Part shown: in pieces, positions 1 to 64,000 of the stretch
Position numbering within the stretch: the stretch's first letter is position 1
Layout: each line of letters begins with the position of its first letter
NCBI RefSeq assembly: GCF_007829035.1
Contig: NZ_VIVQ01000001.1
Span: 2,232,001-2,296,000 of the forward strand
Source of the DNA: Rudaeicoccus suwonensis
GTDB lineage: Bacteria; Actinomycetota; Actinomycetes; Actinomycetales; Dermatophilaceae
Length of the DNA stretch: 64,000 bases
Direction of reading: 5' to 3'
Program-made: the position numbers and the translations under genes
Notes under the pieces: model-generated
Told to the model about the DNA's origin: nothing
The model's input: the letters and a program-made list of their open reading frames with translations, nothing else
The model's database searches: none

Positions 1-1054
1 GCGCGACGCACAGTCCGGCGATGATCCAGAACCGGATGGTGACGGTGATCTGCTCCCACCCGAGCATCTCGAAGTGGTGGTGGATCGGGGTAATGCGGAA
101 CAGCCGCTTGCCGACGCCACCGTTGCTGCGTTTGGTGGCCTTGAAATAACTGACCTGCAGGATCACCGAGACGGTTTCCATCACGAACAGGCCGCCGAGG
201 ATCACCACGAGCAACTCGGTGCGGGTCATGATCGCCAAACCGGCGAGCGCACCACCAAGGCCCAGGGAGCCGGTGTCGCCCATGAAGATCTTGGCCGGAG
301 AGGCGTTCCACCACAGGAACCCGAAGCAGGACCCCATCACGCACGCCGCGACGAGCGCCAGATCGAGCGGGTCGCGCACGTTGTAACACTTGCTGGAGAA
401 GTTGAACTGGCAGTTCTGATTGAACTGCCACACGCTGATCAGGACGTAGGCACCGAAGACCATCACCGAGGCGCCGGCCGCCAGGCCGTCGAGGCCGTCG
501 GTGAGGTTCACACCGTTGCTGGTGCCGGCGATCATCAGGTTGGCCCAGACCACGAACAGGATGAGTCCGATGACGGTGCCGTGGAATGCGAGGTTCATCC
601 AGGTGTCACGCACGAACGAGATGCGATAGCTGGCCGGAGTGATCCCGCCACGGGAGAACTTCGTGGCCAGAACCGCGAAGATCACCGCCACCAGCGTCTG
701 CCCCGCCAACTTCTGCCAGGAATTCAGGCCGAGCGAGCGCTCGTGCGAGATCTTCGTCCAGTCGTCGAGAAATCCGACGAACCCGATCCCGACCATCAGG
801 AAGAGAACGAGCACCCCCGAAACCGTAGGGGCGTCCCAGGTGAACAGGTGCGCCAGCGCGTAGCCCAGCACGGTGCCCGAAATGATGACGATGCCGCCCA
901 TCTGGGGCGTGCCGCGCTTGGTGTGGTGGGTGGTCGGGCCGTCGTCGCGGACGAACTGGCCCCAGCCCTTGCGCTTGGCCAGCGTGATGAAGGAACGGGT
1001 GCCGAGAAGCCCGATGATGAGCGCGATCGTCGACCCGATCAGGACTGCCCTCAC
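1..1054 (-). CDS. mraY: Phospho-N-acetylmuramoyl-pentapeptide transferase MraY (3' end cut by window)
   Basis: Polytopic membrane enzyme that joins UDP-MurNAc-pentapeptide to undecaprenyl phosphate to make lipid I. Reading the minus strand from a GTG at 1054 gives 351 codons without a stop, starting MRAVLIGSTIALIIGLLG and containing the family signatures NLTDGLDGLAAG, FMGDTGSLGLG and, near the cut end, PIHHHFEMLGW. The family is about 360 residues, so only a short C-terminal piece is missing. The GTG overlaps the murF stop as GTGA, which fixes the start and implies translational coupling. Identification is from motifs and dcw context. Confidence 0.95.
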   Translation of the reverse strand, partial: MRAVLIGSTIALIIGLLGTRSFITLAKRKGWGQFVRDDGPTTHHTKRGTPQMGGIVIISGTVLGYALAHLFTWDAPTVSGVLVLFLMVGIGFVGFLDDWTKISHERSLGLNSWQKLAGQTLVAVIFAVLATKFSRGGITPASYRISFVRDTWMNLAFHGTVIGLILFVVWANLMIAGTSNGVNLTDGLDGLAAGASVMVFGAYVLISVWQFNQNCQFNFSSKCYNVRDPLDLALVAACVMGSCFGFLWWNASPAKIFMGDTGSLGLGGALAGLAIMTRTELLVVILGGLFVMETVSVILQVSYFKATKRSNGGVGKRLFRITPIHHHFEMLGWEQITVTIRFWIIAGLCVA

Positions 1055-2442
1055 TGGGTGATCTCCCCACCTTGCTCGACTGTGATCCGGTCGCCAAGGT
1101 AACGCAATCCCGAGTCTCGGCTCGACTTCAGCAGCACCACGTCCCCGGACACCAGCAGGTCGGAGAGGAGGTTGTGCGCCTGCTCGACGTCGGCGACCTG
1201 GTGCACGCGCACTCCGCCCAGCGCCGCCGCAGCGGCGATCGGAGCCGCGCCCGTGCCAACGGCAACCACGTCGGTGACGCCAAGGGACGCCGCAGTCTCG
1301 CCGACGCCACGGTGCGCGGCCTCGGACTCGTCGCCGAGTTCCAGCATCTCCCCCAGCACCGCGACGGTGCGGCGCTCGCCGGCCATCTGGGCCAGTGCAT
1401 GCAGCGCTGCCTTCATCGAGTCCGGATTCGCGTTGTAGGCGTCGTTGACCAGCGTGACACCGGTCGGCAACTGGTGGACTTCCATCCGCCACCGGCTGAC
1501 CGGTCTGGCGGACTCCAGCGCACGCGCGATGGCGGCTCCGCCGAGGCCGAGTTCATGTGCAGCCACCGCGACGGCCAGCGCGTTGCCGACCTGGTGAGCG
1601 CCATACAGCTGAAGGCTGACCGGCAACGGCCCCTCGTCGGCGAGACCGACGATGGTGAACCGTGCCCGGCCGGAGTCGTCGAGCACGACGTCGTCGCACC
1701 GCACGTCGGCGTCCGGAGCCTGACCGACACGTATGACGCGTGCGGTCGTCTGCCGTGCCATCGCCGACACGCGCGCGTCGTCCGCGTTGAGGATGGCCAG
1801 ACCGCTCTCGGGCAACGCTTGCACGAGTTCGGATTTGGTGCGTGCGATCGCCTCGACCGAACCGAACTCGCCCAGGTGCGCGCTGCCGACATTGAGCACG
1901 ATGCCGATCGTCGGCGGGGCGATGCGGGTGAGATAGGCGATGTGGCCGACACCCGATGCGCCCATCTCGGCGACCAGGAAGTCGGTACTCGGTGTCACCC
2001 GGCACACGGTCAGCGGCACACCGACCTCGGAGTTGAGCGAGCCTACGGGCGCCACCGTCTCGCCCACTGTCGCAAGCACCTGCGCGAGCAGGTCCTTGGT
2101 CGTCGTCTTGCCGGAGCTGCCGGTGATGCCGATGACACGCAGCCGGTCGGCGCGCTCGATCACCTCCCGCGCCAGCTTGGCGAAGGCCTCTTGGACGTCG
2201 TCGGCGACGAGCGTGGACATCCCGTCCACCGGCCGCGAACCGAGCGTCGCCACAGCTCCCGCAGCCGCAGCGGCCGGAGCGTAGTCGTGCCCGTCGGCGA
2301 CCTCGCCGATGCGGGCGACATACAGGCTGCCGGCAGCAGCCTCTCGCGAGTCGGTGACGACAGGGCCGTCGATGAGTTGGTCGGGGCCGTGCAACTGCGC
2401 GCCGGTGACGGCGGCGATCTCGGAAAGTCTCAGCGGGATCAT
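1051..2442 (-). CDS. murF: UDP-N-acetylmuramoyl-tripeptide--D-alanyl-D-alanine ligase MurF
   Basis: Cytoplasmic ATP-dependent ligase adding D-Ala-D-Ala to UDP-MurNAc-tripeptide. The 463-residue protein has the Mur ligase layout: an N-terminal UMAG-binding domain with VVTDSRE near residue 29, the ATP loop GSSGKT at 108-113, a central domain with the NDAYNANPDSM motif, and a C-terminal ligase domain. It overlaps ftsI upstream as ATGA and mraY downstream as GTGA. The NDAYNANP motif and the lack of a meso-DAP-type MurE signature make MurF rather than MurE the better call. Confidence 0.95.
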   Translation of the reverse strand: MIPLRLSEIAAVTGAQLHGPDQLIDGPVVTDSREAAAGSLYVARIGEVADGHDYAPAAAAAGAVATLGSRPVDGMSTLVADDVQEAFAKLAREVIERADRLRVIGITGSSGKTTTKDLLAQVLATVGETVAPVGSLNSEVGVPLTVCRVTPSTDFLVAEMGASGVGHIAYLTRIAPPTIGIVLNVGSAHLGEFGSVEAIARTKSELVQALPESGLAILNADDARVSAMARQTTARVIRVGQAPDADVRCDDVVLDDSGRARFTIVGLADEGPLPVSLQLYGAHQVGNALAVAVAAHELGLGGAAIARALESARPVSRWRMEVHQLPTGVTLVNDAYNANPDSMKAALHALAQMAGERRTVAVLGEMLELGDESEAAHRGVGETAASLGVTDVVAVGTGAAPIAAAAALGGVRVHQVADVEQAHNLLSDLLVSGDVVLLKSSRDSGLRYLGDRITVEQGGEITQ

Positions 2443-4301
2443 TTCTTGCTTGTGATCGAGGGGTCGAAGGTCAGCGGGTAGGGCGCCGCCTGCGAGCCCG
2501 TTGGCGGAACCTTTCCCTGTTGCAGCGCGTAGGTCATGATCTGCGAGAACGTCGGCGCGGCAACCGTCCCACCGTAGAAGCTGCCCTTGGTCGGCCGCTG
2601 CAGGGTCACCGACACGATGTACTGGGGGTCGTTCGCCGGTGCAAAACCGATGAACGATCCCGTGTAACCGTTGTACCGGCCCAGCTGCTGGTCATACCGG
2701 TTGGCGGTTCCGGTCTTGCCGGCGACCGAGAAGCCGGCCACGTCGGCCGCCTCTGCGGTGCCGGTCTTGCTGACGACACCCTCAAGCATCTTGGTGAGCT
2801 CGGTCGCGACCGATTGTGAGATGACGCGCTCGCTGCTGCCGGTGGCAGCCGGCTGGAAGCCCTTGGCCGTCTGCACGCCCTTGACCAGCTTGACCGGCTC
2901 CTTCACCCCGCCATTGGCGATCGTCGCGAAGATCGAAGCCTCCTGGACCGCCGTGATCGCCAAGCCCTGGCCGAACAACACGGTGTACCGCTGGGTGCCG
3001 CTCCAGTCCTGGTATGGGTCGAGTTGACCCGCGGACTCGCCGGGGTATCCGGATGCGGTCGGGGCGCCGAGCCCGAACTTCTTCATATAGCTGTAGATGG
3101 TCGAGGCCGGTAGCTTGCCGCCCTCCTCCATGGTGCCGATGTTGGAGGACTGCGCAAGGACCCCGGACAGGGTGAGGTACTCAGTGGGGTGCGGCTCCGC
3201 GTCGTGGAAGATGGTGCCCGCGCGGGCCAGCGTGTTGGGCACAACCACCGGTGTCGTCGGAGTTGCAACACCCTGCGACAGCAGCGCGGCCATCGTGATC
3301 ACCTTGCTGGTCGAGCCGGGCTCGTAGGACTCGGTGAACGGACGCGAGGTGAAGGTCGTGCCGGTCGCCTCGGCCATGTCGTTGTTGTCGAAACTCGGGT
3401 AGGACGCGACCGCCAAGAGGTTCTGGTTCTTGTCCATGACCACGACATCTCCCGACAGCGCGCCATACTTGTTGACCGCTGCGGCGAGGGCGTTCTGGGC
3501 GTACCACTGGAGATTGTTGTTGATCGTCAGCTCGACGGTGCCGCCGTTGACCGCGGGGGTGTCCTTGTTGTCGCCGGTTGCGATCTGGGCTCCGCTGGGG
3601 GATTGCTCGTAGAGGTGCACGCCGGGCTTGCCATTGAGCGCCGCCTGTTCCTGCAGTTCCACGCCGCCGCCGGGCTGGCCGCTGGCGTCGACCCAGCCGA
3701 GCAGCGGCGCGAGCGCGGTGCCTTGGGGGTAATCGCGCTGCTGGGTGCTCTGGCTGTAGATGCCCGGTATGCCGAGCGCGTTCACAGCAGCCCATTGCTG
3801 CGGTGTGACGTTCTTGGCCAGATAGGTGAAGCGGGACTTCACCGCGTAGGCCGACTGCATGGCCGCCAGAATCGGCGCGGACTGCCCGTTGATCGCGGTG
3901 GCGATGTCCTGCGCTGCCCCGGCCAGGCCGACGTTTTGCAACGATCCGTTGACCGTTTTGGTGTAGGTCACGGTGGCCGTCGGATCGTCGGTGATGTCGT
4001 ATCGGGTGACGCTGCTGGCCAGAACCGTGCCGTCGCTGCTGACGATCTCACCGCGCAGTGCGGGAATCGTCTGCTCGTGCAGCCGGGAGTCGAGGGCCTG
4101 CGCGGAGACGCTGGCCGCGTCGAAACCTTGAATGCGCAGCAACTGGGCGGCGAAGAGGCTGAAGACCATGAGCGTGCCCACGAGGAGGACCCGGGCACGT
4201 CGTCGTGGGTGCCCCACTTTCGGGTCTGCCCCTACCGGTCGCCCGCGCACAGGCTCATTCTTGGGTCGAGTCGGTCGCGTGCCCGGACGGGACGTGCTCA
4301 C
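2439..4301 (-). CDS. ftsI: Septal transpeptidase FtsI / class B penicillin-binding protein (PBP3)
   Basis: Bitopic membrane transpeptidase that crosslinks septal peptidoglycan. The 620-residue protein has a basic cytoplasmic tail, one membrane segment (about 37-56), a dimerisation domain, and the penicillin-binding domain with S330-T-S-K333 (active serine), S385-S-N387 and K529-T-G-T. There is no PASTA domain. The GTG start at 4301 lies 3 bases after the ftsL stop; the 3' end overlaps murF by ATGA. In most actinobacteria murE follows this gene; here it does not. Confidence 0.95.
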   Translation of the reverse strand: MSTSRPGTRPTRPKNEPVRGRPVGADPKVGHPRRRARVLLVGTLMVFSLFAAQLLRIQGFDAASVSAQALDSRLHEQTIPALRGEIVSSDGTVLASSVTRYDITDDPTATVTYTKTVNGSLQNVGLAGAAQDIATAINGQSAPILAAMQSAYAVKSRFTYLAKNVTPQQWAAVNALGIPGIYSQSTQQRDYPQGTALAPLLGWVDASGQPGGGVELQEQAALNGKPGVHLYEQSPSGAQIATGDNKDTPAVNGGTVELTINNNLQWYAQNALAAAVNKYGALSGDVVVMDKNQNLLAVASYPSFDNNDMAEATGTTFTSRPFTESYEPGSTSKVITMAALLSQGVATPTTPVVVPNTLARAGTIFHDAEPHPTEYLTLSGVLAQSSNIGTMEEGGKLPASTIYSYMKKFGLGAPTASGYPGESAGQLDPYQDWSGTQRYTVLFGQGLAITAVQEASIFATIANGGVKEPVKLVKGVQTAKGFQPAATGSSERVISQSVATELTKMLEGVVSKTGTAEAADVAGFSVAGKTGTANRYDQQLGRYNGYTGSFIGFAPANDPQYIVSVTLQRPTKGSFYGGTVAAPTFSQIMTYALQQGKVPPTGSQAAPYPLTFDPSITSKK

Positions 4302-4304
4302 GTG

Positions 4305-4964
4305 TCACCTCGTGCTGGTCGTCTTCGGAGTGGGCTTCGCGGAGTGTTTCGGCGACGTCTTCGCGGTGCTTCCCGGCGTGGTTGTCGGGGAGGGCGAGGA
4401 CTTTGCCGGCGTCTTGGTGGTCGTCTTTGCAGCAGCCTTCGGCGGGTTCGGGGTCACCAGGACTCCGAGGCCACCAGCGAAGACAGCGCCGTTTGCGGTC
4501 TGTGACGCCGGTGTCGAAGGCAGCGTGTCCACCGTAAACGGCGAGCCGGTTCCGGCGTTGTTCGCCACGCCGAGCACCTTGCCGGTTGCGCGGTCGACGT
4601 AGCGCACCTGCTTGGCCGGGCCGAGCCCCATTGCGGTGGCTCGGCGGGCGAGGTTCTCCGGTGAACCGAGCAGGTCGACGTTGGAGGAGAGTTCCTGCTG
4701 GACGTCCGCCAGCGATGCGGACCGGGCCTGCAGGTTGGCGATGACGAACGACTGCTGGGCTCGGTCGGTGTTCAGCACCAGCAGGCTGATCAGGCCGCCG
4801 GCGAGCAGCACGACGCACAGCAACACGAAACCCACACCGCGATGCTCCGGCGCTTCCGCCGTCGGCACGGCGTGCAGCCGGGGTCGGGTTGCGGCGACGG
4901 GTGCCGGGCGTGCCGGCAGTCGGACCGGGCGGGCGGTGCGCGCGGAGGCCGTCATCTGGCTCAT
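4305..4964 (-). CDS. ftsL: FtsL-like septum formation protein
   Basis: A 219-residue bitopic protein in the ftsL position between rsmH and ftsI. It has a basic/Pro-rich N-terminus, one transmembrane segment at about 44-64, then a short predicted coiled coil (about 68-100) and the segment [17 protein letters not shown], typical of FtsL/DivIC-like proteins that hold FtsI and FtsW in the divisome. The last 60 or so residues are a Thr/Lys/Pro-rich, probably disordered tail. The start overlaps the rsmH stop (ATGA). Assigned by topology and position rather than strong sequence identity. Confidence 0.8.
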
Positions 4965-5944
4965 CGGTTCGATCCCTTCGTGGAACGGATACGTTCGGCA
5001 ACACGCAGCCGCGCTGAGGCTGCGCGCGGATTGGTCTCGATCTCGTCGTCATCGGGTTGTTCGGCGCCGCGGGTGATCAACCGCAGGTATGGCGCGTGCT
5101 CCGGCAGTTCCACCGGCAGTCCGGGAGGCGCGGTGCTGGTGGCGCCGGCGTGCAGCGTCTGCTTGGTGATGCGGTCCTCCAGTGAGTGGTACGACAACAC
5201 CGCAACGCGTCCACCGACCGCGAGCGCGTCGATCGCACGCGGGAGGGCCTCGCGCCATACCTGCAGTTCGGCGTTGACCTCGATCCGCAGGGCCTGGAAG
5301 GTGCGCTTGCCCGGGTGGCCGCCGGTGCGTTGTGAGGCCGCTGGAATCGCCTCACGCAGGAGTTCGACCAGCCGCCCGGAGTTGGTGAACGGCTCGGCCC
5401 AGCGCTCACTGACGATCGCACCGGCGATCCGCCGGGCGAAGCGCTCCTCACCGAACTCGCGCAGGATGCGTTCGAGCTGGTCCTGCGGATAGGTGTTGAG
5501 GACGTCCGCTGCCGTCCGTCCGGCGCTCTGGTCCATGCGCATGTCCAGGGGCGCGTCGACGCTGTAGGCGAAGCCGCGGTCGGTTTCGTCCAGTTGCAGC
5601 GAGGAGACACCGAGGTCGAACAACACCCCGTCGACCTGGCCCACCCCGAGTGCGGCCAGGTCGTCGAAGGCTTCGTCATACACGGCGTGCACCGGACGAA
5701 ACCGGTCGCCGTATGACGACAGCCGCTCCCCCGCCAGCGCCAAGGCTTCGGTGTCGCGGTCGACGCCGTAGACGGTCACGCCGCCGAATGCCGCCAGGAT
5801 CGCCTCGGTGTGTCCGCCCATGCCGAGGGTTCCGTCGACGAAGACGGCGCCGTCACGCTGGAGCGCGGGAGTGAGAAGTTCGGTGATGCGGTCGCGCAGC
5901 ACCGGTGCGTGCCGGTCGGCGGCGGCCCCGCGGTCGGGGCTCAT
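4961..5944 (-). CDS. rsmH: 16S rRNA (cytosine(1402)-N(4))-methyltransferase RsmH (MraW)
   Basis: SAM-dependent methyltransferase acting on C1402 of 16S rRNA. From the ATG at 5944 the product is 327 residues, the normal family length, beginning [18 protein letters not shown], with [17 protein letters not shown] (SAM loop), [18 protein letters not shown] and the ending RLRVAERIR that are characteristic. The frame stays open much further upstream, but that extension has no family similarity, so the ATG is preferred although no good Shine-Dalgarno precedes it. A 10-codon ORF (5941-5973) ends in ATGA over this start and could couple it. Confidence 0.95.
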
Positions 5945-6046
5945 CGGCCGGGACGGATCTGCGGGGTGGCCATGGTGGGTCCGGTGATTCCTGGTGGAGT
6001 TCTGGTCCTTGGTCCCCAGCCGCTCCGCCCGCCTGAGGAACTCGCT

Positions 6047-6070
6047 CCGACACCGGGGAAGGTGTGTCGG
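6047..6070 (-). terminator. Hairpin between mraZ and rsmH
   Basis: Perfect 7-bp inverted repeat (CCGACAC / GTGTCGG) with a 10-nt loop, 36 nt after the mraZ stop in the 161-nt mraZ-rsmH gap. It could act as an attenuator between mraZ and the rest of the dcw operon; no T-run follows. Confidence 0.35.
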
Positions 6071-6105
6071 CGTGAGCTCGCTGGAGAGCGGTTGGAGGCC
6101 GAAGA

Positions 6106-6540
6106 TCAGAACAAACCGCCAGGAATCACCTCCTCGCCCTGCTCGGCGAACTCGTCTTCTGTCGCAGCAAGGAAGTCGTTCCATGCCTGGGAGTCCCAGA
6201 CCTCGACCCGGTTGCCGGTGCCGATGACCGTGCAGTCCTTCTCGAGCCCGGCGTACTCGCGCAGCACCGAGGGGATCGTGACCCGGCCCTGCTTGTCCGG
6301 GAAGTCGTCGGTCGCGCCGGACATCATCACGCGCTGAAAGTTGCGCGCAGCCCGGTTGGTGACCGGCGTTTCGTTCATCTGCGCGGTCATCCGCTCGAAG
6401 TCGGCCAATGCGAAGACGTACAGGCAGTGCTCCTGCCCACGAGTGATGACCAAGCCGGCGGCGAACTTGTCGCGGAACTTCGCCGGAAGGAAGAGCCGGC
6501 CCTTTTCGTCCAGACGCGGGTTGTAGGTACCCAGAAACAT
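6106..6540 (-). CDS. mraZ: Transcriptional regulator MraZ
   Basis: DNA-binding regulator at the head of the dcw operon that binds direct repeats in its own promoter. The 144-residue product has the two AbrB-like halves, each with a D-x-K/D-x-Q-G-R core: [17 protein letters not shown] at about 10 and [17 protein letters not shown] at about 82. The start [15 protein letters not shown] matches the family, and an unusually strong ribosome site (AGGAGGGAGGT) ends about 8 nt before the ATG. A longer in-frame ORF continues upstream to 6618 but runs through the ribosome site and operator repeats. Confidence 0.95.
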
Positions 6541-6572
6541 GCACGGCACCTCCCTCCTCGCGCTCCGCCGCT

Positions 6573-6608
6573 CACCAACAGACACCACTTTACTCCACTT
6601 TCCCCCAC
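6573..6608 (-). promoter_or_regulatory. MraZ operator: four 10-bp-phased GTGGNG repeats
   Basis: On the minus strand the repeats GTGGGG, GTGGAG, GTGGTG and the weaker TTGGTG lie at 6603-6608, 6593-6598, 6583-6588 and 6573-6578, exactly 10 bp apart, ending 32 bp before the mraZ ATG. This is the layout described for MraZ operators (tandem GTGG-type repeats, 4-nt spacers). Autoregulation of the dcw operon is inferred. Confidence 0.8.
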
Positions 6609-6669
6609 CTGTCTGCATCAGGATCGGTCAAATCCTCCTTTGTTCCGGTGTTTTCGCAGGTCAGAGGCG

Positions 6670-6685
6670 GTGGGGTGAAGTGGGG
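6670..6685 (+). promoter_or_regulatory. Second, oppositely oriented pair of MraZ-type repeats
   Basis: GTGGGG occurs at 6670-6675 and 6680-6685 on the plus strand, again with 4-nt spacing, about 60 bp beyond the main operator and facing the MoxR operon. Two units match the MraZ spacing rule; binding is inference. Confidence 0.5.
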
Positions 6686-6988
6686 TGTTTCGACCGGCCG
6701 ATCGAGCTGTATGCCGGTGGCCGGATCAGCGCGCGCTTCTCTGAGGGGCCCGCAACCCCCGGATTGCGCGGAATGCCGCTGTCGTGGCCAGGCCCCGCAG
6801 GTCGCCGCCCGGATCAGGGGAGCGAAGTGGAGCGTGTGGACGCCGGTGGCGATCGACCGCATCAGGCGTGACCCCGCCCGGTTGATGCGAGCGCCGCTCG
6901 GGTGAAGGCGCCATTCCGGCCGTCGTCGTCACCGGGACGAACTAGCCTGCTCAGTGACCACGACGACGTCATCAGGCAGGATCGACCC

Positions 6989-7999
6989 ATGTCTTCCACC
7001 CTCGACACCAACTCGGCTCCCGTTCCGGACACCGGCGACGAGACCGGCGGCGACATCGCCGAGGTGCAACGCGTCGGCAGCGCCATCGCCCGTGCCGTGT
7101 CCTCGGTCATCGAAGGCAAGGACGACGTCATCCGGACCGCCGTCATCGTGCTGCTGGCACAGGGTCACCTGCTCATCGAAGACGTGCCCGGCGTGGGCAA
7201 GACGATGCTGGCCAAGGCTCTCGCCCGGGCCATCGATGCGCCGATGCGCCGCATCCAGTTCACCCCCGACCTGCTGCCGAGTGACATCACCGGCGTGAGC
7301 GTGTTCAACCAGGACACCCGCACCTTCGAGTTCCGGCCAGGCGCCATCTTCGCCAACATCGTCGTGGGCGACGAGATCAACCGTGCCTCCCCCAAGACAC
7401 AGTCGGCGTTGCTGGAGTGCATGGAGGAGGACCAGGTCACCGTCGACGGCAGGACCTACCGGCTGCGCGCTCCGTTCATGGTGATGGCCACGCAGAACCC
7501 CATCGAGATGGAGGGCACCTACCCGTTGCCCGAAGCGCAGCGGGATCGTTTCATGGCGCGCATCTCGATGGGTTATCCGACGGCGACCGCCGAATTGCAG
7601 ATGCTCGAGGTGCACGGCGGAGGCTCGCCGCTCGATGCGATGGCACCGGTGACCGACGAGGCCACTGTCCGACGCTGCGCGGCACGCGTCGGTCAGGTGC
7701 ACGCCAGCCCTGCGCTGCGTCAGTACATCGTCGACCTGGTCGGCGCGACACGCAACGCGTCCGCCTTCCGGCTCGGTGCGTCACCCCGGGCCTCGCTGCA
7801 GTTGCTGCGCGCCGCACGTGCGCTGGCCGCGCTCGCAGGACGCGACCACGTCATACCCGAGGACGTCCAGGCACTCATCGGACCGGTGCTCGCGCACCGC
7901 GTGATCCTGTCCAGCGAGAACCAGCACCTGCACAAGGGCGCCGGGCGGCTCCTGCTCGAACTGGCGCAGGGCGTGCCGGTGCCGGCTTCGCGTCGCTGA
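6989..7999 (+). CDS. MoxR-family AAA+ ATPase
   Basis: Cytoplasmic ring ATPase of the MoxR group, thought to act as a chaperone for partner proteins encoded beside it (DUF58/VWA proteins). The 336-residue product has Walker A DVPGVGKT ending near residue 72, Walker B with VVGDEINRASPKTQ, sensor 1 ATQNPIEMEGTYPLPEAQ and the C-terminal lid. The ATG at 6989 is chosen because GGCAGG lies 8 nt upstream; an in-frame start at 6902 is unlikely. It is 1 nt from the DUF58 gene, and MoxR-DUF58-transglutaminase is a widespread actinobacterial operon beside mraZ. Confidence 0.92.
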   Translation: MSSTLDTNSAPVPDTGDETGGDIAEVQRVGSAIARAVSSVIEGKDDVIRTAVIVLLAQGHLLIEDVPGVGKTMLAKALARAIDAPMRRIQFTPDLLPSDITGVSVFNQDTRTFEFRPGAIFANIVVGDEINRASPKTQSALLECMEEDQVTVDGRTYRLRAPFMVMATQNPIEMEGTYPLPEAQRDRFMARISMGYPTATAELQMLEVHGGGSPLDAMAPVTDEATVRRCAARVGQVHASPALRQYIVDLVGATRNASAFRLGASPRASLQLLRAARALAALAGRDHVIPEDVQALIGPVLAHRVILSSENQHLHKGAGRLLLELAQGVPVPASRR

Positions 8000-8000
8000 C

Positions 8001-9269
8001 ATGGCACGGCGACGGCATTCCGTACTCACCCCGCGAGGCCGTGGATTCGTCTCCGCCGGCGTGACCTTGATCATCAGCGGTCTCGTGCTCGGCTACGAGG
8101 ACATCACCCGGGTGGGAGTGCTGCTGGTGTCGCTGACCATTCTGACCTGGGCGATCTCCCGCCGCTCGCAGCCGAGGGTGACAGTGCGCCGCACCACGAC
8201 GCCGACGACACTGGTGCCTGATCAACGGGCGGAGGTCCTGCTGTCGATCACCAATCTCGACCGACGCGCCTGCCCGCTCTACCTTGCCGAGGAGCAACTC
8301 GACTACTCCCTGGGCGACCGGCCGCGATTCGTCCTGCCGCGCCTTGGCACCACGGAGACCCGCCAGGTGACGTATGTCGCCGGCAGCGACCGGCGCGGCC
8401 ACCACAGACTGGGTCCATTGGCGCTACAGCACCGCGATCCCTTCGGCCTCACCTCCTCCACGAGAGTGATCGACAGCACCGACGAGATCCTGGTCCTGCC
8501 GCGCGTCATACCACTCGGTTCGAGTCACCCACCAGGCGCCGGATACGGCAGCGAGGGCGAGACTCCGCAGATGGTCGCGCTGCACGGCGAGGAGGACGTC
8601 AGCATCCGCGGCTATCGCGACGGCGACGACCTGCGCAAGGTGCACTGGCCGGCGACCGCCCACCGTGGGGAGCTCATGGTCCGCCAAGAGGATCGGCCCG
8701 CACGACGTTCAGCGACGGTGCTGCTCGATTCCCGCGCAGCGGGGCACACCGGCACGGGCGCCCATTCATCGTTCGAATGGGCGGTGAGCGCGGTTGCGTC
8801 GATCGTGGTGCGGTTGGACGAACTCGATTACCAGACACACCTGCTCACCCGCGAGACCCGGACGGACGGGTTTTTCGATGATCACGCGGCAGCCACGACC
8901 GAGGACATGGTGCGTGCTCTCGCCGACGCCGGCTTCGGAGACGAGCAGGAGTTCGAGCTCCTTGCGTCGGATACCCGTGACCTGACCACGTCCGGTGGCA
9001 TCGTCGTGGCAGTAGTGACCGACCTCGACGACGGCCGCGCCGACGAACTCGCCGCGCTGCGGCAACCTGGCTCGGCGGCCCTCGGGTTCGTGCTCGACAC
9101 AACGACGTTCGCGCACCCCGGTGCCGAACCAGGTCAGGACGCCGTCCGGCTGCGCAACAACCTTGCCGGCGCAGGGTGGCGGATCGTCGTCGTGGATGCA
9201 GGTATGCCGATCGAACGCGCCTGGGCGATCGTCACCAACAAGGCTCTCGTCCAGGTCGGTGCGCTGTGA
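8001..9269 (+). CDS. DUF58 domain membrane protein
   Basis: A 422-residue protein with two hydrophobic segments at about 16-54, followed by a beta-rich region and the DUF58 core (HRDPFGL, GEEDVSIRGYRDGDDLRKVHW). The D-x-R-x-Y/H-W element is the family signature; DUF58 proteins resemble von Willebrand A domains and are presumed MoxR clients. The ATG is 1 nt after the moxR stop, and the stop overlaps the next gene as TGATG, so the three are co-translated. Biochemical role unknown. Confidence 0.88.
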   Translation: MARRRHSVLTPRGRGFVSAGVTLIISGLVLGYEDITRVGVLLVSLTILTWAISRRSQPRVTVRRTTTPTTLVPDQRAEVLLSITNLDRRACPLYLAEEQLDYSLGDRPRFVLPRLGTTETRQVTYVAGSDRRGHHRLGPLALQHRDPFGLTSSTRVIDSTDEILVLPRVIPLGSSHPPGAGYGSEGETPQMVALHGEEDVSIRGYRDGDDLRKVHWPATAHRGELMVRQEDRPARRSATVLLDSRAAGHTGTGAHSSFEWAVSAVASIVVRLDELDYQTHLLTRETRTDGFFDDHAAATTEDMVRALADAGFGDEQEFELLASDTRDLTTSGGIVVAVVTDLDDGRADELAALRQPGSAALGFVLDTTTFAHPGAEPGQDAVRLRNNLAGAGWRIVVVDAGMPIERAWAIVTNKALVQVGAL

Positions 9270-11563
9270 TGATCCGGGCGCGCATCACCGAGGGGTTGCT
9301 GTGCGTGCTCGCGGTCATGGTCGCCAGCTGGCCGCTGACGACCTTGCTGCGGGGCGTGTGGGTCGGCCCGGTCTTCGGCTGTGTGCTCGTGGTCTGCGTC
9401 GCCGGGGTCCTGTTGCGGATCGCGCGTCTGCCCGGGGGCGTCGTGATCGCTGGGCAGGTCGTGGCGCTGGCCGTCGTCGTCTCCTTCGCCAATCTGCACG
9501 CGCACCTTGACGCGACTTTCGGCGCCTCGGCCGTGGACCTGTTGCGCCAGGCCAATGACACCATTCGCGACTCGCCGGCGCCCGCGCCCGTGACACCTGG
9601 CCTGTTGGCCGCGATGGAGCTTCTGCTCGGACTGCTGGCCGTGGCCACCGACTACCTGTTCGCGACCAGCCGGCAGGCGGGGCTGGCGGGCGTGCCCTTG
9701 TTCGCCGTCTTCCTGTTGTCGACCTCCAACAACGGCACTGCCCTCAACCCGATCTACTTCTGTTCGCTCGCGGCGGTGTGGCTGGCGATGATCGCGCAGA
9801 ACGGCAGCACCGTGCTGAAGAGGTGGTCCTCGACACGCGCGACGTCGACCCGCCCGTCCCTGCTGGACGACCAGTACGGCGTCGCCGGATTTGCCTCCGT
9901 CGCGCGAACACTCGGCATCGCGACCGTCCTCGCCGCGGTGATCGTGCCGGCCTTCCTGCCACACACCGCTCCCCGGTTTTTCGCCAAGGGATTGGCCGAA
10001 GGCGGCTCGGGGGGTGCCGGTCAGGTCAGTCTGAGCAGCACGCTGAATGTGGCTGCAGACCTGTCGAGCCGCAGTCAGTCGGTGGTGCTCACCTTCCACA
10101 CGTCCGATCCTGATCCGCCGCCCCTGCAAGTGACGGCCGGAGGCACCTACACCAACGGCGAGTGGACCGGCTTCCCGACCGCAACCGACCTGACACCAGG
10201 GCGCAACAACACGGCCCTGCCCTCCCCCAGCGGGCGCAACACGACACTGCCGAGTTCGCGCTACACGATGCAGATCACCGACAACACCGTCAACGCACCG
10301 CAGCTGGCGGTGCCGTATCCCGCGGTGTCGGCCGACCTGAACTCGACCAAGTGGGGATTCTCCCTCGACACCTCGCAGCTGTATGTCGACCGTGCGCCTG
10401 CGTCATACAGCGTGACGTACTCCGTGCTGGCCGCCTCGGACCGGCCGATGCTCGGTGGTGCCGATCCGAACACCTTCCGCTCGGATCTGGTGGTCGACCC
10501 GGCATCAGCCGCGCGGGTGGACTCGCTGGACAATCAGGTCGCGATCGGCGACACACCGTTCGACAAGGCGGTCGCCATCCAGGACTATCTGCGCAGTTCG
10601 TTGTTCACCTATTCGCTCACGCTCGCGCCGACGCGGAGTGTGAACGGCAAGAAGCTGGACCCGATCTCGAACTTCCTGGTCACCAAGAAGGGCTACTGCG
10701 TGCAGTTCGCCACTGCCATGGTGATGATGGCGCGAGCCGAGGGGATCCCGGCACGTTTGGCGCTGGGGTTCCTGCCGGGCAGCGTCAACGCGAGCGGCAA
10801 CTACACCATCCTGGAATCCAGTGCGCACGCCTGGCCGCAACTGTGGCTGCCGGGTATGGGCTGGACGCGGTTCGAGCCGACGCCCGGATATCGCAGCGGC
10901 GACGCCCCGGCATACACCCAACCGACCGCACCCACCACCGGACGGAACCGCGAACCCACACCGACAGCGTCCAGTCGGCCCCGGCCGTCCGTGAGCACGA
11001 CGCCACACCACGCCGTGCCGGCGCCGACGCAACAGCCCGCCGGCCCCACGAAGGCCACGTCACTGGCCGGTCTGGCCACGTCCGCGTGGATCGCGGCGGT
11101 CGTACTCGTCGCCCTTCTTGGCGGCCTCGTGCTGCCGACACTCGCCCGTCGTCGGCGGGTCGCCATCGCCCGGGCCACCGATCACGACGGCGGACCGGTC
11201 GAGGGAGAGTGGCGGGTCATGCAGGCCCGCCTGACCGACCTGGGTATCCCTGCACCGGGCGAGCGGTCGCCGCGCGCCGCGGAACGGTACTACCGGAAGA
11301 AGACCGTGCTCGACGACGACGGCCGGGCGGCGCTGCATCGTGCCGTCCAGGTCCTCGAGATGACCCGGTATGCCGCAACGCCAGACCCGGCGGGGTCGAT
11401 CAGACCCGACACCGACCTCGTCGTCGCGGGAGTACGACACTCGCAGTCGCGAACGGCTCGACTGACGGCCGCACTGTTCCCGCGGTCGGGGCGTGAGGTC
11501 ATAGCTCAGGCATGGCACACGGCGGTGTCCTGGCGACCGTTGCCTCGGCGTCAGCGCAGCTGA
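9269..11563 (+). CDS. Transglutaminase-like membrane protein (DUF3488/transglutaminase core)
   Basis: A 764-residue membrane protein: several N-terminal transmembrane helices (to about 230), an extracytoplasmic transglutaminase-fold domain, a Pro/Thr-rich linker and a final membrane helix at about 600-625 with a cytoplasmic tail. The thiol-protease-like motif is GYC477VQFATAMVMMAR with H520 in SSAHAW; the third catalytic position is E536 (FEPTPG) where Asp is more common. Start ATG overlaps the DUF58 stop (TGATG); a GTG one codon earlier is possible. Substrate unknown. Confidence 0.88.
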   Translation: MIRARITEGLLCVLAVMVASWPLTTLLRGVWVGPVFGCVLVVCVAGVLLRIARLPGGVVIAGQVVALAVVVSFANLHAHLDATFGASAVDLLRQANDTIRDSPAPAPVTPGLLAAMELLLGLLAVATDYLFATSRQAGLAGVPLFAVFLLSTSNNGTALNPIYFCSLAAVWLAMIAQNGSTVLKRWSSTRATSTRPSLLDDQYGVAGFASVARTLGIATVLAAVIVPAFLPHTAPRFFAKGLAEGGSGGAGQVSLSSTLNVAADLSSRSQSVVLTFHTSDPDPPPLQVTAGGTYTNGEWTGFPTATDLTPGRNNTALPSPSGRNTTLPSSRYTMQITDNTVNAPQLAVPYPAVSADLNSTKWGFSLDTSQLYVDRAPASYSVTYSVLAASDRPMLGGADPNTFRSDLVVDPASAARVDSLDNQVAIGDTPFDKAVAIQDYLRSSLFTYSLTLAPTRSVNGKKLDPISNFLVTKKGYCVQFATAMVMMARAEGIPARLALGFLPGSVNASGNYTILESSAHAWPQLWLPGMGWTRFEPTPGYRSGDAPAYTQPTAPTTGRNREPTPTASSRPRPSVSTTPHHAVPAPTQQPAGPTKATSLAGLATSAWIAAVVLVALLGGLVLPTLARRRRVAIARATDHDGGPVEGEWRVMQARLTDLGIPAPGERSPRAAERYYRKKTVLDDDGRAALHRAVQVLEMTRYAATPDPAGSIRPDTDLVVAGVRHSQSRTARLTAALFPRSGREVIAQAWHTAVSWRPLPRRQRS

Positions 11564-11609
11564 GACAGCAGACGCCCCGCGGCACGTATGCCGGGGGCGT
11601 CTGCTGTCT
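11563..11609. terminator. Long hairpin after the transglutaminase gene
   Basis: Perfect 16-bp arms (AGACAGCAGACGCCCC and its complement) at 11563-11578 and 11594-11609 around a 15-nt loop, starting on the last base of the stop codon. No T-run follows, as is common in actinobacteria. Before the element inserted, this would have sat just beyond sigA on the opposite strand and probably served both convergent genes. Confidence 0.75.
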
Positions 11610-11640
11610 GGGCGCTTGCCGAAGGCCGCGCCGCTCGATG

Positions 11641-11660
11641 TCAGTCCAGATAGTCGCGCA
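11641..11660. repeat. attL-like core, left direct repeat
   Basis: TCAGTCCAGATAGTCGCGCA, identical to 19804-19823. The flanking bases differ on both sides (G before and C after here; C and A at the other copy), so the identity is exactly 20 bp. Within the element side, CTAGG / CCTAG arms (11661-11675) lie directly against it. Confidence 0.9.
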
Positions 11661-11741
11661 CTAGGAACGCCCTAGCGCTGTGCGGACTTCCCGCTGTTGG
11701 CGGGGACTCTCGCACTCATTCGGAGCGCTGTAGTGCGAAAT

Positions 11742-11787
11742 ATCCTCGACTAGAGGATGACCCCCGCAACGCGCGAACGTTCGGGGG
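11742..11787. promoter_or_regulatory. Dyad and hairpin ahead of the element's first gene
   Basis: ATCCTC / GAGGAT (11742-11758) is followed by a CCCCCG...CGGGGG hairpin (11761-11787) whose stem continues with AACG/CGTT. They lie between the left att site and the ribosome site of the 11815 gene, where an operator or attenuator for the plus-strand module would be expected. Function is inferred. Confidence 0.4.
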
Positions 11788-11814
11788 TCTGACGACAGAC
11801 ATGGAGGTCTGGTC

Positions 11815-12042
11815 GTGGGTTCGATCTTATCCGTGTGGTGCTCGATCGCCACTCATCTTCAAGGGGTGGCTGTGGTCGCGCTGCTGCTGGCCCTGGTCGC
11901 TGGCGTGCTCCGACTGCACTGGCTCAGCTGTGCAACGTTGCACACCTCGCAGGCTGTAAAGGGCTTTACACCTGATTCGACTGGCTCGACGCCGATGGAG
12001 TCAGCACTACTGACGCCAGGCGGTGACCGTGATGCTGCCTGA
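11815..12042 (+). CDS. Small membrane protein, unknown
   Basis: A 75-residue product starting with GTG; a strong ribosome site GGAGGT (11803-11808) is 6 nt upstream, the main reason to accept it. Residues about 14-37 form one hydrophobic helix (VAVVALLLALVAGVLRL). Its end overlaps the next gene. First gene of the plus-strand module of the element. I do not recognise a family. Confidence 0.55.
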   Translation: MGSILSVWCSIATHLQGVAVVALLLALVAGVLRLHWLSCATLHTSQAVKGFTPDSTGSTPMESALLTPGGDRDAA

Positions 12043-12499
12043 GTCGAATAGCTCCGAGCGGGTCTGGCGTGGTTCCTGCACCACGTGCGGATGGTTCGTC
12101 GACGGCACATGGAAGACCGCAGGTGACGCCACGCAGGCGCACAGCGACGTGTGCGAGGACGCGGCAACGGAGATGAGGGAAGCGCCGTCGCAGGCCCTGC
12201 CAGCGCCCGCGGTCGAGGACTCTGCACCGGCCGTGCCGTGTCCGACGTGGTGTGAGCAGATCCACGTCAACAAGGAGCATTTCCGGTTCCTCGACGAGAC
12301 GCGCACGCTCGACGACGACCTGCTGAATCCGTGGATTCGCGTCCCGTTCGACGGCAGCGAGGCCCCGCACCTGGTGCTGAACATGTACGGCGAGCACGTC
12401 GATCACGACGTCACGCTGACGTTGCCGCAACTGCGGCACTTCATCTCGACGTTGACCAACGCCGCGGACATGCTCGAAAGGACCAACGACGATGCCTGA
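12032..12499 (+). CDS. CPxWC-motif protein (DUF6907-like)
   Basis: About 155 residues. An N-terminal cysteine/histidine segment (GSCTTCGWFVDG...AHSDVC) may bind zinc; the middle holds CPTWCEQIH, followed by a beta-rich region and a C-terminal helix (LTLPQLRHFISTLTNAADML). The CPxWC element followed by a domain of this shape resembles DUF6907, common in actinobacterial genomes and mobile elements; the match is by eye. ATG 12032 is preferred to GTG 12023 on ribosome-site spacing. It overlaps both neighbours, so it is part of an operon. Confidence 0.65.
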   Translation: MLPESNSSERVWRGSCTTCGWFVDGTWKTAGDATQAHSDVCEDAATEMREAPSQALPAPAVEDSAPAVPCPTWCEQIHVNKEHFRFLDETRTLDDDLLNPWIRVPFDGSEAPHLVLNMYGEHVDHDVTLTLPQLRHFISTLTNAADMLERTNDDA

Positions 12500-12833
12500 C
12501 CAGCCCTGCCCTGAGTGGTGCGCGGACCGTACGTGCGGAGGTGAGCACGGCAGCGATTTATCGAGTGTGGCTGCCACCGGTGGATCCGAGCTACAGCGTG
12601 CCGTCGAGGAAAAATGGAACCTCGCGCGTGTCCCGATGGTGTCGGTCCGCACGGTGTTCAGCCAGCACCCGGCAGGCCCCGACGACGCGCCCTCTGTGGC
12701 GTTGTTCATCTGCGACAGCACCGGTGAATGCGAGGTGTTGCTACGCGCGCACGAGGCACGTGCACTGATCGACGCGATCGGCGTGCAACTACAGCGCATC
12801 TCCTCGATCACTTTGTCGACACCGACAAATTGA
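12492..12833 (+). CDS. Second CPxWC-motif protein (DUF6907-like)
   Basis: A 113-residue protein that starts MPDQPCPEWCADRTCGGEH and, like its neighbour, continues with a beta-rich stretch and a C-terminal helix (LLRAHEARALIDAIGVQL). The ATG lies inside the end of the previous gene (8-nt overlap) with AAAGGA 9 nt upstream. The two genes look like paralogues with the Cys motif retained. Function unknown. Confidence 0.65.
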   Translation: MPDQPCPEWCADRTCGGEHGSDLSSVAATGGSELQRAVEEKWNLARVPMVSVRTVFSQHPAGPDDAPSVALFICDSTGECEVLLRAHEARALIDAIGVQLQRISSITLSTPTN

Positions 12834-12842
12834 CCCATGCCA

Positions 12843-13170
12843 GGGGTACCCGCTTAGTGGGTACCCCGCAGGTGTCGCACGTGCGACACCTGCGCCTAAG
12901 GGTCGGATTTCAAATCGGAGCACCGAGGAGGTGTCACCTCCTCGGTGCTGACAAGGTCCGAATCTGACTTTGTCACTCGCTGTCCAGCCTCGGACCTTCC
13001 CAGGTCGGATTTCGGATCGGACCTCAGGTCGCGTTTCAAACGCGACATGAGCCAGAGGGTCGGATTTCGGATCCGACCCTTCACTAGGGGTCACGTCTCA
13101 AACGCGACCCTTCGCAACCACGGTGCTCAGCACCGCAACTCACAAAGGGTGGGCACGAGACGCACACCCT
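12843..13170. repeat. Nest of palindromes in a non-coding segment
   Basis: Consecutive inverted repeats follow the plus-strand genes: GGGGTACCC/GGGTACCCC (12843-12867), a perfect 28-bp palindrome (12867-12894), a perfect 31-bp one with a single central base (12919-12949), imperfect units of the form GGTCGGATTTC... near 12902-12920 and 13002-13024, a perfect 19-bp unit GTCGCGTTTCAAACGCGAC (about 13028-13046), GGGTCGGAT/ATCCGACCC (about 13058-13080), a related imperfect unit (about 13088-13110), CGGTGCT/AGCACCG (13121-13135) and AGGGTG/CACCCT (13146-13170). Several share a consensus. Candidate replication origin, operator array or structured RNA; unproven. Confidence 0.75.
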
Positions 13171-13494
13171 CGCAGCGCCGATAGGTCACCAGCTGCGACA
13201 CCAACACGGACGGCCCCGGTCATAGGACCCAGCCCGCCGAACCGGCGACGGGCGCTCACCCTTCAGCAGTGCACGGCCGCGGGTGAGTAGACGATCTAGC
13301 TCGCTGTCACAACGACAGCGAGCCATTGGTCGTGCGTGGGCGCGAAAAACGTGGTCCGGCATTTGGGAGGGTTCGCCACCACTATGCCCACCGTGAGGTG
13401 GTCCGAGCCTTTGACGTTGCCGCCCGCGCAAGGGTCTAAGGACTGTTGAGACCCCAGCTGTTGCGATGAGCACAACGGCTGGTTCGGGAATGAT
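13171..13494. other. Non-coding or undecided stretch between divergent small genes
   Basis: No convincing gene. One open frame on the minus strand (13186-13473) is Arg/Gly-rich, lacks a ribosome site and has no recognisable domain. A hairpin with 10-bp arms sits at 13299-13323. Confidence 0.4.
13299..13323. terminator. Stable 10-bp hairpin
   Basis: GCTCGCTGTC and GACAGCGAGC around the loop ACAAC. It lies downstream of the zinc-ribbon gene on the minus strand and after the palindrome nest on the plus strand; it could terminate either. No T-run. Confidence 0.5.
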
Positions 13495-13677
13495 TCAGAT
13501 TCGCCGCGGTTTCGGAAAGTCGGAGGGAATGTCGCATTTCACTTCAACCTTCGGATTCGAACAGTCGTAGCGGATGATCGGCGGAACACCGCTACGGGTT
13601 GGAGTCTCGATCTTGGTGAGCGTGTGCTCTCCGCAGATCGGGCAAGCTCGTCCTTCCGCTGATACCACGTCGGCCAT
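13495..13677 (-). CDS. Small zinc-ribbon-like protein, unknown
   Basis: A 60-residue product from ATG 13677, with GGGAG about 9 nt upstream (an in-frame start at 13719 is possible). It contains CPICGEHT and, after about 20 residues, C..., consistent with a small zinc ribbon, and ends in a basic PKPRRI. Such proteins are frequent in phages and satellites; partner and role unknown. Divergent from the DUF4236-like gene. Confidence 0.6.
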   Translation of the reverse strand: MADVVSAEGRACPICGEHTLTKIETPTRSGVPPIIRYDCSNPKVEVKCDIPSDFPKPRRI

Positions 13678-13736
13678 TTCAAAGTCTCCCGTGTCTCGTG
13701 CTGTAGGTGTCACCGGCAAGGCCCATCATGTGCCTC

Positions 13737-13904
13737 ATGGGCTTCTTCTTCCAGCGTCGACGTCGAGTCGCTCGCAACACGCACCTGAACGAATCCAAGT
13801 CCGGCGTCAGCGTCTCTCGCAGCGCCGGCAGAGTCACGGTTAACTCGCGAGGACGAGTCACAGTCAACCTCGGCCGCGGGATCAAGTGGCGAGGCAAGCT
13901 GTGA
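13737..13904 (+). CDS. DUF4236-like small protein
   Basis: A 55-residue protein beginning MGFFFQRRRRVARNTHLNES and continuing KSGVSVSRSAGRVTVNSRGR. The pattern M-G-aromatic-basic, then L-N-x-S-K-x-G, then short repetitive beta strands matches DUF4236, a family of unknown function often on mobile elements. ATG 13737 is selected over an upstream GTG (13707) because it gives the family N-terminus. Its stop overlaps the next GTG start as GTGA. Confidence 0.6.
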   Translation: MGFFFQRRRRVARNTHLNESKSGVSVSRSAGRVTVNSRGRVTVNLGRGIKWRGKL

Positions 13905-14362
13905 ACGTCGCCGCGATCATCGCCGCAGTCGTCGCTGTCATCGCAGCGTTTGGCAGCGCGGGCGCCGCACTGCTCTCGTACCGGTCACAGAACGATGCAC
14001 GTAGATCGGCGGAGAAGGTCAACTCGATCAATCACCAGATAGCGGCACTAGATCGTCGGATCGAAGGATTTCGTAACGACTACCGCGACTATGCACACTC
14101 GCTGGCGATCACGAAATTCTCCGATATGGGGAAAGTCATCAGCAGCTGCGAAGTTCTGCGGGCGAACGCTCTGGCAACTACTCACATGTCTGCGGCGCTT
14201 GGCACTCTCACGATCGCTGTGACCGATTTCAGCAAACGCCGCAATCCTGATGAGGAACCAGCCTTTGACGGTTACTTGGAGGACATCCGCGAGGAGTATG
14301 TCAAAGCCATGACCCGGGCCGAAGCGCGGCGTGAGGAATTGACTCGACAAGTCAGTGCCTAG
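13901..14362 (+). CDS. Membrane-anchored coiled-coil protein, unknown
   Basis: About 153 residues. Residues about 3-27 are a single membrane helix (VAAIIAAVVAVIAAFGSAGAALL), followed by a helical, charged region (AEKVNSINHQIAALDRRIEGF) and a C-terminal helix rich in Glu/Arg. GTG 13901 is chosen because it overlaps the upstream stop (GTGA) and has GAGG 6 nt before it; GTG 13886 is also open. The topology suggests a cytoplasmic helical domain held at the membrane. Entry-exclusion or lysis-related roles are possible but unsupported. Confidence 0.6.
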   Translation: MNVAAIIAAVVAVIAAFGSAGAALLSYRSQNDARRSAEKVNSINHQIAALDRRIEGFRNDYRDYAHSLAITKFSDMGKVISSCEVLRANALATTHMSAALGTLTIAVTDFSKRRNPDEEPAFDGYLEDIREEYVKAMTRAEARREELTRQVSA

Positions 14363-14478
14363 GGGGTGGTGGGAAATCTCTAGAGCTGACCTACCAATCG
14401 ACCTCCGGCAGAAGACGAAGTCCCTCCCCCGAGGCGTAGGGGGGTCGCGCACGCGCGCGTGATTATACGTCAAAATGG

Positions 14479-14515
14479 AACACCCTCCCGGCTTTCCACG
14501 GTCCGGGAGGGTGTT
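14479..14515. terminator. Strong bidirectional terminator
   Basis: AACACCCTCCCGG (14479-14491) and its complement (14503-14515) with an 11-nt loop, followed by TCGTTTG on the plus strand. It separates the convergent membrane-protein gene (plus) and capsid operon (minus). A GC-alternating tract (about 14446-14461) lies beside it. Confidence 0.8.
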
Positions 14516-14572
14516 TCGTTTGCGGTGACGACCTCGCAATGAGATTCGAAGGAATCCGATTACGAGTATATC

Positions 14573-15802
14573 TCAGGTCAGGCCAGTGATCGCGACCATC
14601 GCGGCAGGTCGCTGCACAGTCACGGTGAATCTTTCCTCGCACCGGAACGTGTGCTGGTTGAATTCGAACCCGTGCTGACCGTAGTCGGTTTCCACGGTAA
14701 TTCCCTGCCGGATGTAGGCCATTGCTGCGGCCTGACCGTTGAACATCAGGGCTTCACCGACCGGCATCGTGGTGGTGGCGAGCACCTGGATGCCCCACAG
14801 CGAATTGAGCGTGTTCAGTGCCGGGTCGGCGTTCAGCAAATACCGGCCCATGGAGTCCTTTTCCCGGCGCGTGCTGCTCCAGGTGTTGGGGTGGACCACG
14901 ATCGCGGTCGGCTCGGTGTATGCCGGCCCGGTGCGCAGGTCGGCTATCGCCTGCTCGATCGTGTCAATGTTCGTCTCGTCGGTCGCGGCCGCCCGCGTCA
15001 GGATCCCCGGCGTGGTCAGCAGACCGGTCAGGTCAGCGTTCTCGCCGTCGCCGTTGAGGACCTGGGAGTTCTCCGCGTCGATCACCATCCGCGACAGCTC
15101 CAGGCCGACGTACTGCGAGAACTGCTCGAAATCGAGGATGTCCTCATCGTTCAAGGTGGCGGTCACGGCCAGCTTGGTCATCGTCGCGGTGTTGCGGGTG
15201 ACATTCAGCGCCACAGACGGCTTCACCGTGCCGGGAGCCACCACACCAGCGGTGCCGGTGGTGGACTGGTGCGTCAGATACTCGATGACAGCGGCGTCCG
15301 TCGCGGTCGCCGGGATCAGATCCAGCACACGCGTCGGCTCGTGCAGCATCGGCACCAGGCCGGTGTACTGCGGCGGCAGCATCCCACCCACACCGGGAGC
15401 AGACGGGGTCGGGGCCACACCATCCTTGGTCGTGACCGACCCATCGAAGCCGACACCCTTACCGGTGATCCGGAACCGGGTGTGATGCACCATCGCGTCA
15501 TGCAGTGCCCGCAGCTGCGTCTCATCGAACGCCAGCGGCGACACCGAGGAGATGCCCTTCACACCCGCGGTCGTACCGAACGACGGCCCCGTGGTCTGCT
15601 CGAGGCTGCTGAACATGCTGCCGGCCAACTTGCTGGCCGACTTGTACTGCTCGATCGCGTCCTTGGCCTTGGTCATGCTGACCTCAAGCTCGTCGAACTT
15701 GGCCTTCTTCTGAGCTTTCGTAAGCTGAGGGTTGTCCATGACGGACTTCACTTCACTGCCGATCCGGCGCAGTGTCGCCTGCGCCTCCACAATGCTTGGC
15801 AT
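14573..15802 (-). CDS. HK97-fold phage major capsid protein
   Basis: A 409-residue protein that would form a capsid shell. Residues 1-70 are a charged helical segment (PQLTKAQKKAKFDELEVSMT) like the HK97 delta/scaffold domain. The rest follows the family: PPQYTGLVPMLHEPTRVLDLIP (N-arm), VTRNTATMTKLAVTATLNDEDILDF (E-loop/spine), NGDGENADLTGLLTTPG, IVVHPNTWSSTRREKD and a C-terminal VTVQRPAAMVAI. AAGGA precedes the ATG by about 7 nt. No portal, protease, terminase or tail gene lies beside it, so shell assembly would need a helper or serve another purpose. Last gene of the element's minus-strand operon. Confidence 0.85.
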   Translation of the reverse strand: MPSIVEAQATLRRIGSEVKSVMDNPQLTKAQKKAKFDELEVSMTKAKDAIEQYKSASKLAGSMFSSLEQTTGPSFGTTAGVKGISSVSPLAFDETQLRALHDAMVHHTRFRITGKGVGFDGSVTTKDGVAPTPSAPGVGGMLPPQYTGLVPMLHEPTRVLDLIPATATDAAVIEYLTHQSTTGTAGVVAPGTVKPSVALNVTRNTATMTKLAVTATLNDEDILDFEQFSQYVGLELSRMVIDAENSQVLNGDGENADLTGLLTTPGILTRAAATDETNIDTIEQAIADLRTGPAYTEPTAIVVHPNTWSSTRREKDSMGRYLLNADPALNTLNSLWGIQVLATTTMPVGEALMFNGQAAAMAYIRQGITVETDYGQHGFEFNQHTFRCEERFTVTVQRPAAMVAITGLT

Positions 15803-15835
15803 GGGATTCCTTCTTTCAATGAACGGTTACCACCA

Positions 15836-15854
15836 GACCCGGTCCATCCGGGTC
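15836..15854 (-). promoter_or_regulatory. Hairpin in the capsid gene leader
   Basis: GACCCGG / CCGGGTC with a 5-nt loop, 34 bp before the capsid ATG, in a 142-bp gap that is the only sizeable break in the minus-strand gene chain below 17.9 kb. It could attenuate or protect the capsid message. Confidence 0.35.
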
Positions 15855-15944
15855 GGCAAAGTCAGGGATTTCCTCTGCGAGGGTCGTAGTACACCGAGCG
15901 AATATTCATTTATCGCGTCAGGTGTACCGCTGTCTGTAATTCTA

Positions 15945-16205
15945 TCAATAGTCGGGTGAAACGATCGCGGCCACGCGAACAACACTCGCCATTCTCCGCA
16001 GCGTTTCCCACCGTGCCCGACTATCTGAATCGATCACGTCCTCGGCGGCGTCAGCGAACGCCAGCAACGCTTTCCCGAGCACGGTGATGTGCCGGTCCCG
16101 TTCCCGTGCCCGCATCCGATCAACCACCGCTCGAATCGCCGGCCCGTTCTGGTCGTGCCGTAACAAATCCGCGATCAACTCCGCATCAGCCATTGCCGGA
16201 TTCAT
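15945..16205 (-). CDS. Small helical protein, unknown
   Basis: An 86-residue product (MNPAMADAELIADLLRHDQNG...), almost entirely helical, with DRMRARERDRHITVLGKALLAFADAAEDVID in the middle. The ATG overlaps the stop of an upstream short frame as ATGA. Located directly before the capsid gene, where satellites and phages often encode capsid accessory proteins, but no similarity is evident. Confidence 0.55.
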   Translation of the reverse strand: MNPAMADAELIADLLRHDQNGPAIRAVVDRMRARERDRHITVLGKALLAFADAAEDVIDSDSRARWETLRRMASVVRVAAIVSPDY

Positions 16206-16411
16206 CGGGCACCACCCTGGGCGCAGATCAAGACCCCAACGGACAGCCCGACGGGCAGACGCGTACTTGAGCGCATAGAGATAGATAGAGAGGGGCGAAC
16301 CCGCGACCTGCGCAAACGCGCCAAACGTCCGTACTGAGTACTCACACCCGTCCGTACTGAGTACGGACGTTTTCTCTCAAACGTCCGTATCTGAACATGA
16401 CGTTTTGCCAT
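16202..16411 (-). CDS. Doubtful 69-residue basic ORF
   Basis: It begins at an ATG overlapping the upstream stop (TAATG) and ends overlapping the next start (ATGA), as a genuine coupled gene would. However, the product is low-quality, Arg-rich (about 20 Arg/Lys in 69) and its first third is made by a DNA palindrome array (16325-16389). It may be an operator region with a chance open frame. Confidence 0.3.
   Translation of the reverse strand: MAKRHVQIRTFERKRPYSVRTGVSTQYGRLARLRRSRVRPSLSISMRSSTRLPVGLSVGVLICAQGGAR
16325..16389. promoter_or_regulatory. Palindromic operator array (CGTCCGTACT half-sites)
   Basis: A perfect 21-bp palindrome at 16349-16369 (CGTCCGTACT, central G, AGTACGGACG) is flanked by ACGTCCGTACTGAGTACT at about 16325-16342 and a single half-site ACGTCCGTA at 16381-16389. 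One-base centres argue for dimeric protein binding, not RNA hairpins. The position upstream of the 86-residue gene and capsid gene suggests transcriptional control of the capsid end of the operon. Confidence 0.6.
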
Positions 16412-16794
16412 TACGCGACCTGCTTCCGGGTCGATTTTGACTCATGCCAGGTGCACACCGCGTTACGAGCCTTCGCCGTCCCCACATCGAATGCCACCGC
16501 GTGCGGAGGGACGATTAAGCACCGTGCGCAGGACTGCTGGGCAAGCCACCCGTTATCGACCGCGACACGGATCGCGTCATACACCGTGCGCCTATCCGGC
16601 ACGATCAATTCGCCCGTGACCGGATCGTGCGTAGCCAGCGCTAACGCAACCAGGCCACGCGGGAACGGCGTGTGCCCATTTGGCTGACAACGCGCATATG
16701 CCAGGCACGCAGCACGTAACCAGCGTGGAGCTGACTCATTGGCTGCGTGGCCTTCCCAGACGCCTCGATAATGCTTGTTGAAGAGGTCAGTCAT
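16411..16794 (-). CDS. Putative winged-helix DNA-binding protein
   Basis: A 127-residue protein. The central part, PFPRGLVALALATHDPVTGELIVPDRRTVYDAIRVAVDNGWLA, reads like a winged helix-turn-helix (recognition helix around RRTVYDAIRVAVDNGW), followed by CARCLIVPPHAV and a second C...WH pair that could hold zinc. Similar small proteins occur in actinobacterial phages and elements. It could be the repressor for the operators at 16325-16389, but that is only proximity. Start overlaps the upstream gene stop (ATGA). Confidence 0.6.
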   Translation of the reverse strand: MTDLFNKHYRGVWEGHAANESAPRWLRAACLAYARCQPNGHTPFPRGLVALALATHDPVTGELIVPDRRTVYDAIRVAVDNGWLAQQSCARCLIVPPHAVAFDVGTAKARNAVCTWHESKSTRKQVA

Positions 16795-17009
16795 CGAGGA
16801 TCACCCGCGATCAGCCGCACCTTGTAACCGCTGGTCTCGAGCACACCGAGCAACTCATCCAGCCGCTCTCGACGGACCCAACTGCACTGGTTCGCCCGGT
16901 CCCGCATCGCCGGGATCCGCTGCACCGCCAACAACTGACCGACATAGCCACGGACCGCAACGTTCCGAGCATCCTCGCCAGGGTCATAGATCGCCACATG
17001 CCCCTTCAC
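16791..17009 (-). CDS. Small unknown protein of the element operon
   Basis: A 72-residue product from a GTG overlapping the previous stop (GTGA). Sequence MKGHVAIYDPGEDARNVAVR with RERLDELLGVLETSGYKVRLIAG at the end suggests a small alpha/beta fold. The paired 4-base overlaps on both sides are the main support. No family recognised. Confidence 0.55.
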   Translation of the reverse strand: MKGHVAIYDPGEDARNVAVRGYVGQLLAVQRIPAMRDRANQCSWVRRERLDELLGVLETSGYKVRLIAGDPR

Positions 17010-17326
17010 AGCGCACCACCGCCCGCCGACGCACGACGGCGCGCATGATCGGCCCGGAACGCCACACGCGCCCGCTCACGACGCTGCAGCGCCCGCTGCG
17101 CCAGATCATCGCTGCTGCCGGACATGTCGGTCAGCACTGGCAGCCCCGCCAACTGGCGGACTGTCTCCACCGCGGCACGCTGCAGGGAAGCAACTTCCTC
17201 ACGCTCAATCAGTCGGCCGGCCTCGATCCCGGCCACGTAGCCGCTGTCATAGCCGGCCGTGAACGTCTCCCACTGCTCCCGCGGCATCGCCGCCAGGTCG
17301 ATCACGTTGTCACGCAATGTGATCAC
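17006..17326 (-). CDS. Small unknown protein of the element operon
   Basis: A 106-residue helical protein, MITLRDNVIDLAAMPREQWE, then TAGYDSGYVAGIEAGRLIER and a basic tail ending in GGGAL. The G-Y-D-x-G-Y-x-x-G-x-x-A-G pattern resembles small phage proteins with a helical hairpin, but no named family. The first residues resemble those of the upstream gene product (MVIALRDNDIRIL), and the DNA shares TTGCGTGACAACG, suggesting duplicated 5' ends. Confidence 0.55.
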   Translation of the reverse strand: MITLRDNVIDLAAMPREQWETFTAGYDSGYVAGIEAGRLIEREEVASLQRAAVETVRQLAGLPVLTDMSGSSDDLAQRALQRRERARVAFRADHARRRASAGGGAL

Positions 17327-17681
17327 CGCCGATCGTCGCGGTGGCGTTGTCGTAGGCGTCGGCCAAACCGGCCCGCAGATCAGCGCGCAGATAACCCGCC
17401 TCGGTCAATCTGTCGGTGACCTCGAGCACGGGATCCAGCACGCTCGTCACGACCATCCGCAACGCGCTAGCAGCGACGAACCCGAACATCTCCGAACCGA
17501 CCTGACCAAGCTCGGCAGCAAGTGCGTCGTCGACCTGGTCGTGATCGTTGCTGCAGGTCGCCAACCGGTATGCCAGCAGCGTTGCCCGACGATCAATCTC
17601 GGCAACGTCGATCGTGCCCAGCGGTGCGCCCTCATCATCGGTGAGGATCCGAATGTCGTTGTCACGCAACGCAATCACCAC
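17310..17681 (-). CDS. Small unknown protein of the element operon
   Basis: A 123-residue, mostly helical protein: an acidic N-terminal part (DDEGAPLGTIDVAEIDRRATLLAYRL) and a longer helical region (ALAAELGQVGSEMFGFVAASALRMV). It starts with GTG and overlaps its neighbours by 20 and 17 nt. No catalytic motif or family is evident. Confidence 0.55.
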   Translation of the reverse strand: MVIALRDNDIRILTDDEGAPLGTIDVAEIDRRATLLAYRLATCSNDHDQVDDALAAELGQVGSEMFGFVAASALRMVVTSVLDPVLEVTDRLTEAGYLRADLRAGLADAYDNATATIGGDHIA

Positions 17682-17994
17682 CGTCGACCAGCGCCAACAG
17701 ATCCGCTGTGACGTGGTGCACCGGCACCAACCGCACCAGCGTCAGCGTCGCCTGCAGACCGCGCTCGTGGCACCGCACCTGCTTACGCTCCGCGGCGCTC
17801 AGGTCGGCATACATCTGCGAGCACACCCGACCATCAGCACGCTCGAAAACGACCCTGATCGCGTAGTCATGGCGTTTCGCCCGAGCGATCAGATCAGCCT
17901 CGGCTATAGTTGAACTGAGCTTGAAATCGCCCGACGAAACGCTCTGCAGTGCCTCGGTTTCCCTGCCGGGGCACTGTTCCCTTTCCCGGCACAT
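17662..17994 (-). CDS. Small unknown protein of the element operon
   Basis: A 110-residue product. The middle (AEADLIARAKRHDYAIRVVFERADG) and end (RLVPVHHVTADLLALVDGG) look alpha/beta. The ATG overlaps the preceding stop by one base (TGATG), supporting this start, although a hairpin covers codons 6-16 and no family comparison is available. Confidence 0.5.
   Translation of the reverse strand: MCREREQCPGRETEALQSVSSGDFKLSSTIAEADLIARAKRHDYAIRVVFERADGRVCSQMYADLSAAERKQVRCHERGLQATLTLVRLVPVHHVTADLLALVDGGDCVA
17947..17976. terminator. Hairpin inside the operon
   Basis: CAGTGCCTCGG and CCGGGGCACTG pair with one G-T mismatch around an 8-nt loop, followed on the plus strand by TTCCCTTTCC. It overlaps the start region of the 17662-17994 gene and may limit antisense transcription or attenuate the operon. 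Confidence 0.35.
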
Positions 17995-18287
17995 CAGGCA
18001 GCACCGCCGGCGAGTTCGGACATCTCGGCGTCAGCTGCATCGGCGATCGCTGTGGCTTCCTTCGCACGGCGACGCGACTGCGCAGACTTCAATGCCAACC
18101 GCGCGTAGTGCGCTTTGCGCAGGTGCTCGGCGCGAACGGGGTCACCGTCTGCTTGCTCAAGGAACTTGGCCTCAAGCGCACGTCGAGCAGGCGCCGTGCG
18201 AGCCGAGCGGTCGTGAGTGTTCGCCCAAGATTCATGGGCGGCAATGGACGAGCGCATCTTGCGCTCAGAAGTAGGTGAATGGGACAC
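17994..18287 (-). CDS. Conserved small helical protein of actinobacterial elements
   Basis: A 97-residue protein starting with GTG, 8 nt after AGGAGAG. The core SWANTHDRSARTAPARRALEAKF, then AEHLRKAHYARLALKSAQSRRRAKE, matches my recollection of a small uncharacterised family found beside integrases and in phages of Actinobacteria (pattern AAH..W....DR.ART.PAR and LRKA...RLALKSA.SRR). It is the first gene of the chain leading to the capsid gene. Function unknown; probably nucleic-acid- or structure-related because of the basic helix. Confidence 0.65.
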   Translation of the reverse strand: MSHSPTSERKMRSSIAAHESWANTHDRSARTAPARRALEAKFLEQADGDPVRAEHLRKAHYARLALKSAQSRRRAKEATAIADAADAEMSELAGGAA

Positions 18288-18381
18288 GGCAGAGCTCTCC
18301 TGTAATCAGGAGGGCTTGCTCAAGGCACTCATCTAGGGCTGCGGCCCCAGTTCCGCGGAGAGCCGCGGAGCACTGTGGTAG

Positions 18382-18762
18382 TTAGTTAATCACATCGTTG
18401 GGATTTTGAGCAGGTCCGCGAATGACTCTCTGCGGATCGACCCAGTCCGCGAGCGTCGCGTCCAGCGTCAAGGTCCTGCCGCCGGACTTCAGCACAACCA
18501 TTGCCGCGGTGAAGCTCAGCGGGTAGGAGTTCCCACACTGGCAAGTGACGGACCCGCTCCAGCAGTCCTCGTTGACGTACGTCGAACGAACCGAGCGAGC
18601 CGGGGGCCGAGCCAGGATGCGACCACTGGGAACGCCGGTATGCACTGTCTCCGTCACATGTAGCTCGTAATGGTCATCGACGACCTCCAGCGTCGCCACT
18701 GTGTGCGCTCCCGCGCTGCAGACAACACGAACGCGGACATCGCGTCGACGGTTCTTGCTCAT
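18382..18762 (-). CDS. Small Cys-containing protein coupled to the integrase
   Basis: A 126-residue protein, MSKNRRRDVRVRVVCSAGAH, with beta-rich sequence and later CWSGSVTCQCGNSYPLSF, which could form a zinc-ribbon-like site. Its ATG overlaps the integrase stop (ATGA), so it is translated with the recombinase. A recombination directionality factor would be expected in this place, but the sequence lacks a clear winged-helix excisionase look. Unknown. Confidence 0.55.
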   Translation of the reverse strand: MSKNRRRDVRVRVVCSAGAHTVATLEVVDDHYELHVTETVHTGVPSGRILARPPARSVRSTYVNEDCWSGSVTCQCGNSYPLSFTAAMVVLKSGGRTLTLDATLADWVDPQRVIRGPAQNPNDVIN

Positions 18763-19697
18763 AGCTCCCCCAGCCCTAGTCGTTTGGCTTCCTCAGCGGC
18801 GCGTGATGCGGCCTGAGCCTTGGTGTAGCGCATCAGCATGTCGGGGCGGGTCCAGCCGGCGACGGCCATCAGACCGCCCTCTGATCCACCAGCAGCGAGC
18901 CAGCGATGGGCGGCGGTATGGCGCATCCGGTGCGGGTGGAATCCGACGATGCCAGCCGCTTCCGCACGAATCCCCAGCGTCTTGTGCAGCGCGTCGTAAC
19001 TGAATCGCTTGCCACGATCGCCCAGCCATAGATCCGCGCTGGTCGCTGCCAGGAGGTGCCCTCGGCGCGTCCGCAGGTAACGGTCGATCGCCTGCCCGGT
19101 GTTCGGCCCGAATGGGACTACGCGCCCCTTGCCGCCCTTGCCTCGACGCACGGTTGCCATACCTGCGGCAAGATCTACGTCGTTAACTTCCAGCGCGACG
19201 ACCTCCCCGGCTCGCATCCCGGTCTCAAGCATCAACCGCAGGATCGCCTCGTCCCGCTGGTGTCGCAACTTGATCGACCGGTCGGCACCGGGAGGCGACT
19301 GGCACGCCTTCAGCAGCGCCTTCAACTGCTCGTCGGTCAGCGGCTCGATCACCTTCGTATCGAGCTTGGGTGCCTTGACGCTGACGAACGGGTCCGGTTG
19401 TCCGCCTAGTTCGTCCTCGTCGTCCAGCCACGCCGTGAACCGGCGCACCGCCAATTGCCGAGCACGTGCCGTGGACGCCTCGCGACCCGAGTCGAGGATC
19501 GACGTCACGAAACCGCGCAACGTGTCCCTGGCCAGCGGGTCGCGCGAGCCGGCCTCGGCATACGCGAGGTACTGAGTGACGCCCTCGGCGTAGCTCTTGA
19601 CCGTCTGCGGCGACTTGCGATCCGCCCGCAAGGACAGCTGCCATGACAGCAGCAGCGATCGCAATTCCTCGACCGTGAGAGCATCCGACACGCTCAC
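18759..19697 (-). CDS. Tyrosine recombinase (integrase)
   Basis: A 312-residue site-specific recombinase expected to act on the 20-bp repeats flanking the element. The SAM-like N-terminal core-binding domain is about 8-95; the catalytic domain has TGMRAGEVVAL (first Arg), a Lys-rich beta turn RRGKGGKGRVVPF, HPHRMRHTAAHRWL (His-x-x-Arg) and MRYTKA (nucleophilic Tyr). GTG 19697 gives the usual start. It lies 106 bp from the right att site and in the same direction as sigA, so sigA read-through could transcribe it. Confidence 0.92.
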   Translation of the reverse strand: MSVSDALTVEELRSLLLSWQLSLRADRKSPQTVKSYAEGVTQYLAYAEAGSRDPLARDTLRGFVTSILDSGREASTARARQLAVRRFTAWLDDEDELGGQPDPFVSVKAPKLDTKVIEPLTDEQLKALLKACQSPPGADRSIKLRHQRDEAILRLMLETGMRAGEVVALEVNDVDLAAGMATVRRGKGGKGRVVPFGPNTGQAIDRYLRTRRGHLLAATSADLWLGDRGKRFSYDALHKTLGIRAEAAGIVGFHPHRMRHTAAHRWLAAGGSEGGLMAVAGWTRPDMLMRYTKAQAASRAAEEAKRLGLGEL

Positions 19698-19700
19698 AGT

Positions 19701-19723
19701 GTATCGATATCTGGACTAGATAC
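19701..19723. promoter_or_regulatory. Dyad in the integrase leader with an inverted att-core-like stretch
   Basis: GTATC/GATAC arms enclose TATCTGGACT (19708-19717), which on the minus strand reads AGTCCAGATA, ten bases identical to the att core. It is 4 bp upstream of the integrase GTG. It may be an accessory recombinase site or an autoregulatory operator. Confidence 0.45.
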
Positions 19724-19803
19724 GCTGTGCTCGGCTAGTGTGTCGCATGTCAGGCACGAAACGCCCGGAATGGCGGGGGTTCTTGCCGACAGCGGATCAG
19801 TTC

Positions 19804-19823
19804 TCAGTCCAGATAGTCGCGCA
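19804..19823. repeat. attR-like core, right direct repeat (sigA 3' end)
   Basis: TCAGTCCAGATAGTCGCGCA, identical to 11641-11660. On the minus strand it encodes the last six codons (RDYLD region) and stop of sigA, so insertion leaves the sigma factor intact. Confidence 0.9.
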
Positions 19824-21375
19824 AGACCTGCGAGCGCGAGGGGTGTCGCAGCTTGCTCATGGTCTTGGATTCGATCTGACGGATCCGCTCGCGGGTGACG
19901 CCATAGACCTTGCCGATTTCGTCTAAAGTCTTCGGCTGGCCATCGGTCAGGCCGAATCGCATCGACACCACGCCGGCCTCACGCTCGGAGAGGGTGTCCA
20001 GCACGGAGTGCAGCTGCTCCTGCAGGAGCGTGAAGCTGACCGCGTCCGCCGGGACGACCGCCTCGGAGTCCTCGATGAGGTCACCGAACTCGCTGTCGCC
20101 GTCCTCGCCGAGGGGGGTGTGCAGCGAGATGGGCTCACGGCCGTACTTCTGGACCTCGACGACTTTCTCAGGCGTCATGTCGAGTTCCTTGGCCAGTTCC
20201 TCCGGCGTGGGCTCACGACCCAGGTCCTGCAGCATCTGCCGCTGTACGCGGGCGAGCTTGTTGATGACCTCGACCATGTGCACCGGAATGCGGATGGTGC
20301 GTGCCTGGTCGGCCATGGCACGGGTGATCGCCTGCCGGATCCACCACGTGGCGTAGGTGGAGAACTTGTAACCCTTGGTGTAGTCGAACTTCTCGACCGC
20401 ACGGATCAGACCCAGGTTGCCCTCCTGGATCAGGTCCAGGAACAACATCCCGCGACCGGTGTACCTCTTGGCCAGCGACACCACCAGACGCAGGTTGGCC
20501 TCCAACAGGTGGTTCTTGGCCTTCTTGCCGTCTTGCGCGATCCACCACAGCTCGCGCTTGAGCTTCATCTCGATCTTGTCGCCGGAGTTGAGTTTCTCCT
20601 CGGCGAACAGGCCGGCCTCGATGCGCTTGGCGAGTTCGACCTCCTGCTCGGCGTTCAGCAGCGCGACCTTGCCGATCTGCTTCAGGTAGTCCTTGACCGG
20701 GTCCGCAGTAGCACCGGCGGTCACGACCTGCTGAGCAGGCGCGTCGTCCTCGTCGTCCTGACGCAGCACGAAACCACCGGTCTCGGACTCCTCCTCAACA
20801 GCAGGACCGCCGGCCGCCTCGTCACCCTTGGCGCCCTCGGCGACGATCGCCTCGTCGGTCAACTCGACGTCGATCTCGACTTCTTCGGTCGACTCGACGG
20901 CCTCGTGGGAGTCGGCCTTGGCCGCAACCTTCTTGGCGGCAGACTTCTTCGCCGGTGCAGCCTTGGCGGCCTTCTTCGCTGTCGGAGCAGCGGCTTTCTT
21001 GGCCGCCGCAGGCTCAGTGGCCTTCTTGGCCGCAGCCTTCTTGGCGGGAGCGGCCTTGGTGGCCGCTGCCTTTGCGGGGCTGGTCTTGGCGGGTGTCGCC
21101 TTCGCCGTCTTGGTGGTGCGGCGGGTCGTGGTCGTCGCGACAGCACGCTGGGCTGTCTCGGCATCCAGCGTCACGGCGATGCCGTGCTCGTCCAGCGCCC
21201 GCAGCACTGTCTTCATCCGCTGAGGCGCGATCTGCGCAGCCTCAAGTGCGACCTTCAACTCGGAGCTGCACACCGCACCGTTGGTCTGACCGCTCGCCAT
21301 GAGCTGTTGCAGAGCCGGGTGAGCGAACTCGGCGGGCAACGCTGGTGCGGAGGGGGTATTCGACACTGGGTCCAC
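19804..21375 (-). CDS. sigA: Primary RNA polymerase sigma factor SigA/RpoD (HrdB type)
   Basis: Housekeeping sigma factor of 523 residues. It has an N-terminal region 1.1-like part, a Lys/Ala/Pro-rich disordered stretch (about 85-160), an acidic linker, region 1.2 ([21 protein letters not shown]), region 2 with [37 protein letters not shown], region 3, and region 4 ending [26 protein letters not shown] 21375 is chosen because GGAAGG is 6 nt upstream; the TTG one codon earlier is too close. A TATAAT lies about 136 nt upstream. Its 3' end is the element's attachment site. Confidence 0.96.
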
Positions 21376-21510
21376 CAACTACCTTCCAAAAGCTATCGGG
21401 CCGGGGCGCGCAGACACCACGACATTGCCGTCGGGGGCGACGGCGACCGAGGTTGGGGGTTTTACCGCAACACCGCGGCCGGGAGGTCGTCCGCGAAGTG
21501 CTTCGACACC

Positions 21511-21545
21511 ATTATAAAACGAGCCAGCCACCAGTTCATTCCATC
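21511..21545 (-). promoter_or_regulatory. Putative sigA promoter
   Basis: A perfect TATAAT on the minus strand (21511-21516) in an otherwise GC-rich 280-bp gap, with a weak TGAAC-like -35 about 17 bp upstream. Transcription would start near 21504, giving a leader of about 130 nt. Confidence 0.55.
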
Positions 21546-21654
21546 CGGGGATTCCAGACGGACGCCGATGCGGCCACATCTTCGTCCTGTATGCCGAAAT
21601 CTGTTGCACCACAATCGCTTTCAATTCATCAGCGATACCCGACAGAGGTACAGA

Positions 21655-22053
21655 TCAGTCGGCATCGGGCTTGACCGCGAGCACCGGACATGCCGCGTCG
21701 AGCAGGATCCGCTGCGCGTGCGCTCCCAGTATCAGCTTGCCGACGGCGGTACGGCGACGGAGACCGATCACCAGCAGGTCAGCGGTTTCCTCCTCGGCTA
21801 TGCGTAGCAGTTCGTCGCTGGACTCGACGCCCGGCGGCACCGACCGCACTTCATAGCTGACGTCGAGCCCACCGAGCGCTTCGAGTTGGGTTCGAGCCTC
21901 CCCCGCCGAAGCGCCGTCGGCCGCGGCATCGTCCGCCGGTCGGGTGGAGTCGAGAACGATCAGGGGTGTGCCTCGCACAGAAGCCTCCGTCGCGGCCCGC
22001 AGCAACGCGGCCTGGCCCTCTCTGGTGGGCACATAACCCACGACGACCGCCAT
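21655..22053 (-). CDS. Universal stress protein (UspA family)
   Basis: A 132-residue single-domain UspA-fold protein starting MAVVVGYVPTREGQAALLRA, with the nucleotide-binding C-terminal motif GLRRRTAVGKLILGAHAQRILLDAACPVLAV (G-2x-G-like spacing then G-H/A-x-x-R). Such ATP-binding Usp proteins modulate stress survival, targets unknown. It lies alone between sigA and metX on the same strand. Confidence 0.85.
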   Translation of the reverse strand: MAVVVGYVPTREGQAALLRAATEASVRGTPLIVLDSTRPADDAAADGASAGEARTQLEALGGLDVSYEVRSVPPGVESSDELLRIAEEETADLLVIGLRRRTAVGKLILGAHAQRILLDAACPVLAVKPDAD

Positions 22054-22107
22054 GGTGTCTTCCCTTTCGCGCCGGAGCCGACGACGTGAGGCCGCCGGCC
22101 GCCGACG

Positions 22108-23271
22108 CTACCCGACGCAACGCGTTCGTGCGGGACGGGTGTCGGCGACCACCTCGCTGACGACTCCGGCGATCTGGTCGGTCTCGATCAGGAAGCCGTC
22201 GTGCCCGTGGCGCGACCGGATGACTCGCACCGGGTCGTCGCCGTGCGCCCTGGCCATGAGTTCGGACAGTTCGACCGGGAACAGCCGGTCGGAGTCGACC
22301 GCCGCCACCCGCAGGATGCCGCCGAATCCGCCGAGTACGTCGGTCAGGTCTCCGCGGTCGCGGGTGATGTCATGAGTCGCCATCGCCGCAGTGAGGTGCA
22401 GGTATGCGCCGGCATCGAACCGGGCGACCAGCTTGTCCGCTTGATGGTCCAGATAGCTCTCGACGGCGAACCGGCCACCGGCGAGCGGATTCTCGGAGTC
22501 CTGCGCGGCGCGGCCGAACCGATCCTCGAACTCGTCGGCACTGCGATAGGTGGTGTGGGCGATCTGCCTGGCCAGACCCAGCCCGGCACGGGGCGAACGA
22601 CCGGTGCCGTAGTAGTCACCACCCTGGAAATCCGGATCGCTCACGATCGCCTGCATCTGCGCGCGCCCCCACGCGATCTGATCGGCGGTGGCCCAGGGAG
22701 CGCTCGCGATGACCAGCGCCGATCGAGTTCGATCCGGGTGACCCGCTGCCCACTCCACGGCCCGCATCCCGCCCATGGAGCCCCCGAGGACCAGCCGCCA
22801 CACGTCCACGCCGAGATGGTCAGCGAGCAGCGCCTCTACACGTACCTGGTCGCGGATCGTCACTCTGGGGAAGCGCGCGCCCCATGGCGCGCCGTCCGGT
22901 GCTGCGGAAGCGGGCCCAGTTGTGCCGCGGCATCCGCCCAGCACGTTGGCAGCCACGACATACAACTCGCGGGTGTCCAGTGGTTGGCCCGGCCCGATGA
23001 GGTCAGGCCACCACCCCGCGCTGGGTTGTCCCGGACCGGCGGCACCGACGACATGGGAGTCACCGGTCAGCGCATGCTCGACCAGCACCGCGTTGTCACG
23101 ACGCGCGTTGAGTCGCCCCCATGTCTGGAAGGTCACGACGACCTCGGGCAGACTCGCCCCCACATCCAGCGGCACGTTGGCCAACCGGATGGCGCGGGCT
23201 GCCGGATTGCTGCCCTTCGGCGGCGAGCACCACCCATCGAGCGTGTGCGGTCGGTGTTCGGTGACGGTCAT
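22108..23271 (-). CDS. metX: Homoserine O-acetyltransferase MetX
   Basis: Alpha/beta-hydrolase enzyme transferring acetyl from acetyl-CoA to homoserine, first committed step of methionine synthesis by direct sulfhydrylation. The 387-residue protein has the nucleophile elbow GGSMGGMRAVEWA, an early NAVLVEHALTGDSHV, the Asp region VAAVDSDRLFPVELS and the catalytic His in GHDGFLIE. ATG 23271 has GGAG about 8 nt upstream; the frame continues upstream through a riboswitch and is not coding there. Pairs functionally with metY at 36.5 kb, which carries the same riboswitch class. Confidence 0.94.
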   Translation of the reverse strand: MTVTEHRPHTLDGWCSPPKGSNPAARAIRLANVPLDVGASLPEVVVTFQTWGRLNARRDNAVLVEHALTGDSHVVGAAGPGQPSAGWWPDLIGPGQPLDTRELYVVAANVLGGCRGTTGPASAAPDGAPWGARFPRVTIRDQVRVEALLADHLGVDVWRLVLGGSMGGMRAVEWAAGHPDRTRSALVIASAPWATADQIAWGRAQMQAIVSDPDFQGGDYYGTGRSPRAGLGLARQIAHTTYRSADEFEDRFGRAAQDSENPLAGGRFAVESYLDHQADKLVARFDAGAYLHLTAAMATHDITRDRGDLTDVLGGFGGILRVAAVDSDRLFPVELSELMARAHGDDPVRVIRSRHGHDGFLIETDQIAGVVSEVVADTRPARTRCVG

Positions 23272-23338
23272 CGGCAGCTCCTGGACTCTGGGGCCGTCCG
23301 GCCCGCGCTTGTCGGCACCGACGAGCGGGGCCGACCTT

Positions 23339-23434
23339 GTCCTCACCCGGGGCACCCCACCGCGGAAGGAGGGTTGCCGCTCAGCCAGCCGGGGCTTTGT
23401 TCACGCCAAGCGCGAACAGCTGAGACTCGTGACC
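23339..23434 (-). ncRNA. SAM-IV riboswitch upstream of metX
   Basis: On the minus strand the segment runs from GGTCACGAGT to GGGTGAGGAC and contains the conserved SAM-IV blocks AAGCCCCGGCTGGCTGA, GCGGCAACCCTCC and CCGCGGTGGGGTGCCCC, bounded by a P1 pairing GTC/GAC. It ends 67 nt before the metX start. A GGCCCCGCT...AGCGCGGGCC hairpin between it and the gene may be the expression platform. S-adenosylmethionine binding would turn metX off. Confidence 0.88.
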
Positions 23435-23466
23435 GTTCGAAAGTACCAGCGCACGCCCCGCACCAG

Positions 23467-24522
23467 CTAGGCAGATCGGGGTTCCTCTCGCACGGTGGGA
23501 CGCAGGCCGCGCGCCAGGGCATGCGACATCAGCCCCGCCAGCCGGTTGTCCGGCTCGATCTCAAGCGCGCGTTCCACGGCGACATTGGCCAATGCGCCTC
23601 CTCCACCGGCCCACTCGAGCCCGACCAGAAGCAACAGGATCGGCACCGACCGCCCGGCGGGCGCGCACTGCAGCCATTCGATGAGCCGGCCCCGGATGCA
23701 CGCAGCGCGATCCGCCCGACGAGTCGCTTCGTCGTCGTCGACGCGAGCCAGATCACCCGACCTTGGTGGCGGGCCGAGCACCTCTCTGAGCTGGGGCCAC
23801 TGGGCCAGCCACTCCGATGGCGGCATGAAGTCCGGCATCAACCAGGACAACAGGTGGTCGCGCACGTCGATGGTGGCGACAGCAGCGGTCACGTCCGCCA
23901 GCACCGTGATCGGCAGACGCGCGACCGGCTGCCGGTCGTCCAACAGCACGCGCGCGAATGCCGCGGCCAACTCCACCGGGTCATTGCAACGACGCCCCGA
24001 TGCAATCGTCGAGGCGATTGCGCCGGCTACGACCGGGCGGTGCACCTGCAGTTGCCGGACCAGATCCGCCCGGCGGCTCGCGGGAGCGACCCCACGCATG
24101 ACCTGCTCGGCGACAGGGGCAAGTTCGGACGCCTCCGGAATCGGTTGCCAGGAGCGCGAGCAACCGCCACACGAGCAGGCGGTGGCGCGCCACCGACCGT
24201 CACGCACCTCAAGGACATGGCTGACCGGCACTCCCGCCTGCGGCAGCAGCACGAGCAACCGGTCGGTCAACGGTTGCGGTGAACAATCGTCGCTGGAGTA
24301 CCCGATGAGCATCGAGTCGTCCATCGGCCGCTGCCAGAGCGGCTCGACAAGCTGACGGGCGGCGTCCTCGACGTCTTCCGGATCGGGGATGTCAAGTCGT
24401 GCGGTGACCTGCACCCGTTTGCTGTGCAGGCCCACAAGGACGACGGACTCGGCCGGGACGAAACCGAAGCTGTACGGCAGGTAGGCGATCGTTTCTCCGA
24501 CGCCGTGCAAGGTGGATGTCAT
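23467..24522 (-). CDS. DUF4192 protein
   Basis: A 351-residue actinobacterial protein of unknown role. The N-terminal part (TIAYLPYSFGFVPAESVVLVGLHSKRVQVTARLD) and the central CSCGGC cysteine cluster, followed by a helical C-terminal half with WLQCAPAGRSVPILLLLVGLEWAGGGGALANVAVERALEI, are typical of the DUF4192 family. No catalytic motif is evident. Stands alone between the metX leader and the EcsC gene. Confidence 0.8.
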   Translation of the reverse strand: MTSTLHGVGETIAYLPYSFGFVPAESVVLVGLHSKRVQVTARLDIPDPEDVEDAARQLVEPLWQRPMDDSMLIGYSSDDCSPQPLTDRLLVLLPQAGVPVSHVLEVRDGRWRATACSCGGCSRSWQPIPEASELAPVAEQVMRGVAPASRRADLVRQLQVHRPVVAGAIASTIASGRRCNDPVELAAAFARVLLDDRQPVARLPITVLADVTAAVATIDVRDHLLSWLMPDFMPPSEWLAQWPQLREVLGPPPRSGDLARVDDDEATRRADRAACIRGRLIEWLQCAPAGRSVPILLLLVGLEWAGGGGALANVAVERALEIEPDNRLAGLMSHALARGLRPTVREEPRSA

Positions 24523-24676
24523 GCCGGACAGCGTTGTGCGTGCTGACGCTCCGCAGCCGATGTTGTCGCCCTGCCTGTGGACAACGCGATCGACATACGT
24601 GCTCTGTGGGCAAGACCCACCGACTGTCCGCCTGGCCCACGGGTGTCCCTTCGGCCCGCGACTCAGGAATGCTGCG

Positions 24677-25378
24677 TCAACGCGCTGCGCCGATCCGGGT
24701 TCCGGCGGCGGGGAATTCGTGCAGGGCCGATGCGGCGATCCGGTTGAGCAGCAGGACGTCCAAGCCCGCTCCGAGCACCCCTCCTGCGAACGGAATCCCC
24801 TTGCCGAGCTTGGTGAACACCTTGTCGCCGAGCTGGCTGACCAGCCGGAAACCGACGGCTTTGTTGACGACCATGAGCGCGGGAGCGGGCAGTTGCCGGG
24901 TCGCCAGGCCTGCCAGCCGGCCGGAACTCACGACGCCGGCACGTTTCAGCAGATCGTCGGCGTCGGTGCCCACGAGCGTGAGCAGTATGGCGGTGCGCAC
25001 CCGCTCGTCGCGCACGTCATACCCGCGGACCATCGCGATGGCGGCAACCATCCGTGTCGTCAGGATGTAGAAACCGAGGATGTTGGTCGGCATCGCCACC
25101 ACCATCGTCACGAAGCCACCCAGACCGGTCACAAATCCTGCTTTGGCGGCCAGCTTGCGATGCTGGCTCACGATGCCCTGAACGGCACGATCCGGATGCC
25201 GGTGGTCCCGCAATGCAGCATCCGCGACCTGTTGGGCGCTGTCGAATCCCGCGGCGCCGTCGATGCCGATGGCGAGGACCCGTCGCGACAGTGCCAGTGC
25301 GCTGCTCGCCATCGGACCTTGGTCGAGGGCGACGGGTGTCTGTTTCCCGGACTTCCTGGAGCCGAACATGCCCGTCAT
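24677..25378 (-). CDS. EcsC-family protein
   Basis: About 233 residues from ATG 25378. It has the EcsC family features: a helical N-terminal part (DSAQQVADAALRDH), Gly-rich amphipathic/hydrophobic segments (AGFVTGLGGFVTMVVAMPTNILGFYILTTRMVAAIAM), then GYDVRDERVRTAILLTLVG and a C-terminal Gly-rich helix pair. EcsC-like proteins are membrane-associated with unclear roles. The longer upstream frame overlaps the divergent sulfurtransferase gene, so the later ATG is preferred. Confidence 0.75.
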   Translation of the reverse strand: MTGMFGSRKSGKQTPVALDQGPMASSALALSRRVLAIGIDGAAGFDSAQQVADAALRDHRHPDRAVQGIVSQHRKLAAKAGFVTGLGGFVTMVVAMPTNILGFYILTTRMVAAIAMVRGYDVRDERVRTAILLTLVGTDADDLLKRAGVVSSGRLAGLATRQLPAPALMVVNKAVGFRLVSQLGDKVFTKLGKGIPFAGGVLGAGLDVLLLNRIAASALHEFPAAGTRIGAAR

Positions 25379-25472
25379 ACTGCCAGCCGGTCGCGGTCCG
25401 AACCCACGACCGGACGGGTGAGTCGAACCGGCCACGGCAGCGATCGTCATACGTGCGGCGTAGGTTGAGGTC

Positions 25473-26363
25473 ATGCCTGCACCCGTGGATCCCAGCGCCA
25501 AACTCGCGGACTACGCCCACCCCGAGCGCCTCGTGACGACGCAATGGTTGGCCGACCGACTCGACGAATCGAGGGACGATCTCGTCGTTCTGGAGTCCGA
25601 CGAGGACGTCTTGCTGTACGACACGGGGCACATCCCCGGCAGCTTCAAGCTCGACTGGCACACAGACCTCAACGACCCGGTCAACCGCGACTTCGTGGAT
25701 GCCGGGCGTTTCGCCGAGTTGATGGCGCAACGCGGCATCAACCGTGACACGACAGTGGTCATCTACGGCGACAAATCCAACTGGTGGGCCGCCTACGCGT
25801 TGTGGGTGCTGACCCTGTTCGGACACCCCGACGCGCGCTTGTTGGACGGCGGACGGATGGCATGGGTCTCCGAGGGGCGCCCCATGACCAAGGACGTGCC
25901 GCAACCGGCGCCCGCGGACTACCCGGTGGTGGCTCGCGACGACAGCGCCGTCCGCGCCTTCCGGGACGACGTGCTCGCGCATCTGGGCGGACGCATGGTG
26001 GACGTTCGATCGCCCGGTGAGTTCTCCGGCGAACTGCTGCACATGCCGGACTACCCCCAGGAGGGTGCGATGCGCGGCGGCCACATCCCGGGGGCATCCT
26101 CGGTGCCGTGGGCTCGCGCCACCGCCGAGGACGGCCGATTCAAGTCACACGCGCAGCTTCAGGAGATCTACGCAGGCGAGCAGGGCCTGCGCACCGATGA
26201 TGACGTCATCGTCTACTGCCGGATCGGTGAGCGTTCCTCGCACACATGGTTCGTGCTGACACATCTGCTCGGATTCGATCATGTGCGTAACTACGACGGG
26301 TCGTGGACCGAGTGGGGCAATTCCGTGCGCGTGCCGGTCGAGACGGGCGCGCCCCGGTTGTGA
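25473..26363 (+). CDS. Thiosulfate/3-mercaptopyruvate sulfurtransferase (rhodanese, CysA/SseA type)
   Basis: A 296-residue double rhodanese. Domain 1 (about 25-140) contains [25 protein letters not shown]; domain 2 (about 155-285) has [13 protein letters not shown] and the catalytic loop C249-R-I-G-E-R in [13 protein letters not shown]. It moves sulfane sulfur from thiosulfate or mercaptopyruvate to acceptors. Its stop overlaps the SufE gene start (TGATG), suggesting a sulfur-transfer unit. The exact donor cannot be told from the loop alone. Confidence 0.9.
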
Positions 26364-26794
26364 TGGACTTGCCCGAGCCGTTGGCCGAGCTGATCACCGA
26401 TTTCACCACCGTCGGCCCCAAAGATCGCCTGCAACTGCTCCTTGAGTTGAGCGAGGAATTGCCGGAGCTTCCGCCGCGGTATGCCGATCACGCCGATCAA
26501 CTCGAGCAGGTGCACGAGTGTCAGTCCCCGCTGTTCCTGGCTGCCGAGGTGCAGGACGGCCGGGTTCAGCTGTTCTTCAAGGCGCCGCCCGAAGCGCCGA
26601 CCACGCGCGGTTTCGCCGGCATCCTGCATGCCGGGCTGAATGGTCAACCCGTCGACCAAGTGCTCGACGTTCCCGACGACATCCCGTTCCGCTTCGCTCT
26701 GGCCGAAGCCGTGTCTCCGTTGCGCATGCGAGGAATGGTCGCGATGCTGGCGCGGATCAAACGACAGGTTCGGGCCAAGTCCCTGCCTGAGTGA
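26363..26794 (+). CDS. sufE: SufE-family sulfur acceptor protein
   Basis: A 143-residue SufE-like protein that accepts persulfide sulfur for Fe-S cluster or other thiolation pathways. It carries [23 protein letters not shown], with the conserved acceptor Cys in ECQSP, and the C-terminal [18 protein letters not shown] helix. ATG 26363 overlaps the sulfurtransferase stop. The direct coupling to a rhodanese rather than a SufS desulfurase implies that the rhodanese may be its donor; that is inference. Confidence 0.88.
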
Positions 26795-26820
26795 GCGCTG
26801 GACTGCGTATGGTTGCGTCC

Positions 26821-28479
26821 ATGTCGACATCTCCTGCTGGCAAGAAGCTGGTTGCGATCCCTGCGGTCGTGGCGGTCATCGGCCTGATCCTGCTCGTCAT
26901 CGGCGTCGCCTCAAGCCCGAGCCCCAAGCTCACGCCATTCACCAATGGCAGCACGATCACGTTCAAGGGCGGCTTCTCGGTGTACAGCACCGCCAAGACC
27001 GACCGGACGACGACCATCTGCACGGCCTCCGGCACCGTCATGGATCGCCCGACGGCCAACTTCGCCGTCAGCAGCAACGGCAGCAAGTACGAGGTCGCAC
27101 GTTCCACGAGCGCCATCACAGCCAATTCGGTGCAGGTGCAGTGCACCGGCAACACCGGCACGCTGTATGCCGGTCAGCGCGCCGACAAGATCAGCTCCAC
27201 AAGCAAGTCGGTCGAGATCATCCTGGGCACCATCCTGCTGCTGCTCGGCATCATCGGTGTCGTCGCGCTGCTGCTCGGTGGGCGTAAGAACTCCGGCAGT
27301 GGTCAGCCCTCGGGACTCAACGCACCCGGTCAGCAGCCTGGTCAGGGTGGCTACGGTCAGCCGTACGGCAACCAGCAGGGGTATGCCGGCGGGTATGCCG
27401 CGCAGCCCTACGGCCAGCAGCAGGGCCAGGGCGGCTACGGTCAGGGCGGCTACGGTCAGGGTGGACACGGCCAGCCCGGTGCACAGCAGGGTCAAGGCGG
27501 CTACGGCCAGCCCGGCGCGCAGCAGGGTCAAGGCGGCTACGGCCAGCCCGGTGCACAGCAGGGTCAGGGCGGCTACGGCCAGCCCGGCGCGCAGCAGGGC
27601 CAGGGCGGGTACGGCCAGCCCGGCGCGCAGCAGGGTCAAGGCGGCTACGGCCAGCCCGGCGCGCAGCAGGGCCAGGGCGGCTACGGCCAGGGCAGTTACG
27701 GCCAGCCCGGCGCGCAGCAGAGTCAAGGCGGCTACGGCCAGCAGTCCGGTCAGGCCGGCTACGGCCAGCAGTCCGGTGCACAGCAGGGTCAGGGCGGCTA
27801 CGGCCAGCAGTCCGGTCAGGGCGGCTACGGCCAGCCCGGCGCGCAGCAGGGTCAGGGCGGCTACGGCCAGCCCGGCCCGCAGCAGAGTCAAGGCAGCTAC
27901 GGTCAGGGCAGTTACGGCCAGCCCGGTGCACAGCAGGGTCAAGGCGGGTACGGCCAGCCCGGCGCGCAGCAGGGTCAAGGCGGCTACGGCCAGCAGTCCG
28001 GTCAGGGTGGCTACGGCCAGCAGCCCGGTGCACAGCAGGGTCAAGGCAGCTACGGAGCGACAGCATCACAACCACCACAGGGGTCCGGCACCTATGGCAG
28101 CCCCGTTGGACCTGCCGGTGACAACGAGTCCGGTGGACGGCACTCCGCCCCGAGCGGCGACGACTCGGACGCGCCGACGCGACCGGTGTCTGCAGACGAC
28201 ATCAACCGTGCGATGCAGGGGAATTCAGCGCCGCATGCCGGCCCCACCGGCGGCTACGGTGCGTCGGCGGACAGTGCAGAGGCACCGACCCAGGCAATCT
28301 CGGGGCTGCCTTTCTCCGCCGGGCAGGGCGCTGCAGGATCCGCCGGGACAGAGCCCGAAAAGCAGGACGATGTGCATGAGCAGGCAACAACGGCGACGCC
28401 CGTCGTGAAGCCCGAGCAGCCCGACGACTCCTGGGGCGCATCGCACGACGGCAACAACAACGGCGGCGGCGGCAACTGA
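26821..28479 (+). CDS. Two-pass membrane protein with a long Gly/Gln/Tyr-rich repeat tail
   Basis: About 552 residues from ATG 26821 (ATG 26809 possible; neither has a clear ribosome site). Two membrane helices ([20 protein letters not shown] and [20 protein letters not shown]) enclose an extracytoplasmic beta-rich domain of about 115 residues. The second helix is followed by about 250 residues of [12 protein letters not shown]-type repeats, then an acidic, Ser/Ala-rich end with [15 protein letters not shown]. The tail has the composition of prion-like, phase-separating domains. No family identified; the N-terminal part resembles actinobacterial membrane proteins of unknown function. Confidence 0.75.
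27421..28050 (+). repeat. Tandem 36-bp coding repeat (12-residue unit)
   Basis: About 16-17 variants of a 36-bp unit encoding [12 protein letters not shown], some replaced by shorter QQSGQ/GSYGQ units. Unit DNA differs at a few third positions (CAAGGC/CAGGGC, CCCGGT/CCCGGC), as expected of an array that expands and shrinks by slippage or recombination. Confidence 0.9.
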
Positions 28480-28497
28480 CGCCTACACCCGTCCCGC

Positions 28498-28534
28498 AGC
28501 GAGCCCCGCACCGCACGACGGTGCGGGGCTCGCT
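28498..28534. terminator. Strong hairpin after the repeat-tail gene
   Basis: Perfect 15-bp arms (AGCGAGCCCCGCACC and complement) with a 7-nt loop, 19 nt after the stop. The start of the next gene falls inside the right arm. Confidence 0.8.
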
Positions 28535-30188
28535 GCATGCTGTCGTCTTCGACCGGTCCGGTCGTACCGGCGCCATCGCAACCGATGGATCGCCGACGCG
28601 GACCGGCCCGACATCGTTGATCCTGGATGCCGTTCGGCAGTTGGAAGCGGAGTCGGAGCCTCCGCGCTGGGTCATCTGGAACGGCGCGGCACTCACCACC
28701 TTGGTCACAGCCGGCATCCGTCCGCGCCGGGTGTGGGATCTGTCGCAAGCACACCTGTTGTGGGTCGGTGGAAGCACCGCTTCGACGCAGGTCGTCTGGG
28801 CGGTCGCTCGCGGTCTCGACACCGCAACGATTCCCGCACCACGACGCGGGGACCTGTTCGACCTGTCTGCGCCGGGCTCCGACGGCGACGACGATCTGCT
28901 CGACGCCGCTGGTCACCTGAACCCAGCCGCCATCGACGACGGCTGGCCGACCACCGCACATCTGGGCGGCTTCGCCGAACTGGCAGTTGTCGCGGCCCGC
29001 GCGCAGCAAGATCTGCTGGCCGAGCGACCACACGCCGTGTCGACGGCTGCCAGCGAGAGTGGCGCCGCGTTGTTGTGTGCCGAACTCGGCCACGACGGTC
29101 TCCCGGTGGACCGAACCGTCATGGAAGGTCTCATCACCGAAGCCGTCGGACCCCGTCCGACGAACGAGGCCGACGCGGCCAGAATGCGCCGCGAACGCGA
29201 TGCGCAGGTGCTCGACCTGGCGCCGGGTCGGCCCGGGGTCGATCTGCGCAATCCCGCGCACGTGCGCGAGTTCCTGCGATCGCTGGGAGTCCAGGTCGAC
29301 GACACCCGTGCGTGGAATCTTGAGCCCTATCGGGGCGCCCATCCAGCAGTGGCCGCTCTCCTGGAGTGGCGCAAGGCCGAACGGATCGCCACGACATACG
29401 GCTGGAACTGGCTCGACGCGCACGTGGGCAAGGACGGGCGGCTGCGCGGGCCATGGACACCGTGCGACGGCGGCGCCGGCCGGATGACCGCCGGAGCCGG
29501 CCTGCACAGTCTGCCGATTGCGTTGCGACCGGGAATCGCCGCCGACACCGGCCACGTGCTGGTGCGCGCCGACCTCGGACAGGTCGAACCTCGAGTGCTC
29601 GCAGTCGTTTCCGGCGACAGTGCCCTGGCAGCGGCCACCGCCGCCGACGACCTCTACGCCACGGTCGCCGCTCAGCTGCACGTCGACCGGCAGGCCGCCA
29701 AGATCGCAGTGCTGGCGGCGATGTACGGCCAGACATCTGGCACCGCCGCCGATGCACTACGCCGGATGGACCGTGCGTACCCCCAGGCGATGGCCTATCT
29801 GCGCGCGGCCGCCGAGCGCGGACAGACCGGTCAGTCCGTCATCACGTATGGCGGGCGGCTGGTGCGGGTGGCGACCGCCGACGACCCGGCGCGGCAACGT
29901 GCGCTGGGCAGATTCACCCGTAACGCGGTGGTGCAGGGAGCCGCCGCGGAGTTCTTCAAGGCGTGGGCGCTGACCGTGCGTGATGCACTGCGGCCGTTGG
30001 ACGCGCACATCGTGCTGTGCCTGCACGACGAACTGCTCGTCCATGCACCCCAGCAGCACGCGGAGGCGACGGCACGTGTGGTGACCGACGCCCTTGCCGC
30101 GGCTGCGCATCACTGGTCCGGCGGTGCGCCGGTGCGTTTCGTCGCCGACACTCGCGTCATACATCGCTGGTCAGAGGCGAAGGACTGA
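28521..30188 (+). CDS. PolI-like bifunctional 3'-5' exonuclease/DNA polymerase (actinobacterial type)
   Basis: A 555-residue family A polymerase paralogue widespread in actinobacteria. Motif A is VRADLGQVEPRVLAVVSGD, the O-helix region RQAAKIAVLAAMYGQTSGTAADALRRMD and motif C LCLHDELLVHAP. The N-terminal third occupies the exonuclease domain position but the acidic exonuclease motifs are not obvious. GTG 28521 matches the family N-terminus (HAVVFDRSGRTG), yet it lies within the upstream terminator hairpin and lacks a ribosome site, so start and expression are uncertain. Probably repair synthesis or unknown role. Confidence 0.85.
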   Translation: MRGSLHAVVFDRSGRTGAIATDGSPTRTGPTSLILDAVRQLEAESEPPRWVIWNGAALTTLVTAGIRPRRVWDLSQAHLLWVGGSTASTQVVWAVARGLDTATIPAPRRGDLFDLSAPGSDGDDDLLDAAGHLNPAAIDDGWPTTAHLGGFAELAVVAARAQQDLLAERPHAVSTAASESGAALLCAELGHDGLPVDRTVMEGLITEAVGPRPTNEADAARMRRERDAQVLDLAPGRPGVDLRNPAHVREFLRSLGVQVDDTRAWNLEPYRGAHPAVAALLEWRKAERIATTYGWNWLDAHVGKDGRLRGPWTPCDGGAGRMTAGAGLHSLPIALRPGIAADTGHVLVRADLGQVEPRVLAVVSGDSALAAATAADDLYATVAAQLHVDRQAAKIAVLAAMYGQTSGTAADALRRMDRAYPQAMAYLRAAAERGQTGQSVITYGGRLVRVATADDPARQRALGRFTRNAVVQGAAAEFFKAWALTVRDALRPLDAHIVLCLHDELLVHAPQQHAEATARVVTDALAAAAHHWSGGAPVRFVADTRVIHRWSEAKD

Positions 30189-30224
30189 CGCAGTCGCACA
30201 GCAACCGGCATACGAAAATGCCTG

Positions 30225-31178
30225 TCAGCGAAGGAAGTCCGGCCCCTCGTCGCTGCCCGCTGAATCGGACCCGCCCGGCTCCTCCGACTTGAGGAACTGC
30301 TCGAGCTCCGCGCCGATCTCCTCCGCGCTGGGAAGTTGCTCCAGCTCCGTGGCGAGCAAATTTTGCCGCTTCAGACCCTCGGTGAAGGCGTCGTACTGCT
30401 GCTCGAGGCCCTCGACGACCTCGCCGACCTCGGAGTTCTCGCTGACCTGACGCTCGACCTCGGCGCGATGCAGCCCGGCGATGGCGGACAGTTCGTTCAT
30501 CGGGATGTCGAGACCGCCCACCTGCGCCATCGCGCGCATCGCGGCCACAGCCGCATCGCCGAAGTCCATCTGCGTCAGGTAGTGCGGCACGTGCACAGCG
30601 AAACCGACGGCGTCGATACCGGATTCGCCGAAGCGCAGGTGCATCAGCGACTCCAGGGAGCCCGGGACCTGCACCGTGCCGAAGACCGGATTGTTCTCGG
30701 TGAGCAGCGACCGGTTGGTGGCGTGCCGCGTCATACCAACCGGACGGGTGTGCGGCACGCCCATCGGTATGCCTTGCGCGGAGACCACCAGGCGAATGCC
30801 GAGCCGGCGCACCAACTGCCGCACGGCTTCGATCACGCGCTCCCACTGGTAGTCCGGCTCAGGCCCGGCGAGCAGGTAGAACGGCGTACCCTGCGCATCG
30901 ACCAGGCGGTAGAGCAGCATCGACGGGTCTGCGTAGTCGCTGAAGTGGTCACGGTCGAAGGTCATCGCCGGGCGACGGCCGCGGTAGTCGAGCAGCTGGT
31001 CGACGTCGAACGACGCGACCACCGTGTGCTCGAGCGTGCCGAGCAGGTGGGCGGTGAGCAGCTTCTGGGTGTTTCCGGCGTCGATGAGACCGCCCAGCGA
31101 CACGATCATCGTGTGCGCGCCGAGGTCACTGGCGTGGGTGTCGGTCTCGAGCCGGTAGAGCTCTCGAGGGTCTTGCAC
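30225..31178 (-). CDS. PAC2-family protein (proteasome assembly chaperone-like)
   Basis: A 317-residue PAC2-domain protein, common in actinobacteria and related to proteasome assembly chaperone 2. It contains MIVSLGGLIDAGNTQKLLTAHLL, FDVDQLLDYRGRRPAMTFD, YLLAGPEPDYQWERVIEAV and a Glu-rich C-terminal helix and tail (EEIGAELEQFLKSEEPGG). GTG 31178 is selected because GGCAGGAG is 7-8 nt upstream. Role in actinobacteria unknown. Confidence 0.88.
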   Translation of the reverse strand: MQDPRELYRLETDTHASDLGAHTMIVSLGGLIDAGNTQKLLTAHLLGTLEHTVVASFDVDQLLDYRGRRPAMTFDRDHFSDYADPSMLLYRLVDAQGTPFYLLAGPEPDYQWERVIEAVRQLVRRLGIRLVVSAQGIPMGVPHTRPVGMTRHATNRSLLTENNPVFGTVQVPGSLESLMHLRFGESGIDAVGFAVHVPHYLTQMDFGDAAVAAMRAMAQVGGLDIPMNELSAIAGLHRAEVERQVSENSEVGEVVEGLEQQYDAFTEGLKRQNLLATELEQLPSAEEIGAELEQFLKSEEPGGSDSAGSDEGPDFLR

Positions 31179-31235
31179 TGTTGTCTCCTGCCGTCGAAAT
31201 CTATTCAGCGCAACGCTGCGCCGTCGGCGGGGATT

Positions 31236-31273
31236 CCCGGGCACGTATGACGAAGCCTGGTCCGCCGCCCGGG
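31236..31273 (-). terminator. Weak terminator candidate after hrpA
   Basis: CCCGGGC / GCCCGGG with a 24-nt loop, 20 nt beyond the hrpA stop and before the PAC2 gene. Short and GC-only, so tentative. Confidence 0.3.
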
Positions 31274-31292
31274 ATGTGCGCAGAGTCACGCC

Positions 31293-34200
31293 TCAGGTCG
31301 TGGCGTCCTCCACCGCATCCATCGCCGCGAAGATCCGCTTCGGTGACACCGGGACAGGAGTCCCGAGTCGCTGTGCGAACAGACTGACCCGCAATTCCTC
31401 TGTCAGCCAACGCAACTGGACCACGTCGGGGTCGGTGCGTCGCGCGGTGGGCAAGGCCGCCATCAGCTTCTGACGCTCCGCCTCGACGGCGTCGACATCC
31501 TGTGCGCGCTGCTGGTCTCGGGCGAGATCCGACGGTGCCTTGTCGATCCGCTCGAGCATGGCGCGCAGATAGCGATCCAGATCGCGCAATCGCCTCGCGC
31601 CGGCCGCGGCCACGAAACCGGGGTGCACCAGCCCGGTCAGCTGGGCTTCCAGTTGCGAGCGCAGCTGCGTCAAGGACGGCTGCGCCATGCCGTCGAGCGC
31701 GAGACGCACCTGCCGAGCATGGTCGAGAACGGGCGTCAGCGCCTCGACGACCTCGATCACGCGTGGAGTCAGCTGCTGACGCACCACTCGCAGCGCCTCG
31801 TCGAAGTCGGCCTCGCTGCGCACGGTGCCGCCCGGCAGGTCGCGCGCGACGATGTCGTCGACCGCTGTTGCAAGCACGTCGTCCATCAGCGCGGTCATCG
31901 AGCCGTGCGGGTTGTTGCCGAGCGCGAGCCGCTGAGCGTTGGTGAACAGGGCGAGAATGCGCTTCCACGGCACCGTCACATTGAGCAGGATCAACCGGCG
32001 GATGCCGAGGCGGGTGGCGAAGTCGCGCTCGGATGCCGTCGGCAGCACCTCCAGTGCCACGGACTCACCGTGATCGACCAGAGCCGGAAATCCTTGCACG
32101 GTGCGGCGCCCGCTGCGCTGCTCGAAGGTGGCAGGCAGGTCCCCGATCTGCCACGATGTCAAGCCTTTTCGCTCGATCGACGAACCGGCGCGCGACATCG
32201 CGCCCCGCACCCGGCCGGCCAATTGCTCCTGCAGCACGCTCAGGTCCTTGCCCTCGGCCAGGCGACCACCGCGGGCGTCCTCGACACGGAAGGTCATCCG
32301 CAGGTGGTCGGGCACGCGGTCCCAGTCCCACTCCTCCCGCGGGACGCTCACACCGGTGGACTCGCGCAGTGCCGCCGCGAGCGCGTCGGTCAGCGAGCCG
32401 CGTTCGGGGGTGATGCGCTCCAACGCACGACGGGCATGGTCGGGCGTCGGCACGAAGTTGCGTCGCGTCGCTTTCGGCAGTGACTTCAGCAGGGCGACGG
32501 CTAGTTCCTCCCGCACACCGGGCACCAGCCAGTCGAAGCCGTCGTCGGTCACCTGGTTGAGCTGGTCGACCGGCAGGTGCACGGTGACACCGTCGGCGTC
32601 GGCGCCTGGCTCGAACTGGTAGGTCAGCCGCAGCTTGAGGTCGCCCTGCCGCCAGGTCTTGGGATAGTCGCGGGCGTCGACGGCCGTGACGTCCTCGCGC
32701 AACAGGATGTCCTCGGTGAGCGCCAGCAGGTCAGGTGTATGCCGGTGGGCGGTCTTCCACCACGAGTCGAAATGCGCTGCGGACACGACGGATTCGGGGA
32801 TCCGGGCGTCGTAGAAGTCGAACAGTGCCTCGTCGTCGACGAGCAGGTCACGACGTCGCGCGCGGGCCTCGAGGTCGGCGAGCCGGGCCACCAGCTGTCG
32901 GTTCTCGCGGTAGAAGTCGTGGCGCGTCTCCCAGTCGCCCTCGACCAACGCATGCCGGATGAACAGCTCCCGGGCGGCTCCGGGATCGACCTTCGCATAC
33001 GACACCTGCCGGCCGGCGACCAGCGGAACGCCATACAGCGTGACCCGCTCGGCGGCCATCACCGAGCCCGCCTTGCGCGACCAGTGCGGCTCGGCATACT
33101 GCCGCTTCACCAGGTGAGCACCGATCGCCTCAGCCCAGGCAGGGTCGATGGCGGCATTGGTGCGCGCCCACAGGCGGGTGGTCTCGACGAGTTCTGCGGA
33201 CATCACGTAGTCAGGCTGCCGGCGGAACAGCGTCGACCCGGGCTGTAGGCCGAAGCGGGCACCTCGCGCGCCCTGGTAGTCGCGTTTGTCGGCGTCACGC
33301 AGACCTATGTGCGACAGCAGACCTGAGAGCATCGCCTGGTGGATCGTGGCTTCAGCGGCGGGATTCTCGCTCATCCGCAGGTCCTGCTGCTTGCACGCCT
33401 GCTTCAGTTGGGAGTGCAGATCCTGCCACTCGCGGATCCGCAGATAATGGAGATACTCGCGCTTGCACATGCGCCGGAAAGCGCTGCTGGACAGGGCTTT
33501 CCGTTGCTCCCCGAGATAGCGCCAGAGGTTGAGCAGGCTGAGGAAGTCGCTGGTCTCGTGCTTGAACCGGGCGTGGGACTGGTCGGCCTGCGCCTGAGCA
33601 TCGGCCGGGCGCTCGCGCGGATCCTGAATCGACAGCGCTGCCACGATGACCAGCACCTCGCGCAGCGCCCCGCTCTCGGCCGCGGCGATGAGCATCCTGG
33701 CCAGCCGCGGGTCCACCGGCAGCGCCGCGATGGCGCGACCGTATGCCGTCAGCGTGCGACGCTCGCTGGTGCCACGCGCCTCGTGCACGGCGCCGAGTTC
33801 TTCGAGCAGACGGACGCCGTCGGTGATCTGACGGGGGTCCGGCGGCTCGACGAACGGGAACCTCGACACGTCGCCCAAGCCGAGTGAGGTCATCTGCAGG
33901 ATCACCGACGCCAGGTTGGTCCGCAGGATCTCGGGGTCGGTGAACTCCGGGCGCGCGTCGAAGTCGTCCTGCGAGTACAGCCGTATGGCGATCCCGTCGG
34001 CCAGGCGGCCGCAGCGGCCCGAGCGCTGCCGGGCGGACGCCTGTGAAATCGGCTCGATGGGAAGCCGTTGGACCTTGGTGCGCTGGCTGTAGCGGGAGAT
34101 GCGCGCGGTGCCGGTGTCGACGACATACCGGATACCCGGGACGGTGAGCGATGTCTCGGCGACATTGGTCGCGATCACGATGCGGCGCCGGCCGGAGGGC

Positions 34201-35228
34201 GCAAAGACTCGATGCTGCTCGGCCGCCGACAGCCGGGCGTACAACGGCAGGATGTCGGTGGCGGGAAGGTTCAGACCCGCCAAACCGTCTGCGGCGTCAC
34301 GGATTTCGCGCTCGCCGGAGCAGAAGACCAGGACGTCCTGCGGACCGCCGTCGGGTCGAGCCTCCGTCCAGAGGTCGGTGACGGCGTCGACGATGCCGGT
34401 GACCTGATCGACGTCGACCTCCTGGTCGCCGTCGGTGCGGACCAGCGGCGCGTAGCGCACCTCGACCGGGAAGGTGCGGCCGGACACTTCGATGATCGGC
34501 GCCGGAACGCCATCCACTGCGAAGTGATCCGCGAATCGCTCGGGGTCGATCGTGGCCGAGGTGATGATGACCTTCAAATCAGGTCGGCGCGGCAGTAGCT
34601 GGCGCAGGTAGCCCAGGATGAAGTCGATGTTGAGCGACCGCTCGTGCGCCTCGTCGATGATCAACGTGTCGTAGCGCCGCAACTCGCGGTCGCGTTGCAA
34701 CTCGGCAAGCAGGATGCCGTCGGTCATCACCTTGACCAGGCTGTCCTTGCTGGCCTGTTCCATGAAGCGCACCTGGTAACCCACCGCCGCGCCGATCGGC
34801 ACGTCGAGTTCTTCGGCGATGCGCTCGGCCACCGACCGTGCTGCGATGCGCCGCGGCTGGGTGTGCCCGATCATCCCCTCGATGCCGCGGCCGAGTTCGA
34901 GGCAGATCTTGGGCAACTGGGTGGTCTTGCCCGACCCAGTCTCGCCAGCCACGATCACGACTTGGTGGTCGCGAATCGCCGCTACTATCTCGTCGCGAGC
35001 GGCGACGACCGGCAGGTCCTTGGGATACGTGATCGGCGGGACGGTGTCGCGCCGACGCTGCAGACGCGCCGCCCGCTGCTGCTCGTTCTCGCGTGGCCGC
35101 CCCTGACCGCTGCGGCGGCCACGCGGCTGCTGCCGGGACTTCTCGCCCTGGGATAGTTCCGGCCGGGCGCGGGATCCGCGACGGCGGGGCCGGCGCTGCG
35201 GCGGCTCGGTGGCATCAGATGAGGGCAT
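31293..35228 (-). CDS. hrpA: ATP-dependent RNA helicase HrpA
   Basis: A 1,311-residue DEAH-box helicase, length as in E. coli HrpA. After a basic, low-complexity N-terminus come GETGSGKTT (Walker A Lys at 101), DEAH at 192-195, VIITSATIDPERF, the helicase C motifs (VATNVAETSLTVPGIRYVVDTG, QRSGRCGR), the HA2/OB region, and the long DUF3418 C-terminal part with GVSVPREEWDWDRVPDHLRMTFRVED. ATG 35228 follows GGAG by 10 nt. HrpA acts in mRNA or stalled-ribosome processing. Confidence 0.94.
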   Translation of the reverse strand: MPSSDATEPPQRRPRRRGSRARPELSQGEKSRQQPRGRRSGQGRPRENEQQRAARLQRRRDTVPPITYPKDLPVVAARDEIVAAIRDHQVVIVAGETGSGKTTQLPKICLELGRGIEGMIGHTQPRRIAARSVAERIAEELDVPIGAAVGYQVRFMEQASKDSLVKVMTDGILLAELQRDRELRRYDTLIIDEAHERSLNIDFILGYLRQLLPRRPDLKVIITSATIDPERFADHFAVDGVPAPIIEVSGRTFPVEVRYAPLVRTDGDQEVDVDQVTGIVDAVTDLWTEARPDGGPQDVLVFCSGEREIRDAADGLAGLNLPATDILPLYARLSAAEQHRVFAPSGRRRIVIATNVAETSLTVPGIRYVVDTGTARISRYSQRTKVQRLPIEPISQASARQRSGRCGRLADGIAIRLYSQDDFDARPEFTDPEILRTNLASVILQMTSLGLGDVSRFPFVEPPDPRQITDGVRLLEELGAVHEARGTSERRTLTAYGRAIAALPVDPRLARMLIAAAESGALREVLVIVAALSIQDPRERPADAQAQADQSHARFKHETSDFLSLLNLWRYLGEQRKALSSSAFRRMCKREYLHYLRIREWQDLHSQLKQACKQQDLRMSENPAAEATIHQAMLSGLLSHIGLRDADKRDYQGARGARFGLQPGSTLFRRQPDYVMSAELVETTRLWARTNAAIDPAWAEAIGAHLVKRQYAEPHWSRKAGSVMAAERVTLYGVPLVAGRQVSYAKVDPGAARELFIRHALVEGDWETRHDFYRENRQLVARLADLEARARRRDLLVDDEALFDFYDARIPESVVSAAHFDSWWKTAHRHTPDLLALTEDILLREDVTAVDARDYPKTWRQGDLKLRLTYQFEPGADADGVTVHLPVDQLNQVTDDGFDWLVPGVREELAVALLKSLPKATRRNFVPTPDHARRALERITPERGSLTDALAAALRESTGVSVPREEWDWDRVPDHLRMTFRVEDARGGRLAEGKDLSVLQEQLAGRVRGAMSRAGSSIERKGLTSWQIGDLPATFEQRSGRRTVQGFPALVDHGESVALEVLPTASERDFATRLGIRRLILLNVTVPWKRILALFTNAQRLALGNNPHGSMTALMDDVLATAVDDIVARDLPGGTVRSEADFDEALRVVRQQLTPRVIEVVEALTPVLDHARQVRLALDGMAQPSLTQLRSQLEAQLTGLVHPGFVAAAGARRLRDLDRYLRAMLERIDKAPSDLARDQQRAQDVDAVEAERQKLMAALPTARRTDPDVVQLRWLTEELRVSLFAQRLGTPVPVSPKRIFAAMDAVEDATT

Positions 35229-35388
35229 GGTGATCGGCTCCAGTGTCCCAAACCGGGTGTTGGGACGCGAAATCAATTGTCGGGAGCGGGCATCAGAGTG
35301 GTCTCCGAACGGCGCCCGGAACCGCGCGGCGCACACACACCGACCGGGGCTTTCGCCATGCCTCGGGCGGCCGCGGCCGGTGAGCATC

Positions 35389-36267
35389 TCAGAAAGCGGC
35401 CGCCACCGCGTGCGCGAACAATTCCTCGGCATCACCGCGGTGGCCGCGGGCGGCGAACCATCCTGCAACATTGCGGCAGTCGCGATGCAGGAACTCCATG
35501 CCGCGCGGATTGGCGACCAGGTCGACGGCTTGCGGCAGGTCGATGATGACCAGGCGCTCCCCCGCGACCAGCAGGTTGTATGCCGACAGGTCCCCGTGCG
35601 CGTAACCGCATGCCGCCAGCCCGGTGAGCGTGTCGGTCAGCTGCTGCCACAAGGAGTCCAGCAGGTCCGGACCGGGCCTGGTCGCCGACAGGCGCGGCGC
35701 CGGCTGCCCGTCGGGGTCGCAGACCAACTCCATCAGGATCTCGGTGCCGTCGATCTGCACCGGATACGGCACTGGCAGACCGGCGCGATGCAGTTGCACC
35801 AGTCGCTCCCATTCCGCCCAGGCCCACATGCCCGCGGCAACGGCCCGGCCGTGACTGCTGCCTTTGGCGAGAGCGCGTGCCTCGCGGCCGCCCTTCCTCG
35901 GCATTCTGCGCCCCTCGAGGTACGCCGCGTTGTGGTGGAAGGTGCGGTGATCGCTGTCTCGGTAGCGCTTCGCCGCCATACGGGCCGTTCGATCGTCGAA
36001 CGGCGCCGCGCGCTCGACGATGAAGACATCGGCTTCCTTGCCGGTCTTGAGGACTCCGAGCTCGGTGTCGACGGCGGCGTCGTCGGTGACCACCCAGTCC
36101 GGCCACGGCTGCGGTCCACGGCTCAGTGGTTGGCACTGACCCCAGGTGGACCAACGCTGGCCCGCGGCCAGTTCGTCGACGGGGGTGTAGTCGAAAACGT
36201 AATGCTGATCGAAGGATTCGGCTTCGCCGCGGTCAGGTGAGGCGGACGCCTCCGGATCGTGCTGCAC
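35389..36267 (-). CDS. RIO1-family serine kinase-like protein
   Basis: A 292-residue atypical protein kinase of the RIO1/RIO-like group. It shows the ATP-binding part LGVLKTGKEADVFIVER, a basic region (RDSDHRTFHHNAAYLEGRRMPRKGG), the catalytic loop GDLSAYNLLV and the metal-binding IIDLPQAVDLVANP. GTG 36267 is chosen because AGGAGC is 8 nt upstream; the ATG at 36312 lacks one. A short overlapping leader ORF with its own strong ribosome site ends inside this gene. Bacterial RIO kinases have unknown substrates. Confidence 0.85.
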   Translation of the reverse strand: MQHDPEASASPDRGEAESFDQHYVFDYTPVDELAAGQRWSTWGQCQPLSRGPQPWPDWVVTDDAAVDTELGVLKTGKEADVFIVERAAPFDDRTARMAAKRYRDSDHRTFHHNAAYLEGRRMPRKGGREARALAKGSSHGRAVAAGMWAWAEWERLVQLHRAGLPVPYPVQIDGTEILMELVCDPDGQPAPRLSATRPGPDLLDSLWQQLTDTLTGLAACGYAHGDLSAYNLLVAGERLVIIDLPQAVDLVANPRGMEFLHRDCRNVAGWFAARGHRGDAEELFAHAVAAAF

Positions 36268-36331
36268 GCGTGGTGCTCCTGTCGGAAGAAGTGTGATGGG
36301 CGCGCAGGGCACCCGGGACGCTCATGTGCAT
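36233..36331 (-). CDS. Possible 32-codon leader ORF overlapping the RIO kinase start
   Basis: MHMSVPGALRAHHTSSDRST... begins at ATG 36331 with AAGGAG 6 nt upstream, a better ribosome site than that of the kinase, and stops 35 bp inside the kinase gene in another frame. It may be a regulatory upstream ORF. No similarity. Confidence 0.35.
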   Translation of the reverse strand: MHMSVPGALRAHHTSSDRSTTRAARSGGVRLT

Positions 36332-36377
36332 GACACGCTCCTTCCGTTGACATCGCCGCAGGTGAGGGCGGCCGATG

Positions 36378-36424
36378 CGGCATACGTATGCCGAGGGCCA
36401 CGATCGCTGATGCGACCGTGGCCC
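36378..36424. terminator. Two hairpins after metY
   Basis: GGGCCACG / CGTGGCCC (36395-36424) is followed on the minus strand by the perfect 16-bp palindrome CGGCATACGTATGCCG (36378-36393). They lie about 95-140 nt beyond the metY stop and probably end its transcript. Confidence 0.5.
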
Positions 36425-36516
36425 GGCAACTGGTTTTTCTCCTTCGCCGGCTCCCCCGAGACCGGCGATCACGCCGGGCATGCCGGAGGCGTCTGCGGCA
36501 TACCCGAGGTGAAGCG

Positions 36517-37839
36517 TCAGACCTTCGCGGCGCGCAAGCCCTGCTCGAGGTCGGCCAGGATGTCGTCGATGTGCTCCAGACCCACCGACAGGCGCACCAG
36601 ACCTGGGGTCACTCCGGCTGCGAGGCGATCCTCGTCCGGGCCCTGGGAGTGGGTGGTCGAAGCGGGGTGGATCACCAGCGAGCGCACGTCGCCGATGTTG
36701 GCCACGTGGGAGTGCAGGGTGAGTGCCTCGACGAACTTCTTGCCCGCTTCGACACCGCCGTCGATCTCGAACGCCAGCACGGCACCGGAGCCCAACGGCG
36801 TGTATTTCTGGGCGAGTTCGTAGTCGCTGTTGCCCGGCAGCGATGCCCATCGGACGCCGAGCACCTGCTCCTGCTGGTTCAACCACTCGGCGACCTGACG
36901 CGCGTTGGCGATGTGGCGCTCGATGCGCAGGCTCAATGTCTCGATGCCCTGGGCAAGCAGGAAGGCGTTGAACGGGGAGATCGACGAACCGAGGTCACGC
37001 AGCAACTGCACGCGAGCCTTGAGGATGAAGGCAAGGTTCGCGCCAAGAGCGCTGCCGACGCCGAGGTCACGTGCGTAGACCAGCCCGTGGTAGGACTCGT
37101 CCGGCGTGTTGAAGCCGGGGAACTTCTCCGGGTCCTTGGCGAAGTCGAAGTTGCCGCTGTCGACCAGGACGCCGCCGATCGACGTGCCGTGCCCGCCGAG
37201 GTACTTCGTGGCCGAGTGCAGCACGATGTCGGCGCCGTGCTCGATGGGGCGGAGCACGTATGGCGTGGCCACCGTGTTGTCGACGACCAACGGGACGCCG
37301 TGGTCGTGGGCGATCTTCGCGACCGCCTCGATGTCGAGGATCTCCTGCTTGGGGTTGGCGATGGTCTCACCGAAGACCAGCTTGGTGTTGGGCTGGAAGG
37401 CAGCCTCCCAGCTGGTCAGATCCTTGGTGTCCTCGACGAAGGTCACCGAGATGCCCAGCTTGGGCAGGGTGTGCTTCAGCAGGTTGAAGGTGCCGCCGTA
37501 CAGACTCGGGCTGGCCACGATGTGATCGCCGGCCTGAGCGATGTTGAGGAACGCCAGCGTCTCCGCCGCCTGCCCCGAGGACACCAGCAGGGCGCCGACG
37601 CCACCTTCCAGGCTGGCGATGCGCTGCTCGACCACGTCGGTCGTGGGGTTCATCAGCCGGGTGTAGATGTTGCCGAATTCCTTCAGCCCGAACAGATTCG
37701 CCGCGTGGTCGGTGTCGTTGAAGACGTAGGACGTCGTCTGATAGATCGGCAGGGCCCGCGCACCCGTGGTGCTGTCCACGGTCTGACCGGCGTGGATCTG
37801 GCGGGTCTCGAAGGACCAGTTGGGGGTGCTGTCGCTCAT
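36517..37839 (-). CDS. metY: O-acetylhomoserine sulfhydrylase (aminocarboxypropyltransferase) MetY
   Basis: A 440-residue PLP enzyme that makes homocysteine from O-acetylhomoserine and sulfide. Characteristic segments are IYQTTSYVFNDTDHAANLFGL, YTRLMNPTTDVVE, ASLEGGVGALLVSSGQAAETLA and the PLP lysine in LHSATKYLGGHGTSIGG. Start ATG 37839 has GAGAGG upstream, next to a GTGCTCG/CGAGCAC hairpin. A SAM-IV riboswitch precedes it. It works with metX, which lies 14 kb away rather than adjacent. Confidence 0.94.
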   Translation of the reverse strand: MSDSTPNWSFETRQIHAGQTVDSTTGARALPIYQTTSYVFNDTDHAANLFGLKEFGNIYTRLMNPTTDVVEQRIASLEGGVGALLVSSGQAAETLAFLNIAQAGDHIVASPSLYGGTFNLLKHTLPKLGISVTFVEDTKDLTSWEAAFQPNTKLVFGETIANPKQEILDIEAVAKIAHDHGVPLVVDNTVATPYVLRPIEHGADIVLHSATKYLGGHGTSIGGVLVDSGNFDFAKDPEKFPGFNTPDESYHGLVYARDLGVGSALGANLAFILKARVQLLRDLGSSISPFNAFLLAQGIETLSLRIERHIANARQVAEWLNQQEQVLGVRWASLPGNSDYELAQKYTPLGSGAVLAFEIDGGVEAGKKFVEALTLHSHVANIGDVRSLVIHPASTTHSQGPDEDRLAAGVTPGLVRLSVGLEHIDDILADLEQGLRAAKV

Positions 37840-37852
37840 GGGAGCGCCTCTC

Positions 37853-37946
37853 GTGCTCGTTCGCCGAGCACTCGCATGAGACGCCCGGCAGCGGACCCAC
37901 GCTCGTGATGCCCGCGCTTGCGTGGCGATGATCGGCATCACCACGC
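37853..37946 (-). promoter_or_regulatory. Probable metY expression platform
   Basis: Directly after the riboswitch P1 comes GCGTGG.GAT/ATC.CCACGC (37920-37946), and at the ribosome site GTGCTCG/CGAGCAC with a 5-nt loop (37853-37871). No T-run follows, so control at translation initiation is more likely than termination. Confidence 0.45.
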
Positions 37947-37948
37947 CT

Positions 37949-38028
37949 GGTCTTCACCCGGGGCACCCCACCGCGTCAGGAGGGTTGCCGGTCAGCAAGC
38001 CGGGGCTTACGCGCTGACACTCATGACC
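37949..38028 (-). ncRNA. SAM-IV riboswitch upstream of metY
   Basis: On the minus strand, GGTCATGAGTGTCAGC begins the aptamer and GGGTGAAGACC ends it, with a perfect GGTC/GACC P1. Conserved blocks AAGCCCCGGCTTGCTGA, CCGGCAACCCTCC and GCGGTGGGGTGCCCC match the copy before metX. It ends 109 nt before the metY start. Confidence 0.9.
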
Positions 38029-38134
38029 TAGTCAGAGATTAGCGCACGTTATGGGTTGCATACCGCTCCTTTCTCACCATGCGAACCCGCGCGGGCGTCG
38101 GCGCGCTCAGGACGGCTGGACGTCTTCGCAGGAG

Positions 38135-39397
38135 TTAGAGCAGTTGGGCGACGGCGTAGATGAGCAGTCCGACGAGACCACCGACCACAGTGCCGTTGAT
38201 GCGGATGAACTGCAGGTCACGGCCGACGTGCAACTCGATCCGGCGGGCGGCCTCGTCGCCGTCCCAGCGGTCGATGGTCTGCGAGATGACGGTCGAGATC
38301 TCCCGGCCGTATGTCGTCACGACGTGACCGGCCATGTCGCCGAGCCGTCGGTCCAGCGACCCGCGCAACTCGTCATCGGTGGTGATACGACCCCCCAGGT
38401 CGCGCAGGGCCTGCGTCATACGTACACGCAGGTGGCCCTGCTCGTCGGCGAGCGCGTCGACGACCGCCTGCTGCAGCGACCCCCAGATCGACAGCATCGA
38501 GCGCGACACCGACGGATGCGTCAGGAAGTGCTCTTTCAGCGACTCCGCCTGCGCCATCGTGGCCGGGTCGTGCTGCAGGTCGTTCGCCAGTTGCCGCAAC
38601 AGATTGTCGACCGCGGCGCGCATCTGGTGGTCGGGGTTGTCGCGTACATCGGCCAGCCAGCGCAGGATCTCGACGTGGATGCGTGCGGTCACCGTGTCGT
38701 CCAACCAGCGCGGTGACCACCACGGCGCGCGTTGACCCAGGATCTGTATGACGGTGGCCTCGTTGTCACGGACCCAGTCGTGCAACTCGCGCACGACCAG
38801 ATCGACCAGCGGCCGGTGCGACTGATCGCGAATGACGTTGTCCAGCAAGGATCCCAGCAATTCGGCCACGGGCTCTTTGGTGAACCTGGGCAGCACCACC
38901 CCGTCCAGAAAGCGCGCGACCTCCTCGTCGCTCACCGATTGCAGGGCACGCGCGAGCGCCGGAGCGGACTCACGCACGACCCGGTCGGCATTGCCCTCCT
39001 GCTGCAGCCACCGACCAACGCGCATCGGCACCTGCGCAGATGCCAACCGCTGCTGCACATTGTCGGCGGTCAGGAAGTTGTCGGTGACGAAGTCCTCCAG
39101 GCTGCGGCCGATGGAGTCCTTGCGCTCGGGAATGATCGCGGTGTGCGGCACCTTCAGGCCCAACGGATGCCGGAAGAGCGCGGTCACCGCGAACCAGTCG
39201 GCGACCGCACCCACCATCGCGGCTTCGGAGGCGGCGTTGACGTATCCCCACACCCCGTGACGGCCATGTGTGACGACGAAGATGACAGCGGCCAGCACCA
39301 GCAACGACAGCGCGATCAACCGCATTTGGCGCAGGCCACGACGTCGCTGCTCGTCAGCCTCGCCGAGCACAGGTCCGCTCAGCGGGCTCTCGGTCAT
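38135..39397 (-). CDS. DUF445 membrane-associated protein
   Basis: A 420-residue DUF445 protein: an N-terminal helix (LIALSLLVLAAVIFVVTHG), the conserved GAVADWFAVTALFRHPLGLKVPHTAIIPERKD, a long helical middle with coiled-coil character and the C-terminal NGTVVGGLVGLLIYAVAQLL, which would return to the membrane. Function of the family is unknown. It follows the lipoprotein gene by 10 bp on the same strand. Confidence 0.88.
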   Translation of the reverse strand: MTESPLSGPVLGEADEQRRRGLRQMRLIALSLLVLAAVIFVVTHGRHGVWGYVNAASEAAMVGAVADWFAVTALFRHPLGLKVPHTAIIPERKDSIGRSLEDFVTDNFLTADNVQQRLASAQVPMRVGRWLQQEGNADRVVRESAPALARALQSVSDEEVARFLDGVVLPRFTKEPVAELLGSLLDNVIRDQSHRPLVDLVVRELHDWVRDNEATVIQILGQRAPWWSPRWLDDTVTARIHVEILRWLADVRDNPDHQMRAAVDNLLRQLANDLQHDPATMAQAESLKEHFLTHPSVSRSMLSIWGSLQQAVVDALADEQGHLRVRMTQALRDLGGRITTDDELRGSLDRRLGDMAGHVVTTYGREISTVISQTIDRWDGDEAARRIELHVGRDLQFIRINGTVVGGLVGLLIYAVAQLL

Positions 39398-39407
39398 AGC
39401 CGGACGG

Positions 39408-40121
39408 TCAGTTCGTCCAGGCGATCTGGGCTTGGGCGCTGGAGCTCATGTCATCGAGGTACAGCAGCGTGTACTTGGAGTAGTCCTGGCCGATCGGCAC
39501 GTCGAACACGAGCGTGCCGGTGTAGGTCCTCGACGAACTGTCGAGGTTTGCGATGTCGAACTGCTGCTGCGACGGAACTGCGCTGCTGAACGAGTCCGAC
39601 GAGCAGACGTTGTTGCTCGTGTCGCGGAGGGTGAAATCGGTCGAGCCCACCACGACGCTGTAGCCCGACTTGTACGTGATCGTGACCTTGACCAAGAGGT
39701 ACTGCTGGCCGGCCGGCGGCCCGAGGAGGTCGCTGGAGGACGCCTTCTTGGCCACCGGCAACGACGGGGTGACAGAGGCCGTGCCGCCATACGTCTGCGA
39801 CAAGGTCAACGGCTTGCCCCAGGCAGCCTTCTTGGTGCTGGGCGCAAGCACTCCCGGCGTGATGATGGAGCTTCCGTCGTCGGTCGTGCACGTGGCTCCG
39901 GCGTTGGCACTCGAGGTAGTGGGAGCAGACGACACGGTCGGCACACCGGTCGAGGTGGACGGTGCCGCGGCGGGCGACGTCCCTGTCGCGGCCGGAGTCG
40001 CCCCGGACGGCGGAGCAGCGGATGGAGCGCTCGCACCGCAGCCCGCCAGCGCAACAGCGACCGCAGCGAGCGGGACGACGACGCGCGCCTTGGTCATGAA
40101 CCGGCTGGATGCGCTTCTCAT
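39408..40121 (-). CDS. Secreted lipoprotein (DUF4352-like)
   Basis: A 237-residue lipoprotein with signal peptide VVVPLAAVAVALAGC (lipobox LAGC), an Ala/Ser/Thr/Pro-rich linker and a beta-sandwich-like domain (QQYLLVKVTITYKSG, VVVGSTDFTLRDTSNNV, TGTLVFDVPIGQDYSKYTLLYLDD) like the DUF4352 antigen-type fold. GGAG is about 9 nt before the ATG. Anchored to the outer face of the membrane; ligand unknown. Confidence 0.8.
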   Translation of the reverse strand: MRSASSRFMTKARVVVPLAAVAVALAGCGASAPSAAPPSGATPAATGTSPAAAPSTSTGVPTVSSAPTTSSANAGATCTTDDGSSIITPGVLAPSTKKAAWGKPLTLSQTYGGTASVTPSLPVAKKASSSDLLGPPAGQQYLLVKVTITYKSGYSVVVGSTDFTLRDTSNNVCSSDSFSSAVPSQQQFDIANLDSSSRTYTGTLVFDVPIGQDYSKYTLLYLDDMSSSAQAQIAWTN

Positions 40122-40167
40122 CTGACTATTTCTCCTCAGGATGGTGACACTGATGTGACATCGCGGG

Positions 40168-40701
40168 TCAGGCTACTTGCACTGTCCAGACTTCGGGGTC
40201 GTTGCCGGCGGCGGGATCGCGCACGAAATGCCGCGCTCCCTCCCCCACCGGAATGCCTTGGTGGCCAGCGGCAGTGGTGATCGCCGTGGCGATGCGGTCC
40301 CAGACCGCGGCACCCTGCGGGAAACCCATCTCCCAGGTCATCGCCTCGATGCCGATCACCGTGCGATCGGCCAGCAGGTGCGCCCGTGCTCGTGGGTAGG
40401 AACCATCGATGGTGATGACCACGGTCCCGGCATCGGCCCGCACATCGGTGACGCGGGCATCAGCCGTCGCCACATGGGTGACGAGTTCACCGGCGCGCTG
40501 CGGATCGGCTCCAAGGGTCAGTGTGCGCCCCATCATCGCCAGGTGCTTGGTGGCAGGGCCGGCGGTGAGCGCCCGGCCGATGTTGCCCTCGATCGCCCGA
40601 TCACGCACCTGGCCGTGCACACGGCTCACCTTGGACTTGGCGAAATACCAGACGAACGACGCCAGCACGATCAGCACCAGCACGATCACCAGTTTGCCCA
40701 C
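40168..40701 (-). CDS. Membrane-anchored protein of unknown function
   Basis: A 177-residue protein from GTG 40701, chosen because AGGGAGGGGG lies about 8 nt upstream (an in-frame TTG at 40734 has none). One N-terminal helix (LVIVLVLIVLASFVWYFA), then an alpha/beta region (DRAIEGNIGRALTAGPATKHLAM, VTHVATADARVTDVRADAGTVVITID). No recognised domain. It sits between mcrC and the lipoprotein gene on the same strand. Confidence 0.7.
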   Translation of the reverse strand: MGKLVIVLVLIVLASFVWYFAKSKVSRVHGQVRDRAIEGNIGRALTAGPATKHLAMMGRTLTLGADPQRAGELVTHVATADARVTDVRADAGTVVITIDGSYPRARAHLLADRTVIGIEAMTWEMGFPQGAAVWDRIATAITTAAGHQGIPVGEGARHFVRDPAAGNDPEVWTVQVA

Positions 40702-40767
40702 GGGTGAGCCCCCTCCCTTGCGTCTGAACCTCAAGTATGACGGTGCTCGGCGTCTTCCGGTTGCACC

Positions 40768-41967
40768 TCAGTTGCGAACCGACGCACGTCGCGGGTACGA
40801 CACCACGCGTACCAGCTCGGCGAGGGTGTCCAACGACCCGGCCAGCCGCGCCGCCGGCACGTTGAGCCGCAGCGGCACACACAGCAGTCGGGTGCCGATA
40901 TTACGGACGACGACCTCGGGCGCCGGCGGCTCTTCCGCCTGCGCATAGATCAGCAGACCGGCCTCCAGGCCCAGCGCCGAGGCGTACGCCAACAACGGGT
41001 AGAAGTCGGAGCCACCGTGGCCCACGGTGTCGAGGCAGTAGCTGACGTCACCGACCAGCACCGGGTCACGGTCACGGCGCAGCAGCAGGTCGGGCGTGAA
41101 GTGCAACTGCTCCTGCACGTCGAGCGCATGCTGCGGACGCTCGTCGAGACTGATCTGCGGCCAGAGCCGGTTGCTCAGCTCGACCGTGATCCACCGCCGG
41201 AACAGGTCGTCCATGTCGACCATGAACGAGTGGGCGGTGTGTTCGCCGTCGAGGTGACGAATCGTGATGCCTTCCAGGGCCTTTCGTGCCAGGTCGAGGG
41301 CAGGCGCATAGTGCTCGTTGAGCCGCGTGATCGGTATGTCGACCGGCAGAGCCGACGGGTCGACCTGGCTGACTCCCTCGAATCGCTGCACCAGCCGCAG
41401 GCCGTCGCGGCGCACGAGCGGCGGCAGGTCCGGCCAGGTGAGGACCTGCCGCACTGCACACAGCAACAGCTGGTTTGCGGCGATGTCCGCAGTGAACTCG
41501 TCGTACCGGCACGGCGGGGAGGCCGCCGACCACGGCCTGGTCGCGAGCTGCTCGACCAGCAGCCGGCCGCGCAGCACGCTGAGATCCTCCTCGATCGTCA
41601 CGTAGCCATGCAGCAGCCCACGCCGTGTTGCTGCGTCGATCGAGCGCAACAGGAAGGCGGCAACGCCGTCGACGACTTCGGTGTCCGCTGCCCAACCGAC
41701 CGAGGCACTGGACCAGTCGTCGCCAGCGAGACCGGCGGAGAACATCGTGAAGAGGTTCTCCATCGGCGCACGCGGCTGCACCCGGATGGTCAGTCCCGGA
41801 ACGGTGACCGCGCCGACCCAGGCACCGGTCCGCAACGTGACCCGCTCGGGGTCGGCTGTCGCCTGGATGGCGATCTTGCCGCCGGCGGTCGCCAGCAGTG
41901 CCTCCCGGGCAGCCCGGTCCAAGCGCACCGGTGCGCTGTCGCTGTGTTCGACCAGGCGCAACTCCAC
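40768..41967 (-). CDS. mcrC: McrC-family restriction subunit, nuclease site probably degenerate
   Basis: A 399-residue McrC homologue, the nuclease partner of the McrB GTPase in modification-dependent restriction. The N-terminal beta domain (GKIAIQATADPERVTLRTGAWVGAV) and the DUF2357-like middle are followed by the PD-(D/E)xK region. PD293LLL is present, but the second acidic motif reads G-D307-V-S309-Y where D-A-K is expected, so the catalytic lysine seems to be lost or displaced. It starts 14 bp after the mcrB stop. Cleavage activity is therefore doubtful although its structural role may persist. Confidence 0.82.
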   Translation of the reverse strand: MELRLVEHSDSAPVRLDRAAREALLATAGGKIAIQATADPERVTLRTGAWVGAVTVPGLTIRVQPRAPMENLFTMFSAGLAGDDWSSASVGWAADTEVVDGVAAFLLRSIDAATRRGLLHGYVTIEEDLSVLRGRLLVEQLATRPWSAASPPCRYDEFTADIAANQLLLCAVRQVLTWPDLPPLVRRDGLRLVQRFEGVSQVDPSALPVDIPITRLNEHYAPALDLARKALEGITIRHLDGEHTAHSFMVDMDDLFRRWITVELSNRLWPQISLDERPQHALDVQEQLHFTPDLLLRRDRDPVLVGDVSYCLDTVGHGGSDFYPLLAYASALGLEAGLLIYAQAEEPPAPEVVVRNIGTRLLCVPLRLNVPAARLAGSLDTLAELVRVVSYPRRASVRN

Positions 41968-41981
41968 GAAGCGGCCCGGTC

Positions 41982-44900
41982 TCAGTTCGATGCCGGCGGC
42001 GGCAGCTCACCGGCCGCCGCGCGAGCCCGAGGACCGTGCCGCTCGACGACGCTGTGCCAGGTGAAGGTGCGCAGCACGTCCTCGCGGCCGTAGAACTGAT
42101 CCTCGATGAACGGGTAGATGCTGTAGGTCCAGATGCGTTGCAGCGCAGCGTCATCCAGCCCTTCGACCATGAAGTGGCTGTGCCCGATCTGCAGATGCGG
42201 ACCGCGCAGCGCACGCCGCAACTCGTCGTTGACCAAGTCGACCACGCCGGCGACCCAGACGGGGCCCTCGTGGGTGATCAGCCAGCGTCGCAGCAAGCCC
42301 TCCATCGGACCTTCGTGCGGCATGAACGGCACGAAGTGGAACCGGCGGCGCAGGGCGGCGTCGACCAGGGCGATCGAGCGGTCGGCGGTGTTCATGGTGC
42401 CGATGAAGTACAGATTCGGCGGGAGTTCGAAGCCCTCGTCCGGGCGGTATGACGTCATCACCGACTGCGAGCGGTACTCGAGCAGATACAGCAGTTCACC
42501 GAAGACACGCGGCAGGTTCGCCCGGTTGATCTCGTCGATCAGCATGATGTGCGGGGTGGTCGGGTCGGCCTCGGCGGCCTCGGCCAGCATGGCAAGCGGC
42601 CCGCGCCGCAGCTCGTAGACCATCTGCCCGTCGGCATCCAGCCGCGGGCGGAAGCCCTCGAAGAAGTCCTCGTACGAGGTCGAGGGGTGGAACTGCACGA
42701 CCTGGCGTTTGCTGGAGTCCGGCTGCAAGGCGGCCGCGAGGCGCTGCGCCAGATAGGTCTTGCCGGTGCCGGGCGGGCCGTAGAAGATGACCTGCTTCTT
42801 GTCCTCCAGCAGACCGTGCACCTCGCGCAGGAAGTCTTCGTCGACGAGTAGTTCGCCGGCTGCCTCGGCGATGAGGTCGCGCTCCGGGTCGGCGACCGAC
42901 TCACCCTTGCGCAGCAGCCACAGGGCGAACTGCACCTGTCCCCACGGGTCCGCGGGCAGCAGCGGCTCCAGGCGAGCGCGCAGCCGGTCGTTGGCGACCA
43001 CGTGCAAGCGCGCGCGGTTGGGGTTGTCGATCGGGGGCAGCTCGACGCCGATGGCGCGCGCGACTGCGACCTTGCCGTCGGCACCGCCGAGGGAGTAGAG
43101 CGGCAGATACCGCCCGGGGTGCGCGATGGCCATGAGCTTCATGACGACCGCCTCACCAAGGCCTGCAGCCGGGGAGCCGTCACCGAGGATGTGCTCGATG
43201 CGGGCGACGTCGTCGCCCTCGCCCCACAACAACTGCTTCAGCGAGCGCGCGAAGGCGTCGAGGCCTGCGGCATCCATGCTGGCCAGGCTCGCCTGCAGCA
43301 CCGAGTGTGTGCCGGGGTGTCCGTAGGACCGGCCACCGAGGACGCGCCGGAAGGCGGCCAGGTCGAAGGCGTCGAGGCCCGCGGGTTCCAAACTCTGGGC
43401 GAGCGCACGGCGCTGCTCCAGATGCCAGCGGTCGCGGTCGTTGGGGTACGGCCGCTCGGCCACGAATCGCTCGAGTTGCGAGAGCAATTCGACGTCGACC
43501 GGGCCGGTCGGGGTGGGCTCCTTGCCGGCCATCACCTCAACCAGCGGCGACAGCGCGCGGACGGTCTCGATGACGTCGGCGGCGAAATCCGCCCGTCCCA
43601 GCGCCTGCGGATGCGGCCACCACCGACCGACATACACCTCGCCGCCGGGGAACTCGCGACCGACCGGCTCGACGCGGTCGGCGCTTTCGAGCGCACGCAG
43701 GTGGAAGAAGCGCAAATCCTCGGGCAGGGTCTGCTCGACGGCACGGCCGATCTGCTCGTGCCGCTCCCCCGACCCCGGACCGTCCCAGCCGGAGTGCAGG
43801 CCGACGGCGACACCCGTGCGGGTCACCCACAGCCGGAATCCGGGGGCACCGATGCCGCCGGGCAGGGTCCACGTGGCATGGGCGTCCACCCGGTATGGCG
43901 CATCCTTGGACTGGCCTACGCGGGTCTGCAGGTTGGTCTCGTGCAGCCGCAGGCCGGTAGCGTGCTGCAGCGGTGCGTGCAGCGAGCGGACGGTCAAGGT
44001 CGCGACACCGCGCAACTGCAGCGCCAGCGCGGCTGCCAGCGCCTCGGCCTCGGCGTCGGTGTAACCGGAGGCGGGACGGTAGCCCTCGATGAGTTCGGCG
44101 GCCTCCTCGCAGACGTCCGGCAGCGCAGTGCCGAGCCCCACGAAGCTGCCCTTGCTGCCGAGATAGCCCACTGTTCGTTCGGCGGTGCGCGGGTCGTCCG
44201 GCTCGAAGCTGCGGCACAGCTCCGCGAACGCCAGATAGCGCTCGGCATGGCCCAGGTGACGGCCCATCCAGCCGAGCTGCTGGAACGGATCGGATCCGGC
44301 GGGCCACAGGGTCGGCCAGTCGCCACGCTCGTCGGTCGACCAGAAAAGCGACAGCAGCGTCACCACGCGGGAAGCGTCGAGATCACGGCCGACGAACTCC
44401 TCGAGCGCCCGGATGCGGCCGGCAGCCTCGTCGTCGTTGTTGGGGGTGCGGGTCGTCTCGACCAGCAGGTCGGCGGCGTCACGCTCATAGCCTCCGGCGT
44501 TGCCGCGCAACTGACCCAGCCAGGTCGGCAGCGACACAGCCTGCGCCGCGAACGGGCCGGGGCGCCGGGACCACACGGCGAAGGCCTCGACAAATGCCTG
44601 CAGGTCGCGCCCGAGCGCCAGGTCGCCCAGCAACTCACGCGCCTCGGCGACGCGATCGGCGCGCAGCGAGTCGACCTGGGCCCAGATGCCCTGGGTCGCC
44701 GGGTCATTGTTGGCGGCGACCTTGATGAGCTCGTATGTCGACCGCCACCGGCGCAGATCGCGCTGGCGGCTGGGGCTGGGCGGCTGGACCCGGTGCGCAC
44801 GTTTGGTGTCGAAACCCAGATCCGCCAGATGCGCGGTCACCTCGTCTGGCGACGGGAGTGAGACCGGCGTCAGAGCTCCGAACTCGGGCCGGGCGAAGCC

Positions 44901-45071
44901 GTGGGCGGCCGCCGCGAGGGCTGCGGCGTCATACAGCTCACCCTCGTGCAGGAGCACGTGTTCGGGGTCGGCCTGGAAGCCGTAGGACGACAGGAACGAG
45001 TCGCGCCCTTGGGCCTTCCACTCGCTGACCGCGGCTAGGACGTCATCGCGGGTTATGTCGGACAAGGCCAC
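41982..45071 (-). CDS. mcrB: McrB-type AAA+ GTPase restriction protein with N-terminal head domain
   Basis: A 1,029-residue protein. The C-terminal third is an McrB motor: GPPGTGKTYLAQRLAAAL (Lys 771), LIDEINRANLPRVFGELLYLLEYR and NTADRSIALVDAALRRRFHFVPF. The first 100 residues (SSYGFQADPEHVLLHEGELYDAAALAAAAHGFARPEF) resemble the ScoMcrA-type N-terminal head; this is by-eye similarity. The middle is a large helical region likely to recognise DNA. GTG 45071 follows a GGAG by about 10 nt and agrees with the head-domain start. With mcrC it forms a type IV-like defence pair. Confidence 0.85.
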   Translation of the reverse strand: MALSDITRDDVLAAVSEWKAQGRDSFLSSYGFQADPEHVLLHEGELYDAAALAAAAHGFARPEFGALTPVSLPSPDEVTAHLADLGFDTKRAHRVQPPSPSRQRDLRRWRSTYELIKVAANNDPATQGIWAQVDSLRADRVAEARELLGDLALGRDLQAFVEAFAVWSRRPGPFAAQAVSLPTWLGQLRGNAGGYERDAADLLVETTRTPNNDDEAAGRIRALEEFVGRDLDASRVVTLLSLFWSTDERGDWPTLWPAGSDPFQQLGWMGRHLGHAERYLAFAELCRSFEPDDPRTAERTVGYLGSKGSFVGLGTALPDVCEEAAELIEGYRPASGYTDAEAEALAAALALQLRGVATLTVRSLHAPLQHATGLRLHETNLQTRVGQSKDAPYRVDAHATWTLPGGIGAPGFRLWVTRTGVAVGLHSGWDGPGSGERHEQIGRAVEQTLPEDLRFFHLRALESADRVEPVGREFPGGEVYVGRWWPHPQALGRADFAADVIETVRALSPLVEVMAGKEPTPTGPVDVELLSQLERFVAERPYPNDRDRWHLEQRRALAQSLEPAGLDAFDLAAFRRVLGGRSYGHPGTHSVLQASLASMDAAGLDAFARSLKQLLWGEGDDVARIEHILGDGSPAAGLGEAVVMKLMAIAHPGRYLPLYSLGGADGKVAVARAIGVELPPIDNPNRARLHVVANDRLRARLEPLLPADPWGQVQFALWLLRKGESVADPERDLIAEAAGELLVDEDFLREVHGLLEDKKQVIFYGPPGTGKTYLAQRLAAALQPDSSKRQVVQFHPSTSYEDFFEGFRPRLDADGQMVYELRRGPLAMLAEAAEADPTTPHIMLIDEINRANLPRVFGELLYLLEYRSQSVMTSYRPDEGFELPPNLYFIGTMNTADRSIALVDAALRRRFHFVPFMPHEGPMEGLLRRWLITHEGPVWVAGVVDLVNDELRRALRGPHLQIGHSHFMVEGLDDAALQRIWTYSIYPFIEDQFYGREDVLRTFTWHSVVERHGPRARAAAGELPPPASN

Positions 45072-45170
45072 AGTGCAACAGCTCCGAGGGGTCGGGGATT
45101 TGCGCAAAAGGTTACGGCACCACTCGGAGGCAGCCGGACGCCGATCACCCCATCGGGTGGCTTTGACACG

Positions 45171-45812
45171 ATGGGGTGCGTGACGGTGAGCGGCGGCGGC
45201 AGGAGACGCAACTTCATCGGTGCCTTCAAACCCGATCCAGGCACCGCGGTGGGTCGGGTCATGACGCGGGTCTGCATCGGCACCGACAGTCGGCAGCAGC
45301 TCATCGACCTGCTGCGATGGGAGATCTCCCAGGACACCGCGCTGCAGGATGCCGGGATGCGCCCGGATCTTGCGGCGGGCGTGGTCGCGAAGCTGATCGA
45401 ACACCACAACGAGGCAGTCCCCGACGCCTCACCGATGGCGTACGGCCTGATCACCGCACTGGAGGAACTGGCCGCCGACGGCATCGTGTTCGGATTCGGC
45501 GAGGGCATCGGGGTGCACGACTCGCTCGACGGTGTCGTGCGGGCGGCTGAGATCACGCTGAATGAGGGCGGCCGGGTCGACGGCTACTGCTTCAGCACGG
45601 TCGCGGACGTGGAGCGGATGATCTTCGAGGACCGGCTGTTCATCGGCTTCGGGGTCTTCAACGAGGACGGCAGCGGGTCGCTCGAGATCGGCGAGCGCGT
45701 CGCCAGGGCACTGCGGCAGCGGCAGGTCGCCGTCGAATGGCCCGGGGATGTCGACCACCGCATCCAGGTCGTCGGGCAGTACGAGATTCCGTACGTGGAT
45801 CTGCCCGACTGA
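45171..45812 (+). CDS. DUF6891-like protein
   Basis: A 213-residue protein. A helical N-terminal domain (RQQLIDLLRWEISQDTALQDAG) is followed by an alpha/beta part with DGYCFSTVADVERMIFEDRLFIGFGVFNEDG and IGERVARALRQRQVAVEWPGDVDHRIQV, the pattern of the DUF6891 family of unknown function. Start not certain (ATG 45171 or later GTGs; no clear ribosome site). Divergent from mcrB with a 99-bp gap. Confidence 0.65.
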   Translation: MGCVTVSGGGRRRNFIGAFKPDPGTAVGRVMTRVCIGTDSRQQLIDLLRWEISQDTALQDAGMRPDLAAGVVAKLIEHHNEAVPDASPMAYGLITALEELAADGIVFGFGEGIGVHDSLDGVVRAAEITLNEGGRVDGYCFSTVADVERMIFEDRLFIGFGVFNEDGSGSLEIGERVARALRQRQVAVEWPGDVDHRIQVVGQYEIPYVDLPD

Positions 45813-45824
45813 CGGAAACGGCGG

Positions 45825-45864
45825 TTACTACAGGTGTCGTGAAGATTTACTACAGCTGTTGTGA
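45825..45864 (+). promoter_or_regulatory. Tandem operator before the P450 gene
   Basis: TTACTACAG(G/C)TGT(C/T)GTGA occurs at 45825-45842 and 45847-45864, start to start 22 bp, two helical turns. The core ACTACAGCTGTTGT is a near dyad of the TACA-nn-TGTA kind used by BlaI/MecI-type repressors. A third partial copy GGACTACAGTGAG begins at 45867. Located 50-90 bp before the P450 ATG. Confidence 0.6.
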
Positions 45865-45913
45865 TCTGGACTACAGTGAGGTCCGTCCGACCCCGATGTG
45901 ATGTGGAGATCTG

Positions 45914-47338
45914 ATGCCCACCGCGACCCGTCGCCCACCGGCCAACTGGCCGCATCACGACTTCCCCCATCCGAAGGGGCGCCGGCCGTTCGTCAACGAT
46001 GCTCCGACGATGCTGCGTGGCAACGACCGCCGCCCCCTTCAACGGGCGGTTGCCGTCACCGCGGGCCTCGGCCCGATCTTCGAGATCAAGCTTTTCGGGC
46101 AGAAGCTCGTCTTCGTGCGGGACGCCGCGCTGGCGGCTGAACTCTGCGACGAGTCGCGATTCGAGAAGAAGCTCGCGCCGGGAGTCGCGGCGCTGCGGGA
46201 GGTCGCCGGCGACGGACTGTTCACCGCGTATTCGGACGAGCCCAACTGGCAGCTGGCGCACGACCTGCTGCGCCCGGCCTTCACCAGAGCGGCGATGCAG
46301 GGCTATCACTCCACGATGTTGCAGGTGGCTGGCGAACTCATCGACCATCTCGACCGGGCGACGGAGCCGGTCGACGTCTCCCCGGCACTGACGAAACTGA
46401 CTCTGGAGACCATCGGCCGCACGTCGTTCAGCAAGGACTTCGGATCCTTCACCAAGACAGAACTCGATCCGTTCGTCGCGGCCATGGTGCGCTCGCTCAA
46501 ACGCGGTCAGCAACGCGGGGCGTTGGCCGCGCTGCCGTTCGCCTCGCTGTTGCTGCGTCGCGGGAAGGAGGAGTATGCCGCAGGACGCGCGTACATCGAC
46601 TCCATGATCGACGACATCATCGATCAGCGATTGGCGGGCAACGACGCCGGTGGTCAGGACCTGCTGGGCCTGATGCTGCACTCCGCCGACGAGGCCAGTG
46701 GCGCCAAACTGGACCGGCTGAACATCCGCTACCAGATCCTGACCTTCCTGGTGGCTGGCCACGAAACCACTTCTGGCGCCTTGTCATTCGCGATGTACTA
46801 TCTCGCGACGCAGCCGGCTGTGCGGGCTGCTGCTGCGGCCGAGACCGACGCCATACTCGGCGACGATCCGGATGCCGAGCCCAGCTTCGAGCAGGTCGCC
46901 AAGTTCCGCTACCTGCGCAGAGTGCTGGACGAATCTCTGCGACTGTGGCCGACCGCTCCGGGGTTCGCTCGCGGCCCTCGGCAGGAGACGGTCATCGGCG
47001 GGAAGTACCGCATGACACCGTCCGACTGGTGTATCGTGATGGCCTCGGAGGTGCATCGCGACCCGAAGGTGTGGGGTGACGACGCGCTCGAGTTCGATCC
47101 CGACCGGTTCCTGCCGGCTGCCATCAAGGCGCGACCGGCACACACCTATCTGCCCTTCGGCACCGGCGAACGTGCTTGCATCGGAAGGCAATTCGCCCTG
47201 CACGAGGCGGTGCTGGTGTTGGCGCGGCTGTGTCATCGGTACGACTTCGAGGCTGATCCGGACTACGAGCTGACGATCTCGGAGCGGCTGACCCTGATGC
47301 CGGAAGGTTTCCGGCTCTCGTTCACCCCGCGCCGGTAA
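45914..47338 (+). CDS. Cytochrome P450, CYP102-like heme domain without reductase
   Basis: A 474-residue P450 resembling the heme domain of CYP102A1 (P450 BM3) over its full length: GDGLFTAYSDEPNWQLAHDLL, LTLETIGRTSFSKDFGSF, the I-helix A281-G-H-E-T-T286, the ExxR helix (VLDESLRLW), and heme loop PFGTGERAC422IGRQFALHEA, ending MPEGFRLSF just where the BM3 heme domain ends. Fatty-acid hydroxylation is therefore likely. The FMN/FAD reductase domain of CYP102 is absent and the next gene is not a redox partner, so electrons must come from elsewhere. Confidence 0.9.
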   Translation: MPTATRRPPANWPHHDFPHPKGRRPFVNDAPTMLRGNDRRPLQRAVAVTAGLGPIFEIKLFGQKLVFVRDAALAAELCDESRFEKKLAPGVAALREVAGDGLFTAYSDEPNWQLAHDLLRPAFTRAAMQGYHSTMLQVAGELIDHLDRATEPVDVSPALTKLTLETIGRTSFSKDFGSFTKTELDPFVAAMVRSLKRGQQRGALAALPFASLLLRRGKEEYAAGRAYIDSMIDDIIDQRLAGNDAGGQDLLGLMLHSADEASGAKLDRLNIRYQILTFLVAGHETTSGALSFAMYYLATQPAVRAAAAAETDAILGDDPDAEPSFEQVAKFRYLRRVLDESLRLWPTAPGFARGPRQETVIGGKYRMTPSDWCIVMASEVHRDPKVWGDDALEFDPDRFLPAAIKARPAHTYLPFGTGERACIGRQFALHEAVLVLARLCHRYDFEADPDYELTISERLTLMPEGFRLSFTPRR

Positions 47339-47348
47339 CCTGTCGAGG

Positions 47349-48500
47349 GTGGATTTCGTTGCAGCTCTGCAGGATCTGACCACCGACCGACTCCGCGAAC
47401 GCGGCTCGCTGAAATGGACCGTGCCAGGTCCGGACCAGTTGGGTGCCTTCGTGGCGGAGTCCGACCTGCCGATGGCTCCCGTCATCCGTGCAGCACTCGA
47501 CGATGCACTGGATCGCGGGCTGACCGGGTATCTGCCACCAGCCACGTCGGAAGTGGCCGAGGCAGCGTGCGCCGATTTCCAGAGGTCGCGGTTCGGTTGG
47601 CAGGTCGGGGCTGAGCAGGTGCACCTGTTGCCGGATGTGCTTGCGGCACTGAGCTTTTCGGCGTCGTTCATCTTCGACACGCGATTGCCGATCGTGCTGC
47701 CGACGCCGGCGTACATGCCGTTCCTGGATCTGCCGGGTGTGCTCGGCCGACCACTGCGAACAGTGCCCATGGAGCGGGTGTCCGGGCGGTATTCGCTGGA
47801 CCCGGAGCGACTCGGACAGGCTCTCGCAGGCGGCGGACTGCTCGTGTTGGTGAACCCGCACAACCCGACCGGCCAGGTCGCGACCCGTGCCGAGTTGCTA
47901 CAGATCGCCGACGTCGTCGAACGGACCGGCTCGGTCGTCTTCTGCGACGAAATCCACTCTCCCCTGGTGTATTACGGCTCGCGGCACATCCCGTATGCCT
48001 CGCTGGACGATCGCACCGCGGCGCACAGCGTGACTGCGGTGTCGGCGTCGAAGGGCTGGAATCTGCCGGGGTTGGCGTGCGCGCAGCTGATCCTGGGCAG
48101 CCGTGAACAGCGGCGCCGGTGGGACGAAGCACCGATGGTGGCTCGGCACGGCACTTCTCCGCTGGGAGCCGTGGCGGCAGCTGCGGCATACAGCCCGTCA
48201 GGGGTCGATCACCTGGATCAGGCGATCGCGTATCTGCAAAGTGGGCGCGACCTGTTCGCGCAGGCCGTGGCGACCCGGATGCCGCACGTGGGCTACACGC
48301 CACCGGCGGCGACCTACATCCACTGGCTCGATCTGGGCGGCACCGACATGTCGGCTGCGGAGTTGACCGAGCGCAGCGGCGTGCTCGGCACCGACGGAAC
48401 CGACTGTGGCGCCACGGGATTCATGCGTCTGACGCTTGCCACGACGCACGCTGTGATCGCCGACGCTGCGGACCGGTTGGCGGTCGCGCTCAGTCGATGA
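47349..48500 (+). CDS. PatB/MalY-type PLP-dependent aminotransferase or C-S lyase
   Basis: A 383-residue fold-type I PLP enzyme. It has NPHNPTGQVATRAEL, FCDEIHSPLVYYGSRHIPYASL and the PLP lysine in VSASKGWNLPGLACAQLI, all typical of the MalY/PatB group (cystathionine beta-lyase-like). It starts with GTG 10 bp after the P450 gene, so the two probably share a transcript, though no metabolic link is evident. Its end overlaps the convergent serA end by 11 bp. Substrate uncertain. Confidence 0.85.
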   Translation: MDFVAALQDLTTDRLRERGSLKWTVPGPDQLGAFVAESDLPMAPVIRAALDDALDRGLTGYLPPATSEVAEAACADFQRSRFGWQVGAEQVHLLPDVLAALSFSASFIFDTRLPIVLPTPAYMPFLDLPGVLGRPLRTVPMERVSGRYSLDPERLGQALAGGGLLVLVNPHNPTGQVATRAELLQIADVVERTGSVVFCDEIHSPLVYYGSRHIPYASLDDRTAAHSVTAVSASKGWNLPGLACAQLILGSREQRRRWDEAPMVARHGTSPLGAVAAAAAYSPSGVDHLDQAIAYLQSGRDLFAQAVATRMPHVGYTPPAATYIHWLDLGGTDMSAAELTERSGVLGTDGTDCGATGFMRLTLATTHAVIADAADRLAVALSR

Positions 48501-49683
48501 CGCGCAGCCGAATCGTCTCGGGCATCGACTTCAACTGCGCCAGCGCCTCGTGCGGCAGATCCGCCACATCTGTCACCACGTAGCCGACCTCGCCCTTGGT
48601 GTTGAGCAACTGGCCTTCGATGTTGACGCCGTGATCGGCGAGGATGCCGTTGACCTTGGCCAGCACGCCGGGGGTGTTGAGGTGCAGGTGGGAGATCCGA
48701 CGACCACCGGGACGAGCCTCCATCGTCAACGACGGCAGGTTCACGCTGAGGGTGGTCGTGCCGCGGTGCACGAAGTCACGCAGCTTCGTGGCGACGAACC
48801 GGCCGATGTCCTCCTGGGCTTCCTCGGTCGATCCGCCGATGTGTGGGGTGAGGATCACGTTGGGGATGCCCTGCAAGGGTGACTCGAAGGCGTCACCGCG
48901 ACGCTTCGGCTCGGTCGGGAAGACGTCGACCGATGCGCCCGCGATGTGCCCTGATTCGAGGTTCTCGCGCAGCGAGTCATAGTCGACGACGAAGCCGCGG
49001 GAGAGGTTCAGGAACAGCGAGCGCGGCCGCATCATCGCGAACTGCTCGGCTCCGAAGAATCCGGCGTTGCCCGAGCGGCCGTCGACGTGCAGCGTGATGA
49101 CCTCGGCGGTCTGCAGCAACTCCTCCAACGAGTCGCAGCGGTGCGCATTGCCCAGCGCCAGCTTGTCGTCGGTGTCGTAGAAGAAGACCTGCAGGCCGAG
49201 CATCTCGGCGACCACCGACAGTTGTGAGCCAATGTTGCCGTAGCCGACGATGCCGAGCTTGCGACCGCGGATCTCGTGCGCGCCGGTGGCGTTCTTGTCC
49301 CAGACACCCTGGTGCAGGGCGCCGTCCTTTTCGGTCAGGCGACGCGCCATGACGATGATCTCGGCGATCACCAACTCGACCACGCTGCGGGTGTTCGAGA
49401 AGGGCGCGTTGAACGCGACGATGCCCTTGGCCGCCGCGTCGGACAACGCGATCTGGTTGGTGCCGATGCAGAAGGCGCCGATCGCCTGCACGGACGGCGC
49501 TTGGGCCAACACCTCTGCGGTGATCTCGGTCTTGGACCGGATGCCGACCAGGTCGACGCCCTGCAGAGCGTCGACCAACTCGGCCTCGTCGAGCGCGCCG
49601 GAGCGCGTCTCGACCTCGATACCCGCCTCGCGCAGGATCGACTCGGCCAGCGGATGGATGTTCTCAAGGAGCAGCGCCTTCAC
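48490..49683 (-). CDS. serA: D-3-phosphoglycerate dehydrogenase SerA
   Basis: First enzyme of serine synthesis, NAD-dependent. The 397-residue protein has the 2-hydroxyacid dehydrogenase core with GRKLGIVGYGNIGSQLSVVAE (NAD fold), SRGFVVDYDSL and ILTPHIGGSTEEAQE (catalytic His), then a C-terminal ACT domain (ISHLHLNTPGVLAKVNGILADHGVNIEGQ), which normally binds serine for feedback control. This is the shorter E. coli-like form, without the extra domain of the mycobacterial enzyme. Confidence 0.93.
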   Translation of the reverse strand: MKALLLENIHPLAESILREAGIEVETRSGALDEAELVDALQGVDLVGIRSKTEITAEVLAQAPSVQAIGAFCIGTNQIALSDAAAKGIVAFNAPFSNTRSVVELVIAEIIVMARRLTEKDGALHQGVWDKNATGAHEIRGRKLGIVGYGNIGSQLSVVAEMLGLQVFFYDTDDKLALGNAHRCDSLEELLQTAEVITLHVDGRSGNAGFFGAEQFAMMRPRSLFLNLSRGFVVDYDSLRENLESGHIAGASVDVFPTEPKRRGDAFESPLQGIPNVILTPHIGGSTEEAQEDIGRFVATKLRDFVHRGTTTLSVNLPSLTMEARPGGRRISHLHLNTPGVLAKVNGILADHGVNIEGQLLNTKGEVGYVVTDVADLPHEALAQLKSMPETIRLRVID

Positions 49684-49765
49684 GCGGTGATCCTCCCATC
49701 GCGAGCGCCACGATCGGTCGGTGCGTCCGCTATCCGGCCGTCGCCACCAGCTACCGTGCGTGTCT

Positions 49766-50419
49766 GTGGGGTTGATCTATCTGGTGCGACACGGTCAGGC
49801 GTCCTTCGGCGCCGACGACTACGACGTGCTCTCGCCGCTCGGGCACGAGCAGGCGCGCGTGACCGGAGCGGCGTTGGCGGCGCGCGGCATACAGCCCGAT
49901 CGGGTCGTGAGCGGAAGCCTGCGCCGCCAGCAGGCGAGCCTCGCCGCGCTGGCCGATGCGGCCGGCTGGTCGCCGGACACAGTCATCGACTCCGACTGGA
50001 ACGAGTTCGACCATCGCGCGGTCGTCGCGAGCCATCTGAGGGGCGGCAAGATTTCCGTCACCGAGTCGGTGACGCCGCGGGAGTATCAACAGACCTTCGT
50101 GCGCGCCGTCGACGCTTGGACGGCCGGTGAGCTGATCGATGTCGAGCCGTTCTCGGTGTTTGCAGACCGTTGCCGTCAGGCGTTGCTGCGCGTGGCGGAC
50201 GACGACGGCACGACCGTGGTCGTGACGTCGGGTGGGGTGATCGGCGTGCTGGCCGCGCGCTCGCTCGCCGGCGACGTGACACGCTGGTCGCAGCTGAACG
50301 GCGTCGTGATCAACGCCGCCGTCAGCAAGCTGCTGGTCAGCCCGCGCGGCTGCACGATGCTCTCGTTCAACGAACAAGGCCACCTGGAGCATGATCGCCG
50401 GCTGGTGACCTACCGGTGA
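49766..50419 (+). CDS. Histidine phosphatase family protein
   Basis: A 217-residue phosphoglycerate-mutase-like phosphatase. The N-terminal LIYLVRHGQASFG carries the catalytic RHG; the second His is probably in DSDWNEFDHRAV, and VVVTSGGVIGVLAARSL corresponds to the C-terminal part where a His is usual but a Gly-Gly is seen. GTG 49766 gives the family start. Its stop overlaps the next GTG (GTGA). Substrate unknown. Confidence 0.82.
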   Translation: MGLIYLVRHGQASFGADDYDVLSPLGHEQARVTGAALAARGIQPDRVVSGSLRRQQASLAALADAAGWSPDTVIDSDWNEFDHRAVVASHLRGGKISVTESVTPREYQQTFVRAVDAWTAGELIDVEPFSVFADRCRQALLRVADDDGTTVVVTSGGVIGVLAARSLAGDVTRWSQLNGVVINAAVSKLLVSPRGCTMLSFNEQGHLEHDRRLVTYR

Positions 50420-51552
50420 AAAGGCGTCCACCGCAACGAATCCCGTGCCGTATGACGGCCGCCGTCGTCGTGCTGAGCTGTGGCGTTCTGACCGGTTGTG
50501 GTGGCCGCAGTTCCGCAGAACCGCCGAGCAGCCCGGTCAGTTTGCTGCCCTCCGCCAGCGCGTCGAGGTCGTCCAGTTCGGCGGCAACAGGCGGCCCGGT
50601 GGCGGTGTTGCCGGCGACCGGTGCCACGCCGGCGGCGTGGTCGCGGGTCGACCGGCAGGCATCGTCGGTGGCGCCGCACGTGGCAGTGGTGGCGGCGAAG
50701 ATGACGGCGAGTGGTCAGTTGCAGATCGTGCACCAGTCCGGTCCGACGGACGCGCGGCCGCTGGCGTCGATGGTGAAGCTCTATGTGCTCATCGCGGTGG
50801 CTCAGGCAGTGCAGTCAGGGACACTACGGTGGGATCAGCGGCTCACGCTGCAGAGCACCGACAAGGCAGCCGGCAGCGGAGCGCTGATCGGAGCGGCGAG
50901 CGGCTCGACGGTGACCGTGCAGCAAGCGGCGACGCTGATGATCCAGATCTCCGACAACACCGCCACTGATCTGCTGATCCGTGCTGTCGGTCAGAGCGCC
51001 TTGGCGAAGGCCGTCGCGAGCACCGGCTCGTCCAACGCGGCGAAGCTGGTGCCGTTCACGACGATCCGGCAGGACATCTGGCTGGAGTGGTCGACGTCTG
51101 CGGCTGCGGTTCAGGCACGTGCCCGATGGGCGGGTGCCTCGACACAGACGCGCATGAGTCTGATGGCCCCGGCGACGGCACCGGGCTCACCAGTGCCCGA
51201 TGCGACCGGCGCCGGAACGACCGCGCGATGGCAGGACGGCCTGGGGTACTTCGCGTCAGCGCTGGATATCGCGAAAGCGCAGGTGGTGCTGGCGCGGTTG
51301 GTGCGACAGAAGGGTCTGGAGCCGTTGCAGTCGATTCTCGACGTCACTCGGACCGGGATAACGACTCCGACGTCGTGGCGGCAGGTGTCGTTCAAGGGCG
51401 GCACAGTGATGGGTGTGCAGACCGGGTCCTGGTATGCGCGGACGACCTCAGGTGACGAGGTGCTGGTGGTGATGGCGTCTTCGCCGGGCGGCGTCAACAC
51501 CGCATCGTTCAACGCACTGGCCAGCAAAGCGGCCGCTGCTCTGGCCGGCTGA
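50416..51552 (+). CDS. Secreted lipoprotein with class A beta-lactamase fold (serine hydrolase)
   Basis: A 378-residue lipoprotein (lipobox LTGC) with a Ser/Pro-rich linker and a beta-lactamase/D-Ala-D-Ala carboxypeptidase-like domain: S118-M-V-K121, S179-D-N181 and K327-G-G in place of KTG/KSG. The ExxLN element with the deacylating Glu of true class A enzymes is not evident, so a penicillin-binding or hydrolase role is more likely than resistance. Starts with GTG overlapping the phosphatase stop. Confidence 0.8.
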   Translation: MKRRPPQRIPCRMTAAVVVLSCGVLTGCGGRSSAEPPSSPVSLLPSASASRSSSSAATGGPVAVLPATGATPAAWSRVDRQASSVAPHVAVVAAKMTASGQLQIVHQSGPTDARPLASMVKLYVLIAVAQAVQSGTLRWDQRLTLQSTDKAAGSGALIGAASGSTVTVQQAATLMIQISDNTATDLLIRAVGQSALAKAVASTGSSNAAKLVPFTTIRQDIWLEWSTSAAAVQARARWAGASTQTRMSLMAPATAPGSPVPDATGAGTTARWQDGLGYFASALDIAKAQVVLARLVRQKGLEPLQSILDVTRTGITTPTSWRQVSFKGGTVMGVQTGSWYARTTSGDEVLVVMASSPGGVNTASFNALASKAAAALAG

Positions 51553-51706
51553 ACCGCCCGCGGATCAGCCCCCTCCGCTCGTCCCCCGCTCGCCCGAACT
51601 TGCGCTCCTCTCGTTGACCTGGCACCAGCTGTTGTTATCCAGTCCTCGCAACGACACCTACTGCCACCTCAACCCCTGGCTCCTCGCGTCACCGACACCG
51701 AGCGCA

Positions 51707-51740
51707 AACGGCCCCACACGACTTGTCGTGTGGGGCCGTT
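51707..51740. terminator. Bidirectional terminator between convergent genes
   Basis: AACGGCCCCACACGAC and its complement form 16-bp perfect arms with a 2-nt centre, in the 241-bp gap between the beta-lactamase-like gene and nrdJ. No T-run. Confidence 0.8.
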
Positions 51741-51793
51741 CGGCTGTCGGAGGGCTCAGCCGCTGACAGTGATGGCGGTGGTCGCCGCTGAGA

Positions 51794-54709
51794 TCAGCTG
51801 CAACCGGAGGTGCTGCCGCATCCTTCGCAGACGTAGCACGAACCGGCGGGGCGCATCTTGGTGCCGCAGGTCATGCACATCGGGGCGTCGGCGGCCTTGC
51901 CCTGGAACTTCTCCAGCAGTTCGGCCGACGAGTGGACCTCGCTGGACACCGTGCGCGCGCTGGCTGCGCCGGAGCCGGATTCGACGTCGGCGCCTGCTGC
52001 AGTGGACGCTTCGGCCGCCACTGGGCTCGCCTGCGACGTGGCCTCGTCGGTCACGACCGCGTCGGTGGGTGTGCCCAACTCGGAGCCATCCGGCTCGGAT
52101 GCTGCTGCGTCGTCGGTGGCTTCGGCATACGACCCGGTCTCGAGCTGACGAGCCCGCTCGGCCGAGGTGTGGATGCCCATGAACGAGCGCGTCTCGAAGT
52201 CCAGGTGGTCCAGCGCCAGACGACGGAAGACGTAGTCCATGATCGACTGCGCCATTCGCACGTCCGGGTCGTCGGTCATGCCGGCCGGCTCGAAGCGCAT
52301 GTTCGTGAACTTCTCGACGTAGGTCTCCAACGGGACGCCGTATTGCAGGGCCACCGAGATCGACAGGGCGAAGGCCTCCATCATGCCGCCGAGCGTCGAC
52401 CCCTGCTTGCCCAGTCGCAGGAAGATCTCGCCGAGCTGACCATCGTCATACGTGCCGGCGGTGAGATATCCCTCGGCGCCGCCGACGGCGAACGACGTGG
52501 TCTGCGAGGTGCGGCGCTTGGGCAGGCGACGACGCACCGGGCGGTACTCGACGACCTTTTCCACGACCTTCTCGGCAGCTTCTGCTTTGTCCTTGGCAGT
52601 GGACCCACCGTCGGACAACGGCTGACCCACCTTGCAGTTGTCGCGATAGACCGCGAGCGCCTTCAGGCCCAGCTTCCAGCCCTCGAGGTGCACCTCGGCG
52701 ATCTCCTCGACCGTCGCCGACTCCGGCAGGTTGACCGTCTTGGAGATGGCACCCGACAGGAACGGCTGCGTCGCGGCCATCATCCGCACATGGCCCATGG
52801 GGGCAATCGCCCGCTGGCCCATCGCGCAGTCGAAGACCTCGTAGTGCTCGGGCTTCAAGCCGGGCGCATCGATGACGTGGCCCTTGTCGGCGATGTGCTC
52901 GACGATGGCCTCGATCTGCTCACCCTGGTAGCCGAGCTTCTTCAACGCCCGCGGGATCGTCTGGTTGACGATCTGCATCGAACCGCCACCGACAAGCTTC
53001 TTGAACTTCACCAGCGAGAAGTCGGGCTCGATGCCGGTGGTGTCGCAGTCCATCATGAAGCCGATGGTGCCGGTCGGTGCGAGCACCGACGCCTGCGCGT
53101 TACGGAAGCCGTTCTTGGCGCCGAGTTCGACGACGTCGGCCCACGCCTTGGTGGCGTAGCGGTGGATTTCGGAATCCATCGCGTCCAGCGTCCGGACCTG
53201 GTCGTTGGCAGCCTGGTGCTTGCGCATGACCCGCTGGTGCGGCTCGGCGTTGCGGGCGTAGCCGGCATACGGGCCGACGACCGCGGCAAGCTCGGCGGAC
53301 CGCTTGTATGCCGCACCGGTCAGCAGCGAGGTGATCGCCGCAGCCAGCGAACGACCACCCTCGGAGTCGTAACCGTGGCCGGTCGCCATCAGCAGCGCGC
53401 CCAGGTTGGCGTAACCGATGCCCAGCTGACGGTAGTCGCGTGTGGTCACACCGATCGACTCGGTCGGGAAGTCGGCGAAGCAGATCGAGATGTCCATCGC
53501 CGTGATGACCAGCTCGACGACCTTCTGGAAGGCCGCGACGTCGAAGGTGTCGTCATCGCGCAGGAACTTCAACAGGTTCAGTGACGCCAGGTTGCAGGAG
53601 CTGTTGTCCAGCGACATGTACTCCGAGCACGGATTCGAGGCGGTGATGCGGCCGGTTTCGGGGTTGGTGTGCCAGGCGTTGATCGTGTCGTCGTACTGGA
53701 TGCCGGGGTCGGCACACTCCCACGCGGCCTTGTTGATCTTGTCGAAGAGGCCACGGGCGTCGACGTGTTCGATGACCTCACCGGTGCCGCGGGCGCGCAG
53801 ACCGAAGGAGGTGCCCTCCTCCACCGCGCGCATGAACTCGTCACTGACACGGACGGAGTTGTTGGCGTTCTGATACTGCACCGAGGTGATGTCTCGGCCG
53901 CCGAGATCCATGTCGAAACCGGCGTCGCGCAGCGCGCGAATCTTGTCTTCCTCACGCGCCTTGGTCTCGATGAACTCCTCGATGTCGGGGTGGTCGACGT
54001 CGAGGACAACCATCTTGGCCGCACGACGGGTGGCACCACCGGACTTGATGGTGCCCGCAGACGCGTCGGCACCACGCATGAACGACACCGGACCGCTGGC
54101 GGTGCCGCCGGAGGACAGCAGCTCCTTGGACGAGCGGATGCGTGACAGGTTGAGGCCGGCGCCGGAGCCGCCCTTGAAGATGAAGCCCTCTTCCTTGTAC
54201 CAGTTGAGGATCGAGTCCATCGAGTCCTCGACGCTGAGGATGAAGCACGCCGACACCTGCTGCGGGGACTTGGTGCCCACGTTGAACCACACCGGCGAGT
54301 TAAAACTGAACACCTGGTGCAGCAGTGACCAGGTCAGCTCGTGCTCGAAGATCTCGGCATCGTCGTCGGAGGCGAAATAACCGTTGTCCTTGCCGGCCTT
54401 GACGTAGGTCAGCACGACGCGGTCGATCAGCTGCTTGAGGCTGGTCTCACGAGCGGGTGTGCCGAGCGCGCCACGGAAGTACTTCGTCGTGACGATGGTC
54501 GAGGCGTTCAATGACCACGTCTCGGGGAACTCCACACCGCGCTGTTCGAAGATGGTCTCGCCGGTCTTCCAGTTCTGCTGCACGACATCGCGCGACTCCC
54601 AGGTGACCTCGTCATACGGATGCACACCAGGGGTGGTGAAGATGCGTTCGACGTGCACGCCCGCACCTGCGCGGCGAGTCTTCGGACGGGTGTCGGCCGT
54701 GTCTGTCAT
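51794..54709 (-). CDS. nrdJ: Adenosylcobalamin-dependent (class II) ribonucleotide reductase NrdJ
   Basis: A 971-residue enzyme that reduces ribonucleotides using coenzyme B12 and no oxygen. Features: KGGSGAGLNLSRIRSS, SACFILSVEDSMDSIL (redox Cys), the active-site loop NPCSEYMSLDNSSCNLASLNL (Asn-Cys-x-Glu), APTGTIGFMMDCDTTGIEPDFSLV, and a C-terminal Ala/Ser-rich linker and zinc ribbon CMTCGTKMRPAGSCYVCEGCG whose cysteines would reduce the active site. It follows nrdR by about 96 bp on the same strand. Together with the NrdR boxes this is an nrdR-nrdJ operon. Confidence 0.95.
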   Translation of the reverse strand: MTDTADTRPKTRRAGAGVHVERIFTTPGVHPYDEVTWESRDVVQQNWKTGETIFEQRGVEFPETWSLNASTIVTTKYFRGALGTPARETSLKQLIDRVVLTYVKAGKDNGYFASDDDAEIFEHELTWSLLHQVFSFNSPVWFNVGTKSPQQVSACFILSVEDSMDSILNWYKEEGFIFKGGSGAGLNLSRIRSSKELLSSGGTASGPVSFMRGADASAGTIKSGGATRRAAKMVVLDVDHPDIEEFIETKAREEDKIRALRDAGFDMDLGGRDITSVQYQNANNSVRVSDEFMRAVEEGTSFGLRARGTGEVIEHVDARGLFDKINKAAWECADPGIQYDDTINAWHTNPETGRITASNPCSEYMSLDNSSCNLASLNLLKFLRDDDTFDVAAFQKVVELVITAMDISICFADFPTESIGVTTRDYRQLGIGYANLGALLMATGHGYDSEGGRSLAAAITSLLTGAAYKRSAELAAVVGPYAGYARNAEPHQRVMRKHQAANDQVRTLDAMDSEIHRYATKAWADVVELGAKNGFRNAQASVLAPTGTIGFMMDCDTTGIEPDFSLVKFKKLVGGGSMQIVNQTIPRALKKLGYQGEQIEAIVEHIADKGHVIDAPGLKPEHYEVFDCAMGQRAIAPMGHVRMMAATQPFLSGAISKTVNLPESATVEEIAEVHLEGWKLGLKALAVYRDNCKVGQPLSDGGSTAKDKAEAAEKVVEKVVEYRPVRRRLPKRRTSQTTSFAVGGAEGYLTAGTYDDGQLGEIFLRLGKQGSTLGGMMEAFALSISVALQYGVPLETYVEKFTNMRFEPAGMTDDPDVRMAQSIMDYVFRRLALDHLDFETRSFMGIHTSAERARQLETGSYAEATDDAAASEPDGSELGTPTDAVVTDEATSQASPVAAEASTAAGADVESGSGAASARTVSSEVHSSAELLEKFQGKAADAPMCMTCGTKMRPAGSCYVCEGCGSTSGCS

Positions 54710-54805
54710 GCGTGTCCTCCAAGAGATGTATGGCGATGTGGTGCGGATGACGAAGGTGGAACTGCAGGTATGTCGGGCGGTGCTGAGATCGGGTGCTGTC
54801 GTCTG

Positions 54806-55306
54806 TCAATCAGTGTCGCTGGGACCACCGACAGCGGTGGCGGGCTCGACACCGCTCGCTGCGCGTTCGGCGCGCAACAGCGTGATCGCGGCCTCGAAGT
54901 CCTCCAGGTTGTCGAATGCCTGGTAGACGCTGGCGAACCGCAGATAGGCGACCTCGTCCAGGCTGCGCAGCGGTGCAAGCACTGCCAGACCCACGTCGTG
55001 GGCGTCGATCTCGGCGGCGCCTAGCATGCGGATCGACTCCTCGACCTGCTGGGCGAGCAGGGCCAGGTCGTCCTCGCTGACCGGGCGCCCCTGGCAGGCT
55101 TTGCGGACGCCGACCAGCACCTTGCCGCGACTGAACGGCTCGCTGGCACCGGATCGCTTCACGACAGTGAGGCTGGCAGTTTCGAGCGTGGAAAAGCGTT
55201 TGCCGCACGTCGGGCACTGGCGGCGCCGCTTGATGCATGTGCCGTCGTCACTGGTGCGGCTGTCGACGACGCGGCTGTCGTCGTGGCGGCAGAACGGGCA
55301 GTGCAT
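54806..55306 (-). CDS. nrdR: Transcriptional repressor NrdR
   Basis: A 166-residue ATP/dATP-sensing repressor of ribonucleotide reductase genes. The zinc ribbon [22 protein letters not shown]...CPTCGKRF is at the N-terminus and is followed by the ATP-cone ([30 protein letters not shown]). ATG 55306 has GGAGGGAG 6 nt upstream; the frame is open further 5' but that lies in the regulatory leader. It heads the operon with nrdJ. Confidence 0.95.
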
Positions 55307-55370
55307 CGCGGCTCCCTCCGAGTCGATGACCTGTGACCTATGACGGTCGGGCTGTATGACGGCAACAGCA

Positions 55371-55421
55371 CTCCCGCACCCATGCCCGACCGCCTCACCG
55401 GTGCGGGAGAAAGCGGGCATG
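55371..55421 (-). promoter_or_regulatory. Interleaved inverted repeats in the nrdR leader
   Basis: On the minus strand CATGCCCG and CTCCCGCACC are followed, in the same order, by their complements CGGGCATG and GGTGCGGGAG with no gap. The two helices (8 and 10 bp) cannot form together in a simple fold, so they are alternative hairpins or a pseudoknot, 65 nt upstream of nrdR. Confidence 0.5.
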
Positions 55422-55481
55422 ACAGAACCACCGCACTCGGGCTCTGTGGATGCCGTTGTGGGTAACCGGTGGATATATTGG

Positions 55482-55529
55482 GGACTACATGTGGACGACT
55501 TACATCCATGTAACTACTAGATGTAGGGA
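55482..55529. promoter_or_regulatory. Pair of NrdR-box-like sites 32 bp apart
   Basis: GGACTACATGTGGACG (55482-55497) and CTACTAGATGTAGGGA (55514-55529) each resemble the NrdR box ACACTACATGTAGTGT (about 10-11 of 16). Their centres are 32 bp apart, the three-turn spacing usual for NrdR pairs. A perfect dyad TTACATCCATGTAA (55500-55513) lies between. Autorepression of the nrdR-nrdJ operon is inferred. Confidence 0.65.
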
Positions 55530-55699
55530 TATTAGGCCGAGTCCACACAAGTCGCAAGACCCCTGGCGCGCCGCTCACAAAAGCGCAGGTCATGGCGTCG
55601 GAAACGACTGCGTAACGGCGTGTCGCCACCCCCGTGCGGCTCCCGACAGTGTCCCGCTACGCGCACAGACCGTGCCCTCCATGCGCTACGCACAGTGAG

Positions 55700-55728
55700 C
55701 CCCGTGCGGAATGTCCGACCGCACGGGG
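55700..55728. terminator. Terminator hairpin downstream of the LysM gene
   Basis: CCCCGTGCGG / CCGCACGGGG with a 9-nt loop; second of two hairpins after the LysM gene. The 55530-55870 gap otherwise shows no gene. Confidence 0.6.
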
Positions 55729-55788
55729 GCCATAGGAGCCCCACCGTCGAACATCGACGCTGGCACGCCTCACCTCTCACCCGGCGTG

Positions 55789-55822
55789 TGACGCCGGGGC
55801 CGCAGTTGCCGCCCCGGCGTCA
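55789..55822. terminator. Terminator hairpin directly after the LysM gene
   Basis: TGACGCCGGGG / CCCCGGCGTCA with a 12-nt loop, 48 nt beyond the LysM gene stop on the minus strand. Confidence 0.7.
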
Positions 55823-55870
55823 CATGGTGCGTGGTAGGCCGACATGGCGCTCTCCCCCAACACGCGACAT

Positions 55871-56278
55871 TCAGCGCGTGATGATCAGGCGCTCGCCCGC
55901 GCCCACTTGACTGGAGTTCAGTTGGTTGACGATCTGCATACGCGCCACCGCGTCGTCGATCGAGAGCTTCGGATACGCCTCGTGCGCGATCTGCGACAAC
56001 GTCTGGCCCGGCTGCACCGTGACCGTCTGCTGCGGCGCCGGCACTCCGGGCGATGCCAACGAGGCCCAGGAGCCGCCGACGACCGTGCACACCACAGCAG
56101 CACCGACGACGCCGAGCAGCAGGCGAGCGCGCCGCGTGAGGCGGATCGGCCTGGCGGTCGTCGCCGGCCGAGCGACGGAACTGCGACCGGCTGCAGCAGG
56201 ACCGGTCGGGACCGACTGCAGATGACGGCGTCGCGCCGGCTCGGTGGTCGGGCAAGCCCACTGGGTGACTGCGCTCAT
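55871..56278 (-). CDS. LysM-domain membrane protein divergent from lexA (ChiZ/DivS-like position)
   Basis: A 135-residue protein from ATG 56278 with GGGAGG 6 nt upstream. A basic cytoplasmic part is followed by one membrane helix (LLLGVVGAAVVCTVVGGSWA) and an extracytoplasmic LysM domain (TVTVQPGQTLSQIAHEAYPKLSIDDAVARMQIVNQLNSSQ). This topology, and its place next to and divergent from lexA, match the SOS-induced division regulators ChiZ (mycobacteria) and DivS (corynebacteria). Peptidoglycan binding is likely; the SOS role is inferred from position and LexA boxes. Confidence 0.82.
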   Translation of the reverse strand: MSAVTQWACPTTEPARRRHLQSVPTGPAAAGRSSVARPATTARPIRLTRRARLLLGVVGAAVVCTVVGGSWASLASPGVPAPQQTVTVQPGQTLSQIAHEAYPKLSIDDAVARMQIVNQLNSSQVGAGERLIITR

Positions 56279-56365
56279 GTCTTCCTCCCATGAATCTGCG
56301 TGCGGTGACGCGACGTCTGCGGATGACACCCGACTCACCGTGAGCCGGTGCGTCGATGTGTCGGT

Positions 56366-56379
56366 CGAACACCCGTGCG
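56366..56379. promoter_or_regulatory. LexA-box candidate, LysM side
   Basis: CGAACACCCGTGCG differs at one base from the CGAAC-N4-GTTCG half-site rule. It is 88 bp upstream of the LysM gene start. Confidence 0.5.
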
Positions 56380-56434
56380 ATCGCACGTCTGTACGATTTA
56401 TAGCACGCTTGTTCGGATTCGTGGAGACACGCGT

Positions 56435-56448
56435 CGTACAAATGTTTG
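56435..56448. promoter_or_regulatory. LexA-box candidate, lexA side
   Basis: CGTACAAATGTTTG matches the actinobacterial SOS consensus CGAACrnryGTTyG except for T at position 3. It lies 141 bp before lexA, in the 310-bp divergent gap, which otherwise shows no gene. Confidence 0.6.
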
Positions 56449-56588
56449 GCACTTGTGTCCGAACCGCATACGCTTGTCTCACGTGAAGAACTCAACCAGC
56501 GACCACCGACAGCCCCTCGGTGCAACCTGGAAAATGTGCGACATTGCAGGCATTTCATCGATCAGGGGCGGGATGAGGAGACGCGTCG

Positions 56589-57308
56589 ATGGCTGAAGTT
56601 CACCGGCTGCCCGATCGGTCAGGCGAACGCCTGACGACCCGACAGACGAAGGTGCTGCAGGTGATCCGCAATTCGGTCGATCGACGTGGCTACCCGCCGA
56701 GTTTGCGTGAGATCGGCGACGCAGTCGGGCTCACCAGCCCCAGTTCGGTGGCACATCAATTGACCATGCTGGAACGCAAGGGGTACCTGCGACGCGATCC
56801 CAATCGCCCACGCGCCATCGAGGTCATCGATCCCGAGGCGACCAAGGACACCCGCGGTTACCGCGGCGGGTCGAGCGTCACGACGGTCGACGAATCCAGC
56901 TTCGACGAGACCGACCTCGGCAACCAGCAGCCGGCAGCGGCATACATCCCGGTGGTCGGTCGTATCGCCGCGGGCGGGCCCATCCTTGCCGACGAAGTCG
57001 TCGAGGACGTCTTCCCGCTGCCCAAGCAGATCGTCGGCGAAGGCGACCTGTTCCTGCTCAAGGTTGTCGGCAACTCCATGATCGACGCTGCGATCTGCGA
57101 CGGCGACTGGGTCGTCGTGCGGCAGCAGCCGACGGCCACCAACGGAGACATCGTCGCGGCGATGATCGATGGCGAGGCCACGGTCAAGACCTTCCGCCGG
57201 ACCGACGGAAAGGTGTGGCTCATCCCGCACAACGACGCGTTCGAGCCCATCGACGGCGACGAGGCGACTGTCCTGGGCAAGGTGACAGCCGTCCTGCGCA
57301 GTATCTGA
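56589..57308 (+). CDS. lexA: SOS repressor LexA
   Basis: A 239-residue repressor. The winged helix ([52 protein letters not shown]) is followed by a linker and the self-cleaving S24 domain: cleavage site A128-G129 in RIAAGGP, catalytic S163 (GNSMID) and K200 (ATVKTFRR). It represses DNA-damage genes until RecA filaments trigger autocleavage. The start [16 protein letters not shown] is typical of actinobacterial LexA. Confidence 0.95.
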
Positions 57309-57323
57309 GAAGGACCTGACGGG

Positions 57324-58157
57324 TCAGGACGTCTGAAGTTCCTCCACCAGACGGGTCAGGCTGGCGCCCAACGGCGCATCGATGTGCACCGACAACTCAT
57401 CCTCGCGCGCCCGCGTCCAGCCATGCGTGATCAGGAGCACCGGGAGACCGGATCGGGCCGCCCGTCGCACGAACCGGTAGCCCGACATGACCGCAAGAGA
57501 TGATCCGAGCACCAGCAATCCGCTCGCGGCGTCAACCGCGTCGAAACACGATTGAACAACGTCCTTGGGTACCGACTCGCCGAACATCACGACATCCGGT
57601 TTCAACAGGTCAGATCCACACACCAGACAGTGACCCACTCGGAACCCCGCGATCGCCGTCTCCGCCAACGCGACGTCGCCATCCGGGCGTAGGGGCCCGT
57701 CGAAGGACCGATCGAAATCCGGGTTGGCCTCGGTGAGCCATTGGTCGACGATGGCGCGGGCGTAACGCTCCCCGCAGTTCATGCACACCACCTGCGCCAG
57801 GCTGCCGTGCAGTTCGACCACGTCGTGCGCACCGGCTCGTTGGTGCAGCCCGTCGACGTTCTGGGTGATGATCGACCCGACGTATGCCGCGGACTGTAGC
57901 GCCGCCACGGCCCGATGGCCCGCATTGGGCGTGGCTGCGGCAAAGCGGGGCCACCCGACATACGAACGCGCCCAGTAGCGTTGCCGCGCAACGGGACTCG
58001 CCAAAAGCTCCTGCGCGGTCATCGGCTGGATCCGGCGCTCACCATCGGCGCCGCGGTAGTCGGGGATGCCTGATTCGGTGGACAGGCCGGCGCCGGTGAG
58101 CGCGACGAGCCCGCCGGCAGCAACCAACTCGCGCAGGCGTTGCCAGTCGTTCGTCAC
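57324..58157 (-). CDS. Sir2-family NAD-dependent deacylase
   Basis: A 277-residue sirtuin that removes acyl groups from lysines using NAD. It has GAGLSTESGIPDYRG, TQNVDGLHQRAG, the catalytic His in VELHGSL, a zinc site CMNCGERY...HCLVCGSDLLKPDVVMFGE and the GSSLAVMSG Rossmann element. Converges with lexA (15-bp gap) and diverges from the LysR gene. Bacterial class II/SIR2 type; the preferred acyl group is unknown. Confidence 0.9.
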   Translation of the reverse strand: MTNDWQRLRELVAAGGLVALTGAGLSTESGIPDYRGADGERRIQPMTAQELLASPVARQRYWARSYVGWPRFAAATPNAGHRAVAALQSAAYVGSIITQNVDGLHQRAGAHDVVELHGSLAQVVCMNCGERYARAIVDQWLTEANPDFDRSFDGPLRPDGDVALAETAIAGFRVGHCLVCGSDLLKPDVVMFGESVPKDVVQSCFDAVDAASGLLVLGSSLAVMSGYRFVRRAARSGLPVLLITHGWTRAREDELSVHIDAPLGASLTRLVEELQTS

Positions 58158-58280
58158 ATCGCCAACCTCTCACACCGGGATCTGTGGTTCGGGGTGGTGG
58201 GCCAGGAAGGACCACTGGCTGCGGCACACCTGCTGACGTCGGACCGTCGATCACCCGAGCATCGACATCTCCCGATTCCG

Positions 58281-58295
58281 ATAACAACGGGTTAT
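58281..58295. promoter_or_regulatory. LysR-type operator between sirtuin and regulator genes
   Basis: ATAAC-N5-GTTAT, a dyad fitting the T-N11-A rule (58282 and 58294), 11 bp before the LysR ATG in the 148-bp divergent gap. Autoregulation, perhaps with control of the sirtuin gene, is inferred. Confidence 0.5.
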
Positions 58296-58305
58296 TCTCG
58301 ATTGC

Positions 58306-59226
58306 ATGATCGATGCAGCGGGGCTTCGGGTGATCAAAGCCATCAGCGATGAGGGCAGTTTCACCGCCGCAGCGGCCTCCCTGGGATACTCCCAGCCGGC
58401 GATCTCGCAGATGGTGCGGCGATTGGAGGAACGCACCGGCACTGTGCTGGTCGAGCGCCTCGGGCGAAACGTCCGGTTGACCGAAGCGGGACTGGTGCTC
58501 GCTCGTCACGCGGTCGCTGTGCTGGCGGCACTTCAGGCAGCAGAGTCCGAGGTCGCCGCCATCGCAGGTTTGCGTGCGGGGCGTGTTCGCCTGATGGCTT
58601 TCCCATCATCGTCGTCCACGCTGGTTCCCAGAGCGCTCGCCTTGGTCAAGCAACGATTCCCTGACGTTCAGGTCAGCTTCACCGAGGCCGAACCGCCGGA
58701 GTCGTTGGCAGCGCTGCGGTCGGGTGAGTGCGATGTGGCCGTCGCCTTCGCCTACGAAGGCACGGACCTGGCGCGTGGCGAAGAGGATCTGGACGCGTTC
58801 GTCACCCGCAAACTGCTGGACGACGAGGTGCGCCTGGCCGTGCCGACGGATCATCCGCTGGCCGCCACCGAGCGGGTCAATCTTGCCGCGCTGGCCACCG
58901 AGCCGTGGATTGCTGGATGCCCCCGCTGTCGCGGACACCTGTTGTCGCTGGCGTCCCGCGCCGGTTTCACGCCCGACGTCGCGTTCGAGACCGAGGATTA
59001 CGTTGCGGTGATGGGTTTGGTCGCCGAGGGGCTGGGCGTGGCACTCATCCCGGATCTCATCCGCCGGTCCGCCAGCCACCCCGGGATTGTCACCCTGCCG
59101 ATCGAGCCGGCGTCCCGACGCGCCGTGTATGCCGTGACCACTCCTGATCTGCAACGGGTGCCCGCCGTCGCGGCGACGCTGGACGCGCTGTGCGAGGCGG
59201 CGCAGGTCAAGAGCCTGTGTCACTGA
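58306..59226 (+). CDS. LysR-family transcriptional regulator
   Basis: A 306-residue regulator: winged helix at the N-terminus (LRVIKAISDEGSFTAAAASLGYSQPAISQMVRRLEERTG), then a periplasmic-binding-like co-inducer domain (VRLMAFPSSSSTLVPRAL, DVAVAFAYEG, MGLVAEGLGVALIPDLI). CPRCRG in the effector domain is unusual. Effector and targets unknown; the divergent sirtuin gene is a candidate target. Confidence 0.88.
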   Translation: MIDAAGLRVIKAISDEGSFTAAAASLGYSQPAISQMVRRLEERTGTVLVERLGRNVRLTEAGLVLARHAVAVLAALQAAESEVAAIAGLRAGRVRLMAFPSSSSTLVPRALALVKQRFPDVQVSFTEAEPPESLAALRSGECDVAVAFAYEGTDLARGEEDLDAFVTRKLLDDEVRLAVPTDHPLAATERVNLAALATEPWIAGCPRCRGHLLSLASRAGFTPDVAFETEDYVAVMGLVAEGLGVALIPDLIRRSASHPGIVTLPIEPASRRAVYAVTTPDLQRVPAVAATLDALCEAAQVKSLCH

Positions 59227-59356
59227 CGCCGCAGAAAGCGCTGACGCGGGACCGTGCTGACGACGATCGCGGCCGCCCTACAGAAACAAGCACATCGGCC
59301 AGCTGAGCTGACCCGCCGGATCAGATCCGGGGGCTGTGCGGGTTGTTGCTGTCGGT

Positions 59357-61867
59357 TCACGGTCGCGCGATCAGGGCGTGGCCGTCGCGCGAGACCACCG
59401 CGATGTCGCCGCCACGATCGGTCCGGACGACCGCGGTGCCGCTGTCGCGCAAGAGATCCAGTGTCTTGGCGGTGGGGTGCCCGTAGTCGTTGTCGGCGCC
59501 GACACTGATCACTCCTATGGTCGCCTGCAACTCGTGTTCGAAGTCGGGATCCTGGTTGGCGGAACCGTGATGCGGCACCTTCAGCACGTCGACGTGAGTG
59601 CCATCGGGTGCCTTGCGAAGCTCGCGCAACGCTGCGGCGGCGGCCTCCTTCTCGATGTCGCCGGTCAGCACGATCCGTAGGCCGCGGGAGTGCACGTCGA
59701 GCACGATGCTGGCGTTGTTTTGTTCTGATCCGGCGTGCAGCACGCGGCTTGGCCAGACCACCGTGGCCTGCAGACCGGTGAACGTCAGTGTGTCGCCTGT
59801 CTTCAACGGCTGCGGGGTGAGCCGATGCGCGGCAGATACCTGATGCACCAGCGGCTCGTCGCTGGGCTCATCCCCGCCGGATTGCTGTCCGCCCGGCTCC
59901 ACGGGGGTCACATACACCGCGCGAACCGTGCGTCCGGCGAAGACGCCGTCGATGCCGCCCACGTGGTCGGCGTGGAAGTGGGTGAGCACCAGCGCGTCGA
60001 CGACCTGTATGCCGAGCCGGTCGAGGCAGGCAGCCATCGGACCTGGCTCAGGCCCCGCGTCGACGACCACTGCATGACCCGACGACGTCGCAAGTGCACC
60101 GCCGTCGCCCTGACCCACGTCGCAGGCGACATACACCCATCCAGGCGGCGGCCAGCCGAGGCTGGGCATCGGAGTCCACACGGCTGCGATGACGAGCGCG
60201 AGTCCCCCTGCCAGCCAAGGTCGTCGCAGAGCAGCACGGGCAAGCCACGGGCCACTCAGCAACAGCAGCAACACCAAGGCTGCCAACAGCAACGCACCCA
60301 CGGTGCCGGGCACCCACGGCAGGCTGCCCATCGGCACCCTCGCGGCTGCGTGCGCCACCCACGCGATGCCCCACGCGGGCAAGCCCGCCAACCAGGCCGG
60401 CACCGCCGCCACAGACGTGCTGAAGCCCGCGACCACGACCGTGATGACACCGGCGAGAGTCGCCGGAGCAACCAGCGGCGCGGCGAGCACGTTCGCAGGC
60501 AGCCCGATCAGGCTGACCGATCCCTGCAGCAGCACGATCACCGGAGCGCAGAACGCCTGCGCCGCCACCGGGATCGCGACGGCATCTGCTAACCGGCGAA
60601 GTCGGGAGGGCAGGAACCGGGCGAACCAGTCGGCCCAGGGCCGGGCGAAGAACAACAGCCCAGCCGTGGCGAGCGTCGACAGGGCAAAACCGTATGACGC
60701 AGCCAGCCACGGGTCGTAGATCAGCAGGACCACCACCGCGGCGGCGAGCGCCGGCGGGCCCGCCGCCCGCCTGGCAACCGAGACTCCCAGCAGACCGACT
60801 GCTCCCATCGCAGCAGCCCGTATGACGCTCGGCTGCGGGCGACACAGCAACACGAACAGCACCAGCGCTGCGCCGGCGAAGATCAACCGCCAGCGCCCGC
60901 GGATTCGCAGCCACCCGGACAGCCAGATCACCGACATGAGCACGAGCGTGACGTTCGAGCCGGAGACAGCATTCAGGTGCGACATCCCGGTGGCTCGCAT
61001 GTCGTCGTTGAGCTCCTGGGGCATGGCCGAGGTGTCACCGATGACCAGTGCAGGCACGAGGCCCCGTGGATCGGCAGGCAGCGAGGATGTCGCCTGGCGT
61101 GTGTCAGCCCTCAGACCCTCGATGGCGCCGAGCAACGGGCCGGCACCGGCGAGGACCGTCGGCGCACCGCGCGCGGTCAATATGGCCGCCACGTCGTCAC
61201 CTGCCTCCGCCGGCTTCAGCCGTCCTGTGAACGAAATGCGTTGGTGCCAATGGACTTCAAGCCATCGCTCATCACCGAGCACGAGCACGGGAGTGGTCGT
61301 CGTGCTCACAGCTCCTCGTGCCACCACCTGACGGACCGACACCGTTGTGATCACCAGTCGCTGCGCCCCGCCCACGCCGGCAGCCACCGCTCGGGGATCC
61401 GAGGTGACCACAGCCTCGACCCGCACGATGGCCGACGTCTGCGAGAGTTCGCCGATAGGCCCGGCTGAGCGGACAGCAAGGTGTCCTGCGGTGGCACACA
61501 GACATAGCGCGGACACCGCTCCCCCAAGCGCTCCGACGGCGACCAACCGTGGGTAGATCGCGTCGCGCCGGTAGGTGCGCGTACGCCAAGTCCACTTCAA
61601 CGGTCGTGGTGTCGCAGTGAAGTGGTCGAAACCCGTTGCCAGTGACCGTCTCTCACCCCAGACACAGATGCCGGTGACGCACAGGCAGCCGACCGCCATC
61701 ACGGCCACCCACAGCGCAGGCATCCGCAAACCGGCGAGCACAAGGCCCCACGCAACTCCCGCAGCGACCAGCAGCCGCAGATCGAGCCGGCGTGGCTCAT
61801 CGTCCTCCGGTTCATCCTTCGAAAGCAGACGATCAAGCACGGCGTCGGTCACCTGCCGGCGCCACAC
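59357..61867 (-). CDS. comEC: DNA internalisation / competence protein ComEC
   Basis: An 836-residue polytopic membrane protein thought to form the channel for single-stranded DNA uptake. N-terminal helices and an OB-like DUF4131 region precede the Competence domain (GDTSAMPQELNDDMRATGMSHLNAVSGSNVTLV...), and a metallo-beta-lactamase-like domain follows, with DVGQGDGGALATSSGHAVVVDAGPEPG, THFHADHVGGIDG and VPHHGSANQDPDF. GTG 61867, two bases after the comEA stop, is the likely start. Complete motifs suggest a functional protein, but no type IV pilus genes are in the window. Confidence 0.9.
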   Translation of the reverse strand: MWRRQVTDAVLDRLLSKDEPEDDEPRRLDLRLLVAAGVAWGLVLAGLRMPALWVAVMAVGCLCVTGICVWGERRSLATGFDHFTATPRPLKWTWRTRTYRRDAIYPRLVAVGALGGAVSALCLCATAGHLAVRSAGPIGELSQTSAIVRVEAVVTSDPRAVAAGVGGAQRLVITTVSVRQVVARGAVSTTTTPVLVLGDERWLEVHWHQRISFTGRLKPAEAGDDVAAILTARGAPTVLAGAGPLLGAIEGLRADTRQATSSLPADPRGLVPALVIGDTSAMPQELNDDMRATGMSHLNAVSGSNVTLVLMSVIWLSGWLRIRGRWRLIFAGAALVLFVLLCRPQPSVIRAAAMGAVGLLGVSVARRAAGPPALAAAVVVLLIYDPWLAASYGFALSTLATAGLLFFARPWADWFARFLPSRLRRLADAVAIPVAAQAFCAPVIVLLQGSVSLIGLPANVLAAPLVAPATLAGVITVVVAGFSTSVAAVPAWLAGLPAWGIAWVAHAAARVPMGSLPWVPGTVGALLLAALVLLLLLSGPWLARAALRRPWLAGGLALVIAAVWTPMPSLGWPPPGWVYVACDVGQGDGGALATSSGHAVVVDAGPEPGPMAACLDRLGIQVVDALVLTHFHADHVGGIDGVFAGRTVRAVYVTPVEPGGQQSGGDEPSDEPLVHQVSAAHRLTPQPLKTGDTLTFTGLQATVVWPSRVLHAGSEQNNASIVLDVHSRGLRIVLTGDIEKEAAAAALRELRKAPDGTHVDVLKVPHHGSANQDPDFEHELQATIGVISVGADNDYGHPTAKTLDLLRDSGTAVVRTDRGGDIAVVSRDGHALIARP

Positions 61868-61869
61868 GA

Positions 61870-62910
61870 TCAGCCCACCCGCACCAACGGGCGCAGCCGC
61901 TCGAGCATCTTCTCGCCGATGCCACTGACCTCCCCGAGATCGTCGACGGAGGTGAATCGCCCGTTCTCCTGGCGCCACTGGATGATGCGCTCTGCCAGCA
62001 CCGGGCCCACTCCCGGCAAGCTGTCGAGACCTGCGGCATCGGCGGTGTTGATGTCGACGACTGCGCCGGCCGCTCCCGACCCGGTGGCGGATCCACCTCC
62101 CGCACCACCCGAGCCGGTGGCACCGGCCGGCGGCGCGATCGACTCACCCGGCTTCGGCACCTGGATCTGTTCACCGTCGGTGACGACACGAGCCAAGTTG
62201 ACTGCAGCGAGATCGGCAGTCGGAAGTGCGCCACCGGCAGCCTCGACCGCATCGCGCACGCGCGACCCGGTACGGATCTCGACCACACCGGGCTTGCGCA
62301 CCTGACCCACGACCTGCACCACGACGATCGACTGTCCGGACGACGACGGGGATCCCGACGCCACCTGATCCGCATCTGCGCCGGAGCCGAATCCCGAGCG
62401 GGACGAAGGCGATCCGCTGGACGACGCGCTCGCCAACGCGCTGGCTGCGGCCAGCGGACGAGGAGTCGAGCTGGCGCGTGCGAGCACCGCACGACCACCG
62501 AAGACCACCGCTGCCACAAGCACGAGCACCACCGCCCCGATCACCGCCAGCCGACTCGGCGCGAGCAGCGGATCACGCAGAGACGACGGCGTACGCACAA
62601 GTGGCTCGTGCGGCCGCACGATCTCGGAGTCCCCGGTAGCGCGGTGACGCGCGGCTCGCCCACCGAGGTCGCGCCGCGTTCGAGACGATGTGTCCAGCTC
62701 TTCGGTCTCGCCATCGCCGAGCTCGTCTGCGGCGCCACGCCCGCCGAACTCAGCGATCCTTCGAGGCAACTCACTCAGAGTCGAGCGTGGCTGATCCAGC
62801 AGCGTCTGCGAAGTGGGCACCCAGCCAGGCGCACGTCGGACAGCCTCGAGTTCCTCCAGCACCGCCGCAAGGCGGTCCGGCACCGGCGCATCAGAACGTG
62901 AACGTGGCAT
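61870..62910 (-). CDS. comEA: DNA-binding competence protein ComEA
   Basis: A 346-residue membrane-anchored DNA receptor. After a long Arg/Glu-rich cytoplasmic part comes one membrane helix (LAVIGAVVLVLVAAVVFGG), a Ser/Gly linker, an SLBB domain (SIVVVQVVGQVRKPGVVEIRTGSRVRDAVEAAGG), another Gly/Ala-rich linker and a helix-hairpin-helix pair (VDINTADAAGLDSLPGVGPVLAERIIQWR). The stop lies 2 bp before the comEC start, so the two form an operon for DNA uptake. Confidence 0.92.
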   Translation of the reverse strand: MPRSRSDAPVPDRLAAVLEELEAVRRAPGWVPTSQTLLDQPRSTLSELPRRIAEFGGRGAADELGDGETEELDTSSRTRRDLGGRAARHRATGDSEIVRPHEPLVRTPSSLRDPLLAPSRLAVIGAVVLVLVAAVVFGGRAVLARASSTPRPLAAASALASASSSGSPSSRSGFGSGADADQVASGSPSSSGQSIVVVQVVGQVRKPGVVEIRTGSRVRDAVEAAGGALPTADLAAVNLARVVTDGEQIQVPKPGESIAPPAGATGSGGAGGGSATGSGAAGAVVDINTADAAGLDSLPGVGPVLAERIIQWRQENGRFTSVDDLGEVSGIGEKMLERLRPLVRVG

Positions 62911-63043
62911 GCCGAAAAGCTAGGCGCCACAGCCCAAACCGTCGCCCACAGACTCCCCACCTTGTGGACAACAGCCACGGCACACCTTCGCTGTGGACGC
63001 ACGGCCCCACCATGCCGCACACCTCCCGCGATGTACCGCCGGC

Positions 63044-63943
63044 TCAGCTGAGGTCGTCGCTGATGCTGCTCCTGTGCGCGCTCGGACGTGGCGCCACGAC
63101 CACGGCGAGGGTGCCCGGCCCGACGTGCGCACCCACGACAGCGCCCACCTCGACCATGAGCACGCGCCCGACCTCCGGAATCTCTCGCGCCAGCCGCTCC
63201 GCCAGCACTTCCGCACGATCGCGCGAATCCAGTTGGTGCACAGCAACATCCACGCCGTCGACGTCATCACGCCGCCCCAGCTCAGTGGCCGCGGCCTGCG
63301 CATGCGCCTCGAGCCGCGCCAACGCCTTGCTGGCCGTTCTGACCCGCTCCAACGGCTCGATGTGGCCGTCGCGCACGGTGAGCAGTGGCTTGATCGCGAG
63401 GGCCGAGCCCACCATGGCCGATGCGCGTCCGATGCGTCCTCCCCGTCTCAGGTGCTCGAGTGTGTCGACGTAGAACACGGTGGTCGATGCTTGCGCATGC
63501 CGGCGCGCCGCCTCCGCGACGGCCCCCGCATCTCCTCCGGCCGCCGCCAGATCGGCAGCAGCGAGAACAGCGAAACCCATCGCCATACCTATGGTTTCGC
63601 TGTCGACGACGGTCACCGGCACAGGTGCACTTGCCGACGCAAGTTCGGCCGCTGACAGCGTCGCGGACATCTGCGCGGACAGGTGGATCGAGACGATCGC
63701 CTCGGCGCCGGCATCAGACAGCTCGGCGTACATTCGGGAGAACGCCGCCGGCGCCGGCCGCGACGTCGACACCGGCACGAACTCCCGCAGCGCGGTCGCG
63801 ATCTGCTCGGAGGTGACATCGCGCCCCTCCTCGTGGGAGACACCACCGACGGCGACCTGCAGCGGTATGACGTGGATGCCGTGGCGAGCGGCGAGATCGA
63901 CCGGCAGGTATGCCGTCGAGTCCGTCACCACCGCCACGGTCAT
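63044..63943 (-). CDS. DegV-family fatty-acid-binding protein
   Basis: A 299-residue DegV protein that binds fatty acids, possibly presenting them to a fatty acid kinase. It begins MTVAVVTDSTAYLPVDLAARHGIHVIPLQVAVGG and has SRPAPAAFSRMYAELSDAGAEAIVSIHLSAQMSAT and ETIGMAMGFAVLAAADLAAAG. It starts 7 bp after the leuS stop. The kinase partner FakA is not in the window. Confidence 0.9.
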   Translation of the reverse strand: MTVAVVTDSTAYLPVDLAARHGIHVIPLQVAVGGVSHEEGRDVTSEQIATALREFVPVSTSRPAPAAFSRMYAELSDAGAEAIVSIHLSAQMSATLSAAELASASAPVPVTVVDSETIGMAMGFAVLAAADLAAAGGDAGAVAEAARRHAQASTTVFYVDTLEHLRRGGRIGRASAMVGSALAIKPLLTVRDGHIEPLERVRTASKALARLEAHAQAAATELGRRDDVDGVDVAVHQLDSRDRAEVLAERLAREIPEVGRVLMVEVGAVVGAHVGPGTLAVVVAPRPSAHRSSISDDLS

Positions 63944-63950
63944 CGCAACG

Positions 63951-64000
63951 TCATCCCGCCACGATGTTGACCAGCTTGGGCGCGCGCACGATCACCTTGC
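63951..64000 (-). CDS. leuS: Leucyl-tRNA synthetase, C-terminal end only
   Basis: The minus-strand frame from the window edge reads KVIVRAPKLVNIVAG then TGA (63951-63953). The ending matches the conserved C-terminus of bacterial LeuRS. Only 15 complete codons plus the stop lie in the window, so the identification is from this tail alone. Confidence 0.75.
   Translation of the reverse strand, partial: KVIVRAPKLVNIVAG

Follow-up and report, generated by a model that had tools for sequence, protein, structure and literature searches.

The window analysed here, a stretch of 64,000 nucleotides from Rudaeicoccus suwonensis, encodes an intact, ordinary heme-only member of the CYP102 family of cytochromes P450, similar to CYP102B and CYP102H. 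We infer for this enzyme an evolutionary direction, an electron donor, a substrate and a mode of repression: the heme-only clade that contains it most likely arose when a fused P450-reductase ancestor lost its reductase, the enzyme is probably a fatty-acyl hydroxylase, its electrons would be supplied by a ferredoxin together with a ferredoxin reductase whose genes lie elsewhere, and a repressor of the TetR family would regulate its gene in trans. Taken jointly, these points form a reading towards which we lean.

The P450 protein and its assignment to CYP102

The gene was delineated by its open reading frame, profile and PDB matches, phylogenetic trees and a predicted structure. The gene and the characteristic motifs of its product are located in the window as follows.

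45914..47338, forward strand: heme-only CYP102-family cytochrome P450, 474 aa
46754..46771, forward strand: I-helix motif AGHETT, residues 281-286, equivalent to BM3 264-269
46931..46942, forward strand: ExxR motif, residues 340-343
47156..47185, forward strand: heme-binding signature FGTGERACIG, residues 415-424, with heme Cys422

The reading frame starts with ATG at 45914, ends with TAA at 47338 and contains no internal stop codon. The protein belongs to the P450 superfamily by its PF00067 match (3e-71; 241 bits, cut-off 22.8) and by its heme-Cys signature. Compared with PDB sequences, it matches the heme domain of BM3 best (366 bits, residues 37-468 aligned to BM3 21-446); when aligned globally, BM3 and the window protein share 43.5% identity across 423 positions. 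When the AlphaFold2 model of the protein (pLDDT 85.0, pTM 0.87) was compared with the PDB using Foldseek, the 50 matches listed were BM3 heme-domain structures with TMt of 0.92-0.94. The C-terminus lies 6 residues beyond the last BM3-aligned position. According to a preliminary description of this DNA, the similarity to BM3 spans the complete heme domain and the protein stops at the linker, which agrees with the identity and with the best sequence and fold matches. All 40 heme-only rows of our alignment keep the heme Cys, Glu and Thr of the I-helix, Glu and Arg of ExxR, and the Phe that corresponds to BM3 F87.

The phylogenetic position within CYP102, also proposed earlier, was recovered: in a tree of 63 rows, the CYP102 rows including the window protein form one clade against 14 other P450s (support 100/100), and a placement outside the family did not appear. 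In P450 nomenclature, identity above 40% defines the same family and about 55% the same subfamily. The window protein exceeds the family level both with BM3 and with the product of a Streptomyces chartreusis plasmid gene (L082, 52.8%). Judged via the latter, it may represent a separate subfamily.

Absence of a reductase and possible electron donors

The next open reading frame, encoding a PatB-type PLP enzyme, starts 10 bases after the P450 stop codon, and no reductase is encoded downstream in any frame. A tblastn search with a CYP102 reductase domain gave no match in the two own-genome loci L001 and L006, where about 1.5 kb downstream was covered. Thus, the reported absence of a reductase nearby is confirmed, and an out-of-frame downstream reductase domain, named at that time as a result that would speak against it, was looked for and not seen. 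The suggested genome search for orphan FMN/FAD reductases was likewise negative: the 3.83-Mb genome (3,827,835 bases, 7 contigs, 99.95% complete) contains 0 matches to the Flavodoxin_1 profile, which was positive in 10 of 14 control genomes, and 0 to FAD_binding_1, positive in 3 of 14. A CPR-like or CysJ-like reductase, fused or free, was therefore not found. A self-sufficient P450 joins P450 and reductase in one chain, which the window gene does not do; the C-terminal diflavin reductase that is typical of CYP102, yet not required, is missing from its product.

The missing reductase half itself, and nothing else, would fit an artefact in which a fused full-length gene was shortened by a frameshift, an assembly break or a wrong frame. 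This explanation is practically untenable and can be regarded as already refuted, because orthologs in the independent assemblies of Flexivirga (L026), Leekyejoonella (L180) and genome G022 (L181) have the identical end point; their neighbours are partly common with those of the window gene, and the genome has no reductase domain matches.

A separate electron donor is still required, as the preliminary description had stated, with no dedicated gene nearby and none obvious in the genome. Profile searches of the genome gave five P450, four NAD_binding_1 and 30 Pyr_redox_2 matches, as well as one Fer4_15 match (the family that the ferredoxin search covered), and no P450-type donor stood out among the ferredoxin and ferredoxin reductase candidates examined. 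Two of these were rejected: the ferredoxin match L115 has ApbE-like and membrane-redox genes as neighbours (read by eye), and the ferredoxin reductase L123 adjoins a Rieske-like ORF and a monooxygenase cluster (the cluster read by eye). No small acidic ferredoxins were found by a crude motif filter in 21 stretches around heme-only genes.

The lack of a donor gene nearby or obvious genome-wide would be explained if the enzyme were a peroxygenase like CYP152, which needs no reductase. However, the protein retains the Glu-Thr pair that O2-activating P450s have in the I-helix (E284 and T285, kept in 40/40 heme-only rows) and that CYP152 enzymes, to our knowledge, do not have, and its tree position is within CYP102, so that we consider peroxygenase function very improbable. 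The default donor would be a ferredoxin with its ferredoxin reductase.

Distribution and genomic neighbourhood

In a class-wide search, P450 matches at 1e-40 were found in 125 of 394 genomes. The best 29 loci besides the own one (L056, L087-L114) all lack a reductase within flanks of about 1.5 kb, and among the loci screened with tblastn every one whose P450 exceeds 51% identity to that of the window is without reductase. Fused loci show 37.6 to 50.6% identity, a range in which heme-only loci also occur. The heme-only state is thus not unusual but common in actinobacteria, and it is already in print: according to PMC9728198, CYP102B1 of Streptomyces coelicolor and CYP102H1 of Nocardia farcinica are CYP102 enzymes without a fused reductase. 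The window gene is a further member of this published kind.

The distribution of the heme-only gene is patchy across a set of 38 genomes, its own included. Open heme-only genes more than 50% identical to it are present in five of them (G000, G006, G010, G017, G022), and one genome has a broken copy with stops in the frames (G004, contig 228, 255-1413). The fused type occurs in three genomes, in which the reductase was shown (G005, G013, G028).

Among named relatives, the genes of Flexivirga meconopsidis and of Leekyejoonella antrihumi are nearest, each with 72% identity. Around the Flexivirga gene, McrB-like, DUF6891, PatB-like and serA-like (PGDH) matches are conserved in order, and so are two further ORFs, recognized by eye as mutase-like and beta-lactamase-like. 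Neighbours in common with the window are PatB, PGDH and mutase-like genes in Leekyejoonella, and PGDH in G022. Since Flexivirga, Leekyejoonella and G022 have such neighbours in common, the heme-only gene is resident in part of the host family, taken here to be Dermacoccaceae, to which Flexivirga is assigned. The McrB-like AAA domain belongs to a large protein encoded at 41982-45407 on the reverse strand of the window, whose Flexivirga counterpart in the same place is 77% identical. The PatB-like gene was considered as an operon partner, at 10 bases from the P450 gene in the window, and rejected, being distant in the relatives: about 0.6 kb away in Flexivirga and about 1.6 kb in Leekyejoonella, with other ORFs between.

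Other arrangements were observed in more distant genomes. Heme-only and fused-type CYP102 genes lie 5.8-12.3 kb apart in six genomes (G588, G726, G618, G563, G465, G685); the fused partner was recognized by its reductase in G588, G726, G618 and G465, and by open-frame length in the others. On the S. chartreusis plasmid NZ_CP108841, a reductase match is found about 10.6 kb from the heme-only gene. The heme-only P450 genes on plasmids of Nocardia farcinica (pNF1, L081) and Rhodococcus opacus (L083) are located immediately behind a MAB_1171c-type or DUF6545 gene, with HTH or ImmA/IrrE genes near.

Origin of the heme-only clade

The first heme-domain trees, a quick and a careful build, included 92 rows hand-picked from the tblastn-screened loci and BM3, the BM3 row lacking its first 20 residues. 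A later tree comprised 96 rows, with 21 rows added and 17 near-duplicates dropped. The 63-row tree is a subset of these 96 that omits, among the fused rows, L038, L148, L159, L160, L161, L164, L165, L197, L238 and L243. We denote as F1 the fused group nearest to the heme-only clade and as F2 the remaining fused lineages; both were named after the first trees had been seen. In the reductase tree, L198 and L218 each contain one stop, treated as a gap, and a thinned version was built without seven long rows (L046, L154, L159, L161, L167, L197, L242).

With the exception of L177 and L178, the heme-only rows form one clade of actinobacterial enzymes, with 32 rows in the 96-row tree (99/98) and 19 rows in the 63-row tree (98/97). 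Its place relative to the fused rows bears on whether the window gene is a pre-fusion form or a fission product, between which the preliminary description left the choice. Under the pre-fusion explanation, the heme-only clade branched off before P450 and reductase were joined and kept the ancestral separate partners. The careful outgroup trees, in which heme-only rows are sister to all fused rows (91/86 with 92 rows, 70/57 with 63), are in its favour. However, this support is weak, the quick 92-row outgroup tree nests the heme-only clade among fused rows, and constraining the heme-only rows together with F1 costs 1.55 log units (p-AU 0.40), so that the nested tree is equally good, neither better nor rejected. 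Because the builds disagree, we set aside the heme tree rooted on other P450s as evidence on the root and claim none from it; the heme data alone cannot tell the two explanations apart.

The remaining trees argue for fission. In the ingroup-only heme tree, heme-only and F2 rows each form a clade with 100/100 support, and the heme-only clade stands beside an F1 subgroup (81/82). With CysJ-type flavoproteins as the root, the reductase domains fall into a single clade (100/100) within which F1 is nested among F2 lineages (95/94; 96/95 in the thinned tree). Pre-fusion, as drawn in the careful outgroup trees, would need F2 to be held together; forcing it in the reductase data was rejected with p-AU of 0.0191 and 0.0323, values that are somewhat generous because the groups were defined with the first trees in view. 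Given one fusion, a root within F2 means that the heme-only clade would descend from a fused ancestor. The reductase-tree root inside the fused set thus moderately favours fission. From these sequence comparisons we consider it probable that fission of a fused ancestor gave rise to the heme-only clade, and pre-fusion rather unlikely.

The heme-only rows L177 and L178 (genomes G663 and G526) fall inside a fused group (98/90 in the 96-row tree, 100/99 in the 63-row tree), which looks like a second, independent loss of the reductase. The highly divergent fused protein L197 (G473, contig 4; heme domain 29% identical to the window P450, reductase 35% to a CYP102 reductase) is basal to all others in the 96-row tree and was not used as evidence because of its branch of 2.38. 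A CYP102-like P450 on plasmid B of Sinorhizobium americanum CCGM7 (L238, 2537-4561) has partial reductase similarity, confined to the first ~190-210 residues, that is, to the FMN part, and extending beyond the annotated gene end.

The joining of P450 and reductase is generally presented as a gain in one direction. In literature covering a minority of subscription journals, no account of CYP102 fission was seen among titles and opening lines of abstracts. If the heme-only enzymes are derived from fused ones, a large clade and a separate pair would make the reversal and its surface changes directly testable. The value of the window gene is that of a single data point, its clade possibly recording the breakage of a self-sufficient P450.

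Surface and substrate-site residues

R47 and Y51, fatty-acid contacts of BM3, are replaced by Q63 and F67 in the window P450, which is a point against the favoured reading. At BM3 position 48, 26 of the 40 heme-only rows carry Lys or Arg. Position 383, on a loop touching the FMN domain, is Arg or Lys in 36/40 heme-only rows, 0/17 F1 rows and 5/27 F2 rows. BM3 K98 corresponds to Leu in 25/40 heme-only rows, and this position is Lys or Arg in 15/17 F1 and 17/27 F2 rows. Position 391 is Lys in 31/40 heme-only rows and Leu in the window protein, which counts against a simple story.

Putative regulation by a TetR-family repressor

The promoter of the window P450 gene has two operator-like boxes (ACTACAnnTGTnGT) common to promoters of TetR-family genes, both detected by box scans.

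45826..45842, forward strand: operator-like box TACTACAGGTGTCGTGA
45848..45864, forward strand: second operator-like box TACTACAGCTGTTGTGA, starting 22 bases after the first

With up to 2 mismatches, the window contains 3 box matches (two sites, one on both strands) against 0.19 expected. The genome-wide number of matches, 5, equals that of a backwards control (also 5), and single matches therefore mean nothing. The sole other close pair of boxes in the genome, on contig 1 at 922396 and 922425 (922396-922441, L249), lies 69 bases upstream of a gene for a TetR-family protein (PF17940; 922510-923142).

Relatives were scanned over 186,866 bases, comprising the window, seven relative P450 loci and eight TetR loci; the host-family loci L014 and L058 were omitted. 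L058 has no exact core hexamer upstream. A 14-base pattern with up to 1 mismatch on both strands gave 28 matches, against 0 for a reversed control. It precedes four of eight heme-only P450 genes (window, L026, L180, L181) and four of eight TetR-family genes (the own gene L253, and L254, L256, L257). At L259 the pattern lies behind the TetR match, and none was found at this threshold at the TetR loci L255 (Leekyejoonella), L258 and L260. The presence of the box at the P450 gene of Leekyejoonella and its absence at the TetR gene count against TetR control.

Fatty-acid-responsive TetR control of the window P450 in trans is plausible, because Bm3R1 and FatR, according to PMC3814354, are TetR-family repressors of Bacillus CYP102 genes that are displaced by fatty acids. 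More doubtful is an extended scenario in which fission would have been followed by remodelling of the proximal face for free ferredoxins (a basic residue at 383, the basic residue at 98 often lost), and which adds one or more separate fissions (L177/L178) and TetR control in trans in Dermacoccaceae. If true, it would mean that self-sufficiency was given up more than once.

Comparison with known systems

The window P450 resembles BM3 (CYP102A1) in heme-domain sequence (43.5% identity) and predicted fold; in contrast to BM3, whose single chain includes the reductase, it has none, and BM3 R47 and Y51 are not kept. As in the Bm3R1 and FatR systems (PMC3814354), a CYP102 gene would be tied to a palindromic operator and a regulator of the TetR family, whereas the candidate regulator gene is elsewhere in the genome and linked through the common boxes.

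CYP102B1 of S. coelicolor, as described in PMC9728198, likewise consists of an actinobacterial CYP102 heme domain and lacks a fused reductase; the title of a reference cited there (Lamb et al. 2010) calls it a fatty acid hydroxylase. The nearest named Streptomyces heme-only gene is that of the S. chartreusis plasmid, at the 52.8% identity given above. CYP102H1 of N. farcinica, named in the same source, is also a heme-only CYP102. The pNF1 gene of N. farcinica, a candidate for CYP102H1, encodes a protein 45.3% identical to the window P450; it is plasmid-borne, next to a MAB_1171c-type gene, whereas the window gene is chromosomal and lies beside serA-like and PatB-like genes.
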